This document shows, in pieces, positions 1-30,931 of a stretch of DNA of 30,931 nucleotides. The notes below the pieces were generated by a model that ran no database searches, was not told where the DNA came from, and worked only from the letters and a program-made list of their open reading frames with translations. Every line of letters begins with the position of its first letter. Position 1 is the first letter of the stretch. The DNA lies in IMG/VR virus record IMGVR_UViG_3300033996_000459, positions 1 through 30,931 of that record. The stretch is one strand, 5' to 3'. This DNA is from a virus. Made by a program: the position numbers and the translations under genes.

Positions 1-126
1 ATTAATTTTCGTTTCATTTGGTGGCAAGCTATGGCGATACTTCCGCTTCCTAAATGGGTATCTAAAATCAAATCCCCTTCACTTGTGTAGTTATCTAAAA
101 CCCATCTGTATAATTTAACTGGTTTT
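1..126. repeat. Left copy of the contig terminal direct repeat
   Basis: Bases 1-126 are identical to 30803-30928. The repeat lies inside the methyltransferase coding sequence and has no att-site or transposon character. The simplest reading is assembler overlap of a circular, or circularly permuted and terminally redundant, genome of about 30,802 bp. After position 126 the two copies differ for the three bases that remain at the right end (tgt here, aga there), probably read error or strain variation at a contig tip. Confidence 0.95.
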
Positions 127-611
127 TGTGTTGGGTGTATTTTACCGCCTTCTTCTACCATTGCAGAATAGTGTTTGAATATTCGTAAGTTTTTACCTTT
201 TCGCACCCAAGCAAGCTCGCCTTCAGCAAAACTTAAGTTTGGGTTTTTTTTATCCCACAAAAGCCAATGAGGTGTAGGCGGTAAATGTTCAGTAAAATAA
301 TTGCCACCCCACACAATTTGATTTTCAGATACCCTAAATAGTTCGGCAAAATACTCCTCTGTTGGTATTGCACTATCCCAATCCTTATCCTTGCTAAATT
401 TGTGCTTACCGCTTCCCATTGTCATTTTGCCTGCATTTATCCCGTAAGGCGGGTCAACAATTGCCACCTTAAAGTGATTATCTCCATAGCTTCGTAAGGC
501 TTGCAAACTATCCCCGTGTATCAATTCAATTCCGTTCTTTGAAACCGCACCAGCACATAACACGGGTTTTGCGTCATTGGGGGTTTCGTTTTTCAAATCA
601 AGTTCTGTCAT
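1..611 (-). CDS. DNA adenine methyltransferase, beta-type (N-terminal and central part; continues at 30802-30721)
   Basis: Likely transfers a methyl group from SAM to adenine N6 in phage DNA. Joined across the circular junction, the gene is 230 codons plus stop. Motif IV DPPYG is at residues 53-57, a TQKP stretch at 161-164, and the SAM-binding motif DTHLGSGS at 184-191; motif IV preceding motif I is the beta-class order. The start chosen is the ATG at 611-609, the only ATG ahead of the conserved core. Residues 1-18 are encoded by the attC-like site at 547-690, so the leader is not part of the enzyme fold. The gene follows the exonuclease in the same direction, about 70 bp after its stop, and looks like cargo of a cassette. 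Target specificity cannot be read from sequence. Protection from host restriction is the likely role, by inference. Confidence 0.9.
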   Translation of the reverse strand, partial: MTELDLKNETPNDAKPVLCAGAVSKNGIELIHGDSLQALRSYGDNHFKVAIVDPPYGINAGKMTMGSGKHKFSKDKDWDSAIPTEEYFAELFRVSENQIVWGGNYFTEHLPPTPHWLLWDKKNPNLSFAEGELAWVRKGKNLRIFKHYSAMVEEGGKIHPTQKPVKLYRWVLDNYTSEGDLILDTHLGSGSIAIACHQMKRKL

Positions 612-690
612 ATAATTAAATTTAGTTTTTCAAATGAGCTTTAGTGCTGGAAATCCCCAACGAACGCAAAGCCCGAAACCGTTAGCGCAC
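547..690. repeat. attC-like imperfect palindrome A
   Basis: The left arm on the plus strand (553-587) runs GCACATAAC, six bases, TTTGCGTCA, TTGGGG, GTTTC. The right arm read on the minus strand (688-650) runs GCGCTAAC, ten bases, TTTGCGTTCG, TTGGGG, ATTTC. The arms are near-perfect inverted copies with one extra base in the inner arm and an unpaired asymmetric spacer, the layout of an integron attC site (R''-spacer-L'' loop L'-spacer-R'). The loop (588-649) contains the methyltransferase ATG. The outer right box GTTAGCG overlaps the exonuclease stop codon. Site B has the same 6/10-base asymmetry. Confidence 0.6.
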
Positions 691-1539
691 ATACCCGCTC
701 ATCAACTCATCAAAGTAATTCCGTGCAAGTGTAACGTGTTCTTTTACCTTTTCGCGGTCGGATTCTGTGAGGTCAACTCGGAACGTCTTAACACGCGCCC
801 AATCTGGTAAGTGGTCGAAGTTGTGCATTTCGCGCACTTGTTCAATAAACGATTCATCGGGTTGTCCTTCGTTACCTGATTCCTTCCAAAGTTTCCACGC
901 TTCATTAACAATCAGTTGTTCAGGTGTGTTTTCAATCGAAAAACAAACGTACCAATGATCAAACCCCGACATCATTGCGTATCTTTTCGCCTGCCATTCG
1001 TAACGGTTAAACGAACTTTTCGCAGCCTCTTTTAAGTCCTTTGCGAATAACGGAAATGTGTCATCTGAAAAGCTGCACTTTGCATCGAATCCGAAACGTG
1101 CGTTCGTGTAGATTGCATCCGGGTGACCGTATCCGTATTGGTCACTCAATTCAATGCCTAACTTGTTAGCATTTAGCGGTGCATTCCATCCGTTGACCTT
1201 TGCGATTCGTGCCAAAGCCATATTTTCAAGTTGCTTTCCTTTCTCAACGTACTTATTCGATAGGTGCATTTTTGAAGTGCCACGAACTTCCGAATTGAAA
1301 TAATCCTTTACAAGCGTTTTTGCAGTTTCTGATAGTTCGGGCAGTGCATCGCGTTTAGCCACCAATCGGTCACGCTCATTCGCTTGATTTTCGGTCAGCT
1401 TAATCTTTGTCATGTAGTCACGAAGAGTTATCTCCTGCTTTTCCGTGAGGCTGTTCTTTGTGAGCGAACCCATTAAATCTCCGAAGTTGTAGGTACGGAA
1501 CATCAAGTCCGCACCTTTGATATCTGTATTGTGTGTCAT
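682..1539 (-). CDS. Lambda-exonuclease/YqaJ-like recombination nuclease
   Basis: A PD-(D/E)xK family nuclease of the viral recombinase type. It should resect double-stranded DNA ends to give the single strands that the adjacent RecT protein anneals. The catalytic stretch is visible: GHPD with Asp near residue 141, FDAK with Asp 152 and Lys 154, and downstream a Tyr/Gln-rich helix (YEWQAKRYAMMSG) typical of lambda Exo/YqaJ. I chose the ATG at 1539 rather than an in-frame TTG nine bases upstream, because the ATG lies one base after the recT stop. The length (285 aa) is ordinary for the family. Its stop codon is embedded in the outer box of attC-like site A, so the cassette array is inserted exactly at the end of this gene. 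Confidence 0.85.
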   Translation of the reverse strand: MTHNTDIKGADLMFRTYNFGDLMGSLTKNSLTEKQEITLRDYMTKIKLTENQANERDRLVAKRDALPELSETAKTLVKDYFNSEVRGTSKMHLSNKYVEKGKQLENMALARIAKVNGWNAPLNANKLGIELSDQYGYGHPDAIYTNARFGFDAKCSFSDDTFPLFAKDLKEAAKSSFNRYEWQAKRYAMMSGFDHWYVCFSIENTPEQLIVNEAWKLWKESGNEGQPDESFIEQVREMHNFDHLPDWARVKTFRVDLTESDREKVKEHVTLARNYFDELMSGYVR

Positions 1540-1540
1540 C

Positions 1541-2362
1541 CTATCCAAATTTAATTAGTTGTTCATCCGTTACCGTGTACGTGGTTTGAATCTGTGTAAG
1601 CGTTGCGCCTTGTTCGATTAATGCAGCTACTTGTTCATCCGTAATTGTTGGTAACTGTTCTGCATTCGGCTCGCTTGCATCGATGTACTCCACATCTAGC
1701 GTTTCAGCATCTTTAATCACCGCTTGGTCTGCGATTGTTGCCGTCTGCATTTCGATTGACAAGATACCCCACTTTGAAAGCGTATTCTTTAGCACTGTCT
1801 TTTTCGCCATTGCTACTGGATCACTTTTCCAAACACCACCACCGTAAGTCTTACTAAATCTCTTTGCGTGTTTCTCAACGTCTGCAACTGACCAATAGGA
1901 AGTTTTCTCAAAGCCGTTCAATAGTTTGAAATAAGCAACGTACCCAACGATTTTACCACTCGGTTCTTGAGTGAAGTCTGCATCTAGTTCCTCAGTCAAT
2001 CGGTTAAATGACTTGAATTGATTCTCGTAAACCTCAACAACGTTGATTGCCTTGTATTGCCCTGTGCGATTTGCAAGCTGCACAAGTCCTTTCCACCCAA
2101 TTTGAAACTGTGCCTGACCTCCGTATGGAACAATCCACGCAAAGCCTAATGAATTGTTAATAGGCAAATCTAAAGTGGCTGCAACCGCTGCGCAATTATA
2201 CACGCTTTCTGGCGTTGCTTTCTGCAATAGGTTGTTATTATTCACAACTTGCAGAACAGACGTTACAAATCCGTTTGCCTTTTTACCAAGCAGTTCCTCG
2301 AACTTGCTTTTTACCGCATCCTTTGCGAAGAATTGCTTTACTGTAATCTGATTTTGACTCAT
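1541..2362 (-). CDS. recT: RecT single-strand annealing protein
   Basis: A RecT/Redbeta-type recombinase that anneals complementary single strands during phage recombination and replication. The 273-aa protein carries the family's recognisable core: the N-terminal ATPESVYNCAAVAATLDLPIN segment (around residues 49-70), FQIGWKGLVQLANRTGQY (around 87-104) and a Lys/Trp-rich segment near residues 170-190 (GVWKSDPVAMAKKTVLKNTL). The variable, acidic C-terminus is typical. It is the first gene of a two-gene module with the exonuclease, whose ATG starts one base past this stop. A TAnnTTTG box and the shared upstream repeat at 2384-2453 probably drive it. Confidence 0.93.
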   Translation of the reverse strand: MSQNQITVKQFFAKDAVKSKFEELLGKKANGFVTSVLQVVNNNNLLQKATPESVYNCAAVAATLDLPINNSLGFAWIVPYGGQAQFQIGWKGLVQLANRTGQYKAINVVEVYENQFKSFNRLTEELDADFTQEPSGKIVGYVAYFKLLNGFEKTSYWSVADVEKHAKRFSKTYGGGVWKSDPVAMAKKTVLKNTLSKWGILSIEMQTATIADQAVIKDAETLDVEYIDASEPNAEQLPTITDEQVAALIEQGATLTQIQTTYTVTDEQLIKFG

Positions 2363-2383
2363 AGTTATTTGTTTTTATTTCCT

Positions 2384-2453
2384 CAAATTTACTCATTTCC
2401 CCACGTTCATGGCTCTATATTGTGATGAACGGTTGATAGGTCGGATGAGTGGT
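2384..2453 (-). promoter_or_regulatory. Promoter of the recT/exonuclease operon with shared upstream direct repeat
   Basis: The -7-like box TAAATTTG occupies 2391-2384 on the minus strand. No TTG lies 17-21 bases upstream of it. Instead, ACCGTTCATCACA occupies 2433-2421 and ACCACTCATC occupies 2453-2444, the two repeats starting 20 bp apart. The same arrangement is found at 5826-5874 and 9111-9179. The upstream repeat abuts the stop codon of the 118-aa gene. Confidence 0.6.
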
Positions 2454-2809
2454 TATTTCCCAAATTCAGCCTCGTAATTTCGCACCACTCTACGCAATTG
2501 CTCATTCACTTGCAATTGAACAATTAACTTGCCTTCCAAATCCATTGCACGACTGCGAGCAACTTCTAATTCACGTTGCAATTCTTCGTACTGATTGTAG
2601 GTTAACGCTAAATTTTCAATTTCGTGCGTACAGGTTTGCACAAAAGAATGGCTATTTTTTGCTTCTGCTTGCTTTCTAAGCGACTTTAACCAAAGAATGG
2701 TACTTGCTATTGACCGCTTGCCTATTAGTTGCTCTAATCGCTTTATTTGCTCTTTCCTTACTTCGTCACTACAATTGCGAAGTACTTCTGCTTTGCTTGC
2801 TTCAAACAT
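2453..2809 (-). CDS. Coiled-coil protein of unknown function in the replication module
   Basis: A 118-aa charged protein without a recognised domain. The N-terminal half is Lys/Arg-rich, with several basic helices (residues 15-50). The C-terminal half, from about residue 65, has heptad-like spacing of Leu/Ala (YEELQRELEVARSRAMDLEGKL and onward) that predicts a coiled coil. It starts 10 bp after the stop of the DnaB-like helicase gene and so belongs to that operon. A DNA-binding or scaffolding accessory role in replication is possible from position alone. The stop codon abuts the regulatory repeat of the next promoter. Confidence 0.7.
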   Translation of the reverse strand: MFEASKAEVLRNCSDEVRKEQIKRLEQLIGKRSIASTILWLKSLRKQAEAKNSHSFVQTCTHEIENLALTYNQYEELQRELEVARSRAMDLEGKLIVQLQVNEQLRRVVRNYEAEFGK

Positions 2810-2819
2810 AATTTAATTT

Positions 2820-3863
2820 TTAAAATGGACAATCTATTTTTACTTCAGTATCAAAATCCGTATTTGGCTTGATATTTTCGTTGCTAATGAGTGGGTCTTG
2901 AACTGTTTTTATTTCAATCTTAGTCTGTTTATTTTTTGAGTAGTCAAATTTACGGTTTGCGTATCTTCTTTCTTGAGTGAATTTATCCTCTACGTAGTAT
3001 TGATATTTTTCGGTATCTAGAAACATTGTGTAAATTCCAACCTTTGCAGTTCCTTTTGGCTTTGCTTTAGCAATGCGTAGTTGTATTTGATTCTCTTTGT
3101 AAGGATATCCTTTCTCATCGCTTAAACCGAAAGGAGGTCTCCAAGGAATTACAACTGTTAAACCTTTCCTAAACCAAACCTGACCCCCTGCGAAATCTCT
3201 AGCTGTTGGCATTGGGTAGAAAATAACACCGTCTTTGTTTATTGGTGCTTGATCTCGAACGTGATTAAGTATGCAGTTGTGCCTACCTGTTTTTCTTGCG
3301 TTTTTTCGCACCATACCAAGTATACGTGAAAGGTATTTATCTTCCCTGCCTAAGTCTGACGGCTCAAACTTTTCTGTCAATTCGTTCCAAGGGTCGATTG
3401 TAGTTGTGTGAATACGAATCTTTTCTTTTTTCTCAATCTCATCTACCAAATTGTAAAATCCATCTACGGTTAATTCCTCGTCAATAGGGTCTACAACAAA
3501 AAAATGACCGTCAATAAAATACTCTGCTTGCGCACGCTCGCTTTCAGTCATGGCATTTTCACCTTTTACGAATGGTTTACCAATGTATTTGTGGCAAAGT
3601 TCTGAATAAATATCCTTTGCATCTCCTGTCTCTGGTGAAAATACTACATGATTCCAACCGTGCAAGCAAGAAAGGTTAATAAGAATCTCAAACCACCATT
3701 CTGTTTTTCCACTTGCGGGTGCTGCTGCAATGTAAGTAGTGCATCCTTCTTTGATTGTAAGTGGCAAATCTTCCCATGACCAACCAACTGACTTTCCACG
3801 AACGACACCGTTGTTTCGTAACGAATCTAATTCGCTCTTAACGTCTCCTAGTCGCTTGTACAT
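2820..3863 (-). CDS. DnaB-like replicative helicase (RecA-fold ATPase)
   Basis: A 347-aa RecA-like ATPase corresponding to the C-terminal motor of DnaB, without the usual N-terminal DnaG-interacting domain. Walker A is APASGKT at residues 48-54, followed by a DnaB-like helix. The Walker B Asp is D157 in IHTTTIDPWNEL. An arginine/histidine-containing stretch (CILNHVRDQAP) follows near 197-207, and a long positively charged linker precedes the C-terminus. It overlaps the preceding DUF6291-like gene by one base (TAATG), so the two are probably translationally coupled. That pairing suggests a loader/helicase couple for phage replication. A single-domain recombination ATPase of the RecA/Sak4 type is the alternative, but Sak4 proteins are shorter and an annealing protein is already present. 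Confidence 0.78.
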   Translation of the reverse strand: MYKRLGDVKSELDSLRNNGVVRGKSVGWSWEDLPLTIKEGCTTYIAAAPASGKTEWWFEILINLSCLHGWNHVVFSPETGDAKDIYSELCHKYIGKPFVKGENAMTESERAQAEYFIDGHFFVVDPIDEELTVDGFYNLVDEIEKKEKIRIHTTTIDPWNELTEKFEPSDLGREDKYLSRILGMVRKNARKTGRHNCILNHVRDQAPINKDGVIFYPMPTARDFAGGQVWFRKGLTVVIPWRPPFGLSDEKGYPYKENQIQLRIAKAKPKGTAKVGIYTMFLDTEKYQYYVEDKFTQERRYANRKFDYSKNKQTKIEIKTVQDPLISNENIKPNTDFDTEVKIDCPF

Positions 3864-4555
3864 TAGTAGTCACAGATTCTTGGTTCAACATAAACACGTT
3901 CATTATTCACGTCAGACTTTCCAATATACATTTCCAACTTGTCGGCACGTGAAATAAATTCTGGTGTGGCGTGTCTAAACTGCGTTTCTATGTGGTATTT
4001 TTCTTTTGCTATGTTCTCAACAGCTTTTTGAAAGTCATGCTTTGTATAGCCTTCTTTTAGCCTAGCCTTTATTTTAGCCTTTATAGTATCGTTTATCTTT
4101 TTGTGATTCTTTCCTAATGTCTGATTGAAGAAAATTAAAAACTTTTCAAAATCAAAATCAATAGCCGACTTCGTAGAAGTTGGAAGTATAGTATTATTAT
4201 TAACACTTACACTAACACTATCACTTACGCCTTTTTTTGGGTTTGTTTCGGTTTCTGAAAAACCCACTGGGTTATTTTGGTTTTGTTCGGTTTCGTTCGG
4301 TTTCTTTGGTCTTCCACCTCTTTGACCGTTTTCCTTGTTTCTTTCTTGTTGTTTTTCCCATGCTTCCAAGTCACGTTTAAGTGTCTGTTTTATAGGGTTA
4401 AACAATAGTTCAGTTAACCTGTCACTTTCAGGATTTAGGTCATTCACGTAGCTAAAAAAATGCTTAATCAAACGCCCAGCTTCTTCGTCTGTTAATGGAT
4501 TAAAAGTGCTTATCCAATCGGTATAAACAATTACTTTTTTCTTACCTGTTGCCAT
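3863..4555 (-). CDS. Primosome/replisome-organiser-like protein with DUF6291-type N-terminus
   Basis: The first ~60 residues (YTDWISTFNPLTDEEAGRLIKHFFSYVND) match the DUF6291-type domain of Bacteroidetes phages and mobile elements. A low-complexity Asn/Ser/Thr/Lys-rich linker follows (about residues 75-130). The C-terminal ~90 residues end with RHATPEFISRADKLEMY, a motif I associate with phage replisome organisers. I used the ATG at 4555. The reading frame is open to a TTG at 4606, but the domain starts right after the ATG. Directly upstream of the DnaB-like gene, it could load the helicase or bind the origin; this is inferred from position and domain pairing. Confidence 0.68.
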   Translation of the reverse strand: MATGKKKVIVYTDWISTFNPLTDEEAGRLIKHFFSYVNDLNPESDRLTELLFNPIKQTLKRDLEAWEKQQERNKENGQRGGRPKKPNETEQNQNNPVGFSETETNPKKGVSDSVSVSVNNNTILPTSTKSAIDFDFEKFLIFFNQTLGKNHKKINDTIKAKIKARLKEGYTKHDFQKAVENIAKEKYHIETQFRHATPEFISRADKLEMYIGKSDVNNERVYVEPRICDY

Positions 4556-4668
4556 TAGTCGTAATTTGTTAAATGAGTGAAGCCCTGTTCGAGTAGCCAC
4601 GACCAAACGGCATTCCCAAACAAGGCTTCTAATAATTTCTTTTCAGTAATTGGTCGTTACTTGAATTG

Positions 4669-4696
4669 CAAATATACTAAAAAATCTGAATATCAA
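4669..4696 (-). promoter_or_regulatory. Bacteroidetes-type promoter for the helicase operon
   Basis: Read on the minus strand there is TTG (4696-4694), 17 bases, then TATATTTG (4676-4669), fitting the TTG/TAnnTTTG consensus of Flavobacterium promoters. It overlaps the last codons of the RusA gene and would start a transcript about 105 bases ahead of the ATG at 4555. Confidence 0.6.
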
Positions 4697-4994
4697 TAAA
4701 CTCGTTTCCTTTTTGTACGATTTCTTTTGTTAACACTATCTTGTTAATGTAGCGATCGTCAATGCCGTACTTTTTAACGATGCAATCAATCGTTTGTTTT
4801 GTGGCGTTGTCTAGGTCGCTCAACTTTGAACTGAACCCGAAGTGAAGATGTACCTCTGAAATGCTTTCTAAAGTCACGTTAGGTAGTAATAAAAGCATAT
4901 CACGCTGAAACTTTACATAGGCAGGGGTTTTAAACCTTTTTCCCTGCCATGCTTGGTTAACTGATAGCGGTTTAATCGGTAGCCTCGCTTTCAT
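4677..4994 (-). CDS. rusA: RusA-type Holliday junction resolvase
   Basis: A 105-aa RusA-family endonuclease, which as a dimer cleaves four-way junctions made during recombination and replication. The signature is SDLDNATKQTIDCIVKKYGIDD at about residues 59-80. It contains the metal-binding Asp cluster (D60, D62, D70, D79/D80) and ends with the typical RYINKIVLTKE segment. The N-terminal LPIKPLSVNQAW motif also matches the family. The length is normal. It overlaps the methyltransferase gene upstream by 23 bp and is the last gene of that two-gene operon. Confidence 0.92.
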   Translation of the reverse strand: MKARLPIKPLSVNQAWQGKRFKTPAYVKFQRDMLLLLPNVTLESISEVHLHFGFSSKLSDLDNATKQTIDCIVKKYGIDDRYINKIVLTKEIVQKGNEFIDIQIF

Positions 4995-5808
4995 CTATTG
5001 AATCAAATAATAATGCGCCTTGCTTTTTAATTTCAGTCGGACTATATCCAAGTTCTGATACTTCTTTTTTAATTGTCAAAGCCGTGTTTATCAAATCTGT
5101 TGCAGCAGAATGAAATTCTTTTTTAATCTCAAACCCATAAGCCTTTCTATTAAGTTCAATAGCCGCTAAAAGAGTAGATCCACTACCCGCACAAGGATCT
5201 ATTACAACATCACCTTCATCTGTAAAAATTTCTATTAACTTTTTCAGCAAATCTATTGGTTTCTGAGTAGGGTGTATTTTTGGTGTTTTGGTGTCTTTAG
5301 TCCAATCAATGCAGTTAAAAATCATTTTGCCTTTATTATTAAATTTGGGTAGTTTTTCTCGATAAAACAAAATGCCATATTCACAATTCCCCACAATCTT
5401 CATGTTAGCCTTTAGTACTTGAGCTGAAAAATTCTTTCTAAAAACTAGGTTGATATAATTGTTTAAACCATATCTTTTTGCAAGTTCTATAAGTTGAAAT
5501 TGTTGTTCAAACTCACAAAACACAATCATGCATGGAGCTTGTCCTTTCTCTTTTGGTTCTTTCTTTAGCATTGTGCTGCAAAAGTGCATAAATTCAGCTG
5601 GTCTAAAATCTTTATCCGTATCAAAAAACTCTTTTCCAGCTAATGCGCTTTCACCATTTTTATTATCTCCACCCTCATACCAACTAGGATTTGAGGCATA
5701 AGCATTATTTCCAAGATTGTAAGGTATATCAGCAATAATAAGCTGAGCTTTTGGTATTTGATACGTTTTAAAATTTTGGAAATGATCTCTGTAAAGTTCC
5801 GCTTTCAT
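4972..5808 (-). CDS. Site-specific DNA methyltransferase (N6-adenine or N4-cytosine, beta-type)
   Basis: A 278-aa SAM-dependent DNA methyltransferase. Motif IV is DIPYNLG at residues 27-33, a DPPY variant in which Ile replaces the first Pro. IHPTQKPIDLL follows, and the SAM-binding motif DPCAGSGS is at 204-211, giving beta-type order. The C-terminal ~45 residues are a Lys/Glu-rich tail outside the catalytic fold. It is unrelated in detail to the cassette methyltransferase at the contig junction, so the phage has two. It heads a two-gene operon with RusA under a promoter carrying the shared upstream repeat. Modification of phage DNA against host restriction is the likely role. Confidence 0.9.
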   Translation of the reverse strand: MKAELYRDHFQNFKTYQIPKAQLIIADIPYNLGNNAYASNPSWYEGGDNKNGESALAGKEFFDTDKDFRPAEFMHFCSTMLKKEPKEKGQAPCMIVFCEFEQQFQLIELAKRYGLNNYINLVFRKNFSAQVLKANMKIVGNCEYGILFYREKLPKFNNKGKMIFNCIDWTKDTKTPKIHPTQKPIDLLKKLIEIFTDEGDVVIDPCAGSGSTLLAAIELNRKAYGFEIKKEFHSAATDLINTALTIKKEVSELGYSPTEIKKQGALLFDSIDESEATD

Positions 5809-5825
5809 AGTTATCTTTTTTTTAT

Positions 5826-5874
5826 CAAAGTTAGTGTAACGTTTCGTTACTGGTTGTTAAATGTGATGAACGGT
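5826..5874 (-). promoter_or_regulatory. Promoter of the methyltransferase/rusA operon with shared upstream repeat
   Basis: The -7-like box TAACTTTG lies at 5833-5826 on the minus strand, 17 bp before the ATG. ACCGTTCATCACA occupies 5874-5862, with 28 bases between it and the box. No TTG is found at -33. A weak second half-site (ACCGATGAAC, 6/10) sits exactly 20 bp further upstream at 5894-5885, inside the end of the preceding gene. Confidence 0.6.
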
Positions 5875-5876
5875 TT

Positions 5877-6128
5877 TTATTCCTGTTCATCGGTTTGTTC
5901 TGTGAAGTTTTCATTGATCCATTGCCTGAACGCTCGTTGAATGTTCACCTGTTGCTCATGAACTTGAGATTCCGTTCCTTTCAAAATCCATTCATCAAAT
6001 GAGCGTATTTCCGCGATGATTCTGTTTGCTCGTTTCTTAGCCTCAAAGCGAAGTTCTGCATCTTCCAAGAAGTCAGCAACCACGGGACCAAGTGCCACGG
6101 CTGCGAGTAATTTACCGTTGTTTGTCAT
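5877..6128 (-). CDS. Small helical protein, unknown function (early operon)
   Basis: An 83-aa protein with an Ala/Val-rich first 20 residues and a strongly charged helical remainder (EDAELRFEAKKRANRIIAEIRSFDEW). No family recognised. It starts at the end of the 60-aa gene before it with a one-base overlap and is the last gene of the early operon. Its stop lies next to the regulatory repeat that controls the methyltransferase operon. Confidence 0.65.
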   Translation of the reverse strand: MTNNGKLLAAVALGPVVADFLEDAELRFEAKKRANRIIAEIRSFDEWILKGTESQVHEQQVNIQRAFRQWINENFTEQTDEQE

Positions 6129-6310
6129 TAGAATAGTTTTAGTTGATAATCGACATTTTCAAGCGAGAAAGGGAGCGTAGCATTCTTTACAATCTCAATG
6201 TGATGACAGCATATCGTAGCTTCAAATCGTTTGCCATTTTCCTCGCAAAGTACGTCCATCATTGGGAAGTCAAATGTGTGGTACACATCGCTTATTATCT
6301 CGATTATCAT
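6128..6310 (-). CDS. 60-aa protein of unknown function (early operon)
   Basis: A short acidic ORF (MIIEIISDVYHTFDFPMMDV at its start) with two adjacent Cys and two adjacent His (TICCHHIEIV) near the middle. The pair could bind a metal, but no known zinc motif is complete. It overlaps the preceding HTH-like gene by a few bases and touches the next gene, so it fits the coupled early operon. Function unknown. Confidence 0.6.
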   Translation of the reverse strand: MIIEIISDVYHTFDFPMMDVLCEENGKRFEATICCHHIEIVKNATLPFSLENVDYQLKLF

Positions 6311-6567
6311 AGTTTTGATTTGTACACCTCGCAGAAGTTCCCATCGATGAAGTCAACGCGGTGTGTGTAGTTTGCTAATTTCAGCACGTGATTAATGTGT
6401 TCTAAGTCGATTCCTGCCTGATTCATTGCACGTGAATAAAGGTTGTTGTAATCCTCATTATGCACCCGGCACAATTCCGCAAAATCAATCCCCTTTCTGG
6501 ATAGCATGATTAGTAGATAATTTCGCACCCTTCTTTTTAGTGATTCGTCTGTGATTCTCCCTTGCAT
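6307..6567 (-). CDS. Small HTH-like protein, copy 2 of a paralogous pair
   Basis: An 86-aa protein whose central segment (FAELCRVHNEDYNNLYSRAM) aligns with the neighbouring 74-aa protein (LKDFCAKHDMNYNTVYQKLS). Both have Cys, His and the (D/N)YN-x-(L/V)Y core at the same spacing, followed by I(D/N) and a Leu/Val helix. The pattern resembles a minimal helix-turn-helix and suggests tandem duplication. The gene overlaps its paralogue by 31 bp. A DNA-binding regulatory role is inferred. If so, the conserved repeats ahead of three operons are plausible targets. Confidence 0.62.
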   Translation of the reverse strand: MQGRITDESLKRRVRNYLLIMLSRKGIDFAELCRVHNEDYNNLYSRAMNQAGIDLEHINHVLKLANYTHRVDFIDGNFCEVYKSKL

Positions 6568-6761
6568 ATTATGATTTTTAGCCGTTTGTTCTGGTCAACT
6601 AATTGTATCAACTCATTCATCTCGTCAATGTTTATATTGTAGCGTGACAGCTTTTGATAGACCGTGTTGTAGTTCATGTCATGTTTCGCGCAAAAGTCCT
6701 TCAGATTCGTTCCGTTGTCATTCAGCAACCGCATGAACTCGCGCAATAGTTGTTTTTTCAT
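6537..6761 (-). CDS. Small HTH-like protein, copy 1 of a paralogous pair
   Basis: A 74-aa protein starting at the ATG at 6761, which overlaps the stop of the upstream gene as ATGA. The frame is open further upstream, but nothing there looks coding. Residues 1-12 are a basic amphipathic helix, then GTNLKDFCAKHDMNYNTVYQKLSRY has the look of a helix-turn-helix, followed by an acidic helix and a Lys/Arg-rich end. Related to the gene after it. It is a candidate phage regulator, with no named family assigned. Confidence 0.62.
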   Translation of the reverse strand: MKKQLLREFMRLLNDNGTNLKDFCAKHDMNYNTVYQKLSRYNINIDEMNELIQLVDQNKRLKIIICKGESQTNH

Positions 6762-7000
6762 TTGCTTAGTATTAAAATGGTTTGTTTTTGGCCACGAAGT
6801 CCAACACAATGAACTACATCTTGTTTCATTTCGATTTTAATAATCTCATCAAACAGATCAGCAGAAACATTCTTATTCGTTCCAACCCCGTTTTTCGGGA
6901 TGTACTTTACGTTTGTGTATTCGCTCAACCAAGTAGGCATAAACACCGTTGGTTTAATGTTTCGCATTGCGTTTAGTTTGTCAATCGTTTCCGTTCTCAT
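6758..7000 (-). CDS. 80-aa protein of unknown function (early operon)
   Basis: Starts at the ATG at 7000 (MRTETIDKLNAMRN), overlapping the preceding gene by about 20 bp. The centre (PTWLSEYTNVKYIPKNGVGTN) and the C-terminal end (VVHCVGLRGQKQTILILSK) suggest a small beta-containing fold. No family recognised. Its stop is shared with the start of the first HTH-like gene as ATGA, so the two are coupled. Confidence 0.6.
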   Translation of the reverse strand: MRTETIDKLNAMRNIKPTVFMPTWLSEYTNVKYIPKNGVGTNKNVSADLFDEIIKIEMKQDVVHCVGLRGQKQTILILSK

Positions 7001-7193
7001 TTCGCTTTTCAATTACTTGTTCAACATCGTGGATAGATTCGGGTATTAGGTTTTCGTAAATGATGCTATCGCGCATCGTTTCAACACCGCTATCAAATCC
7101 TAAATCATATCCGTTATTATGTCCCGCTACGTAGAACATACCACACGCACCAATCATTGCGAAGAGGTAAATAAGTTGTTTAAATCGTTTCAT
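6981..7193 (-). CDS. Single-pass membrane-anchored small protein
   Basis: A 70-aa protein with a basic N-terminus (MKRFKQ) and one hydrophobic segment at about residues 7-24, then a Gly/Asp-rich and acidic soluble tail (NNGYDLGFDSGVE). The topology fits an inner-membrane anchor with a periplasmic tail. It overlaps the preceding gene by 14 bp. A role at the host membrane during early infection, such as exclusion, is possible, but nothing specific supports it. Confidence 0.6.
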   Translation of the reverse strand: MKRFKQLIYLFAMIGACGMFYVAGHNNGYDLGFDSGVETMRDSIIYENLIPESIHDVEQVIEKRNENGND

Positions 7194-7440
7194 TTTCTAA
7201 TTGTTTAATTCGTTCGTTAATCCAATCTATGCGCGGTTGTAGTTCGCCAATAACCCAGACGTATCCATTCATTCTTGGTGTTGCGGGTAAAAAAGATTTC
7301 ATTTTGTTCTCTAATAACAATCTTTCTTTTTCATTAATAAAACGAGAGTTTCTTAAATCACTAACCCATTGACATAATCCCCAATTGAACCATTCCTGTC
7401 TACTCAAAACAAGTTCCCAAAGTTCTTTTTCAGTTCTCAT
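7180..7440 (-). CDS. 86-aa protein of unknown function (early operon)
   Basis: A charged helical protein rich in Trp (six in 86 residues), for example ELWELVLSRQEWFNWGLCQW at the start and WINERIKQLENE at the end. No family recognised. It begins within the stop of the 51-aa ORF before it (ATGA) and overlaps the membrane-anchored gene after it by 14 bp, consistent with coupled translation across the early operon. Confidence 0.62.
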   Translation of the reverse strand: MRTEKELWELVLSRQEWFNWGLCQWVSDLRNSRFINEKERLLLENKMKSFLPATPRMNGYVWVIGELQPRIDWINERIKQLENETI

Positions 7441-7592
7441 TTTCTCGTGATGTAATAAGGTTCAACATTGTACTCTTTTTTGAAGTTTGCTAAGGCATCT
7501 TCGATTGATTCGGCAAATACTGTGATGCCTGTTAAAAGGTCTAAGCCTTGCTCATCCTTTCCAATGAGCCAACAAATGTGATAAGTTTTCAT
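7437..7592 (-). CDS. 51-aa protein of unknown function
   Basis: A short ORF read directly from the minus strand: it begins MKTYHICWLIGKDEQG, continues with a helix FAESIEDALANFKKEY, and ends YYITRK. Its TGA overlaps the ATG of the next gene (ATGA), and it starts 18 bp after the 147-aa gene ends, so it fits the coupled operon. The alternation of a strand, an acidic helix and a strand suggests a small alpha/beta fold. Function unknown. Confidence 0.6.
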   Translation of the reverse strand: MKTYHICWLIGKDEQGLDLLTGITVFAESIEDALANFKKEYNVEPYYITRK

Positions 7593-7609
7593 TCTGTTTA
7601 TGTTTTAAG

Positions 7610-8053
7610 TTAAATTCCGTTTTCTCTGTATGCGTGGTAACTGTCACACCCTCGCTCAAACCAACAATCTTGTGACTCGCTTTGATGCTCTAAAAAGTCT
7701 TCTTCTAATTCGTCACCAACCTTTTCATCAACTCGGTTGTGAATCATGGTTCGCACTGTTTCAAGTAGGTGGTCAGGTAGTGCCAAATAGTCGCCAAAAC
7801 CATCTTCTTTTAAGATCTGGTCGATGTCGCAGTAAAGACCATCTGAATCGTACTTTACATTGCCCGTTACCTGAATCAGTTTGCCTGTAATGATTTCAAT
7901 TTCGTAGTGAAATTCTGCTGTATTGCAATAAACCTCAGTTACTCGTTTCGGCTGTCTACCGCCTTCGTAGATTTCTTCGATTACACCCTCATAAGAAGTG
8001 AGTGCGTTTAGTTGCTTAATAGCCTTGTCTAATGTTTCGATAGTTTTTTTCAT
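7610..8053 (-). CDS. 147-aa acidic protein of unknown function, first gene of the early operon
   Basis: An acidic protein (many Asp/Glu after residue 90) with a Gly/Arg-rich turn near residues 30-36 and a Cys-containing C-terminal part (SQDCWFERGCDSYHAYREN). No domain recognised. As the first gene after a strong Bacteroidetes-type promoter it is probably expressed early. Small acidic early proteins often target host factors, but that is only an analogy here. Confidence 0.66.
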   Translation of the reverse strand: MKKTIETLDKAIKQLNALTSYEGVIEEIYEGGRQPKRVTEVYCNTAEFHYEIEIITGKLIQVTGNVKYDSDGLYCDIDQILKEDGFGDYLALPDHLLETVRTMIHNRVDEKVGDELEEDFLEHQSESQDCWFERGCDSYHAYRENGI

Positions 8054-8076
8054 GTCGTTTTGTGTTTTTGTTTCAA

Positions 8077-8106
8077 CAAATGTAGTTATATTTTTGTTAT
8101 ATGCAA
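8077..8106 (-). promoter_or_regulatory. Bacteroidetes-type promoter of the early operon
   Basis: On the minus strand TTG (8106-8104), 19 bases, then TACATTTG (8084-8077) matches the TTG/TAnnTTTG consensus exactly. It lies 23 bp ahead of the ATG at 8053 and directly downstream of a terminator. Unlike three other phage promoters it has a -33 TTG and no upstream direct repeat, consistent with recognition by host polymerase alone. Confidence 0.75.
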
Positions 8107-8120
8107 CAATTCACCAAAAA

Positions 8121-8157
8121 AAAAGTAAAAAAAAATAGGAAGCGGTTAAACTTCCTA
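8121..8157 (-). terminator. Rho-independent terminator after the endolysin operon
   Basis: Read on the minus strand, TAGGAAG (8157-8151), loop TTTAACCG, CTTCCTA (8142-8136) form a 7-bp stem. A long T tract interrupted once (8135-8121) follows. It lies 24 bp after the endolysin stop and separates that operon from the early promoter. Confidence 0.85.
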
Positions 8158-8180
8158 TCCGTAGTAGTGGTTGTTACTCG

Positions 8181-8663
8181 TTATTCTGGGTAAACAAATC
8201 CCATCAGTCTGAGCCCATTCGCAGTTTTCCAAGCCTCTTTGCTTAACACCCTGTGACGTTGTGCAACTATTACACCATCGCGCCCGCCTTTCTCGGTTGT
8301 GTTTCCTTCAACGGTTGTGTAGGTCATTCCATCGACATTGGTAACAACTCCGATATGCCCTGTGGTTTGACGTTTACCGCCTTTAAAAGTCGCCCAAACT
8401 ACAACCGCACCCTCTTTGGGTTCTGAATGCCAATTACGCGCTTTGGTTGCTTTTTCAATGATCCTGCGAGAAGATGCGCTTAATAGGCTAATGTCTTCAC
8501 CCGCCTCTTTCCAAACTAACATCGCAAAGAATCCGCACCAAGGCGCACCGTCGTAAAACCCAACACCGCGCATTTTCTTGTCGAATGATTCATCAATGAA
8601 ACCCATGTTCCCACGTTTCTCTTTTTGTCCGATGTAGCTTTCTGCTATCTGTTTAATTGTCAT
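8181..8663 (-). CDS. CHAP-domain endolysin
   Basis: A 160-aa CHAP-type cysteine amidase/endopeptidase that would cut peptidoglycan for lysis. The nucleophile Cys is C43 in APWCGFFAMLVWKEAG, the catalytic His is H103 in TTGHIGVVTNVDG, and the VEGNT stretch follows at 118-122, the usual CHAP order. There is no signal peptide or cell-wall-binding domain, so it needs a holin or another export route. It overlaps the 111-aa gene upstream by 11 bp. It is the last gene of a three-gene operon whose promoter carries the shared repeat and is closed by a terminator. Confidence 0.88.
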   Translation of the reverse strand: MTIKQIAESYIGQKEKRGNMGFIDESFDKKMRGVGFYDGAPWCGFFAMLVWKEAGEDISLLSASSRRIIEKATKARNWHSEPKEGAVVVWATFKGGKRQTTGHIGVVTNVDGMTYTTVEGNTTEKGGRDGVIVAQRHRVLSKEAWKTANGLRLMGFVYPE

Positions 8664-8988
8664 ATCTTTTTATTTGCGAATTTAGTGATTTTGCGCGATA
8701 GTACGCTTCAAAGTATTGGCATTCGTACACCGTGCCGTCTTTGCCCTCAATTACTTTTCTAAATAGATGCAAGTTGCTGAATAATAGTTGTACCTCTTTG
8801 TGGCATAGTTCCCTTGTTAATAGTCCACGTCTGTCACAATACCATATTGATTCAAATACCTTATCCCTTTCATCGTCGAATCGTGCGCCTATGAAGTGCT
8901 GACACACGGCAAATGGTTTCTTTTCGGTTAATAGGTCTTTTAGCGATTTAAAGCCTAACATTGTTTTTACTTCCTTTCTTTTTCTCAT
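8653..8988 (-). CDS. 111-aa protein of unknown function in the endolysin operon
   Basis: A Cys- and Lys-rich protein (CQHFIGARFDDERDKVFESIWYCDRRGLL and VYECQYFEAYYRAK). There is no signal peptide or membrane segment. The start at 8988 overlaps the stop of the 36-aa membrane ORF as ATGA; an internal Met at residue 10 is an alternative. Its position between a small membrane protein and the endolysin suggests an accessory of lysis or its timing, but nothing in the sequence shows it. Confidence 0.65.
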   Translation of the reverse strand: MRKRKEVKTMLGFKSLKDLLTEKKPFAVCQHFIGARFDDERDKVFESIWYCDRRGLLTRELCHKEVQLLFSNLHLFRKVIEGKDGTVYECQYFEAYYRAKSLNSQIKRYDN

Positions 8989-9095
8989 TCCTCGTAACGA
9001 TTAGTAAATTCATCCTCTTTTTTGTCAAGTTCTTTAATTGACCGTGCAAGCGCAATAAGCGCAATAATTCCAAATGCTAATAGTGCTATTTCCAT
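8985..9095 (-). CDS. 36-aa single-pass membrane protein
   Basis: A tiny ORF starting MEIALLAFGIIALIALARSI: residues 1-17 form one hydrophobic helix, followed by a charged tail KELDKKEDEFTNRYEE. Its stop overlaps the start of the next gene (ATGA). It is the first gene after the 9111-9118 TAnnTTTG box, 15 bp downstream. In a lysis operon, one hydrophobic helix with a charged tail fits a pinholin-like or antiholin-like protein; the function is inferred. Confidence 0.6.
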   Translation of the reverse strand: MEIALLAFGIIALIALARSIKELDKKEDEFTNRYEE

Positions 9096-9110
9096 AGTTT
9101 TAATTTTCCT

Positions 9111-9179
9111 CAAACCTACTTAATAAACCAATCCGATTTCCGTTAATGTGATGAGCGGTAAATAAACTTGATGAGTGGT
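9111..9179 (-). promoter_or_regulatory. Promoter of the endolysin operon with shared upstream direct repeat
   Basis: The -7-like box TAGGTTTG is at 9118-9111 on the minus strand. ACCGCTCATCACA lies at 9159-9147 (28 bases from the box) and ACCACTCATC at 9179-9170, the two repeat units starting 20 bp apart. There is no TTG at -33. This is the clearest copy, because it lies in non-coding DNA between a terminator and the first gene. Confidence 0.65.
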
Positions 9180-9180
9180 A

Positions 9181-9210
9181 AAATAAAAAAGCGCACCCCG
9201 AAAGATGCGC
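9181..9210 (-). terminator. Rho-independent terminator closing the structural/late operon
   Basis: On the minus strand GCGCA (9210-9206), loop, TGCGC (9195-9191), then a T-rich run TTTTTTATTT (9190-9181). It is about 40 bp past the stop of the papain-like hydrolase gene and directly ahead of the endolysin-operon promoter. Confidence 0.82.
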
Positions 9211-9250
9211 CAAAACCTAACTATGAACAAAAACTAAGCGAATATACGAA

Positions 9251-9796
9251 TTAAAATACTACCCGGGAATACCCTTTTTCGATTGTTTCAAATAATAAAT
9301 CCTTTGGCGTAGGTTGTGCGTTCTCAAAACCTCTGACAAGTGCCACGTGTTCCGTGCAATACAATCTCTTTTGCTCTTTATCCTTGCTCTTTTCTTTCCA
9401 ATTATCGCGCTTCTTTTTGCAGATTCTATTCAATAAGTCAATGAATCTTTTTCGCGGGTGACGAATAACCAGGCTTTCAAAATCGTAACGAGTGCCTAAC
9501 AGATCAAATTCAATCTCTTCATACTGCTTGCGCTTTTCATCGGTTAATCCCGTTTCTCGCATTACAATGAACTTGTAATTGAAACGCTCTACCCACTCAT
9601 CCCACGGCTTTGCAGTCAATCCTTCACGTTGCGCATCGACAACGTATGGTTTGCCGTTAATCAATCGGAAATGTCCCGCGTGTGAAAACTCGCTGTTTGC
9701 GATAGTTGTGATTGCCTTGCTTAATAGACCATCACCTACGCAGAAAAGGATATCGAAATCCTGTAATTGGCTTGGGTTAATCTTTACTTCTTTCAT
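9251..9796 (-). CDS. Permuted papain-like (NlpC/P60, YiiX/YaeF-type) hydrolase
   Basis: A 181-aa circularly permuted papain-like enzyme. The catalytic His comes first, H39 in SEFSHAGHFRL, and the Cys late, C147 in RLYCTEHVALV. This is the order of the YaeF/YiiX branch of the NlpC/P60 superfamily, whose members act on peptidoglycan amides or on lipids. The N-terminal QDFDILFCVGDGLLSKAI also fits that branch. There is no signal peptide. It overlaps the metallophosphoesterase gene (ATGA) and is the last gene before the terminator at 9181-9210. A role in lysis or wall penetration is likely; the phage also has a separate CHAP endolysin. Confidence 0.75.
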   Translation of the reverse strand: MKEVKINPSQLQDFDILFCVGDGLLSKAITTIANSEFSHAGHFRLINGKPYVVDAQREGLTAKPWDEWVERFNYKFIVMRETGLTDEKRKQYEEIEFDLLGTRYDFESLVIRHPRKRFIDLLNRICKKKRDNWKEKSKDKEQKRLYCTEHVALVRGFENAQPTPKDLLFETIEKGYSRVVF

Positions 9797-10665
9797 AGTG
9801 GAAACTTAATTGAATCAATGTGACTTTCTATTGCTCTTACATTGTCTTTTTGAACGCGCTTAACAGTGAATTGTAGGATTCGCCCTCCGATTGGTTTAGG
9901 TGGTGCACCTCGTTCAACGTGCCACCCTTTTGAACCGTTCCCGTATTCCTCTTTATACGTACCTGTGAGCATCATGTGAATGTATTTGTGTTCGACATAA
10001 TAACCTTTTTGCGAGTGGTTCACTACTGTATCACGAACGTCTGTGCGTGCTGAATTTTCGTGAATATGCCCCATTGTAAAAACGTCAAAACCTTCGTATA
10101 ATTCCAATGCGCGTGTTAAGTTAATCGCACCTTTCGTAACGATACCACCACCGCCAGAACCGTGAAAGTATTTAATCTTCCAAGTCTTTGTAGAATTGCT
10201 ATTTTCAAGATATTGCCTAACCACAATCCAGCCACCGTAACCGCCCACTTCAATCTTTGTGTTTGCTTTCGCGTTTAGTAAGTCAACAAATCGTTTTAAT
10301 ACGTCCGTTTCTTGGTGTTTAATTATCCCTGTTTCATGATTGCCTTGTCCGAATCCAATAATGTGTTCAGCATACGGCAAAAAGAAATCCACCGCAGTAT
10401 TTACGATGGAATCAAAATAAAAAGCGTTATTGTGTTCTGGTCGAATGTCTGATTTATTTCCTCTACGATCTCCTCGCCCTTGCATCAAACAGAATGTATC
10501 ACCGTTAAAGAACATCGGAATGTTATTCTTTTTGCAGTATTCTAAGTCACGTTTAAGAATGTCTAACCGTGTCTTAGGGTTGTCCCAATGCAAGTCGGAA
10601 AACATACCAATTTGAACGTGTTCACCTACTAAGTCAACTACGTGAATGTTATTCCCCTTGCTCAT
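9793..10665 (-). CDS. Calcineurin-like metallophosphoesterase
   Basis: A 290-aa phosphoesterase with all metal-ligand motifs: DLH at residues 24-26, GD at 55-56 (FFNGDTF), GNHE at 108-111, HG near 168 (KYFHGSGGG) and GHIH at 199-202. I chose the ATG at 10665, which overlaps the holin-like gene by 17 bp; the frame is open to 10716 but only inside that gene. The substrate cannot be told from sequence: DNA ends, cyclic nucleotides or phosphoproteins are all possible. Its position among lysis genes rather than replication genes is odd. Confidence 0.85.
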   Translation of the reverse strand: MSKGNNIHVVDLVGEHVQIGMFSDLHWDNPKTRLDILKRDLEYCKKNNIPMFFNGDTFCLMQGRGDRRGNKSDIRPEHNNAFYFDSIVNTAVDFFLPYAEHIIGFGQGNHETGIIKHQETDVLKRFVDLLNAKANTKIEVGGYGGWIVVRQYLENSNSTKTWKIKYFHGSGGGGIVTKGAINLTRALELYEGFDVFTMGHIHENSARTDVRDTVVNHSQKGYYVEHKYIHMMLTGTYKEEYGNGSKGWHVERGAPPKPIGGRILQFTVKRVQKDNVRAIESHIDSIKFPL

Positions 10666-10897
10666 CTTCTTGCTCTTTAGATTCAACTTGCGCACCATCG
10701 TGCAATGCAACCCCACCCGATAACGCTGCGATTGTAGTTAATGCAGCAATGCCGAAAGGGTTAGTGATAGCACCAACCAACAATAGCGCACTTGCAGCCG
10801 TACCTACAACGGTCATTAATCGACCACGTCTTTTATTCGCTGCGGGTGTTTTTGCTGTGAATCGTTTAAGCAACTTTTTGATTTTTCCTTTTTCCAT
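10649..10897 (-). CDS. Holin-like protein with two membrane segments
   Basis: An 82-aa protein with a strongly basic N-terminus (KGKIKKLLKRF, KRRGR), two closely spaced hydrophobic stretches at about residues 28-46 and 48-65 separated by a short Asn-Pro turn, and an acidic C-terminal tail (ESKEQEDEQGE). The size and charge pattern fit a class II holin. Its place between another small membrane protein and two hydrolases supports a lysis or membrane role. It overlaps the preceding gene by 32 bp. The family was not identified by homology. Confidence 0.6.
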   Translation of the reverse strand: MEKGKIKKLLKRFTAKTPAANKRRGRLMTVVGTAASALLLVGAITNPFGIAALTTIAALSGGVALHDGAQVESKEQEDEQGE

Positions 10898-11126
10898 TCG
10901 TTTCGATTTTAGTTTCTTTGGGTATCACACACACTAAATGATTCGGACGATTGCCGGTATAATCTAACAAGTTTATCGCAGTGCTACGGGTGTAGCAATC
11001 ATGTAGCTGTTGCTCTACTTTTTCTAAGCGAGTTTCCAACTTATTAATGTAGATTAAGGATAGGAACAAGGCTACCGTTGCGCCTCCGTTGACCTTGACA
11101 AACTGGATAATTTTTTCGGCATTCAT
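10866..11126 (-). CDS. Small membrane protein with coiled coil (spanin- or holin-like)
   Basis: An 86-aa protein with one hydrophobic segment at about residues 11-28 (NGGATVALFLSLIYI) followed by a charged coiled-coil stretch (NKLETRLEKVEQQLHDCYTR) and a basic C-terminus. The pattern resembles phage proteins of the holin/spanin group with one membrane helix. It is the first gene of the lysis-like end of the late operon. No lipobox or classic i-spanin/o-spanin pair is visible. Confidence 0.55.
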   Translation of the reverse strand: MNAEKIIQFVKVNGGATVALFLSLIYINKLETRLEKVEQQLHDCYTRSTAINLLDYTGNRPNHLVCVIPKETKIETNGKRKNQKVA

Positions 11127-11162
11127 TGTGTTTTGTAAGTGTGTGTATAAAAGTACTAATTA

Positions 11163-11180
11163 TTAGTTAACAAGAACTAA
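11163..11180. repeat. Short inverted repeat TTAGTT-N6-AACTAA
   Basis: A 6-bp perfect inverted repeat with a 6-base centre lies between the spike gene stop (11193) and the next start (11126). There is no T tract, so it is not a convincing terminator; it could be an operator or a weak hairpin. Confidence 0.35.
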
Positions 11181-11192
11181 GGTATTGTGATT

Positions 11193-12593
11193 TTAGTTAA
11201 GTGATTCGACAATAGTATTAAGGTAAGTAACGGTAACATCTGTCGCATCTGTATCGTTTTCAACCCAAATCTCAATATAGTCGTTTGTCGCTAATGAAGT
11301 AATGGTTTGAACCGCTACTGATTCGGCACGTTGGTTTGTATTCGTTGTAACGTACATTTCAGAGTTAGGTATTGCAGCACCGTTTTTTGCAACATAAAAG
11401 CCTATCTGTTTATTTGAAGTTGTTGATGTAACAGATGCGACCGCAGTTACTTTAAATGTTCGTGTAAGCGCACCTATATACGTTGCACGGTTGTTTGAGT
11501 GTGTGAATCGTTGGTTAATGCTCGCAGCCGTTGTCGTACCCGCAATCTTAACCGCTACACCTTGCGTTACGATATTGGTCAAAGTAGCATTATTCTGCAT
11601 AAAGTAGTTTGCAAGTTCAGCACTGTTTGATATGTTTCGACAGTTTACGAATAGTGATTTATTATCGTTGTACTGAACACCGGATGTGTAAGTGCCTCCA
11701 CCGCTAAAGTTTACCGTGTCTAAGATATAACCCTCAACAGGAATGCTTGCACTTGTAGATACGTTCAAAGATGTTTCACCGCTTAGCGAAACAAATGAAC
11801 TGTAAATAACTCTGAAACGTCTTGTAATTGTAGCCGTGCTTGGTATTGTTATTGTAGTAGATGAAGCGCGACCATCAAACAGACATTGTGAGAAACCAAC
11901 CGTGCCAAATGAACCATCAAAAGTTAACCCCGCTGAATTAAGTAACGCGGAATCGGTCATAATAAAGTTATTGTAATTAGCAATAGTTCCAACAACCGCA
12001 CAATCCGTGAAGTTAACGCCAAACCAATCTAGTGCCGTAGTTGGTGAACTGCTGCCGTTCAAGTTCAAAGCAAGCTGTGCCTCGATCGTAATATTGCGAA
12101 TAGGCAAAGAGTAAACCGATGTGATTAACGCACTTGTTAAACCCGTTGACTTGATGCGGCAATTCTCAGATGAGCCACCGATAATAGTTGTATTTTCACC
12201 GCACACCAATCGGTCACCTTGCAAGTCGATTGTAGTTGTTATGAAGTACGTGTAATTGTCGACCAATGTAATCACACCACCAACTGAATTGGGTAAGTCC
12301 GAAACACTGTTGACTATTACTAACTCCTTCGCTGCGCTACCTCCCGCAGCCGTACTAAAACCCGTATTGTCGCGAATCCACGTTTTGAAGTCAGCATACG
12401 CAACGTTGTTCTCGTCTCTTATATCCGCTTCAGCAATACCCTCTTGAGTGATTAGGTTTTCACCTTTGCGTAAGTACCATAATGAATCCGCACCTTTATC
12501 TGCACTAACTTGCGATGCTACAACCTCTGTAACATCTGAAACACCGTTATCAATAATAAGGTAGTTCCCGTCTTTGTATATCTTTGTAGCCAT
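11193..12593 (-). CDS. Tail spike/fibre with predicted beta-helix and C-terminal jelly roll
   Basis: A 466-aa protein. The N-terminal ~85 residues contain a short particle-binding-like segment ending in a Gly/Ala hinge. Residues ~90-330 are repetitive short beta-strand units (for example CRIKSTGLTSALITSVYSLPIRNITIEAQL) as in right-handed parallel beta-helix spikes. The last ~120 residues, from about 350, form a beta-rich domain (FYVAKNGAAIPNSEMYVTTN, NDYIEIWVENDTDATDVTV) of the TNF/C1q jelly-roll kind often found at fibre tips. No catalytic residues for a depolymerase could be identified. Likely host-receptor or polysaccharide binding. Confidence 0.62.
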   Translation of the reverse strand: MATKIYKDGNYLIIDNGVSDVTEVVASQVSADKGADSLWYLRKGENLITQEGIAEADIRDENNVAYADFKTWIRDNTGFSTAAGGSAAKELVIVNSVSDLPNSVGGVITLVDNYTYFITTTIDLQGDRLVCGENTTIIGGSSENCRIKSTGLTSALITSVYSLPIRNITIEAQLALNLNGSSSPTTALDWFGVNFTDCAVVGTIANYNNFIMTDSALLNSAGLTFDGSFGTVGFSQCLFDGRASSTTITIPSTATITRRFRVIYSSFVSLSGETSLNVSTSASIPVEGYILDTVNFSGGGTYTSGVQYNDNKSLFVNCRNISNSAELANYFMQNNATLTNIVTQGVAVKIAGTTTAASINQRFTHSNNRATYIGALTRTFKVTAVASVTSTTSNKQIGFYVAKNGAAIPNSEMYVTTNTNQRAESVAVQTITSLATNDYIEIWVENDTDATDVTVTYLNTIVESLN

Positions 12594-12598
12594 GCCTG

Positions 12599-12871
12599 TT
12601 AATTTTGGTTATTAGTTGGTTCTTGCGGGTTGTCACGTTGTAAGTCTAAGTTTATCATATCCATTAACGATGTGATTTGTGGCAACTGTGAAAGTGCCGT
12701 AAACGAACGCATATAAGACTTTACTTGAATTGAATCTGTTATCCTTTCTTCGTTAATCTCAAGCCATTCGTTGTACATTATCTGAACCATATCACCGTCG
12801 ATGTTGACGTTGATTCCTTTGATTGACCTTTTACGAATTAGGTTGCCTGAATTTATTAGTTTTTCTGCCAT
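12599..12871 (-). CDS. 90-aa protein of unknown function between two fibre genes
   Basis: A mixed beta/helical protein: the N-terminal half has alternating strands (NLIRKRSIKGINVNIDGDMVQIMYNEW), the middle is helical, and the end is Asn/Gln-rich. No family recognised. It lies 8 bp after one fibre gene and 5 bp before the next; a fibre chaperone, connector or assembly protein would fit, by position only. Confidence 0.6.
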   Translation of the reverse strand: MAEKLINSGNLIRKRSIKGINVNIDGDMVQIMYNEWLEINEERITDSIQVKSYMRSFTALSQLPQITSLMDMINLDLQRDNPQEPTNNQN

Positions 12872-12879
12872 GATAAAAA

Positions 12880-13908
12880 TTATTGAAGTATTAAGAATCC
12901 CGAACCTGAAACGGAAGTCGGATTAGTTGCCCATGTTGGGTTAACGTAGATCATGCGCACAATGTCACCGTCCACATAAGGAATGTTTAATGATGTGTTG
13001 TTGAAGTTACGCACTACTGCCGTGCTTCCAACTGTTTGTACTAAGTAGTCAGTGCCGTTATGACGAACGTACAAAGACCAGTTTTCATTTGTTCCTGTCG
13101 TACCACCTACCAACATACTGAAATCGCACCCGCGAATAACACCGTTTCCGCGCATAATCATCTCAAAGTATGCGTTGGTGGCAAGTGTTGGCGCGTTTAC
13201 AGCATTTCCAAAAGCAACTGTTTGCGCATCCGTAGGGGCAAAAGAACCGTGCTGAATGTTTAGGAATCGCGTTTCTACCCCTTGCCAATAAGAGCCGTTG
13301 TAAACTTCCTTTCTATTCGCTGTTGTATTGTAGATTTCCAATCCCGTTGCGGGTGAGCCAATCGCATTGCGTTGTGTTGTGGTCATGCGTGGCAATAGTA
13401 CTCCCTTTGTGGTACTTCTAATTTCAGTAATCGCACTTGCATCAATCGCACCCGTTGCACCCGAATAGGTTTCGATTAGAAAGTCACCGCTAAAATCACC
13501 CGCTTTGCCTGTTGCAGATTCGCCCGATACACCAATACCAGAAGATGAAGAACCCGAAACACCCGAGCCACTTGTAGAAGAACCCTCTACACCCGTTGAA
13601 GTGTTTGCAACCGCAGTTACGGCAGTTCCGTTACTTGTGTTTTGAAAGTACGCAACTTGTGAACCTGTGTTGTACATCACCAATCTACCGTTATCCATTT
13701 CGAGGTCATACCCTGCTAATTGATGGTCGCGGTTTCCTGTGAATGTTAGGTTAGTGTTTGCGAAGTTGGTATCAGTACCAAAATCTGAAATTGGCAGTGT
13801 ACCCGTTGTTAAATTCCCAAGTCCATCGTCTTGGACTACGGGAATAATCTCGCTATCGTTGCGTGTTAATGCGGGTAATTGGCTTATCTTTTTTGCTCCT
13901 GTTGGCAT
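12880..13908 (-). CDS. Tail fibre-like protein
   Basis: A 342-aa protein built in modules. The N-terminus KKISQLPALTRNDSEIIPVVQDDG is a particle-attachment segment common to Bacteroidetes phage fibres. A Gly/Ser-rich repetitive stretch follows (about 105-135, GVSGSSSSGIGVSGESATG), then the phrase TTKGVLLPRMTTTQRNAI with GLEIYNTT and YNGSYWQ (about 168-212), which recurs in many Bacteroidetes fibre and surface proteins. It ends in a beta-rich jelly-roll-like domain (235-342). It probably forms part of the host-recognition apparatus with the spike encoded downstream. Confidence 0.68.
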   Translation of the reverse strand: MPTGAKKISQLPALTRNDSEIIPVVQDDGLGNLTTGTLPISDFGTDTNFANTNLTFTGNRDHQLAGYDLEMDNGRLVMYNTGSQVAYFQNTSNGTAVTAVANTSTGVEGSSTSGSGVSGSSSSGIGVSGESATGKAGDFSGDFLIETYSGATGAIDASAITEIRSTTKGVLLPRMTTTQRNAIGSPATGLEIYNTTANRKEVYNGSYWQGVETRFLNIQHGSFAPTDAQTVAFGNAVNAPTLATNAYFEMIMRGNGVIRGCDFSMLVGGTTGTNENWSLYVRHNGTDYLVQTVGSTAVVRNFNNTSLNIPYVDGDIVRMIYVNPTWATNPTSVSGSGFLILQ

Positions 13909-13914
13909 ATCTTA

Positions 13915-14424
13915 TCAGATTATTGTGAAAAAATCGTTATATCCGCTATCCTCAACCTTTGTCGGTTTAATGTCGCTGTCAGTGTTTAACGTACTTGTAA
14001 ATTCAGGGTATAGGTCTTTGTTTGCTTTCAACCATTCGATAACCCTACGCTCGTAAAACTCAGCTTTCTGTGAATAGTGGTTTTGAATGTGTGCGATTTC
14101 TTGGAATGTAACAGGCTGCGAGTAGTCTCCGCTTTGCTGTTGGATACCTTTGTTTTTTAAAGCATACGAAATACCAAGCACACAATCTTCAACCGCACGC
14201 CACGCTATCGCATATTGCATCTTTTCGACAAGTGTTTCCTCTTCAGCCGTTAACGTTTGGTTGTTGTATGCAGTCAACAAGTGCTTGTAAAAGTAAGTGC
14301 CTAAAATCGGCTGCATTCTCATGTCCGATTGCGACTGAACAAACGGGAATATCTTGACCGCATCGATGTTTGCGGTTACGGGAGTGTTAGTCTTTAACCA
14401 AGTTTCGGTAACGAAATAAATCAT
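13915..14424 (-). CDS. Head-tail connector protein (DUF6712-like)
   Basis: A 169-aa helical protein resembling the DUF6712-type connectors of Bacteroidetes phages: the N-terminal FVTETWLKTNTPVTANIDAVKIFPF followed by MRMQPILGTYFYKHLL is characteristic, with helices to residue 140. It should form the ring beneath the portal. Its start overlaps the portal stop (ATGA), as expected for translational coupling. Length normal for the group. Confidence 0.7.
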   Translation of the reverse strand: MIYFVTETWLKTNTPVTANIDAVKIFPFVQSQSDMRMQPILGTYFYKHLLTAYNNQTLTAEEETLVEKMQYAIAWRAVEDCVLGISYALKNKGIQQQSGDYSQPVTFQEIAHIQNHYSQKAEFYERRVIEWLKANKDLYPEFTSTLNTDSDIKPTKVEDSGYNDFFTII

Positions 14425-15749
14425 TGTTGTGTTGTGTTATCAGGTGTAACAATAGGTTGCTTTCTTGGCTTCAATCCCGCCAATGCACGTATCTCTTCAT
14501 CAGTCATTGACTCAAGTACCTTAGTTGCAAGTAGTGGAGACATAGAATTAAGCGCATCAATGGTGCGTGTGTCTTTGTCGTTCTCAGTTTGCACGATTGT
14601 TTCGTTGATAATCTCAAACTTGCTCACAACGAATTTACCCTTAGCCTTTGCAATCTTTAACAAGTCATTGAATACTTGCTCTAATTCAGCGCGTAAAGGC
14701 ATGATAACATTCTTCTCAAAGATTGTGTACGCTTGTTTGATGTCTGAACCGCTACCAAGCTTACCACTCACACGAACACCCATCAAAATTGGATCGATTG
14801 TGTGCGCTTGGCAAATCTTTGAATCAATGCTCTCAGTTGTCGCTTGGAATGCACCATCCAAATTGCTTACCGGTATCGTGTCAATCTTTGGTAAATCCTC
14901 CGCACCGCGACCGAAGAACGTCCATATCTTACCCGCACCGCCAGAACCTCGCTGACCTTGAATAGTCTTTTTTAATTCCTCTTTTTCTTCGGTTGTTTGC
15001 GGTTTTTTCGGGAATGAAATTGCGTAACTTGGAAAGATTCCGTTAACGATGTACTCCTTTTGTAAGGTTGACATTTCACCATCCAGAAAAATCCAATTCA
15101 TTGCACTTGTATAGGATGGAATCGGGTATACATCTTGCCCCGCGCTTTTATCCTCCCACACATAAAGCATTTTACGGCATTTCTTCGCGATATTCTTACG
15201 GTTGTACGGTTCGATTTTCTCAACTTCATACACACCACGCGACCAATCATCATTAATATAGTAGCAGTCTTTCTCTTTGGATGCTCGCACCTTATCTGCG
15301 CTTACGTACTCTGCACGTACGAAGTCCCCGAAATCATCGAATATAACACGGAAATAAACACGTCTGTGAAGTATCTGGTCAGTCAATACCATTGGTGCAT
15401 TCTTTTCGATGCGTAGACGTATGTTCATTGAACGTAGGTAAACGTCATCCTCTAAAGTTGCACCCGCATCTTTCACCAATTCGTAACCTCCACCAAGAAC
15501 CGCGTTTTTTTTGAAGTTAACAATACTTGAGTGCATTGGTGATGTATAGTACATCTGTGTAATGATTTGCGGGTATAGGTTGTCAGCACCAAACCAAACA
15601 TAGTTGTTGACTACGCGGGTAGTATCAACGAAAGGTAATGCCAAATTTCCGTTACCAATCTTACCGAATGGAGTCGAAAATGATTGATAGCTTTCTTTCG
15701 GTTGCGTTGGTTGTTGTGGCGCATTGTCCGTGAATTTGAATAGTTTCAT
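14421..15749 (-). CDS. Portal protein
   Basis: A 442-aa phage portal, the dodecameric ring through which DNA enters and leaves the capsid. Recognisable stretches are FGADNLYPQIITQMYYTSPMHSSIVNFKKNAVLGGGYE (residues ~53-90) and a central RVYFRVIFDDFGDFVRAEYVSADKVRA (around 128-155). Further on are YPIPSYTSAMNWI and the region QAHTIDPILMGVRVSGKLGSGSDIKQAY (around 315-342), which matches Bacteroidetes siphophage portals. It overlaps both neighbours (ATGA at each end). It sits downstream of the capsid gene, opposite to the usual portal-protease-capsid order. Confidence 0.85.
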   Translation of the reverse strand: MKLFKFTDNAPQQPTQPKESYQSFSTPFGKIGNGNLALPFVDTTRVVNNYVWFGADNLYPQIITQMYYTSPMHSSIVNFKKNAVLGGGYELVKDAGATLEDDVYLRSMNIRLRIEKNAPMVLTDQILHRRVYFRVIFDDFGDFVRAEYVSADKVRASKEKDCYYINDDWSRGVYEVEKIEPYNRKNIAKKCRKMLYVWEDKSAGQDVYPIPSYTSAMNWIFLDGEMSTLQKEYIVNGIFPSYAISFPKKPQTTEEKEELKKTIQGQRGSGGAGKIWTFFGRGAEDLPKIDTIPVSNLDGAFQATTESIDSKICQAHTIDPILMGVRVSGKLGSGSDIKQAYTIFEKNVIMPLRAELEQVFNDLLKIAKAKGKFVVSKFEIINETIVQTENDKDTRTIDALNSMSPLLATKVLESMTDEEIRALAGLKPRKQPIVTPDNTTQQ

Positions 15750-16072
15750 ATATAAATGCTATTAGTGTCCGTTTCTACTATCACAAAGAATCCCGTTGCA
15801 ATCTTCGTTAAACCTGTTTCGTCTGTTGGTTCTGGATGTTCCGCATCGAACTCGTAAACCTCGTATTTGTATTGACCTGCTTTGATGTTTGGAGTCCAAG
15901 CCATTTGAGTGAACCTCTCATTCTCGCCCGATACAATGGGAATAAAGTAAGTAACCGCCTCAGATGAAAAACTTGAAATTAACTTAAACAAATAGCCGTG
16001 AGTTTTATAGCTTGTCAATTCCAATAGTGGAAGTGCGAACGCGGATGCTATGTTTTTCTGAGTGTAAATCAT
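15746..16072 (-). CDS. 108-aa structural-module protein, unknown function
   Basis: I used the ATG at 16072; the open frame extends upstream only through the terminator hairpin. The protein is beta-rich (SYKTHGYLFKLISSFSSEAVTYFIPI, QYKYEVYEFDAE) and fits a small tail or connector component; the Ig-like strand pattern also fits a capsid decoration protein. Its stop overlaps the portal start (ATGA). It follows a terminator at 16094-16117, so its expression depends on readthrough or on a promoter near its own start. Confidence 0.6.
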   Translation of the reverse strand: MIYTQKNIASAFALPLLELTSYKTHGYLFKLISSFSSEAVTYFIPIVSGENERFTQMAWTPNIKAGQYKYEVYEFDAEHPEPTDETGLTKIATGFFVIVETDTNSIYI

Positions 16073-16084
16073 AACATATAATGT
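16070..16084 (-). promoter_or_regulatory. Recurrent start-codon context ACATTATATGTTATG
   Basis: This 15-mer ends in the ATG at 16072. Close variants end in the ATGs at 18629 (ACATTGTACGTTATG), 23277 (ACATTATAGAGTATG) and 27471 (ACATTATAAGTTATG). At 23277 and 27471 it fills the whole short gap after the previous stop codon. It may be a translation initiation context for a Bacteroidetes host that ignores Shine-Dalgarno sequences. Confidence 0.5.
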
Positions 16085-16093
16085 AGGGAAATG

Positions 16094-16117
16094 AAAAAGG
16101 GGTACTAAATGCACCCC
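16094..16117 (-). terminator. Terminator after the tail-tube-like gene
   Basis: On the minus strand GGGGTGC (16117-16111), loop ATTTA, GTACCCC (16105-16099), then TTTTT (16098-16094). The stem has one G-T pair. It lies 24 bp after the 167-aa gene and may reduce transcription into the portal gene. Confidence 0.75.
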
Positions 16118-16141
16118 TTCATCGAAACGAATCTGAACAGA

Positions 16142-16645
16142 TTACAAGGATTCGTATAATACAGGATCAATTTCGTATGCTTTTGTCAAAGACTCAGCAC
16201 GGAAAGTAATCTCATAATTTGAACCATCAGCCTTTGCAGTTCCTGAGCCACCCGTATCAGTAGCCAACTGTGAGTAAGGGAAATCCCAACAAGAACCATC
16301 GGCACACTTAACCATCACAGACAAGTCACGTTGACCTTCCGCAGCGATTTGGATGCTCTTTGATTTCGATGCCTCACGTTTGAATAGTTTCAGCATGACG
16401 TTCTGCAACCAATAAGTAGAACCGTTTTCCATGTTGATTTGAGCCTCTTCTGTGTAGTTCCCTACGTTACGTCTAAACTCAAATTTAACGTAAGCATCTG
16501 ACACAACGCGAGCCGTTACTGTGTGAGTAGTTGCATCGCGTGTCTCAGATGTGATGTTTGACATATCGTTGATTTTTACTTCCGTAATTCCTCCAACGTT
16601 ATTATCACACCCGTTTAAAATTTCGACTAATGTTGTACAAGCCAT
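16142..16645 (-). CDS. Major tail tube-like protein
   Basis: A 167-aa protein starting MACTTLVEILNGCDNNVGGI, with a Cys-x(10)-Cys N-terminus and a Gly after the second Cys that I associate with tail tube proteins of Bacteroidetes siphophages. The rest is beta-rich with a hydrophilic loop (CADGSCWDFPYSQLATDTGG) near residue 115 and ends EIDPVLYESL. It is isolated between two terminators, consistent with independent control of an abundant protein. A capsid accessory protein is the alternative. Confidence 0.58.
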   Translation of the reverse strand: MACTTLVEILNGCDNNVGGITEVKINDMSNITSETRDATTHTVTARVVSDAYVKFEFRRNVGNYTEEAQINMENGSTYWLQNVMLKLFKREASKSKSIQIAAEGQRDLSVMVKCADGSCWDFPYSQLATDTGGSGTAKADGSNYEITFRAESLTKAYEIDPVLYESL

Positions 16646-16658
16646 AATATAAAGTATT

Positions 16659-16690
16659 AAAAAAGGGAGGGAGAATTTAACCGCCCTCCC
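16659..16690 (-). terminator. Terminator after the major capsid gene
   Basis: On the minus strand GGGAGGG (16690-16684), a 12-base loop, CCCTCCC (16671-16665), then TTTTTT AAT. A perfect 7-bp GC-rich stem with a T tract, 24 bp past the capsid stop. Confidence 0.88.
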
Positions 16691-16713
16691 CTCTTGGTAA
16701 ATTAATCAGTTAA

Positions 16714-17646
16714 TTAAGGAGCATTCCAATAGAATACAATCTCTCCACCGTTAACGTGGTGGTAACCTTCTTTTTGGTTAGCACGTGTACGGATGTACGG
16801 CTCAGCAACTGTATCTGACAAGTTAACCGCTTTCAACTCCTCACCATCTTTCTCACCATCGAAAGCATAAATCAAATTATCTTTCAAAGTGAACACCATT
16901 GTGTTAGTTGGTAACGCTGCATCTTCGATAATCTTGATTCCCAAGAATGTCAAACCAAGTTGAGCAGTTACGTTGTTCACCGTATTTTGTGAAGCAGTAG
17001 CCAATTTGTAGTTACCCGCGATGTCAGAAGAAACGAACCAACGCAAATCTGCTACTTTAGCACGAACCTCAGCAGGCATTGCTTGGTAAACAGATGTCAT
17101 TGCTGCGATTACGTTTGCAGTTGTGGAAGCAACCCCTCCGTTATCAACGTCGATTACAGCAGTGTCAGCTTTCAACTTTTTCAAGTGACCATCAACCAAA
17201 GCAAGGTTTGCATCCAAAGATGTTGTGTCACCTTGCCAACGACGAAGTGAACGCTCTTCACGTGCTTTGTTAGCCAACTCTGCCCAATAGTAGTTCATAA
17301 ACGACTGAACTGTGAAGTCACCGTTTGAACCTTTTGCCATTTGCAATGCAAGGAATGATTGCTCAACATCGAACTGGCAGATTTGCGCCATGATTGAAGT
17401 TGGTGTCACATCGATGTCGATTGCATCCAATGCTTCAGTAGGTGCAGTAAAGTTACAAGTTGAAGCCTTAGTCACTTGTCCGAAAGTGACGTTAGCCAAT
17501 TTAGTTGCTGCCTTGATGCCCGGTAACACACGGAAATTGTCAACGATTTGCTCATCGATATATGAGCGGGAGTAAAACTCCTGTGGATTAGGACAAAGCA
17601 ATGCGTTTGTCTCAATCGTTAACGAGAATCTTAAGTCTCTTTGCAT
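16714..17646 (-). CDS. Major capsid protein (HK97-like fold)
   Basis: A 310-aa protein with the composition and layout of a small HK97-fold capsid protein. The N-terminal arm reaches about residue 55. It is followed by an acidic E-loop-like region, a long spine helix in the stretch QSFMNYYWAELANKAREERSLRRWQGDT (around 115-142), and a beta-rich P- and A-domain with FLGIKIIEDAALPTNTMVFT and IYAFDGEKDGEELKAV (around 230-275). It directly follows the protease/scaffold gene, 2 bp after its stop, and is closed by a strong terminator. That supports it being the major virion component. Confidence 0.78.
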   Translation of the reverse strand: MQRDLRFSLTIETNALLCPNPQEFYSRSYIDEQIVDNFRVLPGIKAATKLANVTFGQVTKASTCNFTAPTEALDAIDIDVTPTSIMAQICQFDVEQSFLALQMAKGSNGDFTVQSFMNYYWAELANKAREERSLRRWQGDTTSLDANLALVDGHLKKLKADTAVIDVDNGGVASTTANVIAAMTSVYQAMPAEVRAKVADLRWFVSSDIAGNYKLATASQNTVNNVTAQLGLTFLGIKIIEDAALPTNTMVFTLKDNLIYAFDGEKDGEELKAVNLSDTVAEPYIRTRANQKEGYHHVNGGEIVFYWNAP

Positions 17647-17648
17647 GA

Positions 17649-18629
17649 TTATTGTTTTTTAAATGATGCTGAAAATTTGGCAAGTCTTTCGTGTACTGAC
17701 AACTGAACGGGCGCTTGCTCTTCTTCCTCATCCATTGCCTCTTCTTGTTTAGCCTCTTCGATTGCTGCTTTAAGTTCTGCCAACATATTCAAGACCTCAC
17801 CCATGCGCTCCTCAATCATTGAGGCAACTTTTTCCTCCGTGATTGTTTCTGCGGGTGCTTCTTCTGTTGGCACTTCCTCAGCCATTTCAGTTTCGGTTTC
17901 CTCTGTCGTTTCCTCCGTTGTAGTTTCTTCTGTTTTTTCTTCCGATGCCATTTCTGTTTCGGTTTCTTCAACAGGAGTTTCTTCCGTTTGAGTTTCAGAC
18001 AAAGCAACCTCTACCTCGACAAGTTTCCCATCTTTAAACAGGTATTGCTTGCCTTCGCTTAGTTGCACTTCCATTGTATTTGTGTTTAATTGTTTGCTTA
18101 ATTTTAACCCGAATGAACCACCGATTGAATAGCCTATTTGCCCATTCTCCACCAACTCATCGTAATACTTACGGTCTGTTATCTGAGTAGTCAGCATCAA
18201 TGTTCCTTTTGGCACATCGATTCCGTATGTGGTTTTCGCCTTGTCAGTTTCGGGATTGTCAACTATCCACGCTTCCAAAATATAAGCGGGTACTTTCTGT
18301 GATTTGTCATGCTCAAAGTTGAATAGGCTTTCACCTTTTGCGACCAATTGCATGATTTCGGTGTGGATTAACTCAATCTGTTCGGCTGTAAATTCAACAT
18401 TGAACTCTTCACCATCTTGATTACGGTATATTTCCATTGGAATCATAGCGGGTGCAACTATGCGCATCTTAGGCTCGTCTTTAAAAACCAACTTTTTCTG
18501 CGCGTTGAATGCCATACCTTTGACAATGATAGCGGGATCGGAAGTAAACGCAATTTCATCAAGTCCCGTGAACTCTTCGCCCGTCTCCAAATCCTTTTTT
18601 ACTATCTTGTATGTCACTAAATCATCCAT
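17649..18629 (-). CDS. Prohead serine protease (XkdF-like) fused to an acidic scaffold domain
   Basis: 326 aa from the ATG at 18629; the open frame runs to 18683 but only through the divergent intergenic DNA. Residues ~20-180 match the XkdF-type protease: LFNFEHDKS with His 107, the AYILEAWIVDNPETDKAK segment, and GYSIGGSFG with the presumed Ser 168. Residues ~195-290 are extremely rich in Glu and Thr with a near-repeat ETETEMA occurring twice, ending in a coiled-coil-like, Glu-rich C-terminus. The second half is probably the internal scaffold that the protease releases during head maturation. It lies immediately ahead of the capsid gene. Confidence 0.75.
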   Translation of the reverse strand: MDDLVTYKIVKKDLETGEEFTGLDEIAFTSDPAIIVKGMAFNAQKKLVFKDEPKMRIVAPAMIPMEIYRNQDGEEFNVEFTAEQIELIHTEIMQLVAKGESLFNFEHDKSQKVPAYILEAWIVDNPETDKAKTTYGIDVPKGTLMLTTQITDRKYYDELVENGQIGYSIGGSFGLKLSKQLNTNTMEVQLSEGKQYLFKDGKLVEVEVALSETQTEETPVEETETEMASEEKTEETTTEETTEETETEMAEEVPTEEAPAETITEEKVASMIEERMGEVLNMLAELKAAIEEAKQEEAMDEEEEQAPVQLSVHERLAKFSASFKKQ

Positions 18630-18694
18630 AACGTACAATGTAACAAGCTGAAAAAGTGGATATTTTTGTTTATATTCGCACAAACGAATTAGAT

Positions 18695-19225
18695 ATGATT
18701 AAGATTAATGAAAAAGAGTACCCTACAACGATTCATGACATGACGTTGCAACAGTGGGTAGATGTGAGTGATGCCGTGCGCATTTTTGAAAAAGAGCCGT
18801 TACTTCAATTTGAAGCGGTTTTGAAAGCCATCGGTGTCCCAGACAAAGAGATTGACAATGTACCGTTATCATTCAGTACTGAGTTATTCGATGCGATGGA
18901 TTCTAATGGCGAGAATTTAGAACTTGTTGAAGAGGTGAACGGTTACAGAATTGACTTATCCCGTGTGTTTACCGTTAAGATGGGTAAGATGATTGACAAA
19001 CTGCATGACATCGGGAATCCTACCCTCGCACTGATTGCTTTCTTTTACCAAGATGAAAAGCTGACTGATGCAGAACACTTTGACAAAGCGCATATCAAAC
19101 ACAAGATTTCCAAACTAAAAGATTTGCCCGCAGTTAATTTTGTGGTTGCTGTGGCTAAAATCATGGAGTACTTAACGGATAGCGCAAGCGTTCTAATGAA
19201 AGAGGCGAAAGATGAAAAAGAATGA
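18695..19225 (+). CDS. Tail assembly chaperone-like protein (copy 1), opposite strand
   Basis: 176 aa from the ATG at 18695; the upstream in-frame ATG at 18656 lies in the divergent promoter region. MIKINEKEYP followed by LQQWVDVSDAV is the usual start of this group. The segment LLQFEAVLKAIGVPDKEIDNVPL recalls the helical core of siphophage tail chaperones, which hold the tape measure during tail assembly. A helical C-terminus follows. It overlaps the next gene by 14 bp. It is transcribed away from the protease gene, against the direction of the whole genome. Confidence 0.55.
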   Translation: MIKINEKEYPTTIHDMTLQQWVDVSDAVRIFEKEPLLQFEAVLKAIGVPDKEIDNVPLSFSTELFDAMDSNGENLELVEEVNGYRIDLSRVFTVKMGKMIDKLHDIGNPTLALIAFFYQDEKLTDAEHFDKAHIKHKISKLKDLPAVNFVVAVAKIMEYLTDSASVLMKEAKDEKE

Positions 19226-19577
19226 TTTGAGAATTGGAAATTGGGTCCTTCACGCATTAGCGTACAAGAAAATCGATGATGGTTTTTTAATCAACGTAGC
19301 ACAAGAATTTGAACCGATACCAATTACAAATGAATGGTTGGAAATATTAGGTTTTGAGTACAATAAATACTACCAAAATTTCAGAATCAAAGCGGGTGAC
19401 TATTATAACTCTATTAAGTATATCGATGGTGAATGGTGCTACAATAATGACGGTTCAGATGCGGGTTGCTACTTTGTGACAACGGTTCAGTACGTTCATG
19501 AGTTGCAGAATTTATACCATGCAATCAATAAAGAGGAATTGAAAGATGAAAGTCAACGATCTGATTCAGATAAATAA
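19212..19577 (+). CDS. Conserved Bacteroidetes phage protein of the DLRIGNW...VHELQNLYHA type, unknown function
   Basis: A 121-aa protein with the two hallmarks of a family widespread in Bacteroidetes phages and mobile elements: DLRIGNWV near the N-terminus (residues 5-12) and YVHELQNLYHAINKEEL near the C-terminus (around 93-109). ITNEWLEILGF lies between them. The function of the family is unknown to me. It overlaps the upstream gene by 14 bp and the downstream gene by 32 bp, placing it between two chaperone-like genes, an unusual location. Confidence 0.72.
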   Translation: MKKNDLRIGNWVLHALAYKKIDDGFLINVAQEFEPIPITNEWLEILGFEYNKYYQNFRIKAGDYYNSIKYIDGEWCYNNDGSDAGCYFVTTVQYVHELQNLYHAINKEELKDESQRSDSDK

Positions 19578-20238
19578 AATTAAGAAAGCAGATTTTGAAA
19601 GCGAGTTTGACAGAAATGTTGAACTCGTTTCTGTTTACTTGGACTTAGATACGGATGAAGTCGAAAATATGACCGTATCAGAATTGAATAAACACCTCCA
19701 CGACCTCAACCAAATCCTAAATAAGAACTACAAACCGAAAGACGTTGTGCCAAATAGTGTATTAACGCTTGGTGACTTCATCGACTTAGAAAGGTATCTG
19801 CAAAACCCCGACAATTTCGGTAAGGTGTGTGCAATATTACACCGTGGCAAACGTAAAAATGAGTGGGGACATTGGGAATATGAGCCAGTTAACTTTGATA
19901 TTAACGAACGGGCAAAGCGTTATGAAGATGCTGATATTGACGATGTGGTTGGTGGTGTAAATGCTTATCTTAAATTTCGTGAATCAATCCATTCTACATA
20001 CAAAACGATATTCTCTATCGACGAACCCGAACCGATTGAAACGGATGGATTAAGTGAAGCGGAAATACGTGATTTGGAAAAGGAAATTGAAAAAGAAAAG
20101 CAAGTTGCACAATATACTTGGGAAATATTTGTATATTGGCTCGCTGATAACAAGTTGACAGACGTTGAAAAGGTACTTGAATTCCCTGTAATCTACGCGC
20201 TCAACTTGGCATCAATGAAAAAAATTATAAACGAATAA
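19546..20238 (+). CDS. Tail assembly chaperone-like protein (copy 2), opposite strand
   Basis: A 230-aa protein whose N-terminal part (FDRNVELVSVYLDLDTDEVENMTVSEL) has the same helix/turn pattern as residues 30-60 of the 176-aa protein two genes upstream, suggesting that the two share a fold. A middle segment (LTLGDFIDLERYLQNPDNFGKVCAIL) is typical of tail chaperones of Bacteroidetes phages. The central section is charged and low in complexity (GLSEAEIRDLEKEIEKEKQ). The last gene of the island is only 2 bp away. Confidence 0.58.
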   Translation: MKVNDLIQINKIKKADFESEFDRNVELVSVYLDLDTDEVENMTVSELNKHLHDLNQILNKNYKPKDVVPNSVLTLGDFIDLERYLQNPDNFGKVCAILHRGKRKNEWGHWEYEPVNFDINERAKRYEDADIDDVVGGVNAYLKFRESIHSTYKTIFSIDEPEPIETDGLSEAEIRDLEKEIEKEKQVAQYTWEIFVYWLADNKLTDVEKVLEFPVIYALNLASMKKIINE

Positions 20239-20240
20239 TT

Positions 20241-20513
20241 ATGAAAAAGACAATTCTATTAGTGGCAATCGTTGCCTTAGCATCTTGCAAAAAAGAGGAA
20301 GTAAAAGAAGAACCGCAAACGCTTAATGTTGTTTGCAAGTGTGACGAAGTGCAATGGTCACGTATTGACATGAATAACGCATGGACTGTTGATTACTATA
20401 TTGAACCGTGGGAGGTTAATTGTGACAGTACGCAGTTCTACGAATACTCTTATTACTCCGAAGATTCATTAATATCAAGACACGTTGATTGCAACTATTA
20501 CCTATCTCAATGA
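20241..20513 (+). CDS. Phage-encoded lipoprotein
   Basis: A 90-aa protein with a short signal peptide (MKKTILLVAIVALASC) and a lipobox LASC, so Cys 16 would be lipidated. The residues after it are KKEEVKEE, an acidic/basic run like the lipoprotein export signals that send Bacteroidetes lipoproteins to the outer surface. Five further Cys occur in the mature part. It is the last gene of the plus-strand island and runs 12 bp into the convergent 139-aa gene. A superinfection-exclusion or receptor-masking role is a reasonable guess from phage lipoproteins in general. Confidence 0.72.
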   Translation: MKKTILLVAIVALASCKKEEVKEEPQTLNVVCKCDEVQWSRIDMNNAWTVDYYIEPWEVNCDSTQFYEYSYYSEDSLISRHVDCNYYLSQ

Positions 20514-20921
20514 GTAAGGCGCGGTTGGTAATCCATACGGGTCATCAATCCAATTAAAGAACAGATTAACTTTCGGGTTATTTAGAATTTTAGCGTAATC
20601 CAAGAACGGGTACTGTTTAAGTTGCCATTGCATGAACTCCTTAACGATTTCTGCAATGACTTCCTTGGTATCCGTTCTGCTTAACCACTGTTCTGTAATA
20701 TCGAACGCGGGCATATTAACCGTGCCATCATCAAGAAAAAAGTAATAGTACACGGCATTGATTGTAATATCAATCTTATTCAACTCCGCAGAACTTACAG
20801 CTGAAACACGAATTGAATCACGCAAAGTATAGGTATCGAACAAACCCAACTGCATGATTTGCCGTTGTAGCGTTTTCGCTAACTTATTCCGCGTCGCATA
20901 TTTTACTTTGAATGTAGCCAT
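20502..20921 (-). CDS. Tail completion/HK97 gp10-like protein
   Basis: A 139-aa protein. The basic N-terminus (RNKLAKTLQRQIMQL), then TLRDSIRVSAVSSAELNKIDITINAVYYYFFLDDGT, has the helix followed by beta-hairpin arrangement of HK97 gp10-type neck or tail completion proteins. It overlaps the 145-aa gene upstream (TGATG), and its 3' end overlaps the convergent lipoprotein gene by 12 bp. Assignment rests on this fold pattern and on location. Confidence 0.52.
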   Translation of the reverse strand: MATFKVKYATRNKLAKTLQRQIMQLGLFDTYTLRDSIRVSAVSSAELNKIDITINAVYYYFFLDDGTVNMPAFDITEQWLSRTDTKEVIAEIVKEFMQWQLKQYPFLDYAKILNNPKVNLFFNWIDDPYGLPTAPYSLR

Positions 20922-21358
20922 CAGTCTCCAAAGTTAGTGTAATTAATGCAAATCTGTGGTAATTCAAAAGTGATTTGTGCAGACCATCCACCAACGTAAT
21001 CTAAATCAAAGTTATTCAAAGCCTCAGACGATACCAAGCCGATAACGTCAATTACCGGGTGATTCGTTTGAAAGTGCAAATAGATGTCATTCATTAATAG
21101 TTGCATCTCACTAACCACATCGACGATGTTTGAACGGTCATCCGCAATACGATCTAAACAATACACCGTAAAGTTGTGTGTAATTACATTGGTGTAACTT
21201 TCGGACGTGTTAAACGCAAAGAAAATAAGCGGATAGGCTTCATTAATCGTTGCAAGGTTTGGCATCTGTTCCGTGAACTCAAAGAACACTTTAGGGTTTG
21301 CGGGATGCGATGAAAGCCACGTTTCAAGTTCGGTTTTTAGATATTTAATGCTTGTCAT
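20921..21358 (-). CDS. Tail terminator-like protein
   Basis: A 145-aa alpha/beta protein. SIKYLKTELETWLSSHP, then FTVYCLDRIADDRSNIVDVVSEMQLLMNDIYLHF (around 63-97), is the pattern of tail terminator or tail completion proteins of Bacteroidetes siphophages. Its ATG overlaps the tape-measure stop (ATGA). The position next to the gp10-like gene supports a neck or terminator role. No close family was named. Confidence 0.5.
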   Translation of the reverse strand: MTSIKYLKTELETWLSSHPANPKVFFEFTEQMPNLATINEAYPLIFFAFNTSESYTNVITHNFTVYCLDRIADDRSNIVDVVSEMQLLMNDIYLHFQTNHPVIDVIGLVSSEALNNFDLDYVGGWSAQITFELPQICINYTNFGD

Positions 21359-23277
21359 AATTTCGCTGAATTTTCGTATTTGCTAACTTGATTCTGTGTG
21401 CTTGTCACCTCGCTTTCACTTACAACCGCTTTCACTGTAATCATTGAAAGGTCATTCTGTGAGTTAAGGCTATTGGCATTATTTCCGCTTCCTTGGAAAT
21501 TAAATGTTGGTTGCATTGCCGTTGGTGTAGCCGTTGCACTTGATGCAGTCGATGTTGGTGCAGCGTTACCGCCACCTTCAAATTGTGTTGCTTTAATCTT
21601 TGCGATGTTAGCCAAACCACTTGCAACAACAATAGCCGCCATAATACTACCAAGTATAGGGTTTCCACCCGCTGAAGCATAGGCAGCCGTTGCACCTTTG
21701 TATGTGTCGATTGTAGCGGTTGCAATATTCATTGCCTTATTGATTTGAAAGGCTTTCTTTTGGCGTGCCTTGTCCTTACCCGCCCATGCTTCTGCAAGGT
21801 CACCAATCGCACCAAAACCACCTCTTAATGCGTTTAGCTTTTCCTCCTCTGTCATTCGCACACGCTCAACCTCTTTCTGAGCCAATCCCTCAACGATTGC
21901 ATATTGAGCATCCGCATTCGTAGCCGCAGCATCTAACGAAGCCATGTCAGCCTCCTTTTCTAACCTCAGCTTTTCATCCTCAAACTCTTTTTTCTTTTGG
22001 AGTTCTTCCTGTCTACGAGCATCCTCTTCCGCTGCTACTTGAGCATTGTAATTTAAAGTTAGTAGGTTAGTCAACTTTAGCCTTTCATCAGCTGTGTACT
22101 TCTCATTCTTTTTGATGTCCTCTAATTGACGAGTAAAACGCGCATCTCTTTCTGCTTTCTCACGCGATTCATCGTCACGGATTCCCGCAATAATTAAATC
22201 CTGAATCTCACGCTCTACTGCAATTCTATCATCGCGGTACTTCTTGTAAGCCTCTGCCCTTCGCTTCGCTTCATCTTGTGCGTTTTTTACGGATGCGTCG
22301 CTCGTTTTCTTTTCATCTTCTTCACGTTCTTTAGCATCCTTTTTGCGGATGTATGCAGCATCATCTTTCGTTTGTTGGATGATGTTTAATTGCTCTTTTC
22401 GTTGCTCACCAAGTTTCTTTAGTTCCTCTTTGTCAACATCGCCAGAGATTAACATCTCTTTGATTCGCGCTTCAATAGCCTTTGCCCGCTCTTTTGCGGT
22501 TTGTCGGATTAGGAACTGTTTCTTTAACTCTAACTCTGTTGTGTTCTTACCATCCAACTCATCCATTCGGATTTGTTGATTCAATACCTTTGTGCGAGAT
22601 TCCCCAAATTTCTCCCAAGCATCAGCGCGCTTTTCTGCTGCTTCGGCTGCGGCTGCGGCTGCATCTTGTTCGGCATAGTTGGTAAGTTCTAACCAATCCA
22701 AGAAATCCTTTATCTTTTGAATAACCCAGTCAATCGCCTCACCAATAGCACGGAACACATCACCAATAGCGTTTAATATCGGTTTGAGCAATCCGAGTTT
22801 ATTAAGCAACGCTGCAACGGCTGCAATGATAGCAGCAACGGCTGCGGCAATTAGGAAGATAGGATTCATTAGGATGGTAGCACCCATCGAAATAAATGCC
22901 TTTCCTAAGTTTCCGACTACCGAAACAAGTCCTTTGATTTGTGTGCCAAACTCAGCGGGGTTAATTGCTTTAATTCGGTTTGCAAATAAGGCAGCACTTT
23001 CACCCGCGCCCTCAAAATCTAAGGATGCGATTTGGCTTTTCATTAATCCGATAGCATTGCCCGCTTGCTCAAACTTTGAACCGCTCGCAAAGACGTTTGC
23101 TTTCTCGTTTGCATCCTTTAACTTATCGGATAGTTGACCGATATTGTCGGATAAACGTGCTACCTCAGCGGGATCTGTTGCGTTAATCAACTCACCGCGT
23201 AATTGTTTTATCTGTTGCCGTACCTCACGAACACCTCCGAGGGTTATTGGTACTTCTATTCCTCCCGCTACTGCCAT
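21355..23277 (-). CDS. Tape measure protein
   Basis: A 640-aa tape measure protein that sets tail length and helps DNA ejection. The N-terminal 110 residues are helical. Residues ~123-160 form hydrophobic membrane-spanning segments (MNPIFLIAAAVAAIIAAVAALL). From about 210 to 470 there is a long, highly charged coiled-coil region rich in Glu, Lys and Arg. A second Gly/Ala-rich hydrophobic part (AYASAGGNPILGSIMAAIVV) and a flexible C-terminus end it. By the usual 0.15 nm per residue the tail would be roughly 95-100 nm, an estimate only. The gene is downstream of the two large distal-tail genes, the reverse of the common order. Confidence 0.82.
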   Translation of the reverse strand: MAVAGGIEVPITLGGVREVRQQIKQLRGELINATDPAEVARLSDNIGQLSDKLKDANEKANVFASGSKFEQAGNAIGLMKSQIASLDFEGAGESAALFANRIKAINPAEFGTQIKGLVSVVGNLGKAFISMGATILMNPIFLIAAAVAAIIAAVAALLNKLGLLKPILNAIGDVFRAIGEAIDWVIQKIKDFLDWLELTNYAEQDAAAAAAEAAEKRADAWEKFGESRTKVLNQQIRMDELDGKNTTELELKKQFLIRQTAKERAKAIEARIKEMLISGDVDKEELKKLGEQRKEQLNIIQQTKDDAAYIRKKDAKEREEDEKKTSDASVKNAQDEAKRRAEAYKKYRDDRIAVEREIQDLIIAGIRDDESREKAERDARFTRQLEDIKKNEKYTADERLKLTNLLTLNYNAQVAAEEDARRQEELQKKKEFEDEKLRLEKEADMASLDAAATNADAQYAIVEGLAQKEVERVRMTEEEKLNALRGGFGAIGDLAEAWAGKDKARQKKAFQINKAMNIATATIDTYKGATAAYASAGGNPILGSIMAAIVVASGLANIAKIKATQFEGGGNAAPTSTASSATATPTAMQPTFNFQGSGNNANSLNSQNDLSMITVKAVVSESEVTSTQNQVSKYENSAKL

Positions 23278-23288
23278 ACTCTATAATG

Positions 23289-26072
23289 TTATTTCTCCCA
23301 AAAAGTCAATGTCATTACCCACGGTATATCGGTTGGTAGCACATCGTTTGACAACGTACCGCTTGAATAGGTGTATAGATACAAGTCATTGCCTTGAATA
23401 GAAAAACGCGCTGTGTTACCATCTGGTAAGTTACCATTGTGTAACGCTTCCAATGTAGTTGAGCCTAATAACTCCGTGTCACTGTTTTCATCCATTAGGT
23501 ACATTTCATCCTCCGTGTATATCCATTCGACATCCTCCGTTATAAAGTAGGTATCGATTGACGTTGTGACGAAATTGGTGAACTTGTATGTCCCCGTTGA
23601 TACATATTCGGGTAGTGGAACTATATCGTAATCATTGCGCAATATCTGCGAGATGCTTGGCGCATTGGTTGATGATTGAGTGATTAATGCCTTGTAAACA
23701 CGATCACTTGATTGAACCACCCCGTTAATTGAATCTACCTTAATATTCCCCGCTACAATTTCACCGCCTTTAACAACTAACCCAGTTTGCCCGGTAACAT
23801 CTCCACCCTCTTCGATTACGTTGTTGACCTCATAGAATTTCTTGATCAAGTTCCCACGGATAGGTAACGAATCTAAAAACACAGATGGTCTTGTTGGTCT
23901 AATTTTGAACTGTGGTAATTTTATACCCTCGTCAATCGAAATTAATTCGACCTTTGTAAGCGTTGACTTATTAGCGTTGTAATCAATCACACGGTTGATA
24001 TTCCACCACGCACCCTCGCAGTAGATTTTATCGTTGAGTTTTAGTGACTGGATATCCGCCTCATTCAAATCGAAGTAAGCCGTGAGCATTTTACCGCTAT
24101 TCAACTGCGCCATCGTTCTGCGCCAATATAGATTGTAAAGGTTGTTACCCGTTACAACACCGATCGAATATAGGTAATAATCGCACACCCCAAAGTTAAT
24201 GTCAAACGATGGATTTGATGGATTTTCAAAGTGCGATGCCTGTGCGTATGTGGTTGACGTTACAGTGTTACCCGTGTAATTTTGTACGATTATCGGAGTT
24301 GTCAAAGATTGTGGACCGTTGTCAATCAACACACGTATGTTGGTCTTTGGTGCGCTACCCAAAAGCATCGGCACGGTAGCACCGTATGAAGTAACCGCGC
24401 TCGGAGTTGGTGAAAATACAATTTCGTTACGGTCAATGTCACGCACGTATTCATTGTCAAGTGTGTATTCAACTTGTCCAAATGTCTCGTTAGTAAATGA
24501 CTTGTAAGCCTTGTTGACTTCGTCGGAATCATCTTTGTAGGATAGCTGTATTTTCTTTTTGGTAATGTCGGGTAGGAACGTGATTTGTTTCTCACGGTCA
24601 TTGGCTAACTTTCTACTCCAATCCTTTTCTTTTCCGCTATCGTAATACTCGTCACGGTGTAGGAAAATAATATTATCAGGTTGCAACTCATCAGGAACGA
24701 CAACCAAATTGTACATGGTTAGGAATGCCTTGACAAAATCAGACTGTTTTATTTGACGAGGTATGAAGCTATTCATGTCAACCGTGCCAAACAACCCGAT
24801 ATTGTTATCCGATGGGGTAATCGAATATGAACCGTTTAACGAAATGGAATAATCAACATTCACAGTCGCATTCGTGTTGACATTACGCCATTGCCCTTGA
24901 ACATTTCCGTTATTAATGACTAATGCAAACGTAATCACATCACCTTGATTCAAACCAGTGACAGGAATGTTAACCGTTGTTGAATCGTTTAGAATTGTCT
25001 GTGTACCACTTGATATTGGACTTTGAATCAAAATGTCCATTAATTGAGTTGTGCCATAAGGCAAACCATTTCTAAAAACCCTAACAGATGCACTATATTT
25101 CGCAAAGCCTGACGTGTAATTTACTACACCAAAAACTGTATTAGCGTACTTCACACGCACGTTGGTTGCTATTGGATTCGTAAGTGTCAGTGACCTTGAA
25201 ACACTCACACCCACATTAATACTCTCACCCGTTGATACATAGAATGGCGAAGTATATTGTCCCGTAGTTGGGTTAAATATTGAAGCATTGTCAACCGTTT
25301 CCGTTACGTTGGTCAGTTGCTGCGTGTTATTGATATTGATAACCCCGCCCGTGTGCGTACCTGATAACGTATTCGTTTTGTTGAATGCGACTTTATACGC
25401 ATCTACGTTTATCTTCGTGCCGTCTCCGTTGTAAGGAATTACCAACTTGTCGAAACGTGCCTCTTGTAATCCCGCCCATGTGTAACTTTTACCCGCCTTT
25501 GCGAAGATTCTATCAAGGTAAGTCTTTGCGTATATCCACGGCTTAAATTCCTTTACGGGAATTGTGTTTGTCGGTGTGTAGCATGGGAAATACTTATAAC
25601 CATCCGTGACATCGTTACCAAATGAATTAACGATATTCGTTGCGCTCAAAGTATGGTTAAGGTCGGTTAAGTCAACCTCGCTCAAGTATCGGTTGTTGAT
25701 CGTTGTGAACAAGTCCGCTGTCGTATCTTTTACCGCTACCGTGAAAGTAACCTTTTCGTGATTGACTGTTGAGGGTTCTTGCTTGTTGACTGAGAGTAAC
25801 TGCAAGTACGCACGTTCAACAACCGTGATGCCGTTCTGAATAACGCTACACTCAGTTAGTGTGTTAATGTTGAATGTCGCATCTTCGATATTAACTTCAT
25901 ACAAGTGACCAAGTAACTCAAGGTTATTGCGTGAACCTGTAAGTTCGATTGACTTACTGAATGCTCCACTCTTTGCGCTTATATCCCGAATGTCTTGAAC
26001 GCTAAAATTTAAGGGAATATTCGTTCCCTCAACTGGCTCTAAGTACCCGCCCGCTATTTGAATCTTAACCAT
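23289..26072 (-). CDS. Large tail-tip/baseplate hub-like protein
   Basis: A 927-aa beta-rich protein, the longest gene in the genome. The first 130 residues (PLNFSVQDIRDISAKSGAFSKSIELTGSRNNLELLG and onward) resemble the N-terminus of a tail component found next to tape measure genes in Bacteroidetes phages. The middle (around 420-540) is of hub type, with DFVKAFLTMYNLVVVPDELQPDN. The end (around 800-927) is beta-rich with the sequence TGLVVKGGEIVAGNIKV. It overlaps the upstream gene by 8 bp. Specific function (hub, distal tail or receptor binding) not resolved. Confidence 0.6.
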   Translation of the reverse strand: MVKIQIAGGYLEPVEGTNIPLNFSVQDIRDISAKSGAFSKSIELTGSRNNLELLGHLYEVNIEDATFNINTLTECSVIQNGITVVERAYLQLLSVNKQEPSTVNHEKVTFTVAVKDTTADLFTTINNRYLSEVDLTDLNHTLSATNIVNSFGNDVTDGYKYFPCYTPTNTIPVKEFKPWIYAKTYLDRIFAKAGKSYTWAGLQEARFDKLVIPYNGDGTKINVDAYKVAFNKTNTLSGTHTGGVININNTQQLTNVTETVDNASIFNPTTGQYTSPFYVSTGESINVGVSVSRSLTLTNPIATNVRVKYANTVFGVVNYTSGFAKYSASVRVFRNGLPYGTTQLMDILIQSPISSGTQTILNDSTTVNIPVTGLNQGDVITFALVINNGNVQGQWRNVNTNATVNVDYSISLNGSYSITPSDNNIGLFGTVDMNSFIPRQIKQSDFVKAFLTMYNLVVVPDELQPDNIIFLHRDEYYDSGKEKDWSRKLANDREKQITFLPDITKKKIQLSYKDDSDEVNKAYKSFTNETFGQVEYTLDNEYVRDIDRNEIVFSPTPSAVTSYGATVPMLLGSAPKTNIRVLIDNGPQSLTTPIIVQNYTGNTVTSTTYAQASHFENPSNPSFDINFGVCDYYLYSIGVVTGNNLYNLYWRRTMAQLNSGKMLTAYFDLNEADIQSLKLNDKIYCEGAWWNINRVIDYNANKSTLTKVELISIDEGIKLPQFKIRPTRPSVFLDSLPIRGNLIKKFYEVNNVIEEGGDVTGQTGLVVKGGEIVAGNIKVDSINGVVQSSDRVYKALITQSSTNAPSISQILRNDYDIVPLPEYVSTGTYKFTNFVTTSIDTYFITEDVEWIYTEDEMYLMDENSDTELLGSTTLEALHNGNLPDGNTARFSIQGNDLYLYTYSSGTLSNDVLPTDIPWVMTLTFWEK

Positions 26073-27471
26073 TTACCGCTTCGTTATTTGAGTATCTCGC
26101 ACTCAATGTATACATGAATAGTTTGGAGTTCTGTGTGCGCTTAAATTCAGCATTTGTGACCTCAAGCACAACAGGGAAAAATGAACCCGCATCGAATAGA
26201 ACTTTGTGCGGAGATTCAATCATCTGAAAAAACAGTTCTTGCATTGGCTTGTCTAAAAACTGCGTGTTCAATTCAATCGACCTTTCAAGGTTGCTATTCA
26301 CTTGAATCGTTGCACCCTCGCTTGCATTTGGAATCCATTTTGTTCCCGTAATTGTTCCCGCCAAATCGCGTGTGTACGTCTCACGGGTTACATTGGTCCG
26401 TAACGTGCTTTTCAATGTCACAGGAATCGAAAGGATTGAGCCGTATTTGTCGACAAACAAAATTGATTTTTCCTCAATCGCGCATTGCTGACTTAGATTG
26501 ATTCGGTACTTTTTGGATTTCTGCCCACCATCGTACCAATACACATCATAGTACTGTGTATTAGGTTTAATAAGTGGTAACGTCCCCGAAACGACTGTAA
26601 GTGTAGGTAGGTTAAATGTACCAACGTTCACAGTTGTAACTTCCAAAGTGCTGATTAACTGAAAGCTGAACACATCCCCGTTATCATTCTCAAACCTAAC
26701 TTCGCCCGTTCCGCTTGACTGTGTGCGTATGTTTAAAAGCAAAGGTGAACTTTTTGATATTGTCACCTCACTCATTGGTGTAAGCAACTGCCTTGTATTG
26801 TTCGCCAAAGTGAACCAATTACCATCGTATGCGATTTCTTGAGCCGTATTGAATACCCCGTTAAACGCTATCTGGTTTGTGTAAGTCAATATATTAGTTG
26901 TAACCGTTCTGCGATTGTCTGCGTATGCGATTGAGCCGTTAACAGTCGCATCTGTCACCGTACTCCATAGCGTACCAATTACAAAGAACCCAACACCTAC
27001 CGAAGTGATGGTCTGGTAGCCTTCAACTTGTGGGTTTGCTATTCCACCATCGTCTTGAGTGATGTATATCTGATCCCCTGCAACGTAACTATGCGTAACA
27101 TTCACACGAACATACCCGCTTGAGTTAGTCAGGGATGAAGTGTAAGGTACTGAATCAATGTAACTCTCACCAACCTTGACGTCAAATTTGTAGAACGAAT
27201 TTAAAGCAGTGAAATAAGACGTTGCGTTTGCATTCTCAATCTCACTCGCAAGTTTGGATTGAATAAGTTTTGAAATATCGGCATATCCGTAACCATCCCC
27301 GAAACGTGGTTTAGGTTGGTAGCGTGCCAATAGATTGGAAGTACCCGCTTCATATACATCGAAAATGTAGTTGAATGCTTGTTTATTCTTGTTCGTACTA
27401 TCCACAATGTACGGCATCTTATTAAATGCGGGATAGAACGTGTTTGGTTTTGCGATTAATGTCTGAGCCAT
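26065..27471 (-). CDS. Distal tail-type structural protein
   Basis: A 468-aa beta-rich protein directly after the terminase. The start (AKPNTFYPAFNKMPYIVDSTNKNKQ) and the end (FFPVVLEVTNAEFKRTQNSKLFMYTLSARYSN) have the strand pattern of a tail-tip adaptor. A Ser/Thr-rich middle separates two beta-rich halves. It pairs with the 927-aa gene (8-bp overlap) and the tape measure in one run. I cannot name the family. Its start is preceded by the ACATTATAAGTT context. Confidence 0.55.
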   Translation of the reverse strand: MAQTLIAKPNTFYPAFNKMPYIVDSTNKNKQAFNYIFDVYEAGTSNLLARYQPKPRFGDGYGYADISKLIQSKLASEIENANATSYFTALNSFYKFDVKVGESYIDSVPYTSSLTNSSGYVRVNVTHSYVAGDQIYITQDDGGIANPQVEGYQTITSVGVGFFVIGTLWSTVTDATVNGSIAYADNRRTVTTNILTYTNQIAFNGVFNTAQEIAYDGNWFTLANNTRQLLTPMSEVTISKSSPLLLNIRTQSSGTGEVRFENDNGDVFSFQLISTLEVTTVNVGTFNLPTLTVVSGTLPLIKPNTQYYDVYWYDGGQKSKKYRINLSQQCAIEEKSILFVDKYGSILSIPVTLKSTLRTNVTRETYTRDLAGTITGTKWIPNASEGATIQVNSNLERSIELNTQFLDKPMQELFFQMIESPHKVLFDAGSFFPVVLEVTNAEFKRTQNSKLFMYTLSARYSNNEAVNG

Positions 27472-27485
27472 AACTTATAATGTGT

Positions 27486-28667
27486 TTAGAATGATTCGTA
27501 TGCCGAGCCACCGTAAAACGCTGACTTGATTTCCATTGCCGCATACCTCGCAGCATCCATTGCATCGTCATTTTTCTTGTCGATTTGTTCCGAGATAATT
27601 CCGTTCATGACCTTGCGCTTGTATAGTCTGTTTTCACGTTGGATGTTAATTGAATCTGCGTGTACATAGACTTTCATTTGGTTAAGGAAATTGATTCCCG
27701 CCTCCACGCTTTTGTCTGCTTTCAGAACGTAAAACCCCGCGTTATCCAAATCCTCAATCATTTCGGGACGTGCATAGTCACACATGATTTCGACCTCACG
27801 TGAAACCTCTTTTTTGCGCATTTCGTCAATTAGTGCGTTGGATGTTAACCCTGATTTGTAAATGACTTCCTCCAAAAACAACTCATCTTCCCAAAACCAA
27901 ACCTTAACAAGTGCCGTAGGGTGCTGAAAACCGAAGTCTAACCCATAAACAAACCGTGTAAATCGCTCAGGTCTTTCGCTCAGTATTTCCCAACGTGGAT
28001 AAACCGCCTCTTGAAGCATACCAACCTCGCCTAATCCGTATACTTGCCACCAATTCCACCAATAACCTTTCGTACCGTTGCGCTCTTCTGCTTCGGCTTT
28101 TGCTTTACGCTGCATAAGGTTGTTTAATACGGCTTCGGGAATACCCTCGTTGTCTAAGTAGGTCAGTTTCAAAAACTCCGAATCTGGTTGGGTAAGTATT
28201 TCAGTATGCGCCCAGAATTCCATATCGGCATTAAAGTCCATCCACACTTCATTTGATCGGATAATAAGAGCATCCGCTATTCCATAGTCGATATGATTTG
28301 CCTCGTTTAAGAAAAGGATGTCACGCTTTCCCGCTGCTTTCGCTTTACCCACTGAATCGAACGATTTGAATTGCATGGTTGACCCGTTGAGAGCCTTGTA
28401 AACCATATCCGTGCCATTCCATTGAGCATCGTTCCATCTCCCCTCATCCATCATGAAGTTTTTGAAGATGTCAATACAACCATCTTTCAAAGCGGGCAAC
28501 GTTTCAGCCACGACCGTGATTTTGGTGCGTGGCTTACTCAGTGCTTTGTCGTAAAGTATCGGAATAATGCCGTATGTCTTTCCGGACGATGTACTCCCTT
28601 GAATGACCTTTTTGTTGCCTGTCATTCGAAGCATCTTCTTTACGGCTGTTGTTAATTGGAATGGCAT
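27486..28667 (-). CDS. terL: Terminase large subunit
   Basis: The ATP-driven DNA packaging motor and headful/cos nuclease, 393 aa. Walker A is GSTSSGKT at residues 24-31, Walker B LFLNEAN at 118-124. The nuclease domain has the Asp series YGLDFGF (D244), CDYARPE (D297) and NDDAMDAARYA (D367/368, D371) in the RNase H-like order. It is short for a terminase, lacking an N-terminal extension. It overlaps the small subunit by one base (TAATG). Confidence 0.95.
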   Translation of the reverse strand: MPFQLTTAVKKMLRMTGNKKVIQGSTSSGKTYGIIPILYDKALSKPRTKITVVAETLPALKDGCIDIFKNFMMDEGRWNDAQWNGTDMVYKALNGSTMQFKSFDSVGKAKAAGKRDILFLNEANHIDYGIADALIIRSNEVWMDFNADMEFWAHTEILTQPDSEFLKLTYLDNEGIPEAVLNNLMQRKAKAEAEERNGTKGYWWNWWQVYGLGEVGMLQEAVYPRWEILSERPERFTRFVYGLDFGFQHPTALVKVWFWEDELFLEEVIYKSGLTSNALIDEMRKKEVSREVEIMCDYARPEMIEDLDNAGFYVLKADKSVEAGINFLNQMKVYVHADSINIQRENRLYKRKVMNGIISEQIDKKNDDAMDAARYAAMEIKSAFYGGSAYESF

Positions 28668-29107
28668 TAATCATCCAATTTAAAGATGCGAGGTTCTTGT
28701 TGGATAGTGTGTTCTTGTCGGTCTGTGTAGCCATCGAAACGGGAAATTAACCCCTCTTTGAACTGACCAACAGCAGCACCATCGAAACGGTCTTGCTTTG
28801 CTTCCTTTCTCATGTGCGTGACTATTCCCCCGAAATCATCATACAACCCATCCTTATTCTCGATGTAATTATCCATTGTTCCTACTCCCCAACCTTTCTG
28901 ATTGACAGTCCAAATGATGAACGCATCAAGTGTAAGAGGGGGGTAATGCACCATGTAGATTACCTCCCCCGTTTTTTGGTTAAGAGTTGGAACGCTTCTT
29001 CCTTGGTTTTTTCGCCACTGTTTGTGTTCCTCCCACATTTGGAGTAGTTCCTCCGCTGTTTTCAGTTTCCGTGTCGGATGTATTGGTTTTATCTTCCCCA
29101 TTTTCAA
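28667..29107 (-). CDS. terS: Terminase small subunit, gp3-like
   Basis: A 146-aa DNA-packaging protein of the gp3-like group. The N-terminal HPTRKLKTAEELLQMWEEHKQW and the C-terminal motif KEAKQDRFDGAAVGQFKEGLISR (around 105-127), with YTDRQEH, are characteristic. It should recognise the packaging site and regulate TerL. The ORF overlaps the preceding 89-aa ORF by 128 bp. A later Met (residue 24) would shorten the overlap but would cut the family's N-terminal helix, so I kept the longer form. Directly coupled to terL. Confidence 0.8.
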   Translation of the reverse strand: MKMGKIKPIHPTRKLKTAEELLQMWEEHKQWRKNQGRSVPTLNQKTGEVIYMVHYPPLTLDAFIIWTVNQKGWGVGTMDNYIENKDGLYDDFGGIVTHMRKEAKQDRFDGAAVGQFKEGLISRFDGYTDRQEHTIQQEPRIFKLDD

Positions 29108-29249
29108 AAATTTCAGTTAGTCCCATTTGATAAAGTCTCCCGTATTGCGCGGGTTTGATGTTATCGATTTTAAGTGTTAGCCTCGTCCATCCCAAATCTT
29201 TGGTGATTGTCTTGCCCGCTAACTCGGCTTTGATTTTTAGATTTTGCAT
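28980..29249 (-). CDS. 89-aa basic-tailed protein of unknown function upstream of terS
   Basis: The first 50 residues are an ordered-looking domain (LKIKAELAGKTITKDLGWTRLTLKIDNI). A Thr/Glu/Gly-rich linker follows, and it ends in a basic tail KKPRKKRSNS that could bind nucleic acid. It overlaps the sigma-like gene by 13 bp and the terS gene by 128 bp in another frame. The long overlap is unusual; if one of the two starts is wrong, this protein's low-complexity tail lies in the doubtful part. Confidence 0.55.
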   Translation of the reverse strand: MQNLKIKAELAGKTITKDLGWTRLTLKIDNIKPAQYGRLYQMGLTEIFENGEDKTNTSDTETENSGGTTPNVGGTQTVAKKPRKKRSNS

Positions 29250-29722
29250 CTTATCTTCCTTTTTAATTGTTGCAACTTTTTACGGCAATATGTCTTATCT
29301 ATTCCGTACAATTCAGCAAGTTCGTAATCCTTTTTCCCTTGCTTTTTAAACTCCATCCACTTTTCAAAGAATTTCCGATCTATGAAATTCCATTCCTCAA
29401 CCTCTTTTTCTATAATGTAGTGCAAGTCGATATGTTCTTTTGGTTCATCAATTGCTTGGTGCAAAGATTCAAAATCGATTGCGGTTATATTCTCTTTGTG
29501 TGTGGCAGTTTGCGTGTATAGTAACTCACACTTGATGTAATGCAAAAGAATTGCTTTCGCTTCGTCTTCGGTTTTAGGTGTGTGTTTCTGAGCGTGGATG
29601 TATGCATTTGATATTGCCGTGAGTGCATTGCGCCCTTTGTTTGACACATCGTTAATGAAGTGAGCGTACTTTTCCAACTCGGAATACTTCGATTCAATTA
29701 CTATGTTATAGAGTTGTACCAT
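29237..29722 (-). CDS. Sigma-70-like/HTH protein upstream of the terminase
   Basis: A 161-aa protein with helical, charged N-terminal segments and a C-terminal helix-turn-helix: YELAELYGIDKTYCRKKLQQLKRKIR (around 133-158), as in region 4 of sigma-like factors. A middle part (DEPKEHIDLHYIIEKEVEEW) fits a linker. It might be a late-gene regulator or a small alternative sigma factor; such proteins lie near terminases in several Bacteroidetes phages. It overlaps the upstream gene by 22 bp. Assignment rests on the C-terminal motif. Confidence 0.55.
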   Translation of the reverse strand: MVQLYNIVIESKYSELEKYAHFINDVSNKGRNALTAISNAYIHAQKHTPKTEDEAKAILLHYIKCELLYTQTATHKENITAIDFESLHQAIDEPKEHIDLHYIIEKEVEEWNFIDRKFFEKWMEFKKQGKKDYELAELYGIDKTYCRKKLQQLKRKIRCKI

Positions 29723-29913
29723 TCCATGAACTGATTAAAGAAGATTTTTCTTTCGGATGAACAACACGATTTTTGTTCGATGACTTCGCCCGTGTAGCGT
29801 TGGTAAATGTCGACCAATCTACGGTTGACAGTTGAGCCGTACTTGACAAGGTCACGGAGGCTCTGGACACCTTCTACATACGTTTGGTCATCTTGACTAA
29901 TAATAGCGTGCAT
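29701..29913 (-). CDS. 70-aa Cys-containing phage protein, unknown function
   Basis: I used the ATG at 29913; the frame is open to 29988, but that part is a shadow of the membrane protein gene. YVEGVQSLRDLVKYGSTVNRRLVDIYQRYTGE is helical and is followed by SCCSSERKIFFNQFMEWY. This kind of small protein with paired Cys and an Arg often precedes the terminase in Bacteroidetes phages. The genes before and after overlap it by 40 and 22 bp. Confidence 0.58.
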   Translation of the reverse strand: MHAIISQDDQTYVEGVQSLRDLVKYGSTVNRRLVDIYQRYTGEVIEQKSCCSSERKIFFNQFMEWYNSIT

Positions 29914-30113
29914 ATTGCTGATGTAATTGCGAGGTAAATGTTTCCGGTCATTGCGAGTGCCAACCAAAACCCAACGCACTTCGGACATTGGATGTGGTCA
30001 ATAATCAACTGAACAATCACAAAATCGCTTTGAATTTTCTCAGAAAGCCAAGTGATTGGTGAGAATGAACACCAAAGCCATGCGATAAGTATTGCGTGTA
30101 TCGTTGTAATCAT
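29874..30113 (-). CDS. Small membrane protein with a CPKCVGFW motif
   Basis: 79 aa from the ATG at 30113. Two or three hydrophobic stretches (residues ~2-22, 31-41, 48-74) flank the motif CPKCVGFW at 43-50. It resembles DUF1360-like membrane proteins, in which a C-x-x-C-x-GFW segment connects two membrane helices. The first gene of the late region, it starts about 75 bases after the TATGTTTG box at 30202-30195. Role unknown; a membrane or zinc-binding function is conceivable. Confidence 0.58.
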   Translation of the reverse strand: MITTIHAILIAWLWCSFSPITWLSEKIQSDFVIVQLIIDHIQCPKCVGFWLALAMTGNIYLAITSAICTLLLVKMTKRM

Positions 30114-30194
30114 GCTGCTAATATACAACTTTTTGGAAAAACAAAACCCCACTTTTCAGCAGGGCAATGTCATTATCTAAACTTTACTATTGTA

Positions 30195-30202
30195 CAAACA
30201 TA
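30195..30202 (-). promoter_or_regulatory. Candidate -7 box for the terminase operon, next to attC-like site C
   Basis: TATGTTTG on the minus strand fits TAnnTTTG. The only upstream TTTG is 15 bases away and belongs to the outer box of attC-like site C, a shorter spacing than usual, so the assignment is weak. Confidence 0.4.
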
Positions 30203-30210
30203 CGATTTTT

Positions 30211-30271
30211 CCGCTAACAAAGCGCAAGCGGCATTAAAACGACCGCCTGCACGACTGTTAGCAGAAATGCC
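30211..30271. repeat. attC-like imperfect palindrome C
   Basis: The outer boxes CGCTAACA (30212-30219) and TGTTAGC (30256-30262) pair perfectly over seven bases. An unpaired spacer follows, then an inner stem of about 9 bp (GCAAGCGG against CCGCCTGC, with an extra base), and a loop of about 11 bases. This compact hairpin is the simplest of the three sites and fits an integron attC fold. It lies 8 bp past the stop of the 127-aa gene, at the end of the array. Confidence 0.6.
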
Positions 30272-30586
30272 TACCAGACATCTTCGCTAAATAAATACGT
30301 TTTTTCAACTTTGATTTGCCCACTTTTAAAAGCTATCTCGGCAGCTTCGGCACGTTCGACAAATCTGTTATCGTTGGTTAAAAATCCTTGCTCATATTCA
30401 CCTGCCGAATTTTCACCGTGAACAACTGTACGCAACCCCATTGTTGCTTGCATTTGTGCAATTATGTTCCCGTGCCTCCATCCGCACAAGACAATACCCT
30501 TATCACAATTCTTTGGAAGCAATCGCATAGTGGGCAAATCTTTGTACCAAATGGCAGAACATAGCAAATAAGGCACTTCTGCTAAC
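30257..30586 (-). mobile_element. Cassette-like unit 2, carrying the 127-aa gene
   Basis: The 15 bases at 30257-30271 (GTTAGCAGAAATGCC) match in reverse complement those at 30572-30586 (GGCACTTCTGCTAAC) at 14 of 15 positions. These are the outer ends of neighbouring attC-like sites C and B. Complementarity between ends of one unit, rather than within one site, is the integron cassette rule. The first unit, bounded by GTTATGTGCAAGTGC (30707-30721) and GCACCAGCACATAAC (547-561) with 13/15 matches, carries the methyltransferase. No integrase is present. Confidence 0.55.
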
Positions 30587-30654
30587 AAGTGTTTTGCGTC
30601 AGGCGGGGCGACCTGCCCTGCATCAGCATTTGTGGTTAATTCATCTGCATTCAT
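30271..30654 (-). CDS. Conserved phage protein of unknown function (cassette cargo)
   Basis: A 127-aa protein. Residues ~30-127 form a conserved unit I know from unrelated phages: CSAIWYKDLPTMRLLPKNCDKGIVLCGWRHGNIIAQM, then GLRTVVHGENSAGEYEQGFLTNDNRFVERAEAAEIA and a C-terminal FSEDVW. Function unknown. Residues 1-26 (starting MNADELTTNADAGQ) are encoded by attC-like site B and are not part of the conserved unit; the next in-frame Met is deep inside it, so the start must lie in the site. The gene follows the methyltransferase by about 65 bp in the same direction. Confidence 0.82.
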   Translation of the reverse strand: MNADELTTNADAGQVAPPDAKHLLAEVPYLLCSAIWYKDLPTMRLLPKNCDKGIVLCGWRHGNIIAQMQATMGLRTVVHGENSAGEYEQGFLTNDNRFVERAEAAEIAFKSGQIKVEKTYLFSEDVW

Positions 30655-30721
30655 TCTATTGAAGTTTAGTGATTATAAATCCCGCCCGAACGCAAAGCAC
30701 TCGGACGTTATGTGCAAGTGC
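30572..30721. repeat. attC-like imperfect palindrome B
   Basis: The left arm on the plus strand: CTGCTAAC, six bases, TTTGCGTCA, GGCGGG (30579-30608). The right arm on the minus strand: GCACATAAC, ten bases, TTTGCGTTCG, GGCGGG (30715-30681). The 6/10-base spacer asymmetry and the single extra inner base are the same as in site A. The loop (30609-30680) holds the ATG of the 127-aa gene. A short conserved CACTAAA-CT-CA stretch occurs in the loops of both A and B on the minus strand. Confidence 0.6.
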
Positions 30722-30931
30722 TACCATAGTGCTGTTTGACGAGTTTGTTCTTCAAATCGTTTGCAAGCCTTTTGGTAATACTCTGCATCAATTTCGTAAG
30801 CTATTAATTTTCGTTTCATTTGGTGGCAAGCTATGGCGATACTTCCGCTTCCTAAATGGGTATCTAAAATCAAATCCCCTTCACTTGTGTAGTTATCTAA
30901 AACCCATCTGTATAATTTAACTGGTTTTAGA
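30721..30931 (-). CDS. DNA adenine methyltransferase, C-terminal part (continues from 1-611)
   Basis: The right end carries the final part of the gene whose start is at 611. Only 30721-30802 is new; 30803-30928 repeats bases 1-126. The new segment encodes YEIDAEYYQKACKRFEEQ, the usual helix after motif I of phage beta-type adenine methyltransferases, and ends TALW before the TAG. Together the parts give 693 bases in frame. The last three bases (30929-30931) differ from the left copy. Confidence 0.9.
   Translation of the reverse strand, partial: LKPVKLYRWVLDNYTSEGDLILDTHLGSGSIAIACHQMKRKLIAYEIDAEYYQKACKRFEEQTRQTALW
30803..30928. repeat. Right copy of the contig terminal direct repeat
   Basis: Identical to bases 1-126, and reads continuously into the methyltransferase. 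Supports closing the contig into a circle. Confidence 0.95.

Follow-up and report, generated by a model that had tools for sequence, protein, structure and literature searches.

A probable integrase-less, integron-like cassette array in a Bacteroidota phage, with genes that appear to start inside attC-like hairpins

A two-cassette array in a circular phage genome

The stretch of DNA analysed here (30,931 nucleotides; hereafter the window) is a circular phage genome of ~30.8 kb (about 30,802 bp), and its sequence very probably includes a two-cassette, integrase-less integron array of the CALIN type in a Bacteroidota phage, built from flipped units in which a hairpin precedes its gene and the start of the gene lies in the hairpin loop. 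Integrons are known mainly as a bacterial gene-swapping device. Circularity is indicated by positions 30803-30931, a copy of 1-129 that departs from it by two mismatches, both at the extreme end. The structural and packaging genes of the window were assigned with PHROGs and Pfam, and the order along the minus strand is exonuclease, site A, methyltransferase, site B, 127-aa ORF, site C, 92-aa ORF and terminase genes, as listed below.

547..690 (core 684-558), minus strand: site A, long attC-like hairpin (covariance model R2, 134 bits, E 1e-33); junction variable among sister phages
30572..30721 (core 30710-30583), minus strand: site B, long attC-like hairpin (R2, 106 bits, E 8e-26)
30211..30271 (core 30260-30215), minus strand: site C, compact attC-like hairpin with the constant loop TCGTTTTAATG (R1, 54 bits, E 3e-14)
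1..611, minus strand: N6/N4 DNA methyltransferase ORF, N-terminal part (ORF list; Pfam N6_N4_Mtase, 6e-15)
30721..30931, minus strand: same methyltransferase, C-terminal part across the circular junction (ORF list; terminal repeat 30803-30931/1-129)
30271..30654, minus strand: 127-aa ORF, phrog_839, function unknown (PHROGs, 2e-20)
682..1548, minus strand: phage exonuclease, left flank of the array (phrog_5715, 5e-30)
29874..30152, minus strand: 92-aa ORF, right flank of the array, towards the terminase genes (ORF list; flank conserved in relatives)
30258..30707, minus strand: putative mobile unit of the 127-aa cassette, hairpin B plus gene, with ends at TAA|C (break test on homologous phage cassettes; absent in L005)
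681 down through the junction to 30708, minus strand: putative mobile unit of the methyltransferase cassette, including the upstream hairpin

An earlier note, made from the letters of the window, had described three imperfect palindromes and two one-gene units, all of which lie where it placed them. Its figures for complementarity between unit ends, 14/15 bases for 30257-30271 with 30572-30586 and 13/15 for 30707-30721 with 547-561, were reproduced on recomputation; within single sites the 15-base values are 4/15 (A), 7/15 (B) and 11/15 (C). The 14/15 pair stands out, the next best value being 11/15 among ~790 GTTA...TAAC pairs lying 250-1100 nt apart in this genome, a control that left out the 13/15 pair because it spans the circular junction.

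The covariance models R1 and R2 were built from the sites of other phages, with the window and its sisters left out, and an attC search with these models, of the kind that the note had proposed, recovered A, B and C at the scores given above. The sites share with attC an imperfect hairpin, conserved outer R boxes (AAC ... GTT) and a covarying stem. Three such sites with no integron integrase nearby correspond to a CALIN, which calls for two or more; a complete integron would have intI and attI, and the window gave no match to the integron integrase model TIGR02249. A search of the window against Rfam returned no match and no attC family, and BLAST against annotated phages returned none for one long hairpin and weak 25-nt matches only for site C.

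Families of attC-like sites

Long sites, to which A and B belong, are taken here as ~126 nt of the form TAAC-N6-GGCTTTGCGTTCG ... TGACGCAAAACCNNTGTTA. They are present in phages and in Bacteroidota chromosomes, and among the matches listed in a genome scan they came almost only from Bacteroidota. Further families comprise short sites of 75-96 nt and the compact C-type sites with their constant loop. The site alignments contain compensatory changes, with 95.3% and 97.4% of cells paired and 110 and 90 double-change cells versus 30 in shuffles. Pairing of the consensus arms leaves one extra unpaired base, which would lie on the arm beside the inferred crossover, whereas in classical attC sites the extrahelical bases belong to the L'' arm and so lie far from the crossover.

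The collection scans were motif-chosen, and the counts of sites and orientations refer to the matches listed (about 120 stretches). TerL was detected on 16 of 47 array contigs, some of them fragments, so that not all of these contigs are independently proven to be viral. In an unrelated phage contig (L173, 6974-7020) the C hairpin is almost unchanged and the R boxes differ (GAATAAC / GTTATAA); a search within 4 kb found no own-end partner for this C-type site.

Cassette turnover in sister phages

Relatives were gathered by TerL from IMG/VR, some with backbones that are ~88-90% identical. At the position of the array, the near relatives carry 0-3 different cassettes, and the breaks fall at the TAAC boxes. 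For example, an array is missing from L003 and L006, L004 has a single hairpin with a 46-aa ORF within its loop, L005 has the methyltransferase cassette alone and lacks the 127-aa unit, L018 has two other cassettes, and L171 has different ones again. Related phages with empty or different cassettes at the exonuclease/terminase junction, which the note had suggested looking for, therefore exist; the outcome that it named as speaking against cassettes, no attC-like signal and the same two genes everywhere, is not what these data show. All array carriers share an exonuclease end of ...GCTAAC and, behind the last cassette, the same site C, which is a resident site common to the sister phages (constant in L004, L005, L018 and L171). 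The insertion point is exact, between GCTAAC of the exonuclease and AGTCG of site C, and the ends of the methyltransferase cassette covary, reading TTATGTGC/GCACATAA in the window and TTACCTGC/GCAGGTAA in L005. In the mechanism that we propose, site C and the exonuclease end (CGCTAAC ... GTTAGCG) would together form a resident attC, and cassettes, each a hairpin and then a gene, would enter at its TAA|C, which reads G|TT on the opposite strand.

Several local features were also seen in these relatives. At 2870-3130 of L004 the 46-aa ORF is complete within the hairpin loop and is followed by only ~25 nt to the next R box. In L018 (7140-7760) a copy of the 10-mer GATGAGTTGA flanks the array on either side, which resembles a target duplication or a microhomology left by the array's original entry. 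The TerS region (window 28667-29107; L003 3779-5568; L005 9573-9972) has undergone whole-gene replacement between sister phages, and in L003 it comprises 1.8 kb that include a ParB-like frame as well as a tRNA-like stretch.

The mobile unit is a hairpin with its downstream gene

Own-end complementarity of 8-10 nt was found in 47 of 57-58 complete phage cassettes with long sites of the A/B type, in which complementarity within a site is mostly 4-5 nt. This is the integron rule: the R'' of an attC matches the start of the cassette to which it belongs, not that of the neighbouring one. Between homologous cassettes, identity reaches 0.97 over hairpin and gene, whereas in the 60-nt flanks it averages 0.29 and 0.27, close to chance; five phage contigs share one methyltransferase cassette, each with a different right neighbour. 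Therefore, as read from these sequence comparisons, the mobile unit is the hairpin plus the downstream gene, running from the C of one TAAC to the TAA of the next, with borders at G|TT and head-to-tail insertion. Two identical cassettes with different neighbours in the chromosome of the Bacteroidota bacterium SSA2 have the same unit borders as those of phages. Stop codons frequently overlap the next TAAC, and the stop codon of the exonuclease (TAA, 684-682) sits in the first R box of site A. The note's reading of the units as integron-type cassettes is supported; its gene-only unit gives way to one that consists of a hairpin and the gene that follows. Because homologous cassettes break at TAAC, a reading of the hairpins as terminators and nothing else was rejected.

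The exchange of hairpin-gene modules by ordinary homologous or illegitimate recombination, with hairpins that serve as terminators or RNA regulators, is an unlikely account of these patterns. Phage genomes are mosaic, two contigs (L294 and L295) resemble chimeras within a loop or a gene, and other positions near TerS vary without attC sites, all of which speaks for such exchange. Against it stand breaks at TAAC on both sides with near-random flanks, cassette starts that covary with their own ends and not with the neighbouring box, and unit borders equal to those of a bacterial array beside an integrase-like gene. Integron-type cassettes in an integrase-less, CALIN-like phage array, the central reading of the earlier note, agree with presence and absence among sisters, own-end complementarity and the covariance models.

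A candidate host recombinase

Integron integrase was absent from 19 of 20 array-bearing phage records, many of them fragments. The hosts carry a tyrosine recombinase that is intermediate between IntI and XerA. In SSA2 and L373 this candidate enzyme reaches 178 and 225 bits against the TIGR02249 cut-off of 265 and lacks the IntI-specific middle part, an IntI call requiring >265 bits and the IntI-specific insertion. The L373 gene (1153-2352) encodes an IntI-like recombinase of 399 aa with an N-terminal extension and lies downstream of an apparent recQ; related genes adjoin such sites in several Bacteroidota genomes. SSA2 (CP058707.1, ~3.49-3.98 Mb; L516-L530) has an attC-like array of ~0.5 Mb that resembles a chromosomal superintegron. 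The parts of this array that were covered hold 65 sites in one orientation throughout, and it ends 3.3 kb from an IntI/XerA-like gene (3,985,783-3,986,889, minus strand), with no sites beyond. In 8 of 20 further regions around such recombinase genes, long sites lie in the same stretch (<=20 kb). The position of the SSA2 array beside the recombinase gene, together with these eight regions, makes the host enzyme the likely mover of the phage cassettes, and we propose that an integron-type tyrosine recombinase of the host would act on folded single strands. Few complete integrons have been reported in Bacteroidota (PMC9024848), and the present data point to large integron-like arrays in their chromosomes beside an IntI/XerA-like enzyme.

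Less probable still than ordinary recombination is another hairpin-based mover, either a Xer/dif-type module or an IS200/IS605-like transposase acting in trans. The candidate host enzyme scores about equally with archaeal XerA and IntI and is without the IntI-specific part, which speaks for such a mover, but one hairpin per unit, complementary ends, head-to-tail order and GTT/AAC boxes are integron features, and no transposase was found among the ORFs of the window and no such element was seen.

Phage genes are flipped and start within their attC

Among the matches listed, the ORF on the GTTA side of Bacteroidota long sites is antisense in 92 cases, sense in one and absent in six, and its stop mostly falls within 20 nt of the box, as in the common order of ORF first and attC second. 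On viral contigs the ORF next to the site is sense in 107 of the matches listed and antisense in one, and at viral C-type sites 93 are sense and 3 antisense among those listed, so that ~200 of 204 listed phage genes run opposite to the bacterial orientation. An attC behind the 3' end of the ORF is thus what phage cassettes lack; this arrangement is usual in bacteria and is no absolute requirement for recombination. With the same right-arm pattern applied to both sets, a start codon lies within the hairpin loop at 62 of 65 phage long sites versus 2 of 92 bacterial ones among the matches listed (Fisher 2e-37), and one of the three phage exceptions resembles a homopolymer frameshift.

In the window, the methyltransferase ATG at 611 is inside the loop of site A and its leader MTELDLKNETPNDAKP runs through the L'/R' half, and the ATG of the 127-aa ORF at 30654 is inside the loop of site B, with the leader MNADELTTNADAGQVAPPDAKH running through the site. 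Indeed, in long phage sites the frame from the loop ATG continues through L'/R', so a gene with its start codon there would have a leader peptide encoded by half of the attC. Most cassette bodies have no ATG for tens of codons. Where the same stem differs by one base, the frame of the leader shifts (..APNDAKPLL.. versus ..APMTQNHCY..), matching different bodies. The region of the loop ATG is mostly unpaired by prediction (0.63 versus 0.26 at the R box), and we infer that this ATG is used in the cell.

Phage cassettes are thus built differently from bacterial ones, with the gene flipped relative to attC and attC at the 5' end. Long sites have the start codon and an A-rich upstream region in the hairpin loop, and we propose that translation would begin in attC, pass the L'/R' arm as a leader of 14-26 codons and enter the cargo, so that an inserted cassette would need only phage read-through transcription. 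In mRNA, attC hairpins impede translation of the cassette that follows, an effect that a short ORF within attC can relieve (PMC8876359); an in-loop start of the cargo itself may solve the same block for a read-through-dependent phage. The parts of this explanation that are read from sequence are the architecture, the precise gain and loss, the unit borders, the gene orientation and the covariation. We lean slightly towards a broader view, in which Bacteroidota phages share a cassette pool of their own, distinct from the bacterial one, whose flipped genes with attC-borne starts are self-translating anywhere and whose anti-restriction genes are exchanged via the IntI-like integrases of the hosts.

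That a phage merely captured ordinary bacterial chromosomal cassettes, the origin implied by the earlier note, is scarcely credible: the same long hairpin family does occur in Bacteroidota chromosomes, but the phage genes have the opposite orientation and in-loop starts, unlike chromosomal cassettes, and the 17-mer of the C-type loop is found in 1 of 395 Bacteroidota genomes versus at least 120 viral stretches.

Relation to known integrons

The note had thought phage arrays of this kind hardly described. CALINs in phages were however published in 2023 by Qi et al. (PMC9892861), some with cassettes that encode methyltransferases and with attC sites on which IntI1 acted in E. coli, so that the general claim is already known. 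Both sets comprise integrase-less attC arrays that carry DNA methyltransferases. In Polaribacter phage P12002L one of two tested sites recombined with attI1 through IntI1 in E. coli, and two other phage arrays are described there as typical in direction and that of P12002L as divergent (PMC9892861). In P12002L we find, between two methyltransferases, a C-type site whose loop is likewise TCGTTTTAATG, with the gene in the sense of the hairpin; a general hairpin scan of this genome at strict thresholds found nothing, and was discarded since the site is plain by eye. The available part of PMC9892861 reports no systematic flip, in-attC start, phage-type site families or sister-phage turnover, all of which are present here. 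The flip relative to bacterial cassettes and the start codon within the attC loop thus appear to be new, and no report of a gene flip or of coding attC sites was found in the open-licence papers searched.

The phage arrays resemble chromosomal integrons and superintegrons (Vibrio, VCR) in their ~126-nt sites, head-to-tail order, own-end complementarity and G|TT border, and the SSA2 array is a matching chromosomal counterpart. Unlike chromosomal integrons, they are without an integrase, showed no attI, have few cassettes, and carry genes that are reversed relative to attC with the start codon in the loop. Translation signals that counter attC hairpins from within recombination sites are also known from ORF-11/ORF-17 in attI1 and short attC ORFs, but these are separate short ORFs that work by termination-reinitiation, whereas phage cargo would have its own attC start and an in-frame fusion (PMC8876359). 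The data point to use of the integron recombination format at scale by the phages of a single bacterial phylum, in a re-engineered unit whose recombination site doubles as a translation start. If true, this would account for the odd leader (..P.DAKP.L..) common to unrelated phage proteins.

Cargo of the cassettes

Among 57 cassette proteins examined with Pfam, at least 26 are DNA methyltransferases (21 N6/N4 and 5 C5), and the remaining cargo includes HNH and one Lar restriction-alleviation protein. The cargo of the window, one methyltransferase and one phrog_839 protein of unknown function, is in keeping with this. The methyltransferases probably protect phage DNA from restriction, and it seems to be chiefly anti-restriction genes that phages share in their own cassette format. 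If so, the cassettes would be a concrete means for phages to trade methyltransferases and further counter-defence genes one unit at a time. At 4972-5808 the window encodes another N6/N4 DNA methyltransferase, for which the models place no flanking attC-like sites. The 127-aa ORF has relatives in Sphingomonas phage PAU and Tenacibaculum phage pT24, and Flavobacterium phage stinky9-1 carries a related methyltransferase.
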